In this document: piece by piece, positions 1-52,092 of the stretch | How the letters are laid out: each line of letters opens with the position of its first letter | How positions within the stretch are numbered: the stretch's first letter is position 1 | From: Alphaproteobacteria bacterium | Lineage (GTDB): Bacteria; Pseudomonadota; Alphaproteobacteria; UBA9219 | Length of the DNA stretch: 52,092 nt | NCBI GenBank assembly: GCA_028866275.1 | Contig: JAGWIK010000015.1 | Location: 1 to 52,092, forward strand | Direction: 5' to 3' | Translations under genes and position numbers: made by a program | The notes under the pieces: model-generated | Database searches by the model: none | The model's input: only the letters and a program-made list of their open reading frames with translations | What the model was told of the DNA's origin: nothing

Positions 1-992
1 GCGCGGTCGAAAGGCGGGAATTCAAACGCGCCCAGCGGCCCGTTCCACACCAATGTTTTACACGTCGCCAGCATAGCGCCAATGGCCGCCGCCGATTGCG
101 GCCCTATATCCAGCATCATGCTGTCGGCGGGCACGGCATTCACATCCACGGTTTGCGTAGGGGTATTGGCCTGCAACGCCGTCGCCACCACCGCGTCGGT
201 GGGCAGGATAATCTTGCACCCACGCGCGGCGGCCGTGGCGGCAATGGCGCGGGCGGTGTCCAGCATGTCGGCTTCGTACAGCGACTTGCCGACATTGACG
301 CCTTGCGCCGCCAGAAACGTATTGGCCATGCCGCCGCCTAGAACCAGCACATCGACCTTGGCGACAAGGTTTTGCAACAGATCAAGCTTGGTCGAAATTT
401 TCGATCCGCCGACCAATGCCGCCACGGGGCGCGCGGGGTTGCCGAGCGCCTTTTCCAGCGCGTCGAGTTCCGCCTGCATCAACCTGCCCGCCGCGCAGGG
501 CAACAGACGCGCTAACGCCTCGGTCGACGCATGGGCGCGATGCGCCGCCGAAAACGCGTCATTGACATAAATATCGCCAAGCTTTGCCATTTGCGCGGCA
601 AAGGCGGCATCGTTGCTTTCCTCGCCCGCGTGGAAACGCGTGTTTTCCAGAACGATAATATCGCCGGCGGGCAGCGCGGCAATGGCGGACGCGGCGGCAT
701 CGCCGATGCAATCATCGGCAAAGGCCACGTTCTGGCCCCATGTTTTCTGTAATTCTGCGGCAACGGGGCGCAGGGAATATTTGGCGTCGCGCTTGCCATC
801 CGGCCGCCCGAAATGCGACAGGATAACGATTTTCGCCCCCGCGGCGGACAAATCACGCAAAGTCGGCAGTAACCGCACCAACCGCGCATCGTCAGTGACG
901 CGGCCGTCTTTCATGGGGACGTTCAAATCGGCGCGCAGCAAAACGGTTTTGGCGCGGCAATCGATCGTGTCGAGCGTCTGGAAGGCGGTCAT
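1..992 (-). CDS. pgk: Phosphoglycerate kinase, 3' end beyond window
   Basis: Glycolytic/gluconeogenic enzyme of the cytoplasm that transfers phosphate between 1,3-bisphosphoglycerate and ADP. From the ATG at 992 the minus strand reads an uninterrupted protein with the N-terminal substrate-binding pattern [20 protein letters not shown] and the [11 protein letters not shown] segment, and near the window edge the signature [14 protein letters not shown] of the nucleotide-binding half. About 330 of the roughly 395-400 residues usual for the family are present; the C-terminus lies before base 1. It follows acpS by 65 bp on the same strand, so it may share its transcript, an unusual neighbourhood because pgk normally sits with gap. 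No clear ribosome binding site was seen before the ATG. Confidence 0.93.
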
Positions 993-1057
993 GCGAATCT
1001 CGGAGCGTTGGAAATGATGCCAGGAAAATCGCACCCGCGCATCTGCCCGTCAATCTT

Positions 1058-1459
1058 TTATGCGGGGATGGCTTCAATGACGACGAAAGCCTGCGCATAG
1101 GGGTAATCGTCGGTCAGGGTCAGATGAATGCGCGGTTTTGTGTTGGCGGGCATCATGTCGCGCAACCGTTCCAATGCGCCGCCCGACAATTCCAGCGTCG
1201 GCTGCCCCGACGGCAAATTGACCACGCCCATATCGCGGAAAAACACGCCGCGATAAATGCCCGTGCCCAAGGCCTTGGCGCAGGCTTCCTTGGCGGCGAA
1301 ACGCTTGGCATAGGTGGCGGCGATATTCATGGGCCGCTTGGCGGCTTTGGCCTGTTCGACGGGCGTGAAAACACGCTCCACGAACCTGTCGCCGTATTTT
1401 TTAAGCGTTTGTTCGATGCGGCGAATATCCGTCAGGTCGTTGCCGATGCCGATAATCAT
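1058..1459 (-). CDS. acpS: Holo-[acyl-carrier-protein] synthase
   Basis: Transfers the 4'-phosphopantetheine arm of coenzyme A to the serine of acyl carrier protein, activating it for fatty acid and lipid synthesis. The 133-residue product has the two family motifs: [12 protein letters not shown] at residues 4-15, with the magnesium-binding Asp, and [15 protein letters not shown] at about 53-67. Length matches the single-domain AcpS group. The order pdxJ, one small gene, acpS on one strand resembles the pdxJ-acpS pair common in proteobacteria. Only 15 bp separate it from the stop of the upstream unknown gene, so co-transcription is likely. Confidence 0.95.
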
Positions 1460-1474
1460 GAAATTATTCTCGCA

Positions 1475-1885
1475 TCAACCTAATGCGAATTCGTCTTCGG
1501 CATCTTTTTTCAACCTGCTTGGAAAACACAGGTACGATTGATGGCCGGCGACGTTGACGGGGCGGAGCACAAGTTCTGACAGCCCGCGGAAGAAGCCGCC
1601 GATCCCGCCGCCGCCGACGGCGGGCGCCTTGCCGCGCGACGACGGCGCCGGACGGATGGCGGCGACATAGGTGATGGATTTGCTCGCGCGTTGCGCCGCG
1701 ATCGGCATACGCGTGGGTGGCGGTTTATTGGGGATGGGGTTTTCGTGTTTCACCAGCCTGTCTTCCGCGTAACGGAACGACACGTAAATGGCGCTGGCGA
1801 GGGCGACATGTGCGGCCTTCAGCGCACCGTAAAAATTCGGCCGGCCGGGGCCGTAAGACAGGAAGGCGGGTAACGCTGCGCCCAT
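1475..1885 (-). CDS. Unknown protein between pdxJ and acpS
   Basis: 136 residues, not recognised. The N-terminal part (about 1-40) is mildly hydrophobic, with a helix-like stretch ALKAAHVALASAIYVSFRYAED; the middle is proline-rich (NPIPNKPPPTRMP) and is followed by a glycine-rich patch (AVGGGGIGGFFRG). The C-terminus is charged and acidic. No signal peptide or catalytic motif is evident. It lies 50 bp after pdxJ and 15 bp before acpS on the same strand, which argues that it is a real member of that operon. It could be a small membrane-associated protein; the annotation should stay hypothetical. Confidence 0.6.
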   Translation of the reverse strand: MGAALPAFLSYGPGRPNFYGALKAAHVALASAIYVSFRYAEDRLVKHENPIPNKPPPTRMPIAAQRASKSITYVAAIRPAPSSRGKAPAVGGGGIGGFFRGLSELVLRPVNVAGHQSYLCFPSRLKKDAEDEFALG

Positions 1886-1935
1886 GGCAAAACTCCTTGA
1901 CTATGGTGCGATGCTATCATGAACTTCGCGCAAAA

Positions 1936-2679
1936 TCATCCCTTTTTGCGCGCCTTGTTCATAATCCCGCGCATCTGCCGCACCGACGCGGCCAGCCCGA
2001 CAAACAAGGCCTCGCCGACCAGAAAATGGCCGATATTCAGTTCGACAATTTCGGGGATAGCGGCAATGGCGGGTGTATTGGCGTAATTCAGCCCGTGACC
2101 GGCATGGACTTCCAACCCTAATTTATGGGCCTGCGTCGCCGCCCATTGCAGGCGTTTTAATTCGCGTTTCTGCGCCGCGCCTTTGGAATCGGCATAAGTT
2201 CCGGTATGGAATTCGACCGCTGCCGCGCCTGAAGTCCATGCTGCCAGAATCTGCTCCGCCTCCGGGTTGATGAACAGCGACACGCGAATGCCCGCCGCCG
2301 CCAGTTGGTTAACGATGCGGCCCAGTTTCTTGCCGCCCTTGACGGCGTCCAGCCCGCCTTCGGTGGTGACTTCCTGCCGTTTTTCGGGGACAAGGCAAAC
2401 GGCATGCGGGCGCATCGCCAGCGCGATGGCCAGCATCTCCTCGGTTGCCGCCATTTCAAGGTTAATGGGCTTCTTGATGTGTTTGCGCAGACGCGCCACA
2501 TCGGCGTCAAGAATATGGCGGCGATCTTCGCGCAAATGAAAGGTAATGCCGTCCGCTCCGCCTTTAATGGCTTCCTGCGCCGCGCGCAGCAGGTCGGGCA
2601 GGGCACGGGCGTCGCGGCAACGGGCGTTTCGCACCGTGGCGACATGGTCGATATTGATACCGAGGCGCAGTTTTGGCAT
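1936..2679 (-). CDS. pdxJ: Pyridoxine 5'-phosphate synthase
   Basis: Last step of DXP-dependent vitamin B6 synthesis: condenses 1-deoxy-D-xylulose 5-phosphate with 3-amino-2-oxopropyl phosphate to pyridoxine 5'-phosphate. The 247-residue product carries the family patterns LGINIDHVATVRNAR (residues 6-20), ADGITFHLREDRRHI with the catalytic-loop region, INLEMAATEEM with the general-base Glu, and VHAGHGLNY near the C-terminus. Length is that of the single-domain TIM-barrel family. The ATG at 2679 follows GGGAACCACC, an acceptable binding site. It starts back to back with mutS, leaving only about 44 bp for both promoters. Confidence 0.96.
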   Translation of the reverse strand: MPKLRLGINIDHVATVRNARCRDARALPDLLRAAQEAIKGGADGITFHLREDRRHILDADVARLRKHIKKPINLEMAATEEMLAIALAMRPHAVCLVPEKRQEVTTEGGLDAVKGGKKLGRIVNQLAAAGIRVSLFINPEAEQILAAWTSGAAAVEFHTGTYADSKGAAQKRELKRLQWAATQAHKLGLEVHAGHGLNYANTPAIAAIPEIVELNIGHFLVGEALFVGLAASVRQMRGIMNKARKKG

Positions 2680-2723
2680 GGTGGTTCCCGTCGATTAATT
2701 TGCCCGTCTGGATTGCCCCATTT

Positions 2724-5399
2724 ATGCCTGTCGTTCAAGCCTCTTTCCTGCCGCCGGAACCTGCTGCCGAACCCGCCGCCGTTACCCCGTTGATGGCGCA
2801 ATATCTGTCGGTCAAGGAACGGCATAAAGAATGCCTGCTGTTTTTCCGTCTGGGCGATTTTTACGAATTGTTTTTCGACGATGCGGTGACGGCGGCGAAA
2901 TGCCTCGACATCGCGCTGACCCGCCGTGGCCAGCACCAAGGCAATGACGTGCCGATGTGCGGCGTGCCCGCCCATTCCTATGAAGGCTATCTGGCCAAGC
3001 TGATCCGCGCGGGGCATCGCGTCGCCATTTGCGAACAACAGGAATCGCCCGAAGACGCGAAAAAGCGGGCCAAAGGCGGCAACGGCAAATCCATCGTCAC
3101 GCGCGACGTCGTCCGCATCATCACGCCCGGCACGTTGACCGAAGACAATTTGCTGGATGCGCGCGCGGCCAATTATCTGGCGTGTCTGACATCCGTGGGC
3201 GACGACATTGCCGTGGCGTGGTGCGACATCGTGTCGGGCCATATCTATGCGCAACAGGTGCTTGCCGCCGACATGGCGGGCGTTCTGGCGCGGCTCGACG
3301 CCAGCGAAATTCTGGCGGCGCAACGCGTGGTCGAAAATCCCGATTTATACGAAACGCTTGCGCCGTGGCGCGCCAAATTGTCGGCGCAGCCCAATGGCCG
3401 TTTCGACAGCGACAATGCCCGCCGCCGCATGATGGATATTTACGGCGTCGGCGATATCGCGGCGTTCGGCGATTTTTCGCGCGCCGAAATCGCCGCGCTG
3501 GGTGCGTTGCTGGATTATGTCGAGCTGACCCAGAAAAGCGACCTGTCCCATTTCGCGCGGCCGCAACGCATGGGCGCGGAAACCGTGGCGATCGACGCCG
3601 CGACGCGGCGCAATCTGGAACTGACCCGCACATTGTCCGGCGACCGGCGCGGCAGTTTGCTCGACAGCATCGACCGCACGGAAACCGGCGCGGGGGCGCG
3701 GTTGCTGGCGTCGCGGCTGGTCGCGCCCTTGACGGATATTGGGGCCATCAACGAACGGCTCGACGGCGTGGCGTTTTTCACGGCGGCATCGCCGTTGCGC
3801 GGCGATATCCGCGCCGCGTTGCGCCGCGCGCCCGATCTTGAACGCGCGCTGGCGCGGCTGGTTCTGGGGCGCGGCGGCCCGCGCGATCTGGCGGCGGTGC
3901 GCGATGCGCTGGCGCAGGCCGAGACGATACGCAGCGCGTTGCTGGCCGTCCCGGCGGTGCCCGCGGGGCTGCGCGGCGAGGTCAAAAATCTGGGCGAACA
4001 TAATGGGCTGATCGACAAACTGGGCCGCGCGCTGGCGGCCGATCTGCCGATGTTGGCGCGGGACGGCAATTTTATCGCGCGCGGCTATGCGGCGCAACTC
4101 GACGAACTGGTGACGTTGCGCGACGACGGCAAACGCGTTATCGCCGGGTTGCAGCAAAAATATGCGATGCAGTCGGGCGTGCCGACGTTGAAAATCAAAC
4201 ATAATCAGGTTATCGGCTATCATATCGACGTCACGCCCGCGCAGGCCGACAAACTGCTGGCGGACAAAGACACGTTCATTCATCGCCAGACGCTGGCCAC
4301 GGCGGCGCGGTTCACCACGGTGGAACTGTCCGAACTGGAACGCAAAATCACTGAGGCCGGCGACAAGGCTCTGGCCGTCGAATTACAGCTGTTCGGCGAT
4401 CTGGTCGGCGACGTTACGCAACGCGTCGATGATTTGCGCGCGGCGGCGCAGGCTTTGGCCGCGCTCGATGTCGCGGCGGCGCTGGCCGAACTGGCGGTCG
4501 AACAAAATTATGCGCGGCCCGCGGTCGACGCTTCGCTGGCGTTTGACATTGCGGGCGGGCGGCATCCTGTCGTCGAACAGGCCTTGCGCGCGCAGGGTGG
4601 CGCGGCATTTATCGCCAACGCGTGCGACCTTGGCCCCGATCAGCGGCTGTGGCTGCTGACCGGGCCGAATATGGCGGGCAAATCGACTTTCCTGCGGCAA
4701 AATGCGCTGATCGCCCTTCTGGCGCAAACGGGGTCGTTCGTGCCCGCGGCGGCGGCCCATATCGGTGTCATCGACCGGTTGTTCAGCCGCGTCGGCGCGG
4801 CCGACGATCTGGCCGCGGGACGGTCGACCTTTATGGTCGAAATGGTGGAAACGGCGGCGATTTTGACTCAGGCTTCCGACCGCGCGCTGGTTATCCTCGA
4901 TGAAATTGGACGCGGCACGGCGACCTATGACGGGCTTTCCATCGCCTGGGCGGTTCTGGAATATCTGCACGGCGTCAATAAATGCCGCGGGTTGTTCGCC
5001 ACGCATTATCACGAACTCACGGCGCTGGCGCGCGATTTGCCCGCGCTGCGCTGCGCCACGATGCGCATCCGCGAATGGGGCGGCAAGATCGTCTTCATGC
5101 ACGAAGTCGTCGACGGCGTCGCCGACCGTTCATACGGCATTCATGTCGCGCAAATGGCCGGATTGCCGGCGCCGGTGATCGCGCGCGCGGAGCAGGTTTT
5201 GTCGGGACTGGAAGAAGCCAAAGCGGGGCGGGGAAGTGGAGCGACTGCCTTGCCCGCCTTCGACCCCGCTGTCGCGCCCGCGCCCAAAGCCAAGCCCATG
5301 ACGGCGGAACTGGAATCGATTCTGTCCACTCTCGACCCCGACGGGATGAGCCCCAAACAGGCTTTGGAAGCGTTATACCGCATTAAATCGGCGGTATAG
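2724..5399 (+). CDS. mutS: DNA mismatch repair ATPase MutS
   Basis: Recognises mispaired bases and small loops and recruits MutL. 891 residues from the chosen ATG. The mismatch-reading Phe-X-Glu is at GDFYELF (Phe46, Glu48); the connector, lever and clamp domains follow; the ABC-type ATPase has Walker A GPNMAGKST at 647-655, the Walker B stretch RALVILDEIGRGT, and the conserved LFATHYHELT. The C-terminal tail is short, as in other MutS1 proteins. An in-frame ATG at 2673 would overlap the pdxJ start on the other strand, so 2724 is preferred; a third ATG at 2793 begins MAQYLSVKE, where the conserved region starts. No strong ribosome binding site decides between them. Confidence 0.95.
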   Translation: MPVVQASFLPPEPAAEPAAVTPLMAQYLSVKERHKECLLFFRLGDFYELFFDDAVTAAKCLDIALTRRGQHQGNDVPMCGVPAHSYEGYLAKLIRAGHRVAICEQQESPEDAKKRAKGGNGKSIVTRDVVRIITPGTLTEDNLLDARAANYLACLTSVGDDIAVAWCDIVSGHIYAQQVLAADMAGVLARLDASEILAAQRVVENPDLYETLAPWRAKLSAQPNGRFDSDNARRRMMDIYGVGDIAAFGDFSRAEIAALGALLDYVELTQKSDLSHFARPQRMGAETVAIDAATRRNLELTRTLSGDRRGSLLDSIDRTETGAGARLLASRLVAPLTDIGAINERLDGVAFFTAASPLRGDIRAALRRAPDLERALARLVLGRGGPRDLAAVRDALAQAETIRSALLAVPAVPAGLRGEVKNLGEHNGLIDKLGRALAADLPMLARDGNFIARGYAAQLDELVTLRDDGKRVIAGLQQKYAMQSGVPTLKIKHNQVIGYHIDVTPAQADKLLADKDTFIHRQTLATAARFTTVELSELERKITEAGDKALAVELQLFGDLVGDVTQRVDDLRAAAQALAALDVAAALAELAVEQNYARPAVDASLAFDIAGGRHPVVEQALRAQGGAAFIANACDLGPDQRLWLLTGPNMAGKSTFLRQNALIALLAQTGSFVPAAAAHIGVIDRLFSRVGAADDLAAGRSTFMVEMVETAAILTQASDRALVILDEIGRGTATYDGLSIAWAVLEYLHGVNKCRGLFATHYHELTALARDLPALRCATMRIREWGGKIVFMHEVVDGVADRSYGIHVAQMAGLPAPVIARAEQVLSGLEEAKAGRGSGATALPAFDPAVAPAPKAKPMTAELESILSTLDPDGMSPKQALEALYRIKSAV

Positions 5400-5431
5400 A
5401 TTTGGCGCGGAAAACCCGTTAGACATAAAAT

Positions 5432-5587
5432 ATGAACGCCAGCCCGCCATCGCACAAAAAACCGCCCGACCGCGAAGCCCGCGTCGCCGAGGCTTTGCGC
5501 GAAAATCTCCGCAAAAGAAAGGCGCAGGCGCAAAGCCGCGCCGCCGCCCAACAAACCGAAGATAAGGAAAACGCCGCATGCCCGTGA
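5432..5587 (+). CDS. Small basic/helical protein, 51 residues, upstream of dcd
   Basis: Begins [20 protein letters not shown] and ends with an acidic tail, with a stretch [20 protein letters not shown] between. From memory, short proteins with a RE-AR-xx-ALRxNLRRRKAQ core occur widely in alphaproteobacteria, which supports its reality, but no function is known to me. The stop codon overlaps the dcd start by 10 nt, so the two are probably translationally coupled. It begins 32 bp after mutS. The predicted structure is one long charged helix, suited to binding nucleic acid or another protein; that is inference from composition only. Confidence 0.7.
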
Positions 5588-6144
5588 TGCCCGACCATTG
5601 GATTCGCAAAATGGCGATCGAACACGGCATGGTATCGCCGTTCGAAGAAAAACTGCAACGGCAGGGCGTTATTTCCTACGGCCTGTCGTCCTATGGTTAC
5701 GACGCGCGCGTGGCCGGCGATTTCAAAGTGTTCACCAATGTCGACAATGCGCTGGTCGATCCCAAGAATTTTTCCGAAGCGAGCTTCGTCACGCGCAAGA
5801 CCGATACCTGCATCATTCCGCCCAATTCGTTCGTGCTGGCGCACACGGTGGAATATTTCAAAATCCCGCGCGATGTTTTGGTGATCTGTCTGGGCAAATC
5901 GACCTATGCGCGTTGCGGGCTTATCGTCAATGTCACGCCGCTGGAACCGGAATGGGAAGGCCATGTGACGCTGGAAATCTCGAACACCACGCCGCTGCCC
6001 GCCAAGGTTTACGCTAACGAAGGCGTGTGCCAGTTTTTGTTCTTGAAGGCCGACAGCGAATGCGAAACATCCTATGCGGATCGCGGCGGCAAATATATGA
6101 AACAAACCGGCGTGACTTTGCCGCGCATGGAAAAGAAAGCCTGA
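5578..6144 (+). CDS. dcd: dCTP deaminase
   Basis: Deaminates dCTP to dUTP, the main source of dUMP for thymidylate synthesis in most Gram-negative bacteria. 188 residues, the usual trimeric dUTPase-fold length. Motifs visible are [14 protein letters not shown], the [18 protein letters not shown] segment, [11 protein letters not shown] with the catalytic Arg/Ser region, the [16 protein letters not shown] segment containing the catalytic Glu, and the C-terminal [14 protein letters not shown] that closes over the nucleotide. An AAGGA element about 11 nt upstream supports the ATG at 5578. It overlaps the preceding small gene and converges on the methyltransferase gene downstream. Confidence 0.97.
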
Positions 6145-6153
6145 CCTTTCGCG

Positions 6154-6900
6154 TCAGTTGAACAGCCACGCCTGAACGCCGGGATAATCGCGCCATAAGG
6201 CGCGATGCTTGCCGCCCAAGGCGCCATACATGAAATCGAACGTTTCGCGCGCGTAAAGGCTGATATGGCCGTTATCGGGCCCGACATACCACCAGTCGCG
6301 TTTTTCGCCGTTGGGATCGTATTGCGCGGTCTGGAACGCGATCGCGCCGCCCGGTTTCAGCCACGACCGCATGCTTTCGAACGACGCGCGCGGATCCGGC
6401 AAATGTTCGATGACTTCACAGCTGACGATAATATCGAATCTGCGGTCGACCTGCGGCAGAAAGAAATCGCCGCCGACCTTGGGGGGAATGATATCCGTGC
6501 CCCACGCGTTGATCTGCAAAGACCGGCGGCAGATGTCGACGAAGCCGCCGATGCCGCAGCCGAAATCCAGCACATCCATGGTGTCGGGCGCGCGGCGGGC
6601 GAGGCTGTTGGCGAACATGACAAGGCGCATCGTTTCGCTGACCCGTCCGTACCAGTCGGGGTCTTGGTTGGCCCAATAATCCTCGCCGTAAATATCGGTG
6701 TGCGATTGATTGTCCAAGTGGGTCGAAAAACAGAAATGGCACGACCGGCATTCGAAATAGGGGCAATCGTCGGGCAGGTCGGGTATCGGGTGTCCGGTTT
6801 TTTTCGATGCCGGCAGGGCAAAGGAAACAAAAGTTTCCCCGCCGCATATCTTGCAACACGGCGTAGGATGCGCGTCGTTCAACCGGGGCGCGTTATTCAT
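6154..6900 (-). CDS. Class I SAM methyltransferase with N-terminal zinc ribbon
   Basis: 248 residues. The N-terminal third has paired cysteines (CKICGG near residue 17 and CPYFECRSCHFCF near 47-59), resembling the zinc-binding domain placed before some sugar- or small-molecule methyltransferases. The Rossmann core follows: motif I VLDFGCGIGGFVDI at about 110-123, the acidic GTDI of motif II, IIVSCEVIEHLPDP, and SWLKPGGAIAFQT. A WWYVGPDNGHISLYA segment occurs near the end. Substrate unknown. Its ATG overlaps the last 8 nt of ftsW, so it is read as the last gene of the division/cell-wall operon; a role in envelope glycan or peptidoglycan chemistry is an inference from position only. Confidence 0.85.
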   Translation of the reverse strand: MNNAPRLNDAHPTPCCKICGGETFVSFALPASKKTGHPIPDLPDDCPYFECRSCHFCFSTHLDNQSHTDIYGEDYWANQDPDWYGRVSETMRLVMFANSLARRAPDTMDVLDFGCGIGGFVDICRRSLQINAWGTDIIPPKVGGDFFLPQVDRRFDIIVSCEVIEHLPDPRASFESMRSWLKPGGAIAFQTAQYDPNGEKRDWWYVGPDNGHISLYARETFDFMYGALGGKHRALWRDYPGVQAWLFN

Positions 6901-8011
6901 CTTCGGCGCCGAAGCGTTTGCGCGTCAGGGCCAGCAGAAACCCCATGCCGATGCACAGGCCCAGCAGCGACGACCCGCCATAGGAAAGAAAAGGCAAAGT
7001 CATGCCTTTGGCGGGCATCAACCGCATGGTAGAGGCCAGATTGATCACGGCTTGCAGCCCGAATTCCGTCAAGAGCCCGCCCGCCGCCAAGGTAACGAAC
7101 AGATTGTTTTCCTGACGCAGCCGCAACAATCCGCGCAGCACGATAAAGGCGAACAACCCGATGATGACAAGGCACCAGATCAGTCCCAGTTCCTCCCCCG
7201 CCACGGCGAAAACGAAATCCGCATGGGCGTCGGGGATGGTCATTTTCACCGTGCCCTGACCGGGGCCGGTGCCGAACAGCCCGCCATGGGCAAAGGCCGC
7301 CAGCGCGCGGTCGACCTGATAGGTGTCGCCGGTATGGCTTAGAAATTTGTTCATGCGCACCGTAAAATGCGGAAAGGTGTGATAGGCGATAAACAGGCTG
7401 ACGATGCCGCCAAGCCCGCTGAGCCCGACAAAACCAATGGGAAGTCCGGCGAGAAAAAATTGCGTGAACCAGATCACGGATACCAGAAACGTCATGCCGA
7501 TGTCGGGTTGCATCAGCAAACACACGGCAATGGTCAGATAAAGCGCGATATTGGCGCTTAGCGCCGGAAAGCCGCGCCGTTCATACTGGCGCGTGAACAA
7601 CCACGCCGCCGTGACGGTGAACAGCGGCTTGACGAATTCCGACGGTTGAATCGACAAAAAGGGAATGTGAATCCACCGTACCGCGCCCTTGATTTCAACG
7701 CCGAAAAACGGCGTTATCATCAGCAACGGCACAAAGACGGCCAGCCCCAGCGCCGCGACCAGACGTACTTTGCGCGGCGGCAGCAGCGACAGGAAAAAAA
7801 TAATCGCCGCGCCGGGAACCAATGTCGCGATATGGCGTTCGACGAAATAAAAATTGCTCCACCCGTGATTGACGGCGACCGCGGGCGACGCCGCCTGAAT
7901 CAGCAGAATGCCGAAGCCGATCAGAACGATCAACGCCGCCAGAATCCACCGGTCGACCGTCCACCACCAGCGGCCGATCACGGAACGGTCGGAACGCGTC
8001 AACGGCTGCAT
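6893..8011 (-). CDS. ftsW: Septal peptidoglycan polymerase FtsW
   Basis: SEDS-family integral membrane glycosyltransferase that polymerises lipid II at the division site with FtsI. 372 residues with about ten hydrophobic segments. Family marks are IKGAVRWIHIPFLSIQPSEFVKP, where the Gly-Ala-Arg-Arg-Trp element reads GAVRW, the periplasmic-loop GQGTVKMTIPDAHADFVFAVAGEELG, and the final MTLPFLSYGGSS. The start overlaps the 3' end of murD by 13 nt and its own end overlaps the methyltransferase start. RodA is the alternative in the same family; the position inside the dcw cluster decides for FtsW. Confidence 0.95.
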   Translation of the reverse strand: MQPLTRSDRSVIGRWWWTVDRWILAALIVLIGFGILLIQAASPAVAVNHGWSNFYFVERHIATLVPGAAIIFFLSLLPPRKVRLVAALGLAVFVPLLMITPFFGVEIKGAVRWIHIPFLSIQPSEFVKPLFTVTAAWLFTRQYERRGFPALSANIALYLTIAVCLLMQPDIGMTFLVSVIWFTQFFLAGLPIGFVGLSGLGGIVSLFIAYHTFPHFTVRMNKFLSHTGDTYQVDRALAAFAHGGLFGTGPGQGTVKMTIPDAHADFVFAVAGEELGLIWCLVIIGLFAFIVLRGLLRLRQENNLFVTLAAGGLLTEFGLQAVINLASTMRLMPAKGMTLPFLSYGGSSLLGLCIGMGFLLALTRKRFGAEDE

Positions 8012-9327
8012 GCTTGCTTCTCTGCGATTAACGCGGCGATTTCATGCAAAAACTGGTCGCTGCGGTCATATTCGTTTTTGAATACGCCGAATGACGCGAA
8101 AGCGGGACTCAGGATGATATTGTCGCCCGGGTTCGACAGGGCGACCGCCCGCACGACGGCATCGTGCATGCTGTCGACGACGGGCATGTCGGGCAAGGCT
8201 TGCCGCACGCGGTCGCTGCCCGTGCCTTTGATAAGGACGCAACGGATTTTGTGGGCCGCAATAAAATCGATCAACCGGTCGACGGGCAGGCCTTTGTCCG
8301 CGCCCCCGAAAATCAACACCGTGGCGGCGGCGGGAAAAGCGTTCAGCGCGGCCAGTGTCGCTTCCTGTGTCGTGGCATTTGAATCGTTGTAAAACAGGCG
8401 GTCGTTCCATGCGTCGACGAATTGCAGGCGGCCTTCGACCCCGGTAAAATCTTGCAACGTTGACCGGATGTCGGCGTCGCTTATGCCATAGGCGCGTGCG
8501 GCGGCGGCGGCCAGCGCCGCGTTGGTTCTGTTGTGCGCGCCGGGAATTTTCAACGTGACATCGGCGGGCAGCGGGGGCGCGATCATGGTGTCGATATCGG
8601 CGTCCGGCGCGGCCAAAGCGCGCACGTCCTCGGTGGTCACGAAAATATCGCCGGTTTTTTGGTGCCGGAAAATCGCGGTCTTGTCGCGCAGATAGCGCGC
8701 CATGTCGCCGTCATAATAATTCATATGATCGGGATGGAAATTGGTGAAAACGGCGATGTTGGGGCTGATGCCCATGCTGTCAAAGCCCTGCAATTGCCAT
8801 GAATCCAGCTCCAGAACCGCGACATCGAACTTATGCGCCTGCGGCAGAAGGGCCAGCGTCGACACCCCGCGAATATTGCCGCCCAGCAAAACCTTTTTGC
8901 CGGCGTTTTGCAGGATTTCCGCGATCATGCAGGTCGTCGTGGTCTTGCCGCGCGTGCCGGTGACGCCGATGGTCTTGATCGACGCCAGATGGGCGAACAG
9001 GGCGGTGCTCATATATACGGGCACGCCGCGCTTTTGCGCGTGCTGGATATAGGCGTTGTCAAGCCGGACGCCCGCGCCCTTGATAACAAAGTCTACGGAT
9101 TCGAACATTTCCGTATCGTGGCGGCCCAGACAGTAATCGATGTTCTTGTAGGGCTTCAGCATATCCAGCGACGGGCGCAGTTCTTCCGCGGTTTTGATGT
9201 CGGTGACGAAAACATGGCGGCAATGTTGCGCCAGAAACGCGGCGTCGCCGACCCCGCGTCCCAAAAGGCCTAGCCCCAGCAACGTGACGGTTTTGTCTTT
9301 GAAAAAATCGATATAGGTGTCGGTCAT
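7999..9327 (-). CDS. murD: UDP-N-acetylmuramoyl-L-alanine:D-glutamate ligase
   Basis: Cytoplasmic ATP-dependent ligase that adds D-glutamate to UDP-MurNAc-L-Ala. 442 residues. The N-terminal Rossmann-like domain ([20 protein letters not shown]) binds the UDP part; the central domain has the Mur ligase P-loop [14 protein letters not shown] near 113-126 and [16 protein letters not shown]; the C-terminal domain contains [24 protein letters not shown]. The first bases overlap the mraY stop as ATGA and the last ones overlap ftsW by 13 nt, so translation is tightly coupled. The N-terminus is somewhat divergent from the enterobacterial enzyme but the Mur ligase core is clear. Confidence 0.93.
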
Positions 9328-10418
9328 CGTAATTTCAGGGTTGAAAGGCCGATCAGGCCGAGGATGCAGGCGATAATCCAGAACCGGATAACGACAGTCG
9401 GTTCCGACCAGCCCATTTTTTCGAAATGGTGATGAATGGGGGCCATGCGGAATACGCGCTTGCCGGTCATTTTAAACGATACCACTTGTATCACGACTGA
9501 CAAGGTTTCCATGACGAATAATCCGCCGATTATCGCCAGAACAAGTTCATGCTTGACAATAACCGCGACGATTCCCAGCGCGCTGCCCAGGGACAAAGAC
9601 CCTGTATCCCCCATGAAAACCTGCGCGGGCGGCGCGTTGTACCATAAAAAGCCGAGGCATGCCCCGACCAGCGCCCCGCAGAATACCGCCAGTTCGCCCG
9701 CGCCCGGCACATGGTGGATCTGCAGGTAATCGGCGAAAACCAGATTGCCGACCAGATAGGAAATGATGATAAAGCACAAAGCCGCGATGATAACGGGCAC
9801 GGTGGCCAGCCCGTCCAGCCCATCGGTCAGGTTGACGGCGTTGCCGGCCCCGACGATCACGATCATGGCAAAAGGCAGAAAGAACCCGCCCAGCGGCAGC
9901 AGATAGTCTTTGACAAAGGGAATGGCCAGCCCGTCGGCCGCCAACGGTGACGAAGCCTGCGCGATGGTTTGCACGACATAAACCGCCGAACCGGCGATGA
10001 TGGCCTGTATCGCCAACCGCACCTTGCCCGGCACGCCGTGATGCGACCGTTTCGTCAATTTGCGGTAATCGTCCATAAATCCGACAAGACCGAAACCGAC
10101 GGTGACGTATAAAACGACCCATGTGTAAGGATTAGACCAGTCCGCCCATAACAATGTGCTGGCAATCGCCGAAATCAGGATCATCAACCCGCCCATGGTC
10201 GGGGTGCCTTTTTTCTTTAAATGCGTTTCGGGGCCGTCGCTGCGGATGGGCTGGCCTTCGCCTTGCTGGCTTTTCAGCCAGCGGATAATGGCGGGGCCGA
10301 AGGCGAAACAGATGACAAGCGACGTTGCCATCGCGCAGCCGGTGCGAAAGGTAATATAGCGAAACAGGTTGAATAAAATAAAATCGTGCGCGTAAGGGGC
10401 CAGCAGGCGGTACAGCAT
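9324..10418 (-). CDS. mraY: Phospho-N-acetylmuramoyl-pentapeptide transferase
   Basis: Integral membrane enzyme that joins UDP-MurNAc-pentapeptide to undecaprenyl phosphate, producing lipid I. 364 residues with about ten transmembrane segments. Conserved marks: [33 protein letters not shown] containing the catalytic Asp pair region, [34 protein letters not shown], and the magnesium-binding [15 protein letters not shown]. The stop of murF (TGA) and the start ATG share a base, and its own stop overlaps murD. Length and all motifs match the family closely. Confidence 0.97.
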
Positions 10419-11848
10419 CAGGAAGCCTTTTTATGGGGTTCTTTGTCGTTTTTCTTGATGGCGTCGATCACAATTTCCATATGCATGCTTTTCGATCCCT
10501 TGACGGTGACGACGTCGCCGTCGCGAACCGCGGCGGCAACGATCGGGGCCAGCGTCGCGGCGTCGGGCGCGTGCGCCCCGCGCATATTTTCGGGCAGCGC
10601 ATCGTACAGATAACGCATCATGTCGCCGCAGCAATAAACCGCGTCTATTTTGGCGGCGACAGCGGCGTCGGCAAGACCGGCATGCAATGCGGGCGACGTC
10701 GCGCCCAGTTCGCGCATGTCGCCCAACGCCAGCAAACGCCGTCCGCCGTTGTCGGGCGTGATCGCGCCCAGCACATCGATGGCCGCGCGCGTCGCCACGG
10801 GGCTGGCATTATAACTTTCGTCGATCAGGGTCAGGTTGCCGCCGTCCTGCAGGGCGATCGTTTCGCGGACGCCGCGCCCTTGCGGCAATTTGTATCGCGC
10901 CAGCGCGGCGGCGCATAAATCGATATCCGCGCCCGCCGCCGTCGCCGCCAGCAAAACGCCCAGCGAATTGCGCACCAGATGCGCCCCCGGCGCGCCGATG
11001 GCGTAATGAATGGTGCTGCCGTTGATATTGGCGTTGACGGCGCAGCCTTCGCGCGTCACGGCATAATCGACCAGACGCGCGTCGGCCTTGCCATCCTCGC
11101 CAAAGGACAGGATTTTTTTCAATCCCGTTTGTTTCGCCGCCGCCGTCAATCGGGCGTAGTGCCCATTGTCGCGGTTCAGAACGGCAATGCCGTTGCCGCC
11201 CATGCCGGCGAAAATTTCGGCTTTGGCGTCGGCAATCGCCTCGACCGAGGCGAAAAATTCCAGATGCACGGCTTCGACATTCGTGATCAACGCGATATGG
11301 GGTTGCGCCATCCGAGACAGGGCGGTCAATTCCCCCGCGTGATTCATGCCCAGCTCGAACACGCCGTAATCGGCGTCTGGCGGCAGGTTGGCCAGCGACA
11401 ACGGCAAACCCCAGTGATTGTTGAAACTGCCGGGATTGGCATATGTATAACCCGCGGCGGACAGGCACAGGCGCAGCATTTCCTTGCTGCTTGTTTTGCC
11501 GACGGAACCGGTGACGGCGATGATTTTGCCGCGCGCGCGCGCGCGTCCGGCGCGGCCCAGATCCTGTAACGCCGTCAGGGTATCGCTGACAAAAATCAGC
11601 GGCGCGTCGGACGGCACTTGCGCGGGCTGGCGCGCCACGATGGCCGCCGAAGCGCCCGCGGCAAAAGCGGCCGCGACATGATCGTGCCCGTCATGCGCGG
11701 GGCCGGCCAGCGCGATGAACAGATCGCCTTTTTCCACGGTGCGGCTGTCGATCGACACGCCGCGCGCGCCCCAGGCCTGTTCCTGCAGGCTGTTGCCGCG
11801 CACGGCGCGGATAACGTCTTCGGCATGCCACAGATATGATGTCGTCAT
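10418..11848 (-). CDS. murF: UDP-MurNAc-tripeptide:D-Ala-D-Ala ligase
   Basis: Adds the D-alanyl-D-alanine dipeptide to complete the UDP-MurNAc-pentapeptide. 476 residues from the ATG at 11848, chosen because it overlaps the murE stop as ATGA; the open frame runs further upstream, but only through arginine-rich shadow sequence antisense in character to murE. Motifs: [19 protein letters not shown] at the N-terminus, the P-loop [48 protein letters not shown] and [16 protein letters not shown]. All are characteristic of MurF rather than MurE or MurC. Confidence 0.95.
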
Positions 11849-13323
11849 ATCCCTAAAACCTTCCTTGCTTCCTCCGCGTCGTCGAAGGGTAAAACCTTGT
11901 CGCCGACGATCTGCCCCGGCTCGTGTCCTTTGCCCGCGATGACCAGAACATCGTGGGGTTTCAGCTTGCCGATACCCGCCGCGATGGCGGCGGCGCGGTC
12001 GCCGATGTCTTCGACATTGTTTGCGCCCGCGCATCCGGCCATAATTTCGGCGCGAATAACGGCTGCTTCTTCATGCCTTGGATTGTCGTCGCTGACAATG
12101 ACCCAATCGGCCGATTCGGCGGCGATTTTCCCCATAATGGGCCGCTTGCCCTTGTCGCGATTGCCGCCGCATCCGAAAACGACGCCCAGCTTCGCGCCAT
12201 GGTGCGCCGCAACATGGGGGCGCAACGCGCGCAGGACGTTTTCCAGCGCGTCCGGTTTGTGCGCGTAATCGACAAATACCGCGCCGCCCGTCGCCGTCGT
12301 CCCGATAAATTGCAAACGCCCCGGCACGCCCGACACGTGTTCCAGCGCGGCCACGGTTTGCGCGGCATCCGCGCCGCTGCCGATGGCCAATCCTGCGGCG
12401 CACAGCGCATTCCACGCCTGAAACCCGCCCATAACGGGAAACAGCACATCCTGCTTTTTGCCGAACGCCTCGATTGACAGAATTTGCCCGCGCGCATCGG
12501 GCTGTCTTGCGGCCAGACGTAATTCCCGCCCCTGCGCGCCATAGGATATTATGTTCAACCCGCGGGCGCGCGCCGCCTTGGCCACGGCTTCATATTCGGG
12601 AATATCGGCATTGATGACCGCCGCCGCGCCGGGCGGCAACAGCGTCGAAAACAACCGCATCTTGGCCGCCAGATAGGCATCCATCGTCACATGATAATCC
12701 AGATGGTCGCGCGACAGGTTGGTGAATCCGCCCGCTTTCATGCGCACGCGGTCGAGACGTTTCAGCTCGATGCCGTGGCTCGACGCTTCCACAACGGCGT
12801 GGGTCACGCCTTGCCGCGCGCAATCGTCCAGCAGGTGATGCATCGTAATGGCATCGGGCGTGGTGAGCGAGCCGTAAGACGCCCCCGCCGCGGTGACGAG
12901 GCCCAGCGTGCCGATGCTGGCCGATTTATGGCCCAAAGCCTGCCAGATTTCGCGGGCGAATTGCGCCGTCGATGTCTTGCCGCTGGTGCCGGTCACGGCG
13001 GCAACCGTTTCAGGCTGGCCGGGATAAAAGCTCGCCGCCAGCGCCGATGTCGCGTCGCGCAAGTCGGGCGCGGTCAGAACGGCCACGCCGCGCGCGGCAA
13101 GGCCGTCGGCGGCGGGCGAATCTTGCGGAACCATAATTGCGGCCGCGCCGCGTGCCAGCGCGTCATCGATGAACGCGCCGCCGTCCTGTTTCGTGCCCGG
13201 CGTGGCGATGAATAGAAAGCCGGGTTGTATTTTGCGCGAATCCTCGCTCAAGCCCGCAATCTCGACATCGCCGCCGCGCAGGATGATGTCTTTATTCCGC
13301 GCCGTCAGGTTTGACAGAAGCAT
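11845..13323 (-). CDS. murE: UDP-MurNAc-Ala-Glu:meso-diaminopimelate ligase
   Basis: Adds the third residue of the peptidoglycan stem peptide. 492 residues; P-loop TGTSGKTSTAQF starting at residue 111, the substrate lysine-carbamate region, and the C-terminal VSDDNPRHEEA. The DNPR motif is the established marker of meso-diaminopimelate-adding MurE, which identifies the wall chemistry as the Gram-negative type. The first 32 nt overlap the end of ftsI, and its TGA stop overlaps the murF ATG. The N-terminal UDP-binding segment VEIAGLSEDSRKIQPGFLFI is typical. Confidence 0.96.
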   Translation of the reverse strand: MLLSNLTARNKDIILRGGDVEIAGLSEDSRKIQPGFLFIATPGTKQDGGAFIDDALARGAAAIMVPQDSPAADGLAARGVAVLTAPDLRDATSALAASFYPGQPETVAAVTGTSGKTSTAQFAREIWQALGHKSASIGTLGLVTAAGASYGSLTTPDAITMHHLLDDCARQGVTHAVVEASSHGIELKRLDRVRMKAGGFTNLSRDHLDYHVTMDAYLAAKMRLFSTLLPPGAAAVINADIPEYEAVAKAARARGLNIISYGAQGRELRLAARQPDARGQILSIEAFGKKQDVLFPVMGGFQAWNALCAAGLAIGSGADAAQTVAALEHVSGVPGRLQFIGTTATGGAVFVDYAHKPDALENVLRALRPHVAAHHGAKLGVVFGCGGNRDKGKRPIMGKIAAESADWVIVSDDNPRHEEAAVIRAEIMAGCAGANNVEDIGDRAAAIAAGIGKLKPHDVLVIAGKGHEPGQIVGDKVLPFDDAEEARKVLGI

Positions 13324-15109
13324 AACCGTCGCCTTCCTCGACGGGCACGCCGTCGACCGTTAAATTTCCCAGCGGTTGCAAAAGTTTTTCGTCCGCCGCC
13401 GCGACATCGGCTTTCGTCAAAGGCGGCAGATCGAGCAACGGGCCGATCTGCGCGACGATACGGGCGATCGTCGGCGCCGCGGTCCAGCCTGCCGTGGCGT
13501 AGCCGTGCGTTTTGGCGTTGCCTTTGGGATCGTCCAGCAACGCAAAGACAAGATAGCGCGGCGCATTGACGGGGAAAACCCCGATAAAAGACGACACGCG
13601 GGCATTGTCTTCGTAATGGTGGTTGGCCCCGATCTTGTCGGCCGTGCCGGTTTTGCCCGCAACCATATAACCCGGGACATCGGCGAATTTGGCGGTGCCG
13701 CGCGTGACGACCAGCCGCATCATGGCGCGAATCAGGGCCGATGTGCGCGGCGAAATCACCGCCGCCGTGCCCTGATCGCCGTTATCGGCATCGCCGGTTT
13801 TTTTCAGCAAGGTCGGATGCACGGGAATGCCGTTATTGACGATGGTGGCGACCGCGCCCGCCAGCTGTACGGCGTTGACGGCGATGCCGTGGCCGAAAGC
13901 CGCGGCCAGCATCGTCGTTTCGTTCCAGTCGTGGGCCGACGGGATCAGCGGCGCGCCGACTTCGGGAATTTCCAGCGACAGTTTTTCCGTCAGGCCCATA
14001 CGTTCGAAAAAGGCGCGCTGCCGTTCCGGCCCGAACCGTTCGGCCATCAAAGCCGACCCGATATTCGACGAATGCACGAAAATTTCGGCGACGTTCATGG
14101 GCCGGCCTTCTTCCTCGAAATCGCGGATTTTATGATGGCCGATTTCCGGCGGCTTGCGCGTGTCGAACATGTCGCCCATGTGAACAAAGCCGCTGTCGAG
14201 CGCCAGCGCGGTGTTAAAAATCTTGAAAGTCGACCCCATTTCGTAAACGCCCTGCGTGGCGCGGTTGAAACGCTGGTCGGGCGTGGCGTCGCCCGCGTGG
14301 TTGGGGTCGAAATCGGGCAGGGAGACGAGGCTGAGAAGCTCGCCGGTATGAATGTCCATGACCAGTCCCGCCGCGGCCTGGGCATTGAAATCGCTCATCG
14401 CCTGCGCCAGCTCATGCCGCACGATGCCCTGCACGCGCAAATCGATCGACAGGGCCAGCGGGTCGGGGTCGTTTTCCAACCTGGCATCCATGGATTTTTC
14501 GATGCCCGCAATGCCGTTGTCGTCGATATCGGTATATCCCACGATGTGCGCGCTGAGATTGTCCGCCGGATACAACCGGTGTTCGTCGGGGCGGAATTCG
14601 ATGCCCGCGATGCCCAGCTTGTTGACTTCATAATACTGGTGCGGCGTCAGATGCCGCTTGATCATCGCGCAATATTTGTCGCCGTGCAGGGCGTCGTTCA
14701 ATCGCGTCGGGTCGAGATCGGGCAGAATGGCCAGCAATTCCTTGGCGGCTTCGTCGGGATTGATGATGCTTTTATCGTCCGCGCATACGGAAACGGTCGG
14801 CAACGACGTCGCCATGATATTGCCGTTGCGGTCGGTGATGTCGGCGCGCCGCGCAGGGGCTTCGCCTGTCGCGGTTCTGTCGTTCTGAAAATCGGATGGG
14901 GATCCCGACAAGGTCAGATAGGCCAGCCTTCCGGCAAGGACGACCCACGCCAACGTAAAGACCAGCGCGACAAAGACAAGCCGCACCCGTGCCGTTTCCA
15001 AAGCCTGCTCGCCCGGCGTGGCAAGCCTGCGCGTTTTGGGCGGCGAAAAAAGACCGGGCAGAACGGGTTGTCGCGATGGCGGTTTTTCAGGTCTTTGCCA
15101 GCCCTTCAT
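13292..15109 (-). CDS. ftsI: Septal transpeptidase, penicillin-binding protein 3
   Basis: Class B penicillin-binding protein that crosslinks septal peptidoglycan together with FtsW. 605 residues: a proline-rich cytoplasmic tail, one membrane anchor at about residues 43-63, a periplasmic dimerisation domain, then the transpeptidase domain with the three active-site motifs STFK (293-296), SSN (347-349) and KTG (486-488). It begins 10 nt after ftsL and ends inside the first codons of murE. Order and motifs exclude the elongation enzyme PBP2. The protein is slightly longer than the enterobacterial FtsI. Confidence 0.96.
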   Translation of the reverse strand: MKGWQRPEKPPSRQPVLPGLFSPPKTRRLATPGEQALETARVRLVFVALVFTLAWVVLAGRLAYLTLSGSPSDFQNDRTATGEAPARRADITDRNGNIMATSLPTVSVCADDKSIINPDEAAKELLAILPDLDPTRLNDALHGDKYCAMIKRHLTPHQYYEVNKLGIAGIEFRPDEHRLYPADNLSAHIVGYTDIDDNGIAGIEKSMDARLENDPDPLALSIDLRVQGIVRHELAQAMSDFNAQAAAGLVMDIHTGELLSLVSLPDFDPNHAGDATPDQRFNRATQGVYEMGSTFKIFNTALALDSGFVHMGDMFDTRKPPEIGHHKIRDFEEEGRPMNVAEIFVHSSNIGSALMAERFGPERQRAFFERMGLTEKLSLEIPEVGAPLIPSAHDWNETTMLAAAFGHGIAVNAVQLAGAVATIVNNGIPVHPTLLKKTGDADNGDQGTAAVISPRTSALIRAMMRLVVTRGTAKFADVPGYMVAGKTGTADKIGANHHYEDNARVSSFIGVFPVNAPRYLVFALLDDPKGNAKTHGYATAGWTAAPTIARIVAQIGPLLDLPPLTKADVAAADEKLLQPLGNLTVDGVPVEEGDGYASVKPDGAE

Positions 15110-15119
15110 GGCCGGCCTT

Positions 15120-15683
15120 TCATGGCTTGATCGTCAATTGATCGATCAGAACGCCGATGGCGTCATTGCCCGTGCCGGCCTGCGCGGCAGAGCTATGCTG
15201 CATCACCATATGATCGTTGACATAACCGCTGTTGATCGAAGCGAAAACGCGGTCGTGGCGGCGCGTCGCCGTGGCAACGCGCGCGACGGCGGCAGGGGCG
15301 GCGGGCGCCGGCGCGACATCATGCATGATCGCCGGGGCGGCGCTGGCGATCCGCGTCGTCGGCCCGGCGGCAGGCGATGCGCCGCGCAACGGCAATAGGC
15401 TGGCCATGATCTCCGGCGACGCGGTGATGACATCCTTGGGCGGCGTGGGTTGCAAATCGACATGCGCGGCCTGAATGTCGGCGATCAGGCGGGCCGGATT
15501 GGACAGATAGGCCCAATCCGCCGTCAATACGTGGCGGGTTTCCTGCGCGTCGGCAATTTGGGCGTTCAGCGAATCAAGCTGGCGCGACAGCGCGTTGACG
15601 CGATCGCTGGTGTGATACAGCATCAGGCTGGCCGCCAGCACCAGCCCGAACCACGACAGCATGGACGGATAGGACTTGCTCAT
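15120..15683 (-). CDS. ftsL: FtsL-like division protein with long C-terminal tail
   Basis: Bitopic inner-membrane division protein expected to pair with FtsB and FtsQ. 187 residues: short cytoplasmic N-terminus, membrane helix at about 7-25 (LSWFGLVLAASLMLYHTSDRV), then a coiled-coil-like helix NALSRQLDSLNAQIADAQETR and the usual DWAYLSNPARLIADI stretch that precedes the end of many alphaproteobacterial FtsL proteins. Beyond that is an extra 90-100 residues rich in Ala and Pro, without recognisable fold. Its start overlaps rsmH by 4 nt (ATGA). Identification rests on topology and on the position between rsmH and ftsI, because FtsL sequences diverge strongly. Confidence 0.85.
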   Translation of the reverse strand: MSKSYPSMLSWFGLVLAASLMLYHTSDRVNALSRQLDSLNAQIADAQETRHVLTADWAYLSNPARLIADIQAAHVDLQPTPPKDVITASPEIMASLLPLRGASPAAGPTTRIASAAPAIMHDVAPAPAAPAAVARVATATRRHDRVFASINSGYVNDHMVMQHSSAAQAGTGNDAIGVLIDQLTIKP

Positions 15684-16639
15684 GCGGCGACCCCCGTCAT
15701 GGCGGGGGCGTCGGTGCGTTCGGCGACGCGCAGCTTGGCCGACCGCGCGCGGGTATTGGCGGCGATCTCGCTATCGCCGGGCGTCAACGGTTTTTTCGTC
15801 AATACCGCAAAGCTCGGCGCGGGGGCATGATGATCGTTGGCGGGCAAATGGCGCGACACCGAAGCCGCCATACCGCCGCGCCGGCGCAGGAATTCTTTGA
15901 CCACGCGATCTTCCAGTGAATGGAACGATACCACGGCCAGACGCCCTTGCGGTTTCAAGAGCAACTCGGCCGCGACCAGCGCGCGTTTCAATTCGCCCAT
16001 TTCGTCATTCACATGCAGGCGCAATGCCTGAAAGCTGCGCGTTGCGGGATCGATGCCGTCGGCGCCGCGCGGTACGGCGCGGCGGATGATGTCGGCCAGC
16101 TGCGCGGTGCGGGTAATACGCTGCGCGGCGCGCGCTTCGACGATATAACGCGCGACGCGGCGCGACAGCCGTTCTTCGCCCAGTGTGTAAATAATGTCGG
16201 CCAGTTCGCGTTCGTCCGTCTCGTTGACGATGTCGGCGGCGCTGGGGCCGCTTTTGCTCATGCGCATGTCCAGCGGCCCGTCGGCGCTAAAGGAAAAACC
16301 GCGTTCGCGATCATCCAGCTGCGGCGACGACACGCCGAGGTCTAGCGCGATACCGTCGACGCCGTCAAAAGGCTGTCCCGCCAGCAATACATCCATCGCG
16401 CCGAACGGCCCTTGCAGCAGGGTCAGGCGCGGCGCGTATGCGCTCACCATTTTTTGTCCCGCGGCAATGGCGTCAGGGTCGCGGTCGATCGCGATAACCC
16501 GCGTGCCCGGTATATCCAGAATGCCGCGCGTATAGCCGCCGCGCCCGAACGTGCCGTCGACATAAACGCCGTCCGCGCGCGGGGCCAGCGCGTCGAGCAC
16601 CTCGCGCAGCATCACGGGAATATGCGGCTGGCCGGTCAC
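15680..16639 (-). CDS. rsmH: 16S rRNA (cytosine-1402-N4)-methyltransferase
   Basis: Methylates C1402 of 16S rRNA in the ribosomal P site; historically called mraW. 319 residues beginning VTGQPHIPVMLREVLDALAP. The start is GTG at 16639: it overlaps the mraZ stop as GTGA and is preceded by GGAGGCAAACC, a strong binding site inside the end of mraZ. A frame extension further upstream is shadow sequence within mraZ. Motifs: VDGTFGRGGYTRGIL for SAM binding, GIALDLGVSSPQLDDRERGFSF, and VVSFHSLEDRVVKEFLRRR near the C-terminus. Length matches the family. Confidence 0.96.
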   Translation of the reverse strand: MTGQPHIPVMLREVLDALAPRADGVYVDGTFGRGGYTRGILDIPGTRVIAIDRDPDAIAAGQKMVSAYAPRLTLLQGPFGAMDVLLAGQPFDGVDGIALDLGVSSPQLDDRERGFSFSADGPLDMRMSKSGPSAADIVNETDERELADIIYTLGEERLSRRVARYIVEARAAQRITRTAQLADIIRRAVPRGADGIDPATRSFQALRLHVNDEMGELKRALVAAELLLKPQGRLAVVSFHSLEDRVVKEFLRRRGGMAASVSRHLPANDHHAPAPSFAVLTKKPLTPGDSEIAANTRARSAKLRVAERTDAPAMTGVAA

Positions 16640-17118
16640 GGTTTGCCTCCGTCGATATGCGCGCTGGCGGCGGCGATGATTTTGCTCAGCGAAATATCGC
16701 GCGCCCGCGCGCCGTCGCGCGCCGCGGCTTCGTGCGCCGCGAATTTCTGCGGATTCCATAGTTGAAAAGTTTTGCGGCGTCCGACAAAGGCGACGTCTTC
16801 GCCGATGCCGACCGCGGCCATCAGGTGTTGCGGCAACATGACGCGGCCCTCGCCGTCAAACGGCACCTGCACCGACCCGCCGAAAATGGTGGTTTCGATC
16901 AATTCGAACAAATCCGACGGCAGGTCTTGTTTTTCCAGGCTCGCGCTCAGCAATTCCAGATGGGCAATCGAACAACCGTCCAACGCGTCGTGCTGCAACG
17001 ACCGGAATACCACGATGCCCGTCGCATCGCCGCCCAAAGCCGACCGGAAAGAAGCCGGAACCGACACGCGTCCCTTCTTGTCAATTCGATTGACAAAACT
17101 GGAAAGGAAAACGGCCAT
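16636..17118 (-). CDS. mraZ: Transcriptional regulator MraZ
   Basis: DNA-binding repressor of its own dcw operon in the bacteria where it was studied. 160 residues from the ATG at 17118, which follows GAGGAAAATA. It has the two SpoVT/AbrB-like swapped-hairpin repeats: residues about 7-50 (NRIDKKGRVSVPASFRSAL) and 80-125 (VPFDGEGRVMLPQHLMAAV), each with the conserved D-x-K/E-GR-V core, and the FVGRRKTFQLWNPQKF segment. First gene of the operon; candidate target repeats lie about 85-130 bp upstream of the start codon. Confidence 0.95.
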   Translation of the reverse strand: MAVFLSSFVNRIDKKGRVSVPASFRSALGGDATGIVVFRSLQHDALDGCSIAHLELLSASLEKQDLPSDLFELIETTIFGGSVQVPFDGEGRVMLPQHLMAAVGIGEDVAFVGRRKTFQLWNPQKFAAHEAAARDGARARDISLSKIIAAASAHIDGGKP

Positions 17119-17203
17119 TATTTTCCTCAATAAAATAACGATTCCGGTGCGGGCGGAGCACCGAAAAGGGGTGACGGGACAAAGATCGCTGGGCGGTCTC
17201 TCT

Positions 17204-17247
17204 TGGGTGTTAATGGGATAACATGGGATAGTATGGGTGGTCAAGGG
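17204..17247. promoter_or_regulatory. Candidate MraZ boxes: TGGG repeats in 10-bp phase
   Basis: TGGG occurs at 17204, 17214, 17224 and 17234, with a weaker AGGG at 17244; every step is exactly 10 bp. MraZ of E. coli and Neisseria is known to bind short TGGGN direct repeats separated by 5 nt, the same period. Here the repeats read TGGG on the plus strand, opposite to mraZ. On the minus strand TTGACC (17239-17244) and TTATCC about 17 bp further could form the mraZ promoter, which the repeats would cover, fitting autorepression. The promoter call is weak; the periodicity is plain. Confidence 0.72.
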
Positions 17248-17387
17248 AATTTAACCAAAAAACACGAAAAAATCTTGGAAAATCAAAGATTAAATATAAA
17301 GAACATGAGGTGAACAAATGGTAAATACGCCTCATCGTCAAGATGGGGGAGGGGGACGACATAGCCCAAAGGCGCGATCGCGCAAAG

Positions 17388-17846
17388 TCAGGGGGTGGGC
17401 GATGCCGTGCGCACGCGCGGAAATTGCGTCAAGCGGTGCGTGGGAGAAGGCGGGGGTTCTTGGATAAAGTCTTTATCAAAAACACGCTTGTCATAGCCGT
17501 GAATTTCGCCGTTTCCGGCAAGAAGCAACACCCATCCAGCCGGATAGTCGACCCCGTCAATCTGGACGGCTTCTGTCGTTTCGCGGGCATAGCCGCACAA
17601 GGTCGAACGATACCCGCCGTCCCTTTGGGGGTGAGGTTCGAACGATGTCCTGAATAGCTCGTCCTGAACCACCCGCAGTTCGCCATCGGGTGCCCTAAAA
17701 CGCCAGTTTTTACCGCCGCCGCCGCGCCTGAAGTCGGGGTGTCTGGTATCGAACAGCATGTTTTCCCGATAAAAATCGGCTTCGGCAAAAAAATCATCTG
17801 TCTTGCGGACAGATGCGCCCGGCGCGCCGTTGTCGATGCATATCAT
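17388..17846 (-). CDS. Unknown cytoplasmic protein, 152 residues
   Basis: Not recognised with certainty. The ATG at 17846 is supported by AAAGGA 8 nt upstream. The centre reads GYRSTLCGYARETTEAVQID and DYPAGWVLLLAGNGEIHGYDKRVFDKDF, which resembles small one-domain proteins that end in a G-D/W-hydrophobic-G-E-x-x-x-F pattern, but I cannot name a family with confidence. The C-terminal 20 residues are proline- and arginine-rich. No signal peptide. It is transcribed away from the mraZ promoter region, downstream of the lytic transglycosylase gene but on the same strand with a 74-bp gap. The bases 17248-17387 before it on the plus side are A/T-rich and hold no gene that I can see. Confidence 0.6.
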   Translation of the reverse strand: MICIDNGAPGASVRKTDDFFAEADFYRENMLFDTRHPDFRRGGGGKNWRFRAPDGELRVVQDELFRTSFEPHPQRDGGYRSTLCGYARETTEAVQIDGVDYPAGWVLLLAGNGEIHGYDKRVFDKDFIQEPPPSPTHRLTQFPRVRTASPTP

Positions 17847-17920
17847 GCCGCGTCCTTTAAAAATAAATGACCTTATATACGGTTAAATATACGCCTGAAA
17901 CCAGGCGCGGATGCGGGCGT

Positions 17921-19723
17921 TTATTCCGCCGTCGCGCTCGCCATCTTGAACGAAGATAGCCCCGGCGCGGCGCTGGCTTCTTCGCTGGCGAGGCTATAGC
18001 GCGGCCATTCGCCGCGGGCCAATTGGGCAACAGAATGTTCCGGCTCGGACAATCGCGCCCTGTACATCCAGTAATGCAACAAAACCTGCTGGACATAGGC
18101 GCGGGTCTGGCGGGCGGGCAGGCTTTCGATAAACAGCAGCGGGTCGCTCTTGCGGCCTGCTATGTCCGTGCCTGTCACATCGATCCAGTGCGCGACATTG
18201 CCCGGCCCGCCATTATAGGCCGCCAGCAACAGCAACAGATTATCGCCGATCATCGGGTGCGCCGCCAGCACGCGCACATAGCGTTGGCCCAGCTTCATAT
18301 TGGTGGCGGGATCGAATAGCCGCGCCGAGCACCGCCGCGCGTTGATGTCGCCATTGGTCATCTGGCGCGCCGTCGCCGGCATGATTTGCATCAATCCGCA
18401 CGCGCCGCTGCCGCTGACCGCCGCCGGATCGAATTGCGATTCCCGTTTCATCAGCGCGAACAACAAAGCGCGGTCGACCTTGAACCCGTCGGCAGGTCGC
18501 CACGACGGGACGGGGTACATCGCGGCGTCATAGGGGTGGCCGTGGTTGTCCGTGGCCACGCCGCTTAATTGCAAAGCCAAAGACGGCATATGCGCGCTTT
18601 CGGCCAAAGCCAGCGCAGCCTGTTGCAAAGCCCGGCGTCCCGTCATATTCATGTGGCGGATTTCATCCTCGGCCAGATCGCCGCGGCCGGCCTGAATCAA
18701 AGCCATGGCGCGCCGTCCTGCCGGATAGCGGGCCAGTATTTCCGCCTGCGCATTGTCGAAAGCCGGGGCTTTCCATGTCATGTCGGGATGGCGGTTCGAC
18801 AGGTCGGCGGCCATAAAGCCATAAAAACTATGGGGGTATTTGGCGGCTTCGGCCAGCCAATGGCGGGCTTGCGCGTGGTCATGCAGGCGCTGCGCCCCGC
18901 GATAGGCCCAAAAAGCGGCGGCGGCGCGGTCCCAGTCCGACAGGCCTTGCGCCTGTGCCAGGCTGGCAAAAGACCGGGTGGCGGTGTTGTAATCCTGTTG
19001 TTTCCATGCCGCCAGCCCGTCGATCCACAAACCCTGCGGCGTGCCCTTTTCGGCGGCGGCGTGGGCCAAAGCGCGGGCTTTATCGGTTTTGCCCTTATAG
19101 AAAAGATCGGCGGCGGCGCGCGATATATGGGTGGCGTCGGTGCTCAACGGATGGAATTCGATTCCGGTGTCGATCAGCCCGTCATTGACCGTCGTCGCGC
19201 CGATAGCGGCCGTGGCCGCGGGGCGCGTCATGCCGGAACGGGCAAAACCGCGCAAATGGCGGGCACGGTTATAGACGGCTGTGGCTTCGGGCTGGTTTTT
19301 GTAGGCGGCCATCCATGCCTTGGCTTCGTCCAACGTCATCGGGCCGTGCAGATAACGGTCGGCCAGAACGGATCCGATCAGGATTTTGTTGCTGACTTGG
19401 GCCAAGGCCGTGTCGGCCAGCTTCCAGTCGGAAATTTCCTGCGCGGTGAAAGCGGCGCGATACAGGGCGGCGTCGCGCGGCGACAGGATTTGTGCTGCCT
19501 CTACGTGTGCCGCCGCATTTTCGCCGTTTTCCTGAGGGGTGAGCCGGGTCTGCTGCATCGCGGCATGTGTCGCGGATAATGGGGATAATGCAGCCGCTCC
19601 ATCTATCGGCGTTGCCGCGTCGAGGCTGGTTTCCGTCGCGCCCAACACCCAAAAGAACAGCGCCGCCACTGCCAATTGTGGCAGGCGGGACGCGGATATT
19701 CGTTTTGGTGTCGTTCCAATCAT
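17921..19723 (-). CDS. Soluble lytic murein transglycosylase (first of two)
   Basis: Periplasmic peptidoglycan hydrolase that cleaves the MurNAc-GlcNAc bond with formation of the 1,6-anhydro product. 600 residues: signal peptide at about 1-36 (LPQLAVAALFFWVLGATETS), a long superhelical alpha-rich domain of short repeats, and a C-terminal SLT domain with the catalytic Glu in ALMKRESQFDPAAVSGSGACGLMQIMP and the AYNGGPGNVAHWI segment. It is 69 bp downstream of the uracil-DNA glycosylase gene on the same strand. A paralogue lies at 27405-29399; both are Slt70-like. Confidence 0.92.
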   Translation of the reverse strand: MIGTTPKRISASRLPQLAVAALFFWVLGATETSLDAATPIDGAAALSPLSATHAAMQQTRLTPQENGENAAAHVEAAQILSPRDAALYRAAFTAQEISDWKLADTALAQVSNKILIGSVLADRYLHGPMTLDEAKAWMAAYKNQPEATAVYNRARHLRGFARSGMTRPAATAAIGATTVNDGLIDTGIEFHPLSTDATHISRAAADLFYKGKTDKARALAHAAAEKGTPQGLWIDGLAAWKQQDYNTATRSFASLAQAQGLSDWDRAAAAFWAYRGAQRLHDHAQARHWLAEAAKYPHSFYGFMAADLSNRHPDMTWKAPAFDNAQAEILARYPAGRRAMALIQAGRGDLAEDEIRHMNMTGRRALQQAALALAESAHMPSLALQLSGVATDNHGHPYDAAMYPVPSWRPADGFKVDRALLFALMKRESQFDPAAVSGSGACGLMQIMPATARQMTNGDINARRCSARLFDPATNMKLGQRYVRVLAAHPMIGDNLLLLLAAYNGGPGNVAHWIDVTGTDIAGRKSDPLLFIESLPARQTRAYVQQVLLHYWMYRARLSEPEHSVAQLARGEWPRYSLASEEASAAPGLSSFKMASATAE

Positions 19724-19792
19724 GCCCCGCTACTAGGGGGGAAAGGCCGTATTGACAAGCAAAATCGACTACTCAAAAAGGGTAATGGCGAT

Positions 19793-20644
19793 TTATGTAT
19801 TTGTTATCAATATGTTGCTTTCTATTACCCGTTTTTTGAGCATAAGAATGTCGTTCCAGGCTTGACGTTTCGCGTTGGGTTGACGCAGCAGATAGGCCGG
19901 ATGGTAGATCGGCAGACAGGGGATGGGGGTTGTAAGCTTGCTGTCGGTTTGGGGGGTATAGTCCGCCCATCGTCCGCGCAGGCGGGTGATGCCTTCCTTG
20001 GTGCGTAGCAAGGTCTTGGCCGAGACGCCGCCAAGAAGGACAAGAATTTTCGGGTTTATCAAGGCGATATGGCGTTCAACAAAGGGAATGCATGAGGCAA
20101 TTTCGGCGTCGGTCGGGGTGCGGTTGCCGGGCGGACGCCAGAACAGGATATTGGATATATAGGTGTTGGTCCGGTCGAAACCCGCCGCCGCCATCATCGC
20201 GTCCAGCAATTTGCCGCTGACCCCGACAAAGGGTTTGCTCTGACGGTCTTCGTCTTCGCCCGGTGCTTCCCCGATCAGCATGATCGGGGCGGCGGGGTTG
20301 CCGTCGGCAAAAACCAGATTCATGGCTGTGGCTTTGAGGGGGCAGCCGTCAAAAGCCGCAATTTCGGCGCGTAACGCCTCGACGGTTTCCGCCGTGACCT
20401 GGCGGGGAATGGGGGCGGGGCGGTGTTCGTGGCGGGCGGCTGCAGCCGAAGCCGCCGGCGAAACTGTGGAAACGGTGGCCGGGGCGGGAAAGGGAATGGG
20501 GGTAGCCGGTTGTTGTATTGCCGGTTGAGCTTTGGCTGCCAAGCCTTTCCAATTCCTCATATCTGCAACATCGCCTATAGCCTCGTCGGCCCCGGCTTCG
20601 ATTTGCCATTCCAGTTCGGCAAGCATTTGTTGCGTGTTCGTCAT
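19793..20644 (-). CDS. Family 4-type uracil-DNA glycosylase
   Basis: Removes uracil from DNA at the start of base excision repair. 283 residues with a disordered Ala/Pro-rich N-terminus (about 30-80) before the glycosylase fold. Motifs: [47 protein letters not shown], and [19 protein letters not shown]. In the iron-sulfur family 4 enzymes a C-x-x-C pair precedes the first motif and another Cys stands before RPP; here these read FDGC and FWRPP, so only two of four cluster ligands remain. I recall the same change in other alphaproteobacterial members. The reader should not assume a 4Fe-4S cluster. Confidence 0.87.
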
Positions 20645-20763
20645 GAGTTTTTGTAACAGGATTCGCCCGCCGATGACAGGGGGTGGAAGTAGGTCCTGAC
20701 CCTAAATCATGGGGCTTGCGCAAAAGGCCAAGCCGTAAGATAAAGACGCCCTTCGAACGCGTC

Positions 20764-20838
20764 GCCGGTTTAGCTCAGCGGTAGAGCAGCGGTTTTGTAA
20801 ACCGAAGGTCGGGGGTTCAATCCCCTCAACCGGCACCA
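20764..20838 (+). tRNA. tRNA-Thr (anticodon UGU)
   Basis: Complete cloverleaf: acceptor stem GCCGGTT pairs with AACCGGC, D arm GCTC...GAGC, anticodon loop TTTGTAA with TGT at its centre, T arm GGGGG-TTCAATC-CCC, and encoded CCA (20836-20838). The outermost pair of the anticodon stem appears to be a G-A mismatch, a small irregularity. The antisense strand of this gene gives a familiar spurious reading frame. Confidence 0.96.
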
Positions 20839-20964
20839 TTTTTCCTGGCAGAACATTTTCGCGGAGATGTTTTTCCAAAATATTCAGAATTGTTAAGTAG
20901 GCGTTAAGCTGGGTTTTGTAATTTTCGTCAGTTATATCTCCTATATATAGAATCACCCCGACCA

Positions 20965-23514
20965 ATGACCTTGCCGCAACCGCCTGAAACAAAACAAAAA
21001 TCCGCGTCGATGCGGCCCGTCAAGGGCGAATTCATGCCTGAAAAAGTCGTGCCTGCGGCTTTGTGGGGATTGGCGGCCGTCACGGGGTTGGGGACTGTGG
21101 CCATTCTGGTTCCTCACTTGCTGCAAGGAACCGCGGGTATCGGGGCCAGTTTTGTCGTCGCGCTGATGCTGTTCGGCGCGGCGGGGGCGACGTGGCATTT
21201 GTTCCGTCGCACCCGTTCCGAAAGCCGGCAGGAAGTCTTGCTGCGCGAAGCCTTTCACAGTGTTTTGACGCCCCAGCTTATTACCGATGAAAACGGCACG
21301 CTGATTATGGCCAACCGCGCCTTTCGCGGCTGGATCGATATCAGCAACCAAAGCCCCGAAGCGGCGCTGGCCGCGCGTTTTTCCGTCACCCCCGTGGTTG
21401 CCGCCGAATTTGCGCAGGTCAAGGCCGCGTTGAAAAAGGGGCAACCCGGTATCGCCGAATTGCCGGTGGTGCGCGGCGGCAAGATTATTGAATGGCGGCG
21501 CATCGTGTCGCGCCCCATCGACGGGTTCCCGCATTGCTATCAATGGCGTTTCGAGGATATCAGCGAACGCCGCCGCATGGAAAAAGCCATGCAGGACGAA
21601 CAATCGAAGCTGGTCGATTTCATGGCCAACGCGCCGGTCGGCATTTATGCGGTCGACCAGCACGGGCTTTTCCGGTTTGTGAATAAGACGCTGGCCGAAT
21701 GGCTGCAGGCGACGCCGGAAGAATTGATCAAGGGCGATGTGCGGTTGCACGATGTCTTGCGCGACCCGCCCAAAGGTGTCGCCGCCCATGCCATTGCGTC
21801 CGGTGCGCAGGGTGAATTGCGCGGCGAAGCGGTAATGCGCCGCCGCGACGGCACGATGTTTCCCGTCGCCATTACGCAAACCATTGTCATGGGCGATGAC
21901 GGCAAGACCTTGCGCACGCGGTCGATTGTGCGCGACCAATCGCCCGAACGCGAATGGCAGCAGGCTTTGTCGGTGTCGGAACACCGTTTCCAGCGTTTGT
22001 TCGCCGAAGCGCCGATCGGCATTTTGCTGGTCGACAACAAATATGACGTCATGGAATGCAACCACGCGTTTCATGCCATCATCCGCCGTCCGCGCGGCGG
22101 CATTGTCGGCACCGGCATGGCCGATCTGATCGCGCCAGATGACCGCAAGGGCATGATGGCAAGGCTGGCCGAAGTTCTGGGCGGCGTCGATCAGCTCAAG
22201 CCGATGGAAGTGCGGATGCTGAGCGACCGCGAGATCATCACGCAGGTTTTCGTCAAACGTTTCAGCCTTGTGGGCAAGGAAGGGGCGGGCGAGCAAAACG
22301 GCTTGATGCTCTATTTCATCGACGCCACCGAACAGAAACATCTGCAGGTTCAATTCGCGCAATCGCAGAAAATGCAGGCGATCGGCCAATTGGCGGGCGG
22401 CGTCGCGCACGACTTCAACAACCTGCTGACCGCGATGATCGGTTTTTGCGATCTGCTGCTGCAACGTCACAAGCCGGGCGATCAAAGCTTTAACGATATT
22501 ATGCAGATCAAGCAGAACGGCAACCGCGCCGCGGGTCTGGTGCGGCAGTTGCTGGCTTTTTCGCGCCAGCAAACTTTGCAGCCGAAAGTCCTGAGTCTTG
22601 CCGACGTGTTGTCGGAGCTGACCAATTTGCTGCGCCGGTTGATCGGCGCGACGGTCAAGCTCGATACGATTCACGGCCGCGATGTCGGGCTTGTGAAGGT
22701 CGATCAGGGGCAGCTGGAACAGGTCATCATCAATCTGGTCGTCAATGCGCGCGACGCCATGCCGCAAGGCGGCACGGTGACCATTCGCACACGCAACCAC
22801 AAACAGGAAACCCATGTGCTGCGCGGGCAGGACGATATGCCGCCCGGCGATTATGTCGTGATCGACGTCACCGACAGCGGCATTGGCATTCCGCCGGAAA
22901 ATCTGCAGCGTATCTTCGAACCGTTTTTCTCGACCAAGGAAATCGGGTCGGGCACGGGGCTCGGCCTGTCGACGGTGTACGGCATCGTGCGCCAGACTGG
23001 CGGGTTCATCGGCGTCGACAGCGTCGTCGGCAAAGGATCGACATTTTCGGTGTATCTGCCCGTGCATGCCGCCGCCGAAGGCGCTGCGGATGCCAAACCC
23101 GAAGAAGCGCGCGACGACAAGCCCGGCCCCGACCTTACCGGCGCGGGGACTATTTTGCTGGTCGAGGACGAAGACGCCGTGCGCGTGTTTTCGACGCGCG
23201 CGCTGCGCAACAAGGGATATAACGTTCTCGAGGCGCGCAGCGGCGAGGAAGCGCTGGAAGTTCTGGCCAAGGAAGGCAGCGGCGTCGATCTGATCGTGTC
23301 CGACGTCGTCATGCCGCAAATGGACGGGCCGACCATGTACAAGCATGTCCGCGAAAAATGGCCGGACATCAAGGTCATTTTCGTGTCCGGCTATACCGAA
23401 GACCGGCTGCGCGAACAATTCACGTCGGGCGAGGTGATTTACTTCCTGCCCAAGCCGTTCACGCTGAAACAGCTGGCGGGCAAGGTCAAGGACGTGATGG
23501 AAGAAGGCCGGTAA
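20965..23514 (+). CDS. cckA: Cell-cycle hybrid histidine kinase CckA
   Basis: Membrane-bound bifunctional kinase/phosphatase that feeds the ChpT-CtrA phosphorelay controlling cell cycle and motility in alphaproteobacteria. 849 residues: two membrane segments at about 30-75, PAS-like sensor domains through about residue 460, DHp domain with the phosphoacceptor His482 in GGVAHDFNNLLTAMIGFCDL, HATPase domain (QVIINLVVNARDAMP, GTGLGLSTVYGIV), and a receiver domain with phospho-Asp780 in LIVSDVVMPQMDG and the KPF lysine. The domain order and the HDFNNLL box match CckA. Start uncertain: in-frame ATGs at 21010 and 21034 exist, the latter with AAGG upstream. Confidence 0.93.
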   Translation: MTLPQPPETKQKSASMRPVKGEFMPEKVVPAALWGLAAVTGLGTVAILVPHLLQGTAGIGASFVVALMLFGAAGATWHLFRRTRSESRQEVLLREAFHSVLTPQLITDENGTLIMANRAFRGWIDISNQSPEAALAARFSVTPVVAAEFAQVKAALKKGQPGIAELPVVRGGKIIEWRRIVSRPIDGFPHCYQWRFEDISERRRMEKAMQDEQSKLVDFMANAPVGIYAVDQHGLFRFVNKTLAEWLQATPEELIKGDVRLHDVLRDPPKGVAAHAIASGAQGELRGEAVMRRRDGTMFPVAITQTIVMGDDGKTLRTRSIVRDQSPEREWQQALSVSEHRFQRLFAEAPIGILLVDNKYDVMECNHAFHAIIRRPRGGIVGTGMADLIAPDDRKGMMARLAEVLGGVDQLKPMEVRMLSDREIITQVFVKRFSLVGKEGAGEQNGLMLYFIDATEQKHLQVQFAQSQKMQAIGQLAGGVAHDFNNLLTAMIGFCDLLLQRHKPGDQSFNDIMQIKQNGNRAAGLVRQLLAFSRQQTLQPKVLSLADVLSELTNLLRRLIGATVKLDTIHGRDVGLVKVDQGQLEQVIINLVVNARDAMPQGGTVTIRTRNHKQETHVLRGQDDMPPGDYVVIDVTDSGIGIPPENLQRIFEPFFSTKEIGSGTGLGLSTVYGIVRQTGGFIGVDSVVGKGSTFSVYLPVHAAAEGAADAKPEEARDDKPGPDLTGAGTILLVEDEDAVRVFSTRALRNKGYNVLEARSGEEALEVLAKEGSGVDLIVSDVVMPQMDGPTMYKHVREKWPDIKVIFVSGYTEDRLREQFTSGEVIYFLPKPFTLKQLAGKVKDVMEEGR

Positions 23515-23578
23515 AGGCGGGGTTTCCTATCCGGACGCGATGTTCTAAAGTGCGTGCCTGAGAGATTCAGGAGGCATC

Positions 23579-24235
23579 ATGTTGGCTGTTCAAAAATATA
23601 CATCTTGCGCTTTGTTAGGCGTCGCGTTGGTTCTGTCCGGCTGCACGACGGCCAAGCAATCCAACCCGTCGCGCACGGCGATGGAAGAACTGCTGATCTC
23701 GACCGCCGCCGAACGCGCCGCAGATCATATGAAGCTGCCGCTGCCCAAAGGCGCGGCTGTTTATGTCGACGCGTCGAATTTCGAAGGTACGGATTCCAAA
23801 TATGCCGTCGGCGCCGTGCGCGGCAGCCTGCTGTTGCAGGGATATAAACTGGTCGCCGATAGAAAAGACGCCGACGTCACGGTTGAAATCAGGGCCGGTG
23901 CCTTGTCCACGGACAACAACTCGTTTCTTGTCGGGATTCCAACTTTCACGGTTCCGATGCCCTTCGCCGCGACGGGGTTGACGATGCCGGAAATCGCGCT
24001 TTACAAATCGCAGAAACAGACAGGCGTCGCCAAATTGGTCGCCGACGCCTATGACCAGCGCGGGGCCGGGCGCATGACCGCGCTTCAATCCACGCAGTAC
24101 GGATTTGCGCATAACGACAAACACACGGTCATGGTTTTCGTGTCGTGGACCGATAACGATGCCGACCCGGATTCGGACGATGTTACGCCACAGACCATTG
24201 TCCACGGCATCGAAGACATCGGCAGCGGCAAATAA
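23579..24235 (+). CDS. Lipoprotein, DUF6655-like
   Basis: 218 residues. The start is fixed by AGGAGG 6 nt upstream. Signal peptide with lipobox: ALLGVALVLSGC, Cys at residue 21, so the mature protein is lipid-anchored. The mature part contains RTAMEELLISTAAERAAD, VYVDASNFEGTDSKYAVGAVR, DADVTVEIRAGALSTDNNSF and PEIALYKSQKQTG; this set resembles the family I know as DUF6655, for which no function is established. It is 64 bp downstream of cckA and read in the same direction. Family name is from memory and should be treated as tentative. Confidence 0.75.
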   Translation: MLAVQKYTSCALLGVALVLSGCTTAKQSNPSRTAMEELLISTAAERAADHMKLPLPKGAAVYVDASNFEGTDSKYAVGAVRGSLLLQGYKLVADRKDADVTVEIRAGALSTDNNSFLVGIPTFTVPMPFAATGLTMPEIALYKSQKQTGVAKLVADAYDQRGAGRMTALQSTQYGFAHNDKHTVMVFVSWTDNDADPDSDDVTPQTIVHGIEDIGSGK

Positions 24236-24258
24236 CGGCCGAGCTTGAAAAGAATCCG

Positions 24259-24288
24259 CGGCAGGCGTACCCTTTGCCGGCATTTTTT
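24259..24288 (+). terminator. Probable rho-independent terminator before tldD
   Basis: CGGCA (24259-24263) pairs with TGCCG (24275-24279), followed after three bases by six T (24283-24288). The stem is short, so termination would be partial at best. Confidence 0.4.
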
Positions 24289-24299
24289 ACAGGCAGGCC

Positions 24300-25733
24300 A
24301 TGTCATCTTTATCCCGCACCGACGATTTGTTTTTTACACAGACCGGCATGAATCGCGCGGCGGTCGAACGCGCGGTCGATGACGCGCTGCATGGTGCCGA
24401 TGATGGCGAATTGTTTTTGGAATATCGCCAGTCGGAAGGTTTTTCCTGGGACGACGGCAAATTGAAAAGCGCGAGTTTCGACACATCGCAAGGTTTCGGC
24501 CTGCGGTCGGTGTCGGGCGAAACCACGGGTTTTGCGCATGCTTCCGATCTCGACGAAAAAGCGATCCGCCGCGCGGGCGACACCGTGCGTGTGGTGCAGG
24601 CCGGGCGCGGGGGTATCATGGCCGATGCGCCGGCCGGAACCAACCGCTTGCTGTATGACGATGCCAATCCGTTATTGGGCAAGACATTCGAAGACAAAAT
24701 CAGATTGCTGCAAGAAATCGATCTTTACGTCCGCGCCCGTGATCCGCGCGTGGCGCAGGTCAGCGTGTCGCTGGCTGCCAGCTGGCAGGCGGTGCAGATT
24801 ATCCGCGCCGGGGGATGGCGCGCCGCCGACATACGGCCATTGGTGCGGCTGAACATTGCGGCGGTGCTGCGCGACGGCGACCGGATGGAAACCGGCGGCC
24901 ATGGCGGCGGCGGGCGCGTCGAATATGCCCGCTGGTTCGATCCGTCGGAATGGCAGCATATCGCCGACGAAGCGATCAGAAAAGCGTCGGTCAATTTGCA
25001 GGCCGTCGACGCGCCGGCGGGTGAAATGACGGTGGTGCTGGGCGCGGGTTGGCCCGCGGTGATGCTGCACGAAGCCATCGGCCACGGGTTGGAGGGCGAT
25101 TTCAACCGCAAGAAAACGTCGGTGTTTTCCGAATTGATGGGCCAGCAAATCGCCGCCAAGGGCGTGACGATCGTCGATGACGGCACGATGGATCTGAAAC
25201 GCGGATCCTTGACAATCGACGACGAAGGCACGCCGTCGCAATGCACGACCCTGATCGAAGACGGCAAACTGGTCGGCTATATGCAGGACAGGCTCAACGC
25301 GCGGTTGATGGGCATGCGGCCCACAGGCAACGGGCGGCGCGAAAGCCATGCCTGCCAACCTTATCCGCGCATGACCAACACCATCATGCGCCCCGGTTCT
25401 TTGACGAAGGACGAAATTATCGCGTCGGTTAAGAAGGGAATCTACGCGCCCGATTTCGGCGGCGGTCAGGTTGACATCACCTCGGGCAAATTCGTCTTCA
25501 CCGCCAGCGAAGCCTATGAAATCGAAAACGGCAAAATCGGGCGGCCCGTCAAGGGCGCGTCGCTGGTCGGTTCCGGTTTCGACGCGCTTAAACGCATCAG
25601 CATGATCGGTAACGACACGGTGCTGGACGGCGGGGTCGGGACATGCGGCAAAAATGGCCAAAGCATTCCCTGCGGCGTGGGGCAACCGACGATGCGGTTG
25701 GAACAAATGACGGTGGGAGGAAAAGGGGGATAA
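24300..25733 (+). CDS. tldD: Metalloprotease TldD
   Basis: Zinc-dependent peptidase that works as a heterodimer with TldE/PmbA and processes unfolded or ribosomally made peptides. 477 residues, the normal length. The metal site is HEAIGHGLEGDF with His257 and His261-262 region; also typical are LEYRQSEGFSWDDGKLKSAS at the N-terminus, GFGLRSVSGETTGFAH, and the C-terminal GKNGQSIPCGVGQPTMRL. No tldE is present in this window, which is usual because the partners are often unlinked. The ATG at 24300 has only a weak upstream AGG. Confidence 0.95.
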   Translation: MSSLSRTDDLFFTQTGMNRAAVERAVDDALHGADDGELFLEYRQSEGFSWDDGKLKSASFDTSQGFGLRSVSGETTGFAHASDLDEKAIRRAGDTVRVVQAGRGGIMADAPAGTNRLLYDDANPLLGKTFEDKIRLLQEIDLYVRARDPRVAQVSVSLAASWQAVQIIRAGGWRAADIRPLVRLNIAAVLRDGDRMETGGHGGGGRVEYARWFDPSEWQHIADEAIRKASVNLQAVDAPAGEMTVVLGAGWPAVMLHEAIGHGLEGDFNRKKTSVFSELMGQQIAAKGVTIVDDGTMDLKRGSLTIDDEGTPSQCTTLIEDGKLVGYMQDRLNARLMGMRPTGNGRRESHACQPYPRMTNTIMRPGSLTKDEIIASVKKGIYAPDFGGGQVDITSGKFVFTASEAYEIENGKIGRPVKGASLVGSGFDALKRISMIGNDTVLDGGVGTCGKNGQSIPCGVGQPTMRLEQMTVGGKGG

Positions 25734-25790
25734 ACGGCATAGGATCGGCAGTTTATCTTTTTATCATAAGCAACGTTGAGGACGGTCGAG

Positions 25791-26978
25791 ATGAAAAACA
25801 AAAACAACTACGACATCATCATCATTGGCGCGGGCCCTGCGGGGTTGAGTTGCGCGCGCGCATTGGCCGATACCGGTTTGCGCATCGCGTTGGTCGAAAA
25901 ACAATCGCTGGCGACGCTGGCCGCGCCGCCGCTGGACGGGCGCGATATCGCCCTGACGCATGACTCGATGCATCTGATGCGTGATTTGGGGATGTGGAAA
26001 CATATTCCCAAAAATGAAATTTCGCCCATTCGCGCCGCCAAGGTTTTCAGCGGCGCGTCTTCCTATTTTCTCGGTTTCGACGTGGCGGGCACCGGCAAGG
26101 CCGAATTGGGTTGCCTTGTGCCCAACAACGAAATTCGTCGCGCCGCTTATTTGTCTTTGAAGGGCTTTCGAAATATTACCATCCGCGATAAAGCCGAAGT
26201 CAGCAAAATATCGACAGACGATGTCCGCGGCACGGTGGTGCTGGCGTCCGGCGAAACGCTGACCGCGCCGTTGGTTATTGCCGCCGACAGCCGCTTTTCC
26301 GCCGCGCGCCGCCAGATGGGCATCCCTGTCGATATGAAGGATTTCGGCCGCGCCGCCATTGTGTGCCGCATGACGCATGACGGCGATCATGCGCAAACCG
26401 CCTATGAATGTTTCTTTGACGACTGGACTTTGGCGATTTTGCCGTTACAGGGCAAAAAATCGTCAATCGTCATCACTTTGCCCGCCGATCAGGCCGACGC
26501 GGTCATGGCGATGCCTGCGGCGGCGTTCAATGCGCGCATCGAACGCAATCTGGGCGACAGGATGGGCACAATGACTTTGACCGGCAACCGTTACATCTAT
26601 CCTTTGGTCGCGACCTATGCGGCCACTTTCGCCGCGCCGCGTTTCGCTTTGATGGGGGATGCCGCCGTAGGCATGCATCCGGTCACGGCGCACGGCTATA
26701 ATCTGGGGCTGGGCGGGGCGCATATTCTGGCGCAGGAAATACGGCAGGCTTTGGCGATGGGCATCGATATCGGCGCGCCCACGGTTGTGGATGCGTATGC
26801 GTTGAAACAACGCCGCGCCAGCGCGTTTTTATATTACGGCACCAATGCGATGGTCGGCGTCTATACCGACAACCGGCCCGCGATGCTGGCGTTGCGCGCG
26901 CTCGGTCTGCGCGTCGCCAATCACCTGCCGCCCTTTAAACGCTATGTCACCCGGCAATTGACGGGCAAGGCAGCATAA
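25791..26978 (+). CDS. FAD-dependent ubiquinone-type hydroxylase (UbiM-like)
   Basis: Flavoprotein monooxygenase of the UbiH/UbiF/UbiM/VisC group that hydroxylates the ring of ubiquinone intermediates. 395 residues from the ATG at 25791, which follows GAGG at a 9-nt distance. The FAD Rossmann motif YDIIIIGAGPAGLSCARALA opens the protein, LDGRDIALTHDSM follows, and the second FAD motif reads ALMGDAAVGMHPVTAHGYNLGL. That last motif, with Val-Gly-Met in place of the usual His-x-x-His spacing and AHG in place of GQG, recalls UbiM. Which ring position it serves cannot be told from sequence. Confidence 0.82.
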   Translation: MKNKNNYDIIIIGAGPAGLSCARALADTGLRIALVEKQSLATLAAPPLDGRDIALTHDSMHLMRDLGMWKHIPKNEISPIRAAKVFSGASSYFLGFDVAGTGKAELGCLVPNNEIRRAAYLSLKGFRNITIRDKAEVSKISTDDVRGTVVLASGETLTAPLVIAADSRFSAARRQMGIPVDMKDFGRAAIVCRMTHDGDHAQTAYECFFDDWTLAILPLQGKKSSIVITLPADQADAVMAMPAAAFNARIERNLGDRMGTMTLTGNRYIYPLVATYAATFAAPRFALMGDAAVGMHPVTAHGYNLGLGGAHILAQEIRQALAMGIDIGAPTVVDAYALKQRRASAFLYYGTNAMVGVYTDNRPAMLALRALGLRVANHLPPFKRYVTRQLTGKAA

Positions 26979-26995
26979 GATCGGATTAATGCACT

Positions 26996-27337
26996 TTAAT
27001 GCACTGTGTGATTGCCGGAACGCGGGTCGGTTTCCTGCGCGGTGTCAACACGGTGGGCGACGGAAGATATTTCCTGCTGCAGGCGGATGCCCGCTTCGGC
27101 CAGAACCTGAATCTGGTGGGCGTAATGGTCTTGTTGCTTTTGAATCTGGGCGATGGCGTCGTTGGCGCGCTGGTTGGCGTGAATCTGCTGGCTGGCGGCA
27201 TCGGCCAGCGCGAACCCCACTGTTTCACGTAATTTGCGCAACCACATCACGGCGACGCAGACGAAACCCGCGGCGGAAAGCATCACCGCGCCGGCGAACA
27301 GATATAACCAAGCCGATGGCATTGTGATTTGCGACAT
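26996..27337 (-). CDS. Small membrane-anchored coiled-coil protein
   Basis: 113 residues, not recognised. One hydrophobic helix at about 9-31 (WLYLFAGAVMLSAAGFVCVAV) is followed by a basic residue cluster and a long polar helix (residues 40-95) with regular Gln/Ala spacing, ANQRANDAIAQIQKQQDHYA, suggesting a coiled coil on the cytoplasmic side. The end is hydrophilic. It converges on the FAD hydroxylase gene, 17 bp away, and precedes the second transglycosylase on the same strand by 67 bp. No function can be assigned. Confidence 0.62.
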   Translation of the reverse strand: MSQITMPSAWLYLFAGAVMLSAAGFVCVAVMWLRKLRETVGFALADAASQQIHANQRANDAIAQIQKQQDHYAHQIQVLAEAGIRLQQEISSVAHRVDTAQETDPRSGNHTVH

Positions 27338-27404
27338 CTGATAGACTCCTGCGACAGGAACGCGATTTTAGCATTTTCGCGCCCGTCGCCGAGTCTTTTT
27401 TCAG

Positions 27405-29399
27405 TCATCGTTTTAAGTCATTGAGAATTAACAAAGGTGCTTGTCCGCCCGCCAGCTTGGCGCGATAGATTTGCAGGTTTTCGATGATGCGCTCGACATA
27501 ATTGCGCGTTTCCTGAATGGGGATCAATTCGACCCAATCGATGGGGTCGATGCCGGGTTGGCGCGGATCGCCATAGGTTTGTATCCATTCGCGCACGCGG
27601 GCCGGGCCGGCATTATATCCCGCCAGCGCCAGAATATACGAACCGTTGAAATGGTCGATCTGCTGCTGCACGAACGCCGTGCCCAGCCGCAGATTATAAG
27701 GCGGTTCCACAAGGCGCGATTCCGAATAACGCATGCCCAGTTGCCGCGCCACATCGTGCGCCGTGCGCGGCATCAATTGCATCAGGCCGCGCGCGCCGAC
27801 GCCGCTGGAAACGCGGGGATTGAACTGGCTTTCCTGCCGGATCAACGCGTGGGTCAGCGCGGGTTCCGGCGGCGACGGCGCGCGCATGCGCAACAACGGA
27901 TAGCCGCCGTTGAAGATCAGCATGTTTTTCTGCGCCGCCGCCTTGACCGCCTGAATGCCCAGATCCGGCTGGCCGATTTGTTGCGCGATTTCCGCCAGAA
28001 CCACGAATTCGGCGCGGCGTTGCGCGGCGTCGACGGCGGCATGGAAAAAGGTGCGGGCGCGGTCGGTCTGGCCGATATTGTTCAGGTCGACAATGGCGCG
28101 GATCGGGTCGCGCGACATGATGGCGTGTCGTGCCACATCGGGCAGAGGCGGGTCGGATTTCGCCACCAGAACGGGCGTGGCGTAAAGCCGTGCGGTGGCC
28201 AGCTGGCCGTAATAAGTGGTGTCGAGCGCGGCGGCGTTTTCATAGGCTTGCTCGGCCTCGTTGCGGTCGCCCATCGCCTCGTAGCTGCGGCCCAGCCAAT
28301 AGGCGCCGCGCGCCCGTGAAATGGGGGTAAAGGCGTTGTCGTAAAGCGTCTGGAAATGCTGAAGCGCCACATCGGGCTTGTTCAAAAAACGCAACGCCAG
28401 CCAGCCGCTCAGAAATTCAGCCTGTGCCAGCGGCTTGCCCGCGCTCTGGCCATTGGCCGAGGCGAGCTGATAGGCCAGCGTGAAGTCGTGCGCGGCGATC
28501 GCGCGCCGCACTTCGATCTGGCGTTGTTCCCACCACGCTTTGGCATTATCCGGTTCGGGCGGCGGATTCATCAGGATGGCGTCGGCGTCGTTATCGTCGT
28601 TGCGTTTGATCAGCCAGCGCAATTTCTGATACAGCAATCCCGGGTCGTTGCGCGCGTCCGGCGGTACGCGATCCAGCCATGCTTCGGCATCGTCGTTTTG
28701 CGCCAGCGCAAGCCGCGCCTGCGCCACGGCGCGGTTGGTGGCGTCGAGCCACGGCATCATGCGGCGTGCGCCGGACTCGTCGTTTTTCCATAACAGCCTG
28801 TCCATACGCGCCCACATGGCGCCCGGCGGCAGCAACGGGCTAAACCGGCTGTAGAAGGCGATCAGATCGTCGCCGCTGAAATCGCCATTGACCCATCGGT
28901 CGCGAATGGCGTCGATGGCGGTCTGTGCCATGCCTGATTTATTCAGCGCGTCGACATAACGATAAAATCCCGTCAATGTGACGGGAGGGCGTGCCGCGTA
29001 CCACGCCACAACTTGCGACGGCACGGCGTCGGCGGGCATTTTCTGTTCGGCGATCATCTGGATGCCTTTAAGCCCCGGCCACCCCGGATTGCCTGCGATA
29101 AAGGCGTTGAGTTCTTCGAAACTGTAGTCATTGCCGGGCAGGGCCATGGCTTCGCCGCGCACGATCTTGGTTAATAACGGGTCGCGCCCGTGCGCCGCGA
29201 TGCTTTCGGCCAGTTGCGGGTTATTGGCGTCGATGGCGGCAAAGGCGCGGCGATACAGCTCTGCCTGGCTTTCCGGTTTTCGCGTGGCGGCGCGGTGATG
29301 CGAGGCGTGGTGGGGATGGTGGTGGCTGGCGGCGCAGGCGGGCGCGACGCCCAGCGCGAGGCAGAAGATCGGGGTCAGCAAGATGGGAAGGCGAGACAT
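27405..29399 (-). CDS. Soluble lytic murein transglycosylase (second of two)
   Basis: Periplasmic Slt70-like peptidoglycan hydrolase. 664 residues from the ATG at 29399; another in-frame ATG at 29417 exists, but the shorter form gives a cleaner signal peptide (LPILLTPIFCLALGVAPACA). A His-rich stretch follows the cleavage site (HHHPHHASHH). The body is helical repeats, and the C-terminal SLT domain carries the catalytic Glu in HALIRQESQFNPRVSSGVGARGLMQLMP, then ALAGYNAGPARVREW and the ETRNYVERI ending. It is divergently oriented from smpB with about 87 bp between. Confidence 0.93.
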   Translation of the reverse strand: MSRLPILLTPIFCLALGVAPACAASHHHPHHASHHRAATRKPESQAELYRRAFAAIDANNPQLAESIAAHGRDPLLTKIVRGEAMALPGNDYSFEELNAFIAGNPGWPGLKGIQMIAEQKMPADAVPSQVVAWYAARPPVTLTGFYRYVDALNKSGMAQTAIDAIRDRWVNGDFSGDDLIAFYSRFSPLLPPGAMWARMDRLLWKNDESGARRMMPWLDATNRAVAQARLALAQNDDAEAWLDRVPPDARNDPGLLYQKLRWLIKRNDDNDADAILMNPPPEPDNAKAWWEQRQIEVRRAIAAHDFTLAYQLASANGQSAGKPLAQAEFLSGWLALRFLNKPDVALQHFQTLYDNAFTPISRARGAYWLGRSYEAMGDRNEAEQAYENAAALDTTYYGQLATARLYATPVLVAKSDPPLPDVARHAIMSRDPIRAIVDLNNIGQTDRARTFFHAAVDAAQRRAEFVVLAEIAQQIGQPDLGIQAVKAAAQKNMLIFNGGYPLLRMRAPSPPEPALTHALIRQESQFNPRVSSGVGARGLMQLMPRTAHDVARQLGMRYSESRLVEPPYNLRLGTAFVQQQIDHFNGSYILALAGYNAGPARVREWIQTYGDPRQPGIDPIDWVELIPIQETRNYVERIIENLQIYRAKLAGGQAPLLILNDLKR

Positions 29400-29486
29400 G
29401 ATATCGGAATCGTCCATATCAACAGGAAATGTGGTTTAACAGATTCACCGGTGGACGCAAACTGTCGCGTCGGGTAAATAATCCCC

Positions 29487-29972
29487 ATGACGACAAAAGC
29501 CGAAGAACGCGCGCTGGCGCAGAAATATGTGGCGTTGAACCGCCGCGCGCGCCACGATTATTTCATTACCTCTACGGTCGAGGCCGGCATCGTGCTGGCC
29601 GGAACGGAGGTTAAATCGCTGCGTACCGGGCAGGCCAGCATTCAGGAATCCTTTGCCACGCCCAAGGATGGCGGCATTTATCTGCTGAATGCCTATATTC
29701 CCGAATATAAACAGGCAGGCGCGCATTTACAGCATGCCACGCGCCGGCCGCGCCAGTTGTTATTGCATAAACGCGAAGTCGATAAATTGCTGGGCGCGGT
29801 CAAGCGCGACGGGGTGACCTTGGTGCCGTTGGGCGTTTATTTCAATAAACGCGGCATCGCCAAGGTCGAAATCGGCCTCGCCAAAGGAAAGCACAAAGCC
29901 GATAAACGCGAAGCGATTAAGGAGCGCGACTGGAAGCGCGACAAAGCGCGGATCATGCGCGCGCGGGGATGA
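29487..29972 (+). CDS. smpB: tmRNA-binding protein SmpB
   Basis: Partner of tmRNA in rescuing stalled ribosomes. 161 residues: the OB-fold core begins [20 protein letters not shown], then [32 protein letters not shown] and [15 protein letters not shown]. The basic C-terminal tail [20 protein letters not shown], which enters the mRNA channel, is intact. The gene for tmRNA itself is not visible in this window. Stop codon lies 1 nt before the convergent neighbouring gene's stop. Confidence 0.97.
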
Positions 29973-29973
29973 T

Positions 29974-30345
29974 TTACTGCGCTTTTTTCTGTAAATATGT
30001 GCGCGCCGCCGCGAATTCGCTGGCGTCTATATCGTCGTAATTCGGCGCGCCGACCTGCCCGGCGACATCCTGGCGCAAAATATCCTCGCTGATGCCTTTC
30101 AGGCGCGCCGTGTAAAACACCAACGCGTCGATTTCGGTTTTTTCATAGCGGTTCAGCGGGCGATGGCTGTTTTGCACCATGTGGCCCACGACCGCGCCGC
30201 CGCTGGCCGCCAGGAATGTGGTCAGGCACAAGGTCGTGAAAGACATTGTGACGCGCGTTTTTTTCACTGCCGCGTGGTTTTCGTCGATACCGGCGTTTAA
30301 AATTTCACGCGCCAGAAACACAATTTTTTCGCCCTGATCGTTCAT
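29974..30345 (-). CDS. Small single-pass membrane protein, unknown
   Basis: 123 residues. N-terminal 30 residues are polar, then a hydrophobic segment at about 33-55 (MSFTTLCLTTFLAASGGAVVGH), then a helical, acidic C-terminal domain NRYEKTEIDALVFYTARLKG and DDIDASEFAAARTYLQ. No family recognised. It is separated from the upstream XRE gene by about 155 bp of A/T-rich DNA that contains inverted TTGGTAAC/GTTACCAA copies, so it probably has its own promoter. Confidence 0.6.
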   Translation of the reverse strand: MNDQGEKIVFLAREILNAGIDENHAAVKKTRVTMSFTTLCLTTFLAASGGAVVGHMVQNSHRPLNRYEKTEIDALVFYTARLKGISEDILRQDVAGQVGAPNYDDIDASEFAAARTYLQKKAQ

Positions 30346-30346
30346 G

Positions 30347-30498
30347 TTGGTAACCCGTTTTATATTTTTATTTCAATATGTCCTTGGTATGGGTATTTTA
30401 TATCATGCAAACTTGAAACTAATTTGTGGAAAAGTTTAAAAGCTTGTTCTTTTTCAATAAGTTACCAATAATTTCCCATTTGTTACCTTTAAAAGGTA
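30347..30498. promoter_or_regulatory. A/T-rich intergenic region with GTTACC palindromes
   Basis: TTGGTAAC at 30347-30354 is the exact inverse of GTTACCAA at 30461-30468; a third GTTACC at 30482 opens into a 15-nt perfect palindrome with 7-bp arms (TACCTTT-A-AAAGGTA, 30484-30498) that ends 1 nt from the stop of the XRE gene. These look like operator half-sites, perhaps for that regulator, controlling the gene at 29974-30345. No regulator binding is shown by sequence alone. Confidence 0.35.
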
Positions 30499-30499
30499 G

Positions 30500-31000
30500 T
30501 TATTTGGCCTTGTGCTTTTTTCCCCGCAGCCCTTCATATTCCAGCAAATCATGAATTTGCGGGCTGATTGCCGCGATACGGGTTTTGCGGCTGGGCATAT
30601 CGCCGGCTTCATGCAGCCGGCGATAGATGGTGGCGGACATGGCGGCGAATTCGCGCGGTGTTAAATCGCGCCCCATTTCAGCAGCGGTTTCCTGCAAGCG
30701 CGTGATAATTTCGGTTAATAATTCGACATCCCGGCCAAAGGCGTCGCCATTGTTGTGGCCATCCGCGGCGGTATCATCGCCGCTCATCAACATTGCGGGG
30801 GTGGTTTGCAACGCGTCGGCCAGCGCCAGCACGGTGTCATACCGGGGAAAGCGCGACCGGCCTTCGATCATGTCGCGCACGGCGGTGGCGTTCAGCCCGG
30901 CGCGCAAAGACAGGCTGCGCGGGTTGAAACCGTGCTGGTCCATCAGCGCGCGCATGTTTTTAACCCATGCGGGGGTGGCGTTTTCTTTTTTCGATGTCAT
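30500..31000 (-). CDS. XRE-family transcriptional regulator
   Basis: 166 residues. Helix-turn-helix at about residues 16-70: MRALMDQHGFNPRSLSLRAGLNATAVRDMIEGRSRFPRYDTVLALADAL, a standard Cro/C1-type DNA-binding domain. The C-terminal part is helical (LLTEIITRLQETAAEMGRDL) without a peptidase or sensor motif. It begins 9 bp after the PAP2 phosphatase gene and is likely the last gene of that envelope operon. Target sites could be the nearby GTTACC palindromes, which is speculation. Confidence 0.82.
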   Translation of the reverse strand: MTSKKENATPAWVKNMRALMDQHGFNPRSLSLRAGLNATAVRDMIEGRSRFPRYDTVLALADALQTTPAMLMSGDDTAADGHNNGDAFGRDVELLTEIITRLQETAAEMGRDLTPREFAAMSATIYRRLHEAGDMPSRKTRIAAISPQIHDLLEYEGLRGKKHKAK

Positions 31001-31009
31001 GCAGGGTTT

Positions 31010-31705
31010 TTAGCCGTTGGCGACGTTCGTGTCAATGGGAAAAATAACACGCCACGGCTGAAGTTTCCTATACGCCAAAAACACCCGCACCGTCAGGCTG
31101 CCTAAAACCGCTCCGGCGCAGACATCGGACACATAATGCGCGTCGACCATCACGCGGCTGAGCCCCAGCGTGACGGCGATGGCCAGCCACAGGGGGCGCA
31201 ACCGCGGATACAGCGCGCACAAAGAAAACCCCAAGGCGAAAGCCGTGGTGGTATGGCCCGACGGCATGCTGTTCCATGCGAAGCCGGCGGTCGTGAAGAA
31301 ATGAAACCCGTAAAGATTGTCGCGCAGCAATTCGACGGGGCGGGCACGACCGATGATGGGTTTAAAAATATCGGCGACAATGCCGGATACGGCGATTGTC
31401 AGAAAGACAAACAGCGCGCGCGATCCGATATAGGCGCACAGCCGCCGCGCGAAAGGCGGGGCGCTTTGCGCGCGCGACAGAAAGCCGCACAGAATGGTCG
31501 CGATGCCGCAAAGCCACAGATACCATGTCGATTTACCGAAATTGGTGATGTGGCGAAAAAAATCGATCAGCGCGTGATGCGTGGTGTCAAGTCCGTGCGC
31601 CCATAACGCTATCGGGCGATCGGCAAACAGCATCAACGCCGTTTCGATCAGGAGAAACAGGGCGGTCAGCGCGGCCATGCGCGAGATATTGATGTTCCGG
31701 GTCAT
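31010..31705 (-). CDS. PAP2-family membrane phosphatase
   Basis: 231 residues with about six membrane segments. The three-part phosphatase signature is present: KPIIGRARP (C1), SMPSGHTTTAFAL (C2) and SRVMVDAHYVSDVCAGAVLGS (C3, catalytic His), acting on the periplasmic face. It sits between an ArnT-like glycosyltransferase gene 7 bp upstream and an XRE regulator, which favours a lipid substrate such as lipid A or undecaprenyl pyrophosphate. LpxE/LpxF-like activity is possible but cannot be read from the sequence. Confidence 0.87.
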   Translation of the reverse strand: MTRNINISRMAALTALFLLIETALMLFADRPIALWAHGLDTTHHALIDFFRHITNFGKSTWYLWLCGIATILCGFLSRAQSAPPFARRLCAYIGSRALFVFLTIAVSGIVADIFKPIIGRARPVELLRDNLYGFHFFTTAGFAWNSMPSGHTTTAFALGFSLCALYPRLRPLWLAIAVTLGLSRVMVDAHYVSDVCAGAVLGSLTVRVFLAYRKLQPWRVIFPIDTNVANG

Positions 31706-31712
31706 GATGTCC

Positions 31713-33416
31713 TCACGATGGCGGCATGCGATACAAAGTCAACGTCGCCGCGCCGCCATGCCCGCTATTAAGTCCGGTGATTGTCCGAACTGCGACGGGG
31801 CGGGGCGCGTCTGCGGGAAATGCGGACAAAAACGCGGGTATGTTTTTGGCGGTGATGACGGCGACACGGCATGAATCCTGTTGCAACGCCCGCGCTGCCG
31901 CCGCGCCGTCCGGGGCCATGATGGTGTCCGTGCCGCCTAGAAAGGCGAGGCTCGGTTCATGATAACCCGCGGCGACAATTTGCCGGTGTCCGTGCGCCGC
32001 GCATTGGCCGGATTGACCGGCGATGCTGTCGGCGGCATCGACGACTTCACGGGATAGCCAGACATGACGCAAATCCGGCAAGGTGTCGCCGAATGTCACG
32101 GCCATGAAGATCAAGCCGCCTGCGGCCATGACGGCGATGCTGGCCGGTTTGTCGCGCAGCATGAACATCAATGCCGCGCCCTGTGCCAAAATCAAGATGG
32201 CACCCGCCGCAATTTGCGGCGCGCTGAACGCGCCGTCGCTGAGATAGGGCAGAATGGAAAACAGCACGGCGAAGCCCGCGCCGATGAATATCCACAAGCC
32301 GATGATAAGGGCCACGGGCAGGCGCCGCGTGGTCGTCGAGATGGTCGGCAATCCGTCTTGCACGAATTTGCCCGCCATCAAGGCCAGCGCGGGATAAGTC
32401 GGCAAGACGTAATGCGGTAATTTGGTGAGCGATAATTCGAACACGATCCACGCCGGAATCAGCCAGCCCAGGCAGAATTTGACTTTATCATCGTGCCGGT
32501 TTTTCCACGCGTCGGGCGCGGCAAGGACAACGAACAGCGAAAAGGGAAAAAACGCAATGGGCAGGGCCATCAGATGCAGACCCGGCGGCATGATGCCGCG
32601 ATTTTGTCCCTGCCAGATTTTGGCCAGCATGTCGTGCCCTGCCGATTTCTCGATAAACGCTCCGTGACTTTGCATCGTGATGGCAATGAACCACGGCGAT
32701 ACCAGCGCGAGCATATAAACGATGCCGATGCCGGGGCGCAGCGCGCGCAGCCAGGAAATAGTGCCGTCGGCGATGCGCAGCCATAAAAGCGTGCCGAGCA
32801 CCGGCAGCAGGATAATCGGCCCCTTGATCAGGATGCCGGCCGCCATCGCCGTCCAGAATAGCAAGGGCATTGCCCAGCCGGACGCCTGCCGCAGATAGGC
32901 GCGCGCCAGCGCATATTGCGCGGCCACGACGCAGGCCAGAAGCATGGCATCGGTTTTCGCCAGCCGCGCCTCGACATTCAGCAAGACGCAGCCCGCCAGC
33001 ATGACGGCGGCCAGCAACCCCGCCGCAGGGCCGAACAGCAGGTCGCCGATGGCCGCCGTCAGAAGCACGGCCGTCGTCGCGCCGACGAAAGACGGCACGC
33101 GATAGGCCCATATTTGATTCAGGTGATGCGGGTTCAGCATGCGCGCCGCCGCGCTTTGCAGCCAGTAAATGCCGATGGGTTTCTGGTAACGCGGTTTGTC
33201 CTGCAGGCGGATATCGACGTAATCGCCGCTTTCGACCATTTGCTTGCTGGCCTGCGCAAACGACGATTCATCGCGGTCGGTCGGCGGCATGGTCGCGATG
33301 CCGGGTGTAAAAAATCCGATGCACAGTACGCATAAAAACACATAGCCCAGCAAGCCGAGGCGTTTTTTGCCGGGGGCGTAAAAAGCCGCGGGAATGCCGA
33401 ACAACGTTTCAGACAT
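31713..33416 (-). CDS. ArnT-like membrane glycosyltransferase
   Basis: 567 residues with about twelve membrane segments, GT39/GT83 superfamily: enzymes that move a sugar from a polyprenyl-phosphate donor onto lipid A or another periplasmic acceptor. The N-terminal periplasmic loop carries the acidic catalytic patch TMPPTDRDESSFAQASKQM and the hallmark KPRYQKPIGIYWLQ. The ATG at 33416 overlaps the stop of the LAB_N gene; an upstream extension of the open frame lies wholly inside that gene and is rejected. The sugar may not be aminoarabinose. Confidence 0.85.
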   Translation of the reverse strand: MSETLFGIPAAFYAPGKKRLGLLGYVFLCVLCIGFFTPGIATMPPTDRDESSFAQASKQMVESGDYVDIRLQDKPRYQKPIGIYWLQSAAARMLNPHHLNQIWAYRVPSFVGATTAVLLTAAIGDLLFGPAAGLLAAVMLAGCVLLNVEARLAKTDAMLLACVVAAQYALARAYLRQASGWAMPLLFWTAMAAGILIKGPIILLPVLGTLLWLRIADGTISWLRALRPGIGIVYMLALVSPWFIAITMQSHGAFIEKSAGHDMLAKIWQGQNRGIMPPGLHLMALPIAFFPFSLFVVLAAPDAWKNRHDDKVKFCLGWLIPAWIVFELSLTKLPHYVLPTYPALALMAGKFVQDGLPTISTTTRRLPVALIIGLWIFIGAGFAVLFSILPYLSDGAFSAPQIAAGAILILAQGAALMFMLRDKPASIAVMAAGGLIFMAVTFGDTLPDLRHVWLSREVVDAADSIAGQSGQCAAHGHRQIVAAGYHEPSLAFLGGTDTIMAPDGAAAARALQQDSCRVAVITAKNIPAFLSAFPADAPRPVAVRTITGLNSGHGGAATLTLYRMPPS

Positions 33417-33708
33417 CTCTGACAAACCGGTGTTTGTGGATGAAATACAGGTTGCGCAGATAGATGAACACGCCCAGACCCTGGCCGAGGATAAAGACGA
33501 TATCCTGTTGGTGCAAGGCATAGACGAAGACGATAATGCCGCCCGCGAGGCTGAAATACCAGAACATTTCCGGCATGACGCTTTGCTTGGCGCGTTCGCT
33601 GGCGATCCATTGCACGACAAAACGCATCATAAACATGGCCTGTCCGAACAGGCCGATAAAAGTCCATAAAGTCAGATGGGCGACGACCCAGTTCATCAAT
33701 TGCTGCAT
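33409..33708 (-). CDS. LAB_N domain protein (lipid A biosynthesis N-terminal domain)
   Basis: 99 residues, three membrane helices. The pattern GQAMFMMRFVVQWIASERAKQS followed by PEMFWYFSLAGGIIVFVYAL and GQGLGVFIYLRNLYFI is that of the short LAB_N family, often found next to polyprenyl-phosphate sugar transferases. The ATG follows AGGAATCCCC. It overlaps the ArnT-like gene by 8 nt and begins the operon. The GT2 polyprenyl-phosphate sugar synthase frequently seen with this pair is absent here. Confidence 0.85.
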   Translation of the reverse strand: MQQLMNWVVAHLTLWTFIGLFGQAMFMMRFVVQWIASERAKQSVMPEMFWYFSLAGGIIVFVYALHQQDIVFILGQGLGVFIYLRNLYFIHKHRFVRDV

Positions 33709-33806
33709 GGGGATTCCTGTTTGTTTTCTTGGTTATCCCCCGAGTCGCGGGGCGGGGCAAGCCTGTTGCTTGCTTGACATGCCGATACCGCGCGGCCTAC
33801 AAGTTG

Positions 33807-33821
33807 TGTTATAAAGTAACA
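33807..33821. promoter_or_regulatory. Candidate Zur box upstream of znuC
   Basis: TGTTATAAAGTAACA is a near-perfect palindrome (TGTTA...TAACA) matching the core of the known proteobacterial Zur operator (GTTATA-x-TATAAC type). It ends 11 bp before the znuC start codon and sits in the 123-bp gap from the divergent LAB_N gene, where repression of znuC by Zur plus zinc would be expected. Confidence 0.65.
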
Positions 33822-33831
33822 GAATATAGTA

Positions 33832-34581
33832 ATGTGCGTGCCTGTAACGCTTCACAACCTGTCCGCGGGGTATGACCGCCACCCCGCCGTGCATCATGTC
33901 AGCGGCCAATTCCCCGACGCGTCGATGACGGCGATCGTCGGGCCCAACGGCGGCGGTAAAAGCACGTTGCTGAAATGTCTGGCCGGTTTCGTGCCGCCCA
34001 TGACCGGACATATCGATTTCGGCGGACTCTCGCCGCGGGATATTGCCTATCTGCCCCAACAATTCGAAATTGACCGCACCTTTCCCATTTCGGTGCTTGA
34101 AACCGTGATGCTGGGCCATTGGCCGCGCACGGGGGCGTGGGGACGCTATACCGCGCGCCACCGTGCCGAGGCGATGGATGCGCTGGCGTTGGTCGGCATG
34201 CGTGATTTTGCCGCGCGGCCGGTTGTATCGCTGTCCACGGGGCAATGGCAGCGCGTGCTGTTCGCGCGGCTCAGCCTGCAACGCGCCAAACTGATTTTGC
34301 TCGACGAACCTTTTGCCGCCATCGACGGGCGCACGACCCATGATCTGCTGCATGTGCTGGAACAATGGCAGGGTGCGGGCCGCACGATTATCTGCGTCAT
34401 GCATGACTTTGCGCTGGTGCGCGATCATTTTCCGCAAACGATGCTGTTGGCGCGCGATCTGGTCGCGTGGGGCGTGACGGCGGCGGTGATGAACGATGCC
34501 AATCTGGCCCGCGCCACGGCATCGGCAAGCCATTGGGACGATCGTGCCGGTTTATGCGCGGTGGATAAGGGGGCGGCATGA
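33832..34581 (+). CDS. znuC: Zinc/manganese-type ABC transporter ATPase
   Basis: Cytoplasmic ATPase of a metal importer. 249 residues: Walker A GPNGGGKSTLLK, Q-loop YLPQQFEIDRTFPISVLETV, signature LSTGQWQRVLFARL, Walker B LILLDEPFAAID and the switch His in VMHDFALVRDHF. The LPQ/FPI pattern after the Q-loop and the linked permease indicate the zinc/manganese class; zinc is preferred because of the Zur-like palindrome just upstream. Binding site for ribosomes is weak. Its stop overlaps the permease ATG as ATGA. The periplasmic binding protein gene is not in this window. Confidence 0.88.
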   Translation: MCVPVTLHNLSAGYDRHPAVHHVSGQFPDASMTAIVGPNGGGKSTLLKCLAGFVPPMTGHIDFGGLSPRDIAYLPQQFEIDRTFPISVLETVMLGHWPRTGAWGRYTARHRAEAMDALALVGMRDFAARPVVSLSTGQWQRVLFARLSLQRAKLILLDEPFAAIDGRTTHDLLHVLEQWQGAGRTIICVMHDFALVRDHFPQTMLLARDLVAWGVTAAVMNDANLARATASASHWDDRAGLCAVDKGAA

Positions 34582-35432
34582 TGACTGTCGATTTAACCAG
34601 TCCTGCTTTTCATCGTGCTTTGCTGGGCGCCCTGTGCGTGTCGTTCGGCAGCGCGCCGATCGGCGTGTTTCTGGTTCTGCGCCGCATGAGCCTGATCGGC
34701 GACGTTATCGCGCATGCCATTTTGCCGGGCACGGCGGCGGCTTTTATCATGTACGGGTTTTCGCTGGCGGCGATGAGCGTGGGCGGCGTGATCGCGGGGC
34801 TTGCGGTCGCGCTGGCGGCCGGCGTCGTGACCCGCGTCACCGCGTTGCGCGAAGACGCGTCATTGGCCGCGTTTTATTTAATCGCCGTCGCGGCGGGCGT
34901 GATGATGTTGGCGTTGCATGGCAGCGCGCAAAATCTGGAAGACGTTCTGTTCGGCAACGCGCAATCATTGACGCCCGATGCGGTATGGATGATGACGGGC
35001 ACATGCGCCGTGACGATTGTGACGATGCTGGCGATTTACCGGCCTCTGGTCGTGGAATCTTTCGATCCCGTGTTTTTGCGGTCGGTCGGCGGGCGCGGCG
35101 GGCTGGTTCATGCCGTGTTTATCGGTCTGGCGGTTTTGAATATGGTCGAAAGCTATCGCGCGATGGGCACGTTGATGTCGGCGGGGCTGATGTTGATACC
35201 GGCAATTTCGGCGCAGTTCTGGACGCGCAATTTGCGCATGATGATCGCGGTTGCCGTGGGTATTGCCGCCGTGTCGTCGATCTCGGGGCTGGTGGTGGCG
35301 ATGGGCGCGCATGTGCCGCCCGGCCCGGCGATTATTTTGATCGCCGGCGCCATTTACCTGTTTTCGCTATGTCTGGGGCGGTTTGGCAGCGTACGCGCCA
35401 AATATTTTCCGGCGCGGCATCTGGCGCACTGA
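34578..35432 (+). CDS. znuB: Zinc/manganese-type ABC transporter permease
   Basis: 284 residues with about eight membrane helices, ABC-3 family. The opening FHRALLGALCVSFGSAPIGVFLVLRRMSLIGDVIAHAIL and the mid-protein MGTLMSAGLMLIPAISA (cytoplasmic coupling region) are typical. Overlaps znuC by 4 nt, and a second ATG at 34581 is equally possible. It forms the membrane channel for the ATPase encoded upstream; the two are an operon. No binding-protein gene follows. Confidence 0.88.
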   Translation: MMTVDLTSPAFHRALLGALCVSFGSAPIGVFLVLRRMSLIGDVIAHAILPGTAAAFIMYGFSLAAMSVGGVIAGLAVALAAGVVTRVTALREDASLAAFYLIAVAAGVMMLALHGSAQNLEDVLFGNAQSLTPDAVWMMTGTCAVTIVTMLAIYRPLVVESFDPVFLRSVGGRGGLVHAVFIGLAVLNMVESYRAMGTLMSAGLMLIPAISAQFWTRNLRMMIAVAVGIAAVSSISGLVVAMGAHVPPGPAIILIAGAIYLFSLCLGRFGSVRAKYFPARHLAH

Positions 35433-35433
35433 T

Positions 35434-35643
35434 TTACCTTCCGGCAAAACCGGCGCGGCGCAGATTTTCCATATGTTCGGGCTGTTCCAGCAATTCCGAC
35501 GGGATCATGCCGCCCGTCGTGACGCCGCCCAGTTCCTTTGCCGCGCGCAGCAAAATAGGCGTGGCGTCGCTGGGGTGCTGCAACGCATCGCTGACAAGGC
35601 CGCAAAGGGCGAGATAGGTCGCGGGTGAAACTTCAACTAACAC
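35434..35643 (-). CDS. Small unknown protein, 69 residues
   Basis: Starts at GTG 35643, with AGGA 9 nt upstream, giving MLVEVSPATYLALCGLVSDA; a longer frame from 35664 is possible but lacks such a site. The sequence is helical, with a Gly-rich turn GVTTGGMIPSELL. Converges with znuB, 1 bp apart. No family recognised; real but uncharacterised. Confidence 0.5.
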   Translation of the reverse strand: MLVEVSPATYLALCGLVSDALQHPSDATPILLRAAKELGGVTTGGMIPSELLEQPEHMENLRRAGFAGR

Positions 35644-35789
35644 TGTACTGATCCTTTTTTGCACTTCTTTTGTATGTCTATCCGTTAATTCCTAATCTGA
35701 CCTTAAGGGCAAATCATGAAAGCAAAAAACTTTTTCGACATGAAATTTTTCCGGAAAGTCATGAAAGTAATTGGGTTGTTTACAGGTGG

Positions 35790-35803
35790 TAGGTTGTAAC
35801 CTA
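35790..35803. promoter_or_regulatory. Palindrome TAGGTTGTAACCTA
   Basis: Perfect 14-bp palindrome, 45 bp before a small plus-strand gene, in the 204-bp gap 35644-35847. The same gap contains TCATGAAAG twice (35714, 35759). Suggests an operator for the gene that follows; nothing else is seen in the gap. Confidence 0.3.
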
Positions 35804-35847
35804 TTTAGGGCAAGAATTGGCGGGACTTTATTCAAAAGGAAGACAAA

Positions 35848-36021
35848 ATGAAGAAAAACGGACCGAGTGCTTTTCACGATTTATTGGCCAAGGCTGCGGC
35901 CGAGGCGACGACGGCGCAATCTCAAGCCGGCTCAGAGGAAGCTGTACGGGTCGATATCTATGATAAGACGAAGCTTGTTGAGTGGTTTTATATTTCCCAG
36001 CCAATGCCGAAGCAGGGCTGA
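35848..36021 (+). CDS. Possible small protein, 57 residues, tail antisense to priA
   Basis: ATG at 35848 has an excellent binding site (AGGAAG, 5 nt upstream). Product begins MKKNGPSAFHDLLAKAAAEA and continues with an acidic, Ala/Gln-rich segment; the last 30 residues (from VRVDIYDKT) are read antisense to the 3' end of priA, overlapping it by 90 nt. Such overlap is unusual, and the shared part is constrained by priA, so only the first half can be judged as coding. Could be a real small protein with a palindromic operator upstream, or chance. Confidence 0.35.
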   Translation: MKKNGPSAFHDLLAKAAAEATTAQSQAGSEEAVRVDIYDKTKLVEWFYISQPMPKQG

Positions 36022-37923
36022 TAAATTGACATTGCGCGGGGCCTGAATCATCACACGGTGGCGATGCTTGCCGCGCAGCATCGCGTAAGGCGCGGGGGCG
36101 GGGCCTAATACGCGGATATCGTCGCGTTGCGGCGCCGTGTCGGCCAGATGCTGCGCTGCCTTGATGACCGCGTTCAAATCTTCGCCCGACACGGTCAGGC
36201 TGGCCAGACGCCAATAGGGCGGCAGGCGATAGGCTTCGCGTTCGCGCAATTCGGCGTCCATGAAACCGTCGCGGTCGCCTTTCACAATCGCTTTCATCAC
36301 CGGATGATCGGGTGCCGTGGTTTGTAACAAAACGCGGCCCGCATCTTCGCCGCGCCCGCTGCGTCCTGCCATTTGCTGTAATAATTGAAAAGTGCGTTCG
36401 GCGGCGCGCGGGTCGCCGCCGGACAGCCCCAGATCGCCGTCGACCACGCCGACCAAGGTCAAACGCGGAAAGTGATACCCCTTGGCCATAATCTGGGTGC
36501 CGATCAGAAGGTCAAGCTCGCCGCGCGCCATTTTATCGACCAGTTCCTGCGCGCCTTGCGGCCCGTCCAGCGTATCGCTGGCCATAATGGCGTAACGCGC
36601 CGACGGCAAACGGGTGTGGATTTCTTCGGCCACGCGTTCGACGCCGGGGCCGCAGGCGGCGAATTTGCCTTCCGTCCCGCAGGCCGGGCATTTGGGGGGC
36701 AGTTTGGCGGCATAGCCGCAATGGTGGCAATGTAAACGGCCCGATTTTTTATGTTCGGTCAGCCACGATGTGCATTGCGGGCACTGCATCCTGTGGCCGC
36801 AGCCGCGGCATAACGTCAAAGGCGCATAGCCGCGCCGGTTCAAAAACAGCATCGATTGCCGGCCATCGGCCAGATTTTTCTGCAACGCTTCGAACAAAGG
36901 CGGGCTGATAAATTCCTGCGCCGACATTTTATACTGGCGCAAATCGACCAGATGAATGTCGGGCATGCCCGCGCTGCCGAAACGCTGGCGCAGCGTGACA
37001 TGGCCGTATTTGCCTTGCCGTACGTTAAACAACGTTTCCAGCGACGGCGTCGCGCTGGATAAAATCACGGGAATGCCGCCCTGATGCGCGCGCGCCACCG
37101 CCATGTCGCGGCCATGATAAATCACGCCTTCTTCCTGTTTATAGGCGGCTTCATGTTCTTCATCGACGACAATAAGGCCAAGATCGGGATAGGGCAGGAA
37201 CAAAGCCGACCGCGCGCCGAGGATAAATTGCGCCTGTCCTGTGGCGATGGCGCGCCAGTTCAGGCGGCGTTGCTTTTCGCTCAGCCCCGAATGCCATTCG
37301 ACGGGACGCGCGCCGAAACGCGCGGCGAAACGGTCGATCAACGCCGCCGTCATGGCGATTTCGGGCAGCATGACCAGGGCCTGTTGGCCGCGGCGGATAG
37401 TTTCGGCGATGGCCTCGCAAAAGACTTCGGTCTTGCCCGAACCCGTGACGCCGTCCAGCAAGGTCGTGCTGTACCCGCCGCCGATTTTGCCGGCCAGCGT
37501 TTGCGCGGCGTCGCGCTGGCTTTGCGTCAAATCGGGTTGATGATGCGCGGGATCGAAAACCGGACAGGTAAAAACATCTTTCTTTTTCGGTTCGATCAGC
37601 TTTGCGCTGCCGAACGCCATTTTCAAAACCGCGCCCGTGGGCGTCAGCGTATAATGCGCGACCCAGTCGATAAAATGCCGCGCGACATCGGGCAAAGGCG
37701 GCAGGTCGAGCGTGCGGATAACGGATTTCAGTTTTTCGCGCGGCACATGGCCGCCGCCGGGGCCCCAGACGACGCCGATCATCTGTCGCCCGCCGAACGG
37801 CACTTCGACATAGCTGCCCGCCGCCGGCATAGCGTCGCCGGGCAGGTAATCATAGGCCTCGGCCAGCGGCGCGGGCAGCAAAACCCGTATGGTTAAAGGG
37901 GGGGTGGCGGAAGGCGCGGTCAT
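35932..37923 (-). CDS. priA: Primosomal helicase PriA
   Basis: Restarts stalled replication forks by 3'-5' DNA unwinding and by loading the primosome. 663 residues, somewhat shorter than the 732 of E. coli. The N-terminal DNA-binding domain (1-110) leads to the helicase: GSGKT at 161-165, DEEHE at 254-258, and motifs [12 protein letters not shown]. Eight zinc-ligand cysteines stand in [13 protein letters not shown] and [17 protein letters not shown]. The start lies 47 bp from the divergent fructose-6-phosphate aldolase-like gene. Confidence 0.95.
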
Positions 37924-37970
37924 GGGATATAAAAGAGCCGTCTTTTAAGTTTCAATGCAGGAGCAACACC

Positions 37971-38645
37971 GTGAAATTCTTTGTCGATACCGCCGATATT
38001 AACGACATCAAAGACTTGGCCGCAACCGGCCTTCTGGACGGGGTGACCACGAATCCGTCGCTTGTCGCCAAATCGGGGGCTGCCAGCTTTGTCGACCTGA
38101 TCAAGGATATTTGCAAGGTCGTTTCCGGCCCCGTCAGCGCCGAAGTCGGCGCGACCGATTACGAAACCATGCTGGAAGAAGGCTTGTTCCTGTCCAAACT
38201 GGCGAAAAATGTCGCGGTCAAGGTTCCGCTGACCCCCGCAGGGTTGAAGGTCTGCAAACATCTGTCCGGACAAGGCACGATGGTCAATGTCACTTTGTGT
38301 TTTTCGGCGGCGCAGGCCATTCTGGCCGCCAAGGCGGGCGCGACCTTCGTATCGCCTTTTGTCGGACGGCTGGACGATGTCGGCGAAAACGGCATGCAGC
38401 TGATTTCCGATATTTGCCAGATTTACGCGCAATATCCCGAATTCAAGACCGAGGTTCTGGTCGCCTCCGTTCGCAATCCGCAGCATGTCGTGCAGGCGGC
38501 GTTGATGGGGGCGGGCGTCGCGACCATTCCGCCGAACATCATTCGCCAGCTGTTCACGCACCCGTTGACCGATAAAGGTCTGGCGCAATTTGTGGCCGAC
38601 TGGGCGAAATGCGGGCAGAAGATCCTGCCGGCAAAGGCGGCGTAG
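37971..38645 (+). CDS. Transaldolase / fructose-6-phosphate aldolase-type protein
   Basis: 224 residues of the short TalC/FSA group of TIM-barrel aldolases. Start [20 protein letters not shown], then [29 protein letters not shown] containing the Schiff-base lysine, and [19 protein letters not shown]. Transaldolase activity in the pentose phosphate pathway is the likeliest role; fructose-6-phosphate aldolase activity is known for some members and cannot be told apart by sequence. A GGAG-like site (gcaggagcaac) precedes the ATG. Its end is followed by a REP-like palindrome. Confidence 0.9.
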
Positions 38646-38696
38646 CAAACGCGGTCAATCCGGCGTTGAAAGACGGGTCGGTCTATGAAAGGCCGG

Positions 38697-38716
38697 ATCC
38701 CGGCTTGCGCCGGGAT
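38697..38716. repeat. REP-like dispersed palindrome between talC-type gene and xerC
   Basis: ATCCCGGC-TTGC-GCCGGGAT: a perfect 8-bp stem with a 4-nt loop, inside the phrase whose translation gives PACAGMT, a well-known mark of dispersed repeats in proteobacteria. A T-run at 38723-38728 shortly after could make it work as a terminator for the aldolase gene. Only one copy was noticed in this window. Confidence 0.7.
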
Positions 38717-38744
38717 GACGTCGTTTTTTATGGGGCCGCTTTTC

Positions 38745-39689
38745 ATGACAAAGTCCGCCGACACGCTTCCCCTCGCCGATGATTTAATGGACGCCGTCGC
38801 GCGTTGGCGCGGCTGGATGTCGCTTGAAAAACGCATGGCGGCCAAGACGGTTGAATCTTACGGCTTCGATATACAAAATCTGTTTCGTTTTCTTGTCACG
38901 CATCGCGGGCGGCAATTGACGCTGTCGATGCTGGCCGATGTTACGCTCGGCGATTTGCGCGCGTGGCTGGCGCATAACGCGGGCGAGGCTATCGGCGCGG
39001 CTTCGCGCGCGCGGGCGGTGGCGGGGGTGCGCAGTTTCTTTCATTGGCTCGACCGCACCGGGCAGATGCACAACGCGGCCGTCGACGCGTTGAAAATGCC
39101 GAAGGTCGCGCGCCGCCTGCCGCGGCCGGTCACGGAAATTCAGGCGCAGGAAATCGTCATACAGGCAGAGCAGGGGCAAGACGCGTGGGTCGGCCTGCGC
39201 GACCGCGCGTTGTTCACGTTGTTGTATGGCGCGGGGTTGCGTCTGGGCGAAGCGCTGGGCCTGACGCGCGGCGGCATCAAACGCGACGGCCATATCACGG
39301 TGACGGGCAAAGGCGGCAAGCAACGCCGCGTGCCGCTCTTGCCGGTGGTGGCCGACGCCGTCGCCCGCTATCTCGCCGCCTGTCCTTACGCGTTGAAAGA
39401 CGATGATGCGGTTTTTGTCGGCGCGCGCGGCGACGCGTTGAATCCGGCGGTGGCGCAACGGCATTTACGCGCGTTGCGGCGGCAATTGGGTTTGCCCGAC
39501 AGCGTGACACCGCACGCGCTGCGCCACAGCTTTGCCACGCATATGCTGGCATCCGGCGCCGATTTGCGCAGCCTGCAGGAATTATTAGGTCACAGTTCCC
39601 TGTCGACGACGCAGCTTTATACGCAGGTGGATGCGCAACATCTGTCGTCGGTCTATCGCGCCGCGCATCCGCGCGCCAAGCAGGGGTGA
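38745..39689 (+). CDS. xerC: Site-specific tyrosine recombinase XerC
   Basis: Resolves chromosome dimers at dif together with XerD. 314 residues from the ATG at 38745; an upstream extension of the frame passes through the REP palindrome and is not coding. The N-terminal core-binding domain (residues 10-110) leads to the catalytic domain with the R-K-H-R-H/W-Y set: first Arg in GAGLRLGEALGL, Lys in VTGKGGKQRRVPL, HALRHSFATHML (His and Arg), LGHSSLSTTQLYTQV (His and nucleophilic Tyr). The end fits the XerC rather than phage integrase pattern. Confidence 0.9.
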   Translation: MTKSADTLPLADDLMDAVARWRGWMSLEKRMAAKTVESYGFDIQNLFRFLVTHRGRQLTLSMLADVTLGDLRAWLAHNAGEAIGAASRARAVAGVRSFFHWLDRTGQMHNAAVDALKMPKVARRLPRPVTEIQAQEIVIQAEQGQDAWVGLRDRALFTLLYGAGLRLGEALGLTRGGIKRDGHITVTGKGGKQRRVPLLPVVADAVARYLAACPYALKDDDAVFVGARGDALNPAVAQRHLRALRRQLGLPDSVTPHALRHSFATHMLASGADLRSLQELLGHSSLSTTQLYTQVDAQHLSSVYRAAHPRAKQG

Positions 39690-39701
39690 TTCATTTTATC
39701 C

Positions 39702-39730
39702 TTGTGCCGCAGGCGTTTCTGAGTCATAAT
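39702..39730 (+). promoter_or_regulatory. Promoter, first leader unit
   Basis: TTGTGC (39702-39707), 17-nt spacer, CATAAT (39725-39730). The ATG of the small peptide begins 7 nt after the -10, so the transcript would start at or next to the start codon. Confidence 0.5.
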
Positions 39731-39737
39731 CCCAAAC

Positions 39738-39800
39738 ATGACCAAGATGGTTGCCCATAACGCGCTTATGCGTTCCATTAAAAAGGCGATGAAGGCCTAG
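39738..39800 (+). CDS. 20-residue cationic peptide, first copy
   Basis: MTKMVAHNALMRSIKKAMKA. No ribosome binding site can precede it because the promoter leaves almost no untranslated leader, so if it is translated the message would be leaderless. Its stop TAG lies in the centre of an 18-nt palindrome. A second copy at 40248-40310 encodes MTMMFAPAALKRIIKKAIKA: same length, same stop, same Ile/Met-Lys-Lys-Ala ending, 9 of 20 residues identical, changes mostly conservative. Amphipathic and basic. It may be a leader peptide that couples ribosome position to the RNA fold downstream, or the apparent reading frame may be the 5' end of a structured RNA. Confidence 0.5.
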   Translation: MTKMVAHNALMRSIKKAMKA

Positions 39801-39852
39801 GCCTTCACACATCTCGCGTCCGGTTCCCGACGATCACGTTCCGCCCCGGGCC
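39790..39852 (+). ncRNA. Structured leader RNA, first copy
   Basis: Hairpin I is the perfect palindrome at 39790-39807 (7-bp stem, CTAG loop containing the peptide stop). Hairpin II pairs GTCCGG (39818-39823) with CCGGGC (39846-39851) and encloses 22 nt that differ from the second copy at a single base (CCCGACGATCACGTTCCG here). There is no T-run, so it is not a terminator. Further on, CCTTC (39881-39885) pairs with GAAGG (39890-39894) over the ribosome binding site of the next gene. That same CCTTCA could instead pair with TGAAGG of hairpin I, a possible switch. Confidence 0.55.
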
Positions 39853-39902
39853 TAATCCTCAAAAAACAATCCGATAAACACCTTCAACCGAAGGAGAATG
39901 CT

Positions 39903-40193
39903 ATGGGTGCGCATGCGCAAAGACATGCCGGGCAAGAGGATCTGCTTACGCCGGGAACAAAACTGGTTCTGGTCGAATTTGACGATAATCCGTTGGTGCT
40001 GGTGGGATTGCCTAGAAGGGTCACCGTCGGGGAAGCGTGGGACGCGGAACAGGAAGGCGATATCCCGCTGGTCAGCCTGTTGATCACCGTCGGCAGTTTA
40101 AGTTTTCGCCGCGACACATATTTGTTGATGACGCCGCGGCAGGTGCGCGCCCATTACCGGCGCGAAGATGCGGCCATCGTCGCCATATGTTGA
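39903..40193 (+). CDS. Small unknown protein A following the first leader unit
   Basis: 96 residues; AAGGAG 6 nt before the ATG fixes the start. The core LLTPGTKLVLVEFDDNPLVL, LPRRVTVGEAWDAEQEGDIP and YLLMTPRQVRAHYR aligns with the protein encoded at 40416-40781: both have LL-x-PG-x-x-L-x-x-VEF, LP-x-x-x-TV-x-E, D-x-E-x-(D/E)G-x-x-P, and (L/M)-TP-x-QV-x-x-(H/Y)Y. Mixed alpha/beta composition, no signal peptide or membrane segment. Family unknown; the two are diverged paralogues, each behind the same RNA leader. Confidence 0.65.
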   Translation: MGAHAQRHAGQEDLLTPGTKLVLVEFDDNPLVLVGLPRRVTVGEAWDAEQEGDIPLVSLLITVGSLSFRRDTYLLMTPRQVRAHYRREDAAIVAIC

Positions 40194-40211
40194 ATGAAAT
40201 CATTATGGGGC

Positions 40212-40241
40212 TTGCGGGCATTCGGAATATTTGCTTATAAT
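40212..40241 (+). promoter_or_regulatory. Promoter, second leader unit
   Basis: TTGCGG (40212-40217), 18-nt spacer, perfect TATAAT (40236-40241), 6 nt before the second peptide's ATG. It starts 18 bp after the stop of protein A. Confidence 0.6.
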
Positions 40242-40247
40242 GACGGC

Positions 40248-40310
40248 ATGACGATGATGTTTGCCCCCGCCGCGCTCAAGCGCATTATTAAAAAGGCTAT
40301 TAAGGCCTAG
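40248..40310 (+). CDS. 20-residue cationic peptide, second copy
   Basis: MTMMFAPAALKRIIKKAIKA, ending in TAG at 40308-40310 inside the palindrome. The first base is 7 nt from the perfect TATAAT, again predicting a leaderless message. Between the copies, third-codon-position and conservative changes are frequent while the length and the KKA-(I/M)-KA-stop end are kept, which favours translation over chance. It resembles small amphipathic helices; toxicity or membrane action is possible but unsupported. Confidence 0.55.
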   Translation: MTMMFAPAALKRIIKKAIKA

Positions 40311-40363
40311 GCCTTAACACATCTTCGTGTCTGGTTCCCGACGATAACGTTCCGCCCCAGACC
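40300..40363 (+). ncRNA. Structured leader RNA, second copy
   Basis: Hairpin I is the palindrome TTAAGGCCTAGGCCTTAA (40300-40317); relative to copy one the second base pair has changed from G:C to T:A on both arms. Hairpin II pairs GTCTGG (40329-40334) with CCAGAC (40357-40362), where copy one has GTCCGG with CCGGGC, so a C:G pair has become T:A and a T:G wobble has become T:A. Pairing kept through two-sided changes is direct evidence for an RNA fold. The 22-nt loop (CCCGACGATAACGTTCCG in its centre) is almost unchanged. Confidence 0.6.
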
Positions 40364-40415
40364 TCAAAATCCCCAAAGACAAAATAGTAAAAAATCTTCC
40401 CAGATGGAGTGAGTA

Positions 40416-40781
40416 ATGGATATGCATGTCGCCGCGGAACCCGGTCTTGGGCTTTTGCGTCCCGGTTTGTTGTTGCAGCGTGTCGAATTTAACGAGGTTG
40501 CTGCCGAATATTGCGGCCAATTGCGCACATTGCCTAAATCGTTGACGGTGGAGGAAGTCAAATTTTTTGATCCCGAAAAAGACGGCCCCGGCCCCGCGGT
40601 TATGGTGGCTTTGCGGGTCAATGCGCGGTCGGCCTTTTATAATGAAGGCACATCGATGATGTTGACGCCCATGCAGGTGCAACGTTACTACAAGCTGGCG
40701 TCGTCCCTTAAACTGCATAGATCCGGACGGCTTATGGCTGCGAAACTATTTCCCAGCTTGCATTGCGAAGCTGGAAAATAG
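40416..40781 (+). CDS. Small unknown protein B following the second leader unit
   Basis: 121 residues; GGAG 9 nt before the ATG. Paralogue of protein A: LLRPGLLLQRVEFNEVA, LPKSLTVEEVKFFDPEKDGP and SMMLTPMQVQRYYKLAS occupy the same order. It has about 25 more residues at the C-terminus (LKLHRSGRLMAAKLFPSLH), whose last codons form a long inverted repeat at 40746-40781. No known domain recognised and no membrane segment. Confidence 0.62.
   Translation: MDMHVAAEPGLGLLRPGLLLQRVEFNEVAAEYCGQLRTLPKSLTVEEVKFFDPEKDGPGPAVMVALRVNARSAFYNEGTSMMLTPMQVQRYYKLASSLKLHRSGRLMAAKLFPSLHCEAGK
40746..40781 (+). terminator. Long hairpin overlapping the stop of protein B
   Basis: CTATTT (40746-40751) and CCAGCTT (40753-40759) pair with AAGCTGG (40768-40774) and AAATAG (40776-40781), a 13-bp stem with one mismatch. 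A loose T-rich patch follows at 40795-40798. Could be a terminator or attenuator between protein B and the next gene. Confidence 0.45.
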
Positions 40782-40815
40782 ACAATCATTGCGGTTTTAA
40801 AATAAGGAAAATCAT

Positions 40816-41121
40816 ATGGCTAATTCGTCACCCAGAGACCATATTTTGCCGGTCGTTTATCGCCCGGATGCCGGAGATAGTTTTGCGGATATCCTGACCC
40901 GTCGGGTACAGGGCGAGGCCGCGGGCAAAGGCTGGACTCACCAATCGGTTGCGGTGCTTATATCCGACATTGTGTCTGCGTTCAGGCGCGCCGGCCCCGT
41001 TGTCGCGGGCGAGACTGTGGAAATTTCCGGAACCAAGACTGGGGACGAGAATAGAAGGGGACTGTGCGTCCGCGTCATAAATGGCGGCGGCCAAGTCCGG
41101 CACACGGTTTTTGTCCCTTAA
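40816..41121 (+). CDS. Small unknown protein, 101 residues
   Basis: AAGGA 10 nt upstream supports the ATG. Sequence has a helical middle (SVAVLISDIVSAFRRAG) and a beta-rich end (RGLCVRVINGGGQVRHTVFVP). It does not align with proteins A and B, but it continues the same gene row, 34 bp after protein B, and ends 6 bp from the convergent trpE stop. Not recognised. Confidence 0.55.
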   Translation: MANSSPRDHILPVVYRPDAGDSFADILTRRVQGEAAGKGWTHQSVAVLISDIVSAFRRAGPVVAGETVEISGTKTGDENRRGLCVRVINGGGQVRHTVFVP

Positions 41122-41127
41122 ACGGGT

Positions 41128-42627
41128 TTATTTCTCTTTCGCATAAGCCACGGCAATTTCCGCGGCGCGCAGCATGCTGCGCGCCTTGGCCGCGCATTCG
41201 CGATATTCGGCCTGCGGGTCGCTGTCGTACACTACGCCGCCGCCCGCCTGCACATACAGCGTGCCATCCTTGACGACGCCGGTGCGGATGGCGATGGCGG
41301 TATCCATTGACCCGTTGGCGCCGAAATAACCGATGCAACCGCCGTAAACGCCGCGCCGGTCGGGTTCCAGTTCGGCGATGATTTCCATCGCGCGGATTTT
41401 CGGCGCGCCGGACAGGGTGCCCGCCGGAAACCCGCCGATCAACGCGTCGATGGCGTCATATTTCGGGTCGAGTTCGCCTTCGACATTCGACACGATATGC
41501 ATGACATGTTTGTAATATTCGATGAAGTTGCGCGCGGTGACGTTAACCGTGCCCATTTTGGCGACGCGGCCGACATCGTTGCGGCCCAGGTCCAGCAGCA
41601 TCAAATGTTCGGCCAGTTCCTTGGGGTCGGCCAGCAATTCGGCTTCCAATTCTTGGTCGGTTTGATTGCCCGCGCCGCGCGGCCGTGTGCCGGCGATGGG
41701 GCGTATCGTCACTTTGCCGTCGCGCACGCGCACCAGAATTTCCGGGCTCGACCCGACGACGGAAAATGCGCCGAAATTGAAGAAAAACAAAAACGGCGAG
41801 GGGTCGAGGCGGCGGAGGACGCGATACAGCGAAAAAGGCGGCAAGGCGAAGGGGCGCGAAAAGCGCCGCGCCAGCACGACCTGAAAAATATCGCCCGCGC
41901 GGATATATTCCTTGGCGCGTTCGACCATGTCGATATAGGCGGATTCGGTCAGGTTGCAGGCGACGGCATCGTCGGCCTGCGGCAATGCCGGCGCGGCGGG
42001 TTCCAGCGGCAAGGGTTTCCGCAAATCCGCCAGCGCGGCGTCGAGCCGCGTCATCGCCGCGTCATAGGCCGCTTGCGGCGACGCGTTTTTGTCGAACCAT
42101 ACGGGGGTGGACAGGGTGAATTTGTTTTCGATCTGGTCGAAAATCGCCAGCAAGGTCGGGCGCACCATAATCGATTCCGGCACATCGACGCCCGCGGGTT
42201 GCGCGTCGGGCAGGGTTTCCATATAGCGCACCATATCGTAACCCAGATAGCCGAACAGGCCCGCGGCCATCGGTTGCGGTTGATCGGGATCGTCGATGCG
42301 GCTTTCGGCCAGAAGGGTTTTCAGATCGTCGAGCGGCGCGCGCGCCACGGGCACAAAGGCGTCGGGGTTCGTCAGGGCATTGCGGTTAATGACGACCGCG
42401 CCGCCGGATGTGCATCGCCACACGATGTCGGGGTCGCGTCCGATGATGGAATAACGTCCGCGGATGGCGCCGCCTTCGATGGATTCCAGCAAAAAGGCAT
42501 AAGGCCGCCCGTCGCCCAGTTTCAGCATGGCCGACACCGGCGTGTCGAGATCGCTGACTAGGCTCGCGGTCAGAACCTGATTCTGGCCTGCGTTCCAGCG
42601 ACGCAGAAAGACGGCATAATCGGTCAT
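41128..42627 (-). CDS. trpE: Anthranilate synthase component I
   Basis: Converts chorismate to anthranilate, first step of tryptophan synthesis, using ammonia from a TrpG subunit. 499 residues. N-terminal feedback-binding region includes LLESIEGGAIRGRYSIIG; the chorismate-binding catalytic domain has IAGTRPRGAGNQTDQELE, LGRNDVGRVAKMGTVNV, GGFPAGTLSGAPKIRAMEII and GGCIGYFGANGSMDTAIAIRT. Its start lies 8 bp after the ppiD stop, a coupling common in alphaproteobacteria. The usual trpG-trpD-trpC continuation is missing; downstream are convergent accessory genes. Confidence 0.95.
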   Translation of the reverse strand: MTDYAVFLRRWNAGQNQVLTASLVSDLDTPVSAMLKLGDGRPYAFLLESIEGGAIRGRYSIIGRDPDIVWRCTSGGAVVINRNALTNPDAFVPVARAPLDDLKTLLAESRIDDPDQPQPMAAGLFGYLGYDMVRYMETLPDAQPAGVDVPESIMVRPTLLAIFDQIENKFTLSTPVWFDKNASPQAAYDAAMTRLDAALADLRKPLPLEPAAPALPQADDAVACNLTESAYIDMVERAKEYIRAGDIFQVVLARRFSRPFALPPFSLYRVLRRLDPSPFLFFFNFGAFSVVGSSPEILVRVRDGKVTIRPIAGTRPRGAGNQTDQELEAELLADPKELAEHLMLLDLGRNDVGRVAKMGTVNVTARNFIEYYKHVMHIVSNVEGELDPKYDAIDALIGGFPAGTLSGAPKIRAMEIIAELEPDRRGVYGGCIGYFGANGSMDTAIAIRTGVVKDGTLYVQAGGGVVYDSDPQAEYRECAAKARSMLRAAEIAVAYAKEK

Positions 42628-42635
42628 AGGACGCC

Positions 42636-44516
42636 TTATTCCCCCTGTTGCCGCAGTTGGGCCATAAGCTCGGTATTGACGCGAACCGGGAATTGGCGGT
42701 GCAGGTAATCCAGATATTCGTCGAGAATTTCCTCGCCCATTTGTTGTTTAATTTCGGGGGCGATCATGCCTTTGCGCGGATCGGGTTTCGACATATCGGC
42801 ATCGACGATCGACGCCACGCGCGCGACGTAATCCTTGCCGCCTTGCGCCGCGACCGCCGTTTCGCCTTTGCCCAGACGCAACGCCTGTTGCACCAGATCA
42901 GGCGGCAATAACGCGTCCGTATCGCCGATTGCCGAAACCGGCGTCGATTGCCGCACCGTGACGCCCGCCTGCACGACGGAATCCAGCGGCTTGCCGGCTT
43001 TCAGGTCTTTCTCGACGGCGATGGCGACATCGTGCGCCTTGGCTTCGCGCGCGTGTTCCATCCAGTCTTTTGCGACGTCGGCCTTGACGCTGTCGAACGG
43101 CTTGACCGCGGCGGGGGTAATCTGGTCGGTGCGCACGACATAGTAATTGCCCTGCTTGTCGTCTTCGATGTTGCTGGTGTCGCCGGCATTCTGGGCGAAT
43201 GCGTCTTTCAGCATCGCATCTTTATCCGGAAATTCCGACGGGGTCTTGCCGTCGGGTGTTTGTCCCTGCGCGTCGACCGCGGGAATTTTGACGAGCCGCA
43301 GTTTCAGGTCGTTGGCGATGTCTTCGACGGCTTCGCCCGCGGCGATATCGTCGTCCATTTTGTTGACGATTTGCGTCGCCTGATCGACGGCGCGATCATG
43401 CAGCAACTCGGCGCGCAGGCTGTCTTTGACCGCGTCGAAGGACGGTTTGCCGGCGGGGATTATTTTCGTGACCTCGACGACATGCCATCCCAGCTGGGTA
43501 TGAATGGGGTCGCTGACGGCGCCCGATTTCATGGCAAAAACAGGCGTGGCCAGCGCGGGCATCAGGTTTTTCGCTTCCAGCGCATCCAGCGGCACGGCGG
43601 CGTCGCCGTCTTTCTTGGCGGCCTTGGCCAGATCGCCCGCCGCGCGCGCCTGTGCTGCCAATGCCTTGGCCTTGTCCTCATCCTGCAACACGACCTGCAC
43701 GATGTCGCGTTGTTCCGGATGCGCCAGCGTATCGCCTTTGTCGTCATAGGCTTTTTTAACATCGGCGTCGGATATGGTGATGTCCTTGGCGATGGCATCG
43801 GTCGACAGCGCGGCGATGGTCAGCGCGCGATATTCCGGCGCGGTGAAAAGCTGCGGGTTTTTGTCGTAAAAATCATGCAACGCCTTGTCGTCGGGCGCGG
43901 CGATGCCGGTCATCGCGTTCGCATCGATGGTGGCGACGTCGAGGATGCGTTTTTGCGCGCGGGCCTTGTACAGCGTGTCGATTTCGATCTGCGGCACGCT
44001 GCGGCTGCTGCTCAGCACGTTCAGCAAAACCTGGCGCGCCATATCGTGCTGGCCCTTGGCGACAAAGCCGGTTTCGCTTAATCCCTGTTGCTGCAGATAC
44101 ATGGCGAATAATTCGCGGTTGAACGTGCCGTCCTTGGCACGGAATTGCGGCACGTTGGCAATCATTTGCAAAACCGCCTGTGGCGGCACGTCGATATTCA
44201 GTTTTTTGATGTCCTGATCGATCAGGGCGCGATCGATCTCGCCGTCCAGCGTTTTATCCAACAGGCCGAATTGCCGCGCCTGCGCCAATGTCAGATCGGG
44301 GCTGATGGTCTGCCGCGCGCGCGCCACGGTTTGTTCAAAGGCGTGGTTCAGCATGCCGACGGTGATGGTTTCATTCCCCGCCTTGGCCACGGTTTGCTGC
44401 AGCGGGTTGCCGCGAAAAATGTCGCCGATGCCCCAGATGCCGAAGCTGAGAATCAAAAACATCATCAAGCCTTTGACGACCCAGGAATGGGCGAAATGGC
44501 GCATGGTTTGCAGCAT
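42636..44516 (-). CDS. ppiD: Periplasmic chaperone/isomerase PpiD
   Basis: Membrane-anchored periplasmic folding factor that receives proteins emerging from the Sec channel. 626 residues from the ATG at 44516; a longer open frame upstream runs into the tpiA promoter region and is rejected. Membrane anchor at about 14-33 (VVKGLMMFLILSFGIWGIGDIF), a SurA_N-like chaperone domain, then a parvulin-type domain around residues 230-350 that ends MKSGAVSDPIHTQLGWHVVEV. Divergent from tpiA with 112 bp between. Confidence 0.93.
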   Translation of the reverse strand: MLQTMRHFAHSWVVKGLMMFLILSFGIWGIGDIFRGNPLQQTVAKAGNETITVGMLNHAFEQTVARARQTISPDLTLAQARQFGLLDKTLDGEIDRALIDQDIKKLNIDVPPQAVLQMIANVPQFRAKDGTFNRELFAMYLQQQGLSETGFVAKGQHDMARQVLLNVLSSSRSVPQIEIDTLYKARAQKRILDVATIDANAMTGIAAPDDKALHDFYDKNPQLFTAPEYRALTIAALSTDAIAKDITISDADVKKAYDDKGDTLAHPEQRDIVQVVLQDEDKAKALAAQARAAGDLAKAAKKDGDAAVPLDALEAKNLMPALATPVFAMKSGAVSDPIHTQLGWHVVEVTKIIPAGKPSFDAVKDSLRAELLHDRAVDQATQIVNKMDDDIAAGEAVEDIANDLKLRLVKIPAVDAQGQTPDGKTPSEFPDKDAMLKDAFAQNAGDTSNIEDDKQGNYYVVRTDQITPAAVKPFDSVKADVAKDWMEHAREAKAHDVAIAVEKDLKAGKPLDSVVQAGVTVRQSTPVSAIGDTDALLPPDLVQQALRLGKGETAVAAQGGKDYVARVASIVDADMSKPDPRKGMIAPEIKQQMGEEILDEYLDYLHRQFPVRVNTELMAQLRQQGE

Positions 44517-44628
44517 ATTCAGGAGACCTTTCGGAGGAATCTTAACGATTTGTGAACTTCGGTTTATGATAAAGGGAGCTTGGAGTCGAGGCAACTTTTC
44601 TAACTCTTCCTTTACTAAGGGGGCGCGC

Positions 44629-45378
44629 ATGGCAAAAAGACGCCGTCTTATCGTGGCGAACTGGAAAATGTACGGGCGGTTGACGTCCGGGCTGGTATTG
44701 GTGCGCGATATCGTCGAAAAGGCCGAAGCCGCGCGGCCCTTGAATTTCGACGTCGTGCTGTGTCCGCCCGCGACCCTGACCTGGGCGGCCAGCGAAAGCG
44801 TGATGGGCACGCCGGTCATGCTGGGCGCGCAGGATTGCCATACGGCGACGCATGGGGCCTATACCGGCGATATCAGCGCGGCGATGTTCACCGACCTTGG
44901 TTGCCGTTATATCATTCTGGGCCATTCCGAACGGCGCGGCGCGCATGGCGAAAGCAACGAATTGATCGCGCAAAAGGTCGAAGCGGCGCAATTGGCTGGC
45001 CTGACGGTCATTCTGTGCGTCGGGGAAACGGCGGCGGAGCTGGAATCCGGCGCGTCGGCCACCGACATCGTGCAAAAACAATTGCGCGCGTCCTTGCCCA
45101 AAAACGTTAAAACCGCGCATCTGGTCGTGGCTTATGAACCGGTATGGGCGATCGGCACGGGCCAGCAACCGTCGCCCGAAGATATCGCGTCGGTTAACAA
45201 AGCCATTCGCCAGACTTTCGGCGAGGCCGGGGAAACGGTGCGCGTTCTGTATGGCGGGTCGGTCAACCCGTCGAATGCGGGCGCTATTGCGGCGCGCGAC
45301 GAGGTCGACGGCTTTCTGGTCGGCAGCGCCAGCCTGAACGCCGACGGTTTTTGGGCTATCGCCGAAAAATGCGGTTGA
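44629..45378 (+). CDS. tpiA: Triosephosphate isomerase
   Basis: Interconverts glyceraldehyde 3-phosphate and dihydroxyacetone phosphate. 249 residues from the ATG at 44629, preceded by AAGGGGG; an in-frame extension upstream overlaps ppiD and has no family similarity. Catalytic elements: Asn-x-Lys in VANWKMYGR, catalytic His in ILGHSERRG, catalytic Glu in VAYEPVWAIGTGQQ, phosphate loop LYGGSVNPSNA. In many alphaproteobacteria secG and pyrG follow; here a tRNA fragment and an integrated element follow instead. Confidence 0.96.
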   Translation: MAKRRRLIVANWKMYGRLTSGLVLVRDIVEKAEAARPLNFDVVLCPPATLTWAASESVMGTPVMLGAQDCHTATHGAYTGDISAAMFTDLGCRYIILGHSERRGAHGESNELIAQKVEAAQLAGLTVILCVGETAAELESGASATDIVQKQLRASLPKNVKTAHLVVAYEPVWAIGTGQQPSPEDIASVNKAIRQTFGEAGETVRVLYGGSVNPSNAGAIAARDEVDGFLVGSASLNADGFWAIAEKCG

Positions 45379-45430
45379 TGCCCGCGAATGCGGCGGATTC
45401 CCTTGTTGTCGGTTTTTTCCTGACTTCTGC

Positions 45431-45460
45431 TTGACTTCTACCCTCGGCCTGCTCTATCTG
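45431..45460 (+). promoter_or_regulatory. Promoter of the interrupted tRNA gene
   Basis: TTGACT (45431-45436), 18-nt spacer, TATCTG (45455-45460), ending 18 bp before the tRNA 5' end. Left in place by the insertion, it would now transcribe into the element. Confidence 0.5.
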
Positions 45461-45478
45461 TCCGCTTCCGCATCGGTT

Positions 45479-45515
45479 GGCAGCGTAGCTCAGCGGTAGA
45501 GCAGGGGAATCATAA
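45479..45515 (+). pseudogene. 5' half of a tRNA-Met gene, cut at the anticodon loop
   Basis: GGCAGCG acceptor strand, TA, D arm GCTCAGCGGTAGAGC, A, then GGGGA-ATCATAA with CAT anticodon. The next bases (AACCTGCCCGCGC) cannot complete the anticodon stem, and no T arm or acceptor 3' strand follows. It therefore looks like an attachment site whose 3' half is displaced. The matching half is not inside the window, so it may lie at the far end of the element. CAT could also mean tRNA-Ile2, but the sequence is more like elongator Met. Confidence 0.7.
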
Positions 45516-45634
45516 AACCTGCCCGCGCTCGCCCGTAAAAACTTACCCACAAGATAATCAACTGAAATAAAATTGAAAATCTGAACTCGGAGAGATCGGG
45601 AATCGATTTTTCCTTTACCGATCTATGTCATTGT

Positions 45635-45728
45635 TTTCCAAGAATTTCCAGCTCTTTCCAAAAGCTCCGAGCGGAAAAATAGCGGAAAAATTCGGTCATG
45701 TAGCCAGGGATTCCTGTGAGCGGAAAAA
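45635..45728. repeat. Phased short repeats near the element end (possible integrase arm sites)
   Basis: TTTCCA recurs at 45635, 45645 and 45655, exactly 10 bp apart; AGCGGAAAAA recurs at 45670, 45681 and 45719. Paired short direct repeats in helical phase beside an attachment site are what tyrosine integrase arm-binding regions look like. The stretch 45516-45786 otherwise contains no gene that I can support. Confidence 0.4.
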
Positions 45729-45763
45729 CAAAAAAGGGGAGAGGTTTTTGCTTCTCTCTCCCC
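45728..45763 (-). terminator. Rho-independent terminator behind the integrase fragment
   Basis: On the minus strand GGGGAGAG (45763-45756) pairs with CTCTCCCC (45743-45736), followed by a run of T (45735-45730). It lies 27 bp past the integrase stop codon and would end that transcript. Confidence 0.8.
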
Positions 45764-45785
45764 ACCCTGCTCTTGCCATTTATTG

Positions 45786-45917
45786 AAACCTAGGCGAACG
45801 CCTGCTCGGTGTTGATGGCGATCTGATTATCGATCTCTGGGTTAGCCCAGAGATGGCCGTAGATGTTCTTAGTCAGCTTGAGGCTGCTATGTCCCATCAG
45901 CTCCTGAATGCGCTTTG
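45786..45917. repeat. 132-bp direct repeat, left copy
   Basis: Matches 51909-52040 in the same orientation with four mismatches by my count. It covers the last 42 codons of an integrase and a few bases beyond. The two copies bracket the quorum-sensing module. Confidence 0.9.
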
Positions 45918-46002
45918 TGTCGGGAGCTCTTGAATACTTGAACCAACAGATGTCGGCCCGATCATAGCCATAAAACGGCAATAACTTGCTTGTTAAATGC
46001 AA
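45790..46002 (-). pseudogene. Integrase 3' fragment
   Basis: The C-terminal 42 codons read KRIQELMGHSSLKLTKNIYG and continue to NTEQAFA, i.e. the LGH...Y catalytic tail of a phage-type tyrosine recombinase. Upstream of Lys the sequence departs abruptly from the intact copy at 51913-52092 and has no recombinase similarity, so the 70-codon frame is a fused remnant, not a functional gene. Two of the four changes relative to the intact copy alter residues near the Tyr (T-K-N-I-Y versus T-M-D-T-Y). Confidence 0.8.
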
Positions 46003-46101
46003 TAACTAATTGAAAGTAATATAGAAATTATAGAATGCCCGTTTTCTGGTATGATGCTTCTTAACAAATTTGATTATTAGAAATAAACAGATTTTTATGG
46101 T

Positions 46102-46121
46102 TAATGAGTTGTGGCTCATTA
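46102..46121. promoter_or_regulatory. Candidate lux-type operator
   Basis: TAATGAGTTGTGGCTCATTA: perfect 7-bp inverted arms with a 6-bp spacer, 20 bp in all, the length of lux boxes though the base sequence differs from the classic ACCTG form. It sits 27 bp upstream of the small gene that leads into luxR. A TTGATT at 46070 would be a weak -35 in front of it. Confidence 0.45.
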
Positions 46122-46148
46122 TTATATTCAACCAAAAAGGGTTAGTAA

Positions 46149-46346
46149 ATGAATGCGATCAAATCACAAGACTTTCAGTGGCTGGAAAGTCTCCCACTTA
46201 TTCTTGATGCTTACACAATGCATGCGGAAGAGGAAGCCGTATGGCTCTCGGCCGGTCAGACTTCTGCGGGAGCGGCGCAATTGAAGATGAGCTCAAAAGA
46301 TTGCCGTATAATAGATCTCGCCAACAAACCAACGATCGCCCGATGA
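46149..46346 (+). CDS. Small protein coupled to luxR, 65 residues
   Basis: ATG at 46149 follows AAGGG at a 9-nt distance. Product MNAIKSQDFQWLESLPLILD continues as a mixed helix, AEEEAVWLSAGQTSAGAAQL, ending ANKPTIAR. The stop overlaps the luxR start as ATGA, so ribosomes can pass from one to the other. Not recognised. It could be a co-factor of the LuxR protein, or a leader that only sets LuxR level. Confidence 0.5.
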   Translation: MNAIKSQDFQWLESLPLILDAYTMHAEEEAVWLSAGQTSAGAAQLKMSSKDCRIIDLANKPTIAR

Positions 46347-47062
46347 TTATTCTGGATTTTATTGAGAAATCCAACCGGTGTTTGTCGCGAGACGAACTCA
46401 TCCAGCTTTTTGAAAACACTCTTCTCAGTTTCGGTGTCGATCGATTTGTATATAGTCTGGCTCGGGGAAGTTTTACGGCCAACAACAAAACCCATCATGG
46501 GCTGGTGCGCAGTTATCCCGAAGAATGGATGAAACACTATACATCCAACCGATATATAGATAGCGACCCGACCTTCCGTTATGCCCTGAAAAAGAAAGGC
46601 CCATTCACGTGGCATTCACTTCAGGAAATAATACCGTTATCGAAAAAAGAGAAAACGGTGATGTACGAAGCTGAAGAAGCCGGATTGAAAAACGGCATAA
46701 CATTATCCCTGCATGGCCCTTATGGCGAAGTCATTGGCTTCGGGCTTGCCAGTCGCGAGAAACATCAGGAACTTAGTAAAGACCAACTCAGCATTTTGTA
46801 TGCGATAGCCAACCAGTTTCATCTGGTCTACTCCAGCTTTGAAGAGGCTGTTGACGAGCCCGCCATCAGTCTTTCTGACCGCCAACGCGAAATATTGCAA
46901 TGGGCCGCCGTCGGTAAGAGCCGCGCCCTCATCGCCGAAATCATGGACATCAGCGAAGATACGGTCGACGATCATTTCAGGCACATTTTCAGGAAGCTGG
47001 GCTGCAATGATCGGACGCTTGCGGTTCTGAAAGCCATACAGCTTGGACTGATCAGGGTGTAA
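46343..47062 (+). CDS. LuxR-family acyl-homoserine lactone receptor
   Basis: 239 residues, the normal length, from the ATG at 46343; a frame extension to 46241 overlaps the small gene before it. All six invariant autoinducer-domain residues of TraR/LuxR (W57, Y61, D70, P71, W85, G113) are present at a constant offset of +5: W62, Y66, D75, P76, W90, G118. The C-terminal GerE helix-turn-helix (about 175-239) reads LSDRQREILQWAAVGKSRAL and SEDTVDDHFRHIFRKLGC. The complete ligand pocket suggests a functional receptor for the signal made by the neighbouring LuxI. Confidence 0.93.
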   Translation: MIILDFIEKSNRCLSRDELIQLFENTLLSFGVDRFVYSLARGSFTANNKTHHGLVRSYPEEWMKHYTSNRYIDSDPTFRYALKKKGPFTWHSLQEIIPLSKKEKTVMYEAEEAGLKNGITLSLHGPYGEVIGFGLASREKHQELSKDQLSILYAIANQFHLVYSSFEEAVDEPAISLSDRQREILQWAAVGKSRALIAEIMDISEDTVDDHFRHIFRKLGCNDRTLAVLKAIQLGLIRV

Positions 47063-47122
47063 CCCCCGCATCGCCCAAATACCCCGTAGTTCCGTAGTAT
47101 CACACGACGTCGGAAATATGGC

Positions 47123-47152
47123 CTCCTTCCCGAACGAGCGGCTTCGGAGGAG
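47123..47152 (+). promoter_or_regulatory. Hairpin covering the luxI ribosome binding site
   Basis: CTCCT (47123-47127) and CCGAA (47130-47134) pair with TTCGG (47143-47147) and AGGAG (47148-47152) around an 8-nt loop, a 10-bp stem with a 2-nt bulge. The GGAGGAG binding site 3 nt from the ATG at 47156 is locked in the 3' arm. A CCGTAGT direct repeat (47084, 47092) lies just upstream. Confidence 0.6.
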
Positions 47153-47155
47153 AGC

Positions 47156-47788
47156 ATGATAAACATCCTGAATTTCGAAACGGCCCATCATCACGGTGAC
47201 GCCCTCCCTACATTGCTCAAACTCAGATACAGCGAATTTGTCGAACGGCAAAAATACGAAGTGCCCGTGTATAACGGCATGGAATACGACCAATACGATA
47301 CGCCTGCCGCCATCTATATTGTCTGGCGGGACAGCCACGGCAAAATGCGGGCAGGCACCCGCATTATCCCGACCAACAGACCGTACATGATCAAGGATCT
47401 GTGGCCGGATTCGGTCCAGTACATCGACCTGCCCTCGTCTCCTACTGTCTGGGAAATAACAAGATTCTTCGTCGACAAAAACATGGATGATAGCCAGCGC
47501 CAACAGGCGCACGGCGAGATTCTGTGTGCTTATCTCGAATTCGCCCTTCATCACGGGGTCGAGAGCTATATCGGAACGGCCCCGCCACGCCTGTGGAAAC
47601 ATACGCTTATCAAGTGCGGGTGGCCCGTCGAATTCGTCGGAGAGGTTACCGAAATCGGGTTTTCCGAAAAAATACAGACGGGGGTTATGCACGTATCCCC
47701 GCAAATTCTCGAAAATGTTCGTACAACCATGGGCATCCAGCCTCATGTTCTGTCCGAATTTGAATTACCCATGGAGAAAGTCGCGTGA
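47156..47788 (+). CDS. LuxI-family acyl-homoserine lactone synthase
   Basis: Joins S-adenosylmethionine and an acyl donor into a homoserine lactone signal. 210 residues, standard length, and eight key positions fall at family numbering: R24, F28, D45, D48, the Arg of AGTRIIPT (69), Glu100 and Arg103 in WEITRFFVD. The exception is W34, which is Tyr34 here. GGAGGAG precedes the ATG but lies in a hairpin. Donor cannot be told from sequence; the downstream 2-oxoacid dehydrogenase genes suggest an acyl-CoA user, as known for BjaI (isovaleryl-CoA). Confidence 0.92.
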   Translation: MINILNFETAHHHGDALPTLLKLRYSEFVERQKYEVPVYNGMEYDQYDTPAAIYIVWRDSHGKMRAGTRIIPTNRPYMIKDLWPDSVQYIDLPSSPTVWEITRFFVDKNMDDSQRQQAHGEILCAYLEFALHHGVESYIGTAPPRLWKHTLIKCGWPVEFVGEVTEIGFSEKIQTGVMHVSPQILENVRTTMGIQPHVLSEFELPMEKVA

Positions 47789-48102
47789 ACAAGGATCAGA
47801 TACAAGCGTCCAGAAATATTCTTCGCGGCCTCAATTACCTTGCAAATGAAGCCGACGGCGCCAACGCCCCTCAGATCGCCCGCATTATCAAGATGTGCGC
47901 GCGCGACGTGCGTCTTATTCTGGACAACGCAGGAGATTTTCCAGAGTCCGGATCTGCCCGGCCTAACGAAGGTGTTTTTCAGGCGATCCAGTTTCTGGCA
48001 CGATTTGCGTCGCTCAAAAGCGAACAACAGAAACGCGCCGTTATTTCCGAAATAGAGCGTCTTGGACTATACCACCTGCTGGGAGAGCACGATGCTGTCT
48101 AA
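47785..48102 (+). CDS. Unknown helical protein in the quorum-sensing operon
   Basis: 105 residues starting at GTG 47785, which overlaps the luxI stop as GTGA and has GGAGAAAG upstream. Predicted all-helical: QASRNILRGLNYLANEAD, APQIARIIKMCARDVRLILD, EGVFQAIQFLARFASLKSE, AVISEIERLGLYHLL. No signal peptide or known domain. The overlap of 11 nt with the E1 gene makes it a fixed member of the operon. Could be an accessory subunit; nothing in the sequence decides. Confidence 0.68.
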   Translation: MNKDQIQASRNILRGLNYLANEADGANAPQIARIIKMCARDVRLILDNAGDFPESGSARPNEGVFQAIQFLARFASLKSEQQKRAVISEIERLGLYHLLGEHDAV

Positions 48103-50095
48103 ACGAAAGAGCCTGCAGCAATATCCATCGCCGAAAGAAGAGTTTGAACCGCAAATCGACTATCTCAAGCTTCTCCTTACCTCACGGGAAGCCGACAACA
48201 GAGAGGGCGTTCTATTCAGGCAAGGGCGGGGTTTTCTATGCACCCCCAGCGCCGGGCACGAAAATCTGGCGGCTCTTGTTTATGCGATCGAGGAAACAGA
48301 TCCCATATTCTGTCATTATCGCGACAGAGCCATTTTGCTGGCGCGCGGAGTCGATCTCCGCAACATAGCCCTCGATTTCTTTGCCAAGAAAGACTCCAGC
48401 AGCGGCGGTCGACAAATGGCCGGACATTACAGCGCGCCCGAAAAAAATGTCATATCCTGCGCAAGCCCCATAGGTTCGGAGTGCCTGCCGGCAACAGGCG
48501 CCGCGTGGGCCGCCAAAATGCAAGGCAACAAGAAAATTGTCATATGTTGCATTGGCGATGCCGGGCTTCGTCAAGGCGAGTTTTACGAGGCCTACTGTTT
48601 TGCCGTGCAGGAAAACCTTCCCATCATTTTTGTCGTCGAAGATAACGGGTACGGGATCAGCACACCCACCGACAACATGAATCCCCTGAGACTTGAAATT
48701 TTTTCCCAGGAAAGAATTCTGCGGGTCAACGGGCGCGTGCCGGAAGAAGTCTACATCAACTCGAAAATCGCGGCAGACCGGGCGCGTGAAGGCGACGGGC
48801 CTTCGATTCTGTGGTTATCTTTCGATCGTCTTCTTTCCCACACTTCCTCAGACAACCAAAGCCTCTACAGAAAAGCCACAGACCTGTCCCAATGCATCGC
48901 GCAGGATCCCATTACCACGCTACGCGATCGCCTTTATCAAGAAGGGCATCTGGATGAAAGGCGGTGGAATAGTTTGGTCGACGAAGTACAGGCCGATGTT
49001 CTTGCCGCCTACACAAGTGCGGAACAGGCTGAGAACCCCGATGTACAAAATTTGTATGCGGACATCATGGGTGAAAATACAAAGAGCCGACGCGCCATAA
49101 CGTTTCTAAATGACGTCCCACAAATCAGTTATGCTGACGCGCTCAACAAAAGCCTGCGCCATCTTCTCGATACAGATCATCGCGTTATTATGTTCGGAGA
49201 AGATATAGAAGACCCGAAAGGCGGCGTCTTTGGGCTGACCAAAGGGCTGTCATCTTCCTTTCCGGGAAGGGTCGTCAATGCGCCTTTGGCAGAGGCGACC
49301 ATATGCGGTACAGCGGTTGGTTTATCGCTGGCGGGTTATTTGCCAATATTTGAGATCCAATTCATCGATTTCATCTCGACGGGTCTCAACCAACTTATCA
49401 ATCAGGCGGCAACGATGCGGTGGCGCACAGCCGGAAAACTGAAATGCCCTCTTATCCTTCTGGCGCCATGCGGCGGTTACGTTCAGGGGGCAGGCCCATG
49501 GCATACCCAGACGAATGAAAGCATGTTTGCCCATGTTCCAGGACTGCGCGTTTACATGCCCGGCACGGCGCTCGATGTAGCCAACACCGTTATCAATTGT
49601 GCCGCAGGAGAAGACCCGGCATTGATTCTTCTGCCCAAAAAGCAGTTTTTTCAGGAATTCTCGGCGACATCCGTGCCCGACCTGCATCACGATAGCGCCA
49701 AGATTCTCAAGGAAGGCAGCGATGTCACCATTGTAACATGGGGAAACTGCACCTCTCTTTCCATGCAGGCGGCGGCAACGCTAAGTGCCGACAACATTAC
49801 CGCAGAGGTGATCGATCTGAGATCGATCACCCCTTGCGACATGCCGACGATCAAATCATCTCTTGCCAAAACGGGCCGACTTGTCGTCGTGCATGAAGAC
49901 AACAGAACCTGCGGCTTCGGGCAGTCTATTATCTCGCAAATCGTTTCCTCGAAAGAAAGCTGGGACATGCTGTATGCCCCGCCACAGCTTGTGTGTCGAG
50001 AGGACGCTCTGATTCCATTCAACCCGGCTATGGCTTCTGCGATCTTGCCTAAAGTTGACCACATTATTCAAGCCGCTCGCTCTATTATGGATTAA
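48092..50095 (+). CDS. Fused alpha-beta 2-oxoacid dehydrogenase E1
   Basis: Thiamine-diphosphate enzyme that decarboxylates a 2-oxoacid and passes the acyl group to E2. 667 residues from the ATG at 48092 (GGGAG upstream); an extension to 48062 would eat into the preceding gene. Residues about 20-320 are the alpha part, with the TPP motif beginning GDAGLRQGEFYEAYCFAVQE at 155 and closing EDNGYGIST (GDA instead of the usual GDG). From about 340 the beta part: VIMFGEDIEDPKGGVFGLTK, NAPLAEATICGTAVGLSLAG, and PCGGYVQGAGPWHTQTNESM. This is the branched-chain/acetoin-type arrangement; substrate is not predictable. Confidence 0.9.
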   Translation: MLSKRKSLQQYPSPKEEFEPQIDYLKLLLTSREADNREGVLFRQGRGFLCTPSAGHENLAALVYAIEETDPIFCHYRDRAILLARGVDLRNIALDFFAKKDSSSGGRQMAGHYSAPEKNVISCASPIGSECLPATGAAWAAKMQGNKKIVICCIGDAGLRQGEFYEAYCFAVQENLPIIFVVEDNGYGISTPTDNMNPLRLEIFSQERILRVNGRVPEEVYINSKIAADRAREGDGPSILWLSFDRLLSHTSSDNQSLYRKATDLSQCIAQDPITTLRDRLYQEGHLDERRWNSLVDEVQADVLAAYTSAEQAENPDVQNLYADIMGENTKSRRAITFLNDVPQISYADALNKSLRHLLDTDHRVIMFGEDIEDPKGGVFGLTKGLSSSFPGRVVNAPLAEATICGTAVGLSLAGYLPIFEIQFIDFISTGLNQLINQAATMRWRTAGKLKCPLILLAPCGGYVQGAGPWHTQTNESMFAHVPGLRVYMPGTALDVANTVINCAAGEDPALILLPKKQFFQEFSATSVPDLHHDSAKILKEGSDVTIVTWGNCTSLSMQAAATLSADNITAEVIDLRSITPCDMPTIKSSLAKTGRLVVVHEDNRTCGFGQSIISQIVSSKESWDMLYAPPQLVCREDALIPFNPAMASAILPKVDHIIQAARSIMD

Positions 50096-50098
50096 GTC

Positions 50099-51241
50099 AT
50101 GGTATATTCCCTCAAAGCGCCCCAGATCGGGGAGGCTGTTCATAGCGTTAATATCATCAGATATCTGAAATCTGTAGGCGAGTCCGTTAAGGTCGACGAA
50201 CCGGTCGTTACGCTCGAAACCCACAAAACCGCGGTTGATATTGAGTCGCCCGTGGCCGGCATTATCAAGGAATTGCTGTTTCCTGAAGGCACAAGCGTCC
50301 CTGTGGGAGAGACGATCGTCCTTTTACTTCGGGACTCCGACCAGAATCCCAAAAATCTGCAGGCGCTTCCGCCCAACATCCCTCATCCCACAAAGGACGG
50401 GTACCAGCCCGTCAGTGATGTCGCTGCCCTGAGAGTCTGGTTGGGAAAGAAACGTAACGCCGAAATATCCCCGCGTCAGAAGGCCTATTGCCTGAACAAC
50501 AAGGTTGTTCCTTTAAGCCTCTACAGAAGCATGATGGGCGACGCCGCCGGCAGAGAACCTCCCGCCCCGGATGCCCGAAATGAAAGCGACCATTTTGTCG
50601 ACGTGCCGCTCAAAAAGAGCCAGCTTATACTTGGCCAAACGCTAAGCGATTCCGCCAGGCAGGTCGTTTCTGCGAATGTACAAATGCTTTGCGACAATTT
50701 ACCCCTTGAAAATTTTAGGAAGCTGTCAAGACAACGGGACGCCAGTCAGGTTCCGTCACGACTTGAATTAATAGCCTGGGCTGTTGTGTGCGCCTTAAAA
50801 GAATACCCGGCTTTTTGCGCACGGGTTCTCAATACGACGACGATGCGGCAGTTCAAGAACCCCAATATTGGGATTGCGCTTGCTCTTCCTGACGATGGAT
50901 TGACGACCGCTGTCGTCAAAAATGTCTTTTCCGACGAATTTTCCGGATTTGCCCGCAAGGTGAAGGCAAGCCTGCTCGCCGCCAAGGATCCCGATTATGT
51001 CACGGGCTACCATTGTATGTCGATCTCGGACATGTCCTCTTATGGTGCAATCAATGCCATTCCAGTTATAGCGGCCCCGGCAACCGCCACCCTGTTCATC
51101 GGCAAACCACACCTGAAAGAAGAAAACAGGCACTTATTCTATCTTTCCTTAAGCTTTGACCACAGAATTATTAACGGGGTCGGTGCGACCACGTTCCTGC
51201 GCAGCGTCTGTAACCATTTGACGCAAATATCTCCCGCATAA
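50099..51241 (+). CDS. Dihydrolipoamide acyltransferase E2
   Basis: Moves the acyl group from lipoyl arm to coenzyme A. 380 residues, start 3 nt after E1. Lipoyl domain at 1-78 with modified Lys43 in LETHKTAVDIESP. A degenerate peripheral-subunit-binding segment, SPRQKAYCLNNKVVPLSL, lies near 120-140. Catalytic domain ends SLSFDHRIINGVGATTFLRS: the catalytic His355 is kept, but the DHR-x-x-D-G aspartate is Asn359, an uncommon change expected to affect activity. No E3 gene is present, so the housekeeping dihydrolipoamide dehydrogenase would be shared. Confidence 0.9.
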   Translation: MVYSLKAPQIGEAVHSVNIIRYLKSVGESVKVDEPVVTLETHKTAVDIESPVAGIIKELLFPEGTSVPVGETIVLLLRDSDQNPKNLQALPPNIPHPTKDGYQPVSDVAALRVWLGKKRNAEISPRQKAYCLNNKVVPLSLYRSMMGDAAGREPPAPDARNESDHFVDVPLKKSQLILGQTLSDSARQVVSANVQMLCDNLPLENFRKLSRQRDASQVPSRLELIAWAVVCALKEYPAFCARVLNTTTMRQFKNPNIGIALALPDDGLTTAVVKNVFSDEFSGFARKVKASLLAAKDPDYVTGYHCMSISDMSSYGAINAIPVIAAPATATLFIGKPHLKEENRHLFYLSLSFDHRIINGVGATTFLRSVCNHLTQISPA

Positions 51242-51270
51242 TAAAATACCTCCTGTTTCGTTCAATCGAT

Positions 51271-51297
51271 GTCCTTAGGACGTCGTTTGCGTCGACG
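51271..51297. promoter_or_regulatory. Inverted repeats between E2 and XRE genes
   Basis: GTCC-TTA-GGAC (51271-51281) directly followed by CGTCG...CGACG (51281-51285, 51293-51297). Likely operator or weak terminator in the 141-bp gap; otherwise this gap is without a gene. Confidence 0.3.
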
Positions 51298-51382
51298 ATA
51301 TGGGCATAATGGGCCGCGGTTCATTTCTCGCCGAGCGATGTGACGGGACAACGGCGGAACATAAACGGGGGTGTTAAGAACC

Positions 51383-51850
51383 ATGCTTGGGAAAGAGATG
51401 ATGAGCGTTCCGGAAACAGATTCCGCAACCCCGGATCCAGTGGACATTCATGTCGGAGAGCGCGTTCGGTTGCGCCGCACTCTTGTCGGTTTAAGCCAGG
51501 GAAATCTGGGGAAGTCTCTTGGAATATCATTTCAGCAGGTTCAGAAATACGAACGCGGCATCAACCGCATGGGCGCAAGCCGTTTGTTCCAAATCGCCCA
51601 GATCCTTTCTGTCCCGGTGGAATATTTCTTTAATGACCTCACAATACCCAAGCCATCTTCCGTGCAGCATAGAGACCAGAATGCCGATCATATCTCTGGG
51701 ATATCTGCTGAAATTTTAGAAAACAGCCCGCCCGACATCATGCATCGGCGAGAAACGCTTGAACTTGTCCGGTCCTACTATCTCATCAAGGACGCGGGGC
51801 AGCGTCGAAGGCTTTATGAGCTGATGCGGTCTATGGTGCGGGGGAAATAG
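51383..51850 (+). CDS. XRE-family regulator at the right end of the module
   Basis: 155 residues from the ATG at 51383; ATGs at 51398 and 51401 are also possible. Helix-turn-helix: VGERVRLRRTLVGLSQGNLG, SFQQVQKYERGINRMGASRL and FQIAQILSVPVEYFFNDL, a layout frequent in alphaproteobacterial chromosomes and phage remnants. The C-terminal part (ETLELVRSYYLIKDAGQRRR) is typical of the same group. It is read in the same direction as the E2 gene. Could control the module or the integrase. Confidence 0.85.
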   Translation: MLGKEMMSVPETDSATPDPVDIHVGERVRLRRTLVGLSQGNLGKSLGISFQQVQKYERGINRMGASRLFQIAQILSVPVEYFFNDLTIPKPSSVQHRDQNADHISGISAEILENSPPDIMHRRETLELVRSYYLIKDAGQRRRLYELMRSMVRGK

Positions 51851-51908
51851 CCCCCATCTTCCGGGAAGACGTGGCTTGAATAGCGGTGGCCGCGGCATCT
51901 CGCAGTGA

Positions 51909-52040
51909 AAACCTAGGCGAACGCCTGCTCGGTGTTGATGGCGATCTGATTATCGATCTCTGGGTTAGCCCAGAGATGGCCATAGGTGTCCATAGTCAGC
52001 TTGAGGCTGCTATGTCCCATCAGCTCCTGAATGCGCTTTG
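51909..52040. repeat. 132-bp direct repeat, right copy
   Basis: Counterpart of 45786-45917. It is the 3' end of the apparently intact integrase gene that continues past the window edge. Confidence 0.9.
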
Positions 52041-52092
52041 GCATCACCCCCATTTCGATCCAATTGCTGGCGGCGACATGACGCAAAGCGTA
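51913..52092 (-). CDS. Tyrosine-type integrase, 5' part beyond window
   Basis: 60 codons of the C-terminus are visible: YALRHVAASNWIEMGVMPKR, IQELMGHSSLKLTMDTYGHL, then WANPEIDNQIAINTEQAFA. The catalytic H-x-x-R (as RHVAAS), LMGHSS and nucleophilic Tyr patterns are recognisable. Unlike the left remnant, the sequence continues into recombinase-like coding DNA to the window edge. It is the presumptive enzyme that integrated the element at the tRNA-Met gene. Confidence 0.87.
   Translation of the reverse strand, partial: YALRHVAASNWIEMGVMPKRIQELMGHSSLKLTMDTYGHLWANPEIDNQIAINTEQAFA

Follow-up and report, generated by a model that had tools for sequence, protein, structure and literature searches.

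An RNA element composed of a short leader peptide frame and two hairpins (I and II) occurs twice in tandem in the window, the whole stretch of 52,092 nucleotides analysed from contig JAGWIK010000015.1 of an alphaproteobacterium. Judged from its sequence, the element is probably (about 0.7) a ribosome-sensed attenuator for amino acids, in which the codons are interchangeable and the output hairpin is shared. Of the 24 genomes of its family that were searched, 8 carry the element; covariance models identified twelve copies in all. The element is not a textbook attenuator, because no antiterminator partner is common to all copies and hairpin I is terminator-like in only five of the twelve.

The two units of the window

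The coordinates of both units are given in Table 1. The preliminary description had reported two tandem units with a 20-residue peptide, a palindrome holding the peptide stop and a second stem, and both sequences bear this out. The G:C to T:A change that it had noted on both sides of stem I is correct (TGAAGGC-CTAG-GCCTTCA in unit 1, TTAAGGC-CTAG-GCCTTAA in unit 2), as are the C:G to T:A change in stem II (GTCCGG..CCGGGC and GTCTGG..CCAGAC, respectively) and the single difference within the 22 nt enclosed by that stem. These 22 nt had been called a loop. They are not open, however: GACG and CGUU form an inner helix capped by a 4-nt loop, and a C-rich internal loop contains a C-G pair. Lysine occupies positions -2, -5 and -6 of the unit 1 leader, counted from the stop.

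Table 1. Features of the two units in the window
Feature	Position	Strand	Remarks
Unit 1 promoter-like site, TTGTGC-17-CATAAT	39702..39730	+	hexamer layout; 7 nt 5' of ATG
Unit 1 leader ORF, MTKMVAHNALMRSIKKAMKA	39738..39800	+	ATG 39738, TAG 39798-39800; apparently leaderless, 20 codons
Unit 1 hairpin I	39790..39807	+	last Lys codon in 5' arm, stop codon in loop
Unit 1 hairpin II, conserved core CCCGACG-AUCA-CGUUCCGCC	39818..39851	+	model R2, 62.6 bits
Unit 1 G-poor, C-/A-rich tract 3' of hairpin II	39852..39891	+	A 18, C 13, G 2, T 7
Downstream small protein 1, 96 aa	39903..40193	+	no Pfam match at E up to 1
Unit 2 promoter-like site, TTGCGG-18-TATAAT	40212..40241	+	hexamer layout; 6 nt 5' of ATG
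Unit 2 leader ORF, MTMMFAPAALKRIIKKAIKA	40248..40310	+	ATG 40248, TAG 40308-40310; apparently leaderless, 20 codons
Unit 2 hairpin I	40300..40317	+	stop codon in loop; covariation, short fold; whole-leader fold prefers competing hairpin
Unit 2 hairpin II, conserved core CCCGACG-AUAA-CGUUCCGCC	40329..40362	+	model R2, 65.7 bits
Unit 2 G-poor, C-/A-rich tract 3' of hairpin II	40363..40402	+	A 20, C 11, G 2, T 7
Downstream small protein 2, 121 aa, paralogue of protein 1	40416..40781	+	best Pfam match E 0.11, below cut-off

The promoter placement common to the two units and the leaderless appearance of the peptide frame, both noted earlier, are consistent with promoter-like hexamers that would place the start site near the ATG. 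The layout TTG, 16 to 18 nt, hexamer, 6 to 9 nt, ATG is present in all 11 copies that have an upstream region of their own (G022b excluded). Its mean score is 10.8 and falls to 8.4 or less once the ATG is shifted by 3-24 nt; when each copy is shuffled on its own, between 0.7 and 22% of the shuffles equal its score. A stricter consensus promoter scan of 39600-40900 found no site, with 1.4 expected, because the -35 hexamers resemble the consensus little beyond TTG. Stop-codon readthrough into the downstream gene was considered and rejected; unit 1 has an open frame, but by eye the frame shifts from copy to copy.

The two downstream proteins are paralogous, as had been proposed (27 of 81 residues identical, E 3e-10 in a single comparison). 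None of seven proteins searched (the two window proteins, a third ORF, three small proteins of relatives and another ORF of the G002 locus) reached a Pfam cut-off. An AlphaFold2 model of the unit 2 protein, built from a 4-sequence alignment, has a mean pLDDT of 42.

Copies in other genomes

A covariance-model search had been proposed in the preliminary description, and it returned homologues whose hairpins both covary; neither of the outcomes named there as refuting (a lack of homologues, or of covariation) was thus observed. Model R1, built from four copies, recovered the other eight at 39-63 bits, and the next match scored 19.6 bits. The genome of the window contains three copies according to model R2 in the class-wide search, and the 22-nt pattern with up to three mismatches occurs in this genome only at the two window units. 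Exact matches to the 19-nt core number at least 11 over 33 genomes of the order, and each one listed falls within a copy of the element; in the remaining, twelfth copy the core is a variant. One genome, G039, carries one Lys copy and one Thr copy; its assembly is a draft, and contamination is estimated at about 6%. The second copy of a tandem pair in G022 (G022b) has neither promoter nor stop codon and keeps both hairpin sequences.

The search of 385 genomes of the class with R2 gave, beyond the three copies of the window genome, only three weak matches (26-29 bits) in other families, which by eye were judged to be chance. Thirteen candidates per genome were scored in this search and three genomes of the element's family were in the sample, so a distant or weak copy may have escaped it. 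The core pattern gave three matches outside the window genome in the 385 class genomes and 22 in viral contigs; rescoring of these 25 loci with R2 gave only two partial matches (19-22 bits). Two of the three exact pattern matches in genome contigs belong to Actinobacteria, and by eye they look coding and have no hairpin I. Nine weak R2 matches (17.8-24.5 bits) in the family or order were aligned and left out of the 12-copy count. Within the class-wide R2 and core-pattern searches and the genomes of the order, no convincing copy was found outside the family.

The element had not been recognised as a known riboswitch or leader family, and no Rfam family matched it. Rfam 15 at the gathering threshold returned one tRNA only for the window, a single match of 16.5 bits on the opposite strand for 39700-40420 (E up to 5), and a tRNA plus five matches under their gathering scores for nine loci (E up to 2). 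Among the open-licence papers listed by literature searches, judged by title and opening of the abstract, none was seen to describe the element.

Structure and covariation of the hairpins

An alignment made without fitting to the structure has 96.3% of its cells paired, against 26-50% when partners are slid, and 7 of 18 pairs are changed on both sides. Five measures were compared with 500 shuffles: on four of them no shuffle attains the observed value, whereas 249 of 500 do on the fifth, the number of pair types. The last regulatory codon sits in the 5' arm of hairpin I, where Lys AAG pairs with CUU and Thr ACG with CGU; pair 9-21 is accordingly A-U in the ten Lys copies and C-G in the two Thr copies. 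The RNA-level function claimed in the preliminary description is supported, as are its covarying stems. The peptide is nevertheless not secondary to the RNA, since its Lys or Thr codons fit the downstream pathway in all four copies of known pathway, and the last of these codons lies within the hairpin itself.

The palindrome of hairpin I is perfect in both window units (AAGGCCTAGGCCTT), as a DNA operator for a transcription factor might be. An operator in place of an RNA feature is scarcely credible, because other copies have 3-nt loops, the Thr copies alter both arms along with the codon, and hairpin II covaries and has an interrupted stem.

Hairpin II lies 15-18 nt from the stop codon (16 nt in 8 of 11 copies). 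Its core is the most conserved part of the element and nearly invariant, and the same hairpin is found in Lys- and Thr-coded copies. Lysine and threonine are both made from aspartate, and the conserved core could on this ground belong to a small riboswitch or protein-binding element in which an aspartate-family metabolite or a regulatory protein would be recognised by hairpin II, and the codons of the peptide would be incidental. This reading is quite improbable: one core serves Lys and Thr copies, yet the codons and the hairpin I arm change with the pathway; lysine is enriched beyond the arm; and a hairpin of 34 nt is small for a metabolite pocket.

In whole-leader folds, hairpin II forms in both window units (mean pair probability 0.99 and 1.00) and is intact in 11 of the 12 copies. 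Hairpin I has a mean pair probability of 1.00 in unit 1 and is part of the minimum free energy structure in nine copies; it is absent from that structure in unit 2, G007 and G022b (0.21, 0.22 and 0.04, respectively). Another pairing is favoured in unit 2, although a short fold of this unit does give hairpin I.

Leader peptides and downstream genes

The leaders of 19-22 codons end Lys-rich (10 copies) or Thr-rich (2 copies), followed by Ala and then by the stop, which one tandem copy has lost. Base pairing partly dictates the Ala codon and the last Lys. Outside the arm, lysine makes up 25 of 167 residues of the ten Lys leaders against a background of 4.1% (P 3e-8), a count that leaves out M1 and the last three codons and comes from leaders that are not all independent of one another. 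Threonine makes up 4 of 15 residues in each Thr leader (P 0.005 each), and the two Thr copies count as one evolutionary case because they are homologous. The G007 leader contains four Thr and four Lys.

Two Lys copies precede dapA (over the NCBIfam cut-off), one of them with lysA next, also over its cut-off. Both Thr copies precede a gene whose best family is homoserine kinase (218 and 214 bits, below the curated cut-off of 271), followed by threonine synthase (239 and 246 bits, above the cut-off of 167). The leader codons thus fit the downstream pathway in all four copies for which that pathway is known, and these are 4 of the 12; the remaining eight have no proven lysine link downstream. Among 31 dapA/thrB-type matches in the family, 26 upstream regions of 260 nt were read by eye, and only the four known copies have the element. 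The duplicated unit with its paralogous small proteins, as first described, is present in the window. The element itself is not tied to these proteins, since elsewhere it lies upstream of dapA(-lysA), of homoserine kinase-threonine synthase, of a GCS2-type protein, and of GNAT and deacetylase pairs.

Placement in cis before cognate operons in four copies also bears on the suggestion that a product acts in trans, either a basic peptide (e.g., ..LLLKRKKA) or a short attenuated RNA as effector, or a small toxin. The short leaderless-looking frame with hairpins behind it and the basic, partly hydrophobic peptides would suit such a role, and peTrpL/rnTrpL of Sinorhizobium meliloti is a precedent (PMC7298713). 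A trans-acting product is very unlikely here, given the cis placement, peptide N-termini that are unlike between most copies, and Thr peptides that are not Lys-rich.

Proposed mechanism and termination signals

As a ribosome-sensed attenuator, each unit would serve as a 5' leader in which the translating ribosome monitors the charging of a single amino acid. The promoter would start the RNA at or beside the AUG, and ribosomes would translate the 19-22 codons up to the Lys- or Thr-rich end, Ala and the stop. A ribosome stalled by scarce Lys-tRNA or Thr-tRNA should occupy hairpin I and hold it open, because its 5' arm is made up of the Ala codon together with the final regulatory codon, and its loop contains the stop codon; fast translation and release would let hairpin I close. 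Closure is the presumed OFF signal for the downstream gene, probably by halting transcription in the leader. In copies with a U-run this may occur by an intrinsic terminator, and in copies without one halting may be aided by hairpin II and the G-poor, C/A-rich tract. Hairpin II would be the output module that Lys and Thr copies have in common, and most likely a contact for a protein, polymerase or Rho, which is the weakest step of the scheme. The window would carry the lysine version of the sensor, controlling two paralogous small proteins without a Pfam assignment.

The termination signals differ among copies. Scored as an intrinsic terminator with the best trimming allowed, hairpin I is above 0 in 5 of the 12 copies, between -1.5 and -2.8 in three, and between -20 and -45 in four, including both window copies. 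The U-run is weak or absent in seven. Hairpin II fails the same score in all 12, and no U-run follows it.

A search for an alternative partner of the hairpin I arms common to all 12 copies found none in 60 duplex tests, one of which, at p 0.05, is a tandem-copy effect; mutually exclusive antiterminator and terminator pairings were not found for the 12-copy family as a whole. In three copies (units 1 and 2 and G007), an upstream AGGC pairs with the 5' arm of hairpin I in a local competing hairpin (-5.7, -6.2 and -8.4 kcal/mol, respectively), which is preferred in the unit 2 and G007 folds. Such KAxKA-type copies could represent a classical attenuator, in which upstream Lys-Ala codons pair with the arm and hairpin I is the terminator, in line with its terminator-like score in five copies. 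For the element as a whole this reading is improbable. The upstream AGGC repeat is absent by eye from the KxKKA and Thr copies, and among these three copies only G007 passes the terminator score, whereas units 1 and 2 clearly fail. Pairing of the 3' arm of hairpin I with the Shine-Dalgarno region was also considered and set aside, as it is possible by eye only in unit 1, G010 and contig 5 of G000.

The 40 nt following hairpin II contain on average 29% C, 10% G and 42% A over the 12 copies, and C exceeds G in every copy. Upstream of 135 control ORF starts the values are 27% C and 24.5% G, and 6% of controls match the C-over-G of the median copy. This tract and the lack of a trailing U-run would be expected of a Rho-dependent, tnaC-like leader, in which naked C-rich, G-poor RNA past the stop loads Rho and the ribosome position or hairpin II gates its access. 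Such a leader is possible but on balance rather unlikely. A stalled ribosome would presumably expose the tract and lower expression in starvation, the opposite of what dapA-lysA and thrB-thrC need; tracts with an equal excess of C over G occur among the controls; and a strict sequence such as that of hairpin II is, to our knowledge, not what Rho requires.

The attenuator reading may extend, more tentatively and with somewhat less than even probability, to a modular class without a classical antiterminator. In this class a ribosome reading swappable codons would open a hairpin with the stop in its loop, and the sequence-specific hairpin II, read by a factor or by RNA polymerase, would turn the state of hairpin I into the output; the module would be re-targeted between Lys and Thr via codons and pairing partner and placed before unrelated genes.

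Comparison with known leaders

Ribosome-mediated attenuators of the trpL, thrL and hisL type are the classical systems. The element resembles them in that its short leader ORF abounds in codons for the pathway amino acid, in the hairpin adjoining these codons and, in the four copies with a known pathway, in its place in cis before the operon. It differs from them in having no antiterminator partner common to all copies, a U-run that is weak or absent in most, a regulatory codon in the hairpin arm, a stop codon in the loop and a second hairpin common to two amino acids.

In Escherichia coli tnaC, the ribosome position beside the stop codon governs read-through, and free tryptophan is sensed through the nascent peptide. 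A ribosome near the stop codon is likewise proposed to set read-through in the element, whereas codon identity appears to matter there. A link of tnaC to Rho is mentioned in PMC1262725.

The trpL gene of S. meliloti is leaderless, the 5' end of its RNA being the ATG of trpL (PMC7298713; PMC10117765). Like the putatively leaderless frame of the element, it is a leader ORF of an alphaproteobacterium. It has Trp codons and a described terminator/antiterminator pair, and the account of the leader in PMC7298713 mentions no hairpin II. The LEU element of Actinobacteria is a conserved RNA structure over a leader peptide in which leucine codons pair, with a mechanism left unresolved in PMC1262725. The overlap of structure and peptide and the paired regulatory codons are shared with the element, but the LEU element is described there as a pseudoknot in which the leucine codons and the Shine-Dalgarno box together form the base stem, and it serves a single amino acid (PMC1262725). 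The ilvB-II, ilvB-OMG and ilvB motifs were found by conservation and proved to bear uORFs rich in pathway amino acids (PMC10272879). As presented in that source, they belong to a single operon type (ilvB) and to the branched-chain amino acids and threonine, and its account of them includes no cross-pathway output hairpin.

Significance

If the attenuator reading is correct, the element would be a small amino-acid sensor whose specificity lies in a few codons and one pairing partner and whose output hairpin is shared, and it would provide a natural, testable case of a Lys/Thr specificity swap in an attenuator. Lysine is known to be sensed by riboswitches, and we know of no ribosome-sensed leader established for it; the element would add a lysine-reading member to the ribosome-sensed leaders. 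It would also point to a partner of hairpin II and suggest what the small proteins of the window respond to.

Layout of the window units

In this computational analysis, two tandem units in the window each consist, in order, of a promoter-like site, a 20-codon ORF, hairpin I around the stop codon, hairpin II, a G-poor stretch and a small protein gene. The coordinates and base changes given for both units in a preliminary description were correct on re-reading of the sequence, and the two downstream small proteins are paralogues of each other, as claimed there. The 22-nt stretch described as the loop of hairpin II is present but not open, since part of it pairs: an inner helix (GACG/CGUU) closes a short loop, and a C-rich internal loop includes a C-G pair. 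The long interrupted palindrome that forms the end of the unit 2 protein gene resembles a bidirectional terminator directed at the convergent gene. Hairpin I of both units, when read on the minus strand, could act as a terminator for transcription coming from the other side.

Positions of features in the window and at related loci
Feature	Location	Position	Strand	Remark
Units 1 and 2	Window	39702-40416		
Hairpin I of both units, then U-run	Window	39789-39808 and 40298-40319	minus	U-run made by Lys codons
Long interrupted palindrome	Window	40747-40781		CTATTTCCCAGCTT..AAGCTGGAAAATAG; end of unit 2 protein gene
Third small ORF	Window	40816-41121		After unit 2 protein gene
Convergent gene	Window	41128-42627	minus	Convergent to unit 2 protein gene; trpE-like, named from its sequence
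Second-place small ORF	G002 (L003)	about 4067-4351	minus	Weak N-terminal motif in common with third window ORF (E 0.009, single comparison)
Tandem copies	G022:C8 (L113)	4434-4671		Two copies before one gene
tRNA-Thr(CGT) gene	G007:C81 (L013)	182-256		Directly upstream of G007 copy

Copies and distribution of the element

The 22-nt pattern, with up to three mismatches, occurs at two places in the host genome. Some match was found in 10 of 39 genomes, the host included, with true copies in two related genomes (G002 and G007); the remaining matches lacked hairpin I, as judged by eye. Exact matches in genome contigs were found at three loci, one of which is a true copy, apparently from the same genome as G002. 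A covariance model built from these four copies identified 12 strong places in 24 family genomes, the new ones being two in G039, two in tandem in G022, one each in G006, G018 and G010, and a third place in the host genome (contig 5). The new copies scored 39-63 bits, and the next match 19.6 bits. A model built from all 12 copies recovered the same 12 from 33 genomes of the order at 63-83 bits, followed by a match of 26.2 bits on the opposite strand of a true copy and one of 24.5 bits.

The element is thus present in 8 of 24 family genomes, mostly draft assemblies, and copies inside one genus are not independent. It was not found in the nine other genomes of the order searched with the second model. 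A less sensitive search of 385 genomes across the class, only three of them from the family, gave convincing copies only in the host genome. No family in Rfam 15 matched the element. The second G022 copy keeps both hairpin sequences but lacks a promoter, and GAG has replaced its stop codon, so that the open frame would continue into hairpin II.

RNA structure

The covariation of the stems proposed from the two window units extends to these homologues. In a plain MAFFT alignment of the 12 copies, 96.3% of cells hold standard pairs and 7 of 18 pairs are changed on both sides. None of 500 shuffles reached the observed pairing percentage, doubly changed pairs, doubly changed cells or covariation score, whereas the number of pair types was not unusual (249/500). 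Slid partners gave 26-50% pairing. The model-fitted alignment, which is biased to the structure by construction, pairs in 98.6% of cells, again with 7 of 18 pairs doubly changed. The inner helix of hairpin II is invariant and is therefore supported by conservation rather than by covariation.

By eye, the loop of hairpin I is exactly the stop codon in eight copies (two closed by a U-G pair). In three, namely G002 and the two window units, it has four nucleotides including the stop, and in the second G022 copy it reads GAG. In whole-leader folding, 11 of 12 copies keep hairpin II intact, and hairpin I pairs in the minimum free energy structure of nine; its mean pair probability in the others is 0.21 (unit 2), 0.22 (G007) and 0.04 (second G022 copy). 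In unit 2 and G007, an upstream AGGC (Lys-Ala codons) competes for the 5' arm of hairpin I (-6.2 and -8.4 kcal/mol, respectively), and a weaker pairing is possible in unit 1 (-5.7 kcal/mol). On a less likely reading, such a competing hairpin would serve as the alternative structure of a classical attenuator. It was not found in the other nine copies (second G022 copy tested, the rest judged by eye), and no alternative partner of the hairpin I arms is common to the copies.

Leader codons and start

The leader ends Lys-rich in ten copies (..KKAMKA, ..KRKKA, ..KHKKA, ..KSKKA and others) and Thr-rich in two (..TTTRTLQTTA and ..KTTRTLQTTA). Position -2 from the stop, or from the lost stop, is Lys in 10/10 and Thr in 2/2 copies of the respective types. 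This codon forms part of the hairpin I 5' arm, and the base opposite therefore changes with it (alignment pair 9-21, A-U in the Lys copies and C-G in the Thr copies). Outside the arm, Lys makes up 25 of 167 residues against a background of 4.1%, taken from 82 long open frames in the window and the retrieved loci (P 3e-8, the leaders not all being independent). Each of the two Thr leaders has Thr at 4 of 15 such residues (P 0.005 for either one); being homologous, they count as one case. Both amino acids are abundant in the G007 leader.

In all 11 copies with their own upstream DNA, the best-scoring TTGnnn hexamer is separated by 16-18 nt from a -10-like hexamer, which ends 6-9 nt before the ATG. 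The promoter-like score, which favours TTG by design, averages 10.8 and is at most 8.4 when the ATG is shifted upstream by at least 3 nt; single copies are matched by 0.7 to 22% of shuffles. A stricter consensus scan of 39600-40900 listed no promoter. From these sites the leader ORF, including the 20-codon ORFs of both window units, would, as judged from sequence, start leaderless at the predicted transcription start. In S. meliloti, trpL is a known leaderless leader ORF (PMC7298713; PMC10117765). A short ORF ahead of an aspartate dehydrogenase gene, containing six Thr and three Lys codons, is noted as a possible leader peptide (PMC10117765).

Proposed mechanism

Leaders that sense an amino acid through a ribosome are a familiar form of control. 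Here, a ribosome held at the final Lys or Thr codon would sit on hairpin I, covering its 5' arm and its loop. At the stop it would also cover the 3' arm, with its edge about 6 nt before hairpin II, given the usual ribosome footprint and the 15-18 nt between the stop and hairpin II. Hairpin I would thus be open while the ribosome is held and could close after release. This codon-sensing step is probable.

In biosynthetic operons, closed hairpin I should mean OFF. With its U-rich linker, hairpin I passes an intrinsic-terminator score (standard formula, best trimming allowed) in 5 of 12 copies, is just below it in three and fails in four, including both window units. The tract that follows hairpin II, poor in G and rich in C and A, would suit Rho, but the response expected from simple Rho action has the wrong sign. 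Hairpin II occurs with both codon types and is most readily taken as an output module, with a putative reader. Output through premature transcription termination is slightly favoured; translation control or action in trans is less likely.

A modular attenuator, in which swappable Lys/Thr codons and hairpin I act with a separate, sequence-specific hairpin II as output and without a classical antiterminator, is somewhat less likely than not, and slightly less so in view of the competing hairpin in three copies. The ilvB-II motif, a conserved RNA that proved to be a uORF attenuator (PMC10272879), and the LEU element, a leader peptide within a conserved RNA structure of unresolved mechanism (PMC1262725), are precedents in kind. 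Five other motifs came from a previous survey of intergenic regions in alphaproteobacteria (PMC1273637). Among the papers listed by the literature search, none was seen to describe a single sequence-conserved hairpin module that works with exchangeable Lys/Thr codons and in which one hairpin incorporates both the regulatory codon and the stop.

Downstream genes

The element precedes dapA in G039 and dapA followed by lysA in G006, all above NCBIfam cut-offs. In G039 and G010 the Thr copies lie ahead of a gene whose best family is homoserine kinase (217.8 and 213.6 bits, respectively, below the curated cut-off of 271); the next gene is threonine synthase, at 238.7 and 246 bits against a cut-off of 167.1. 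G039, with an estimated contamination of 6%, has one copy of each type, the Lys copy before dapA and the Thr copy before thrB; each of these genes also occurs a second time there, lacking the element. The G022 gene product partly matches glutamate-cysteine ligase family 2, and the copies of G018 and host contig 5 precede a GNAT-domain protein and then a histone-deacetylase-family protein. The small proteins of the window units, G002 and G007 have no Pfam match above cut-off; that of G007 has a C-terminal motif in common with the second window protein. These eight copies, which have no known link to a pathway, may respond to Lys for reasons not apparent here.

The host genome, an assembly of 78 contigs in which a gap is possible, has no dapA match at E 1e-20, and 18 of 24 family genomes have one. 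It contains two lysA genes above cut-off, and its Lys-coded leaders sit before genes other than dapA. Among 31 dapA- or thrB-type matches in the family, 26 of which had 260 nt upstream read by eye, the element was found only at the four known copies. It therefore looks like an add-on to dapA/thrB operons and not an ancestral component.
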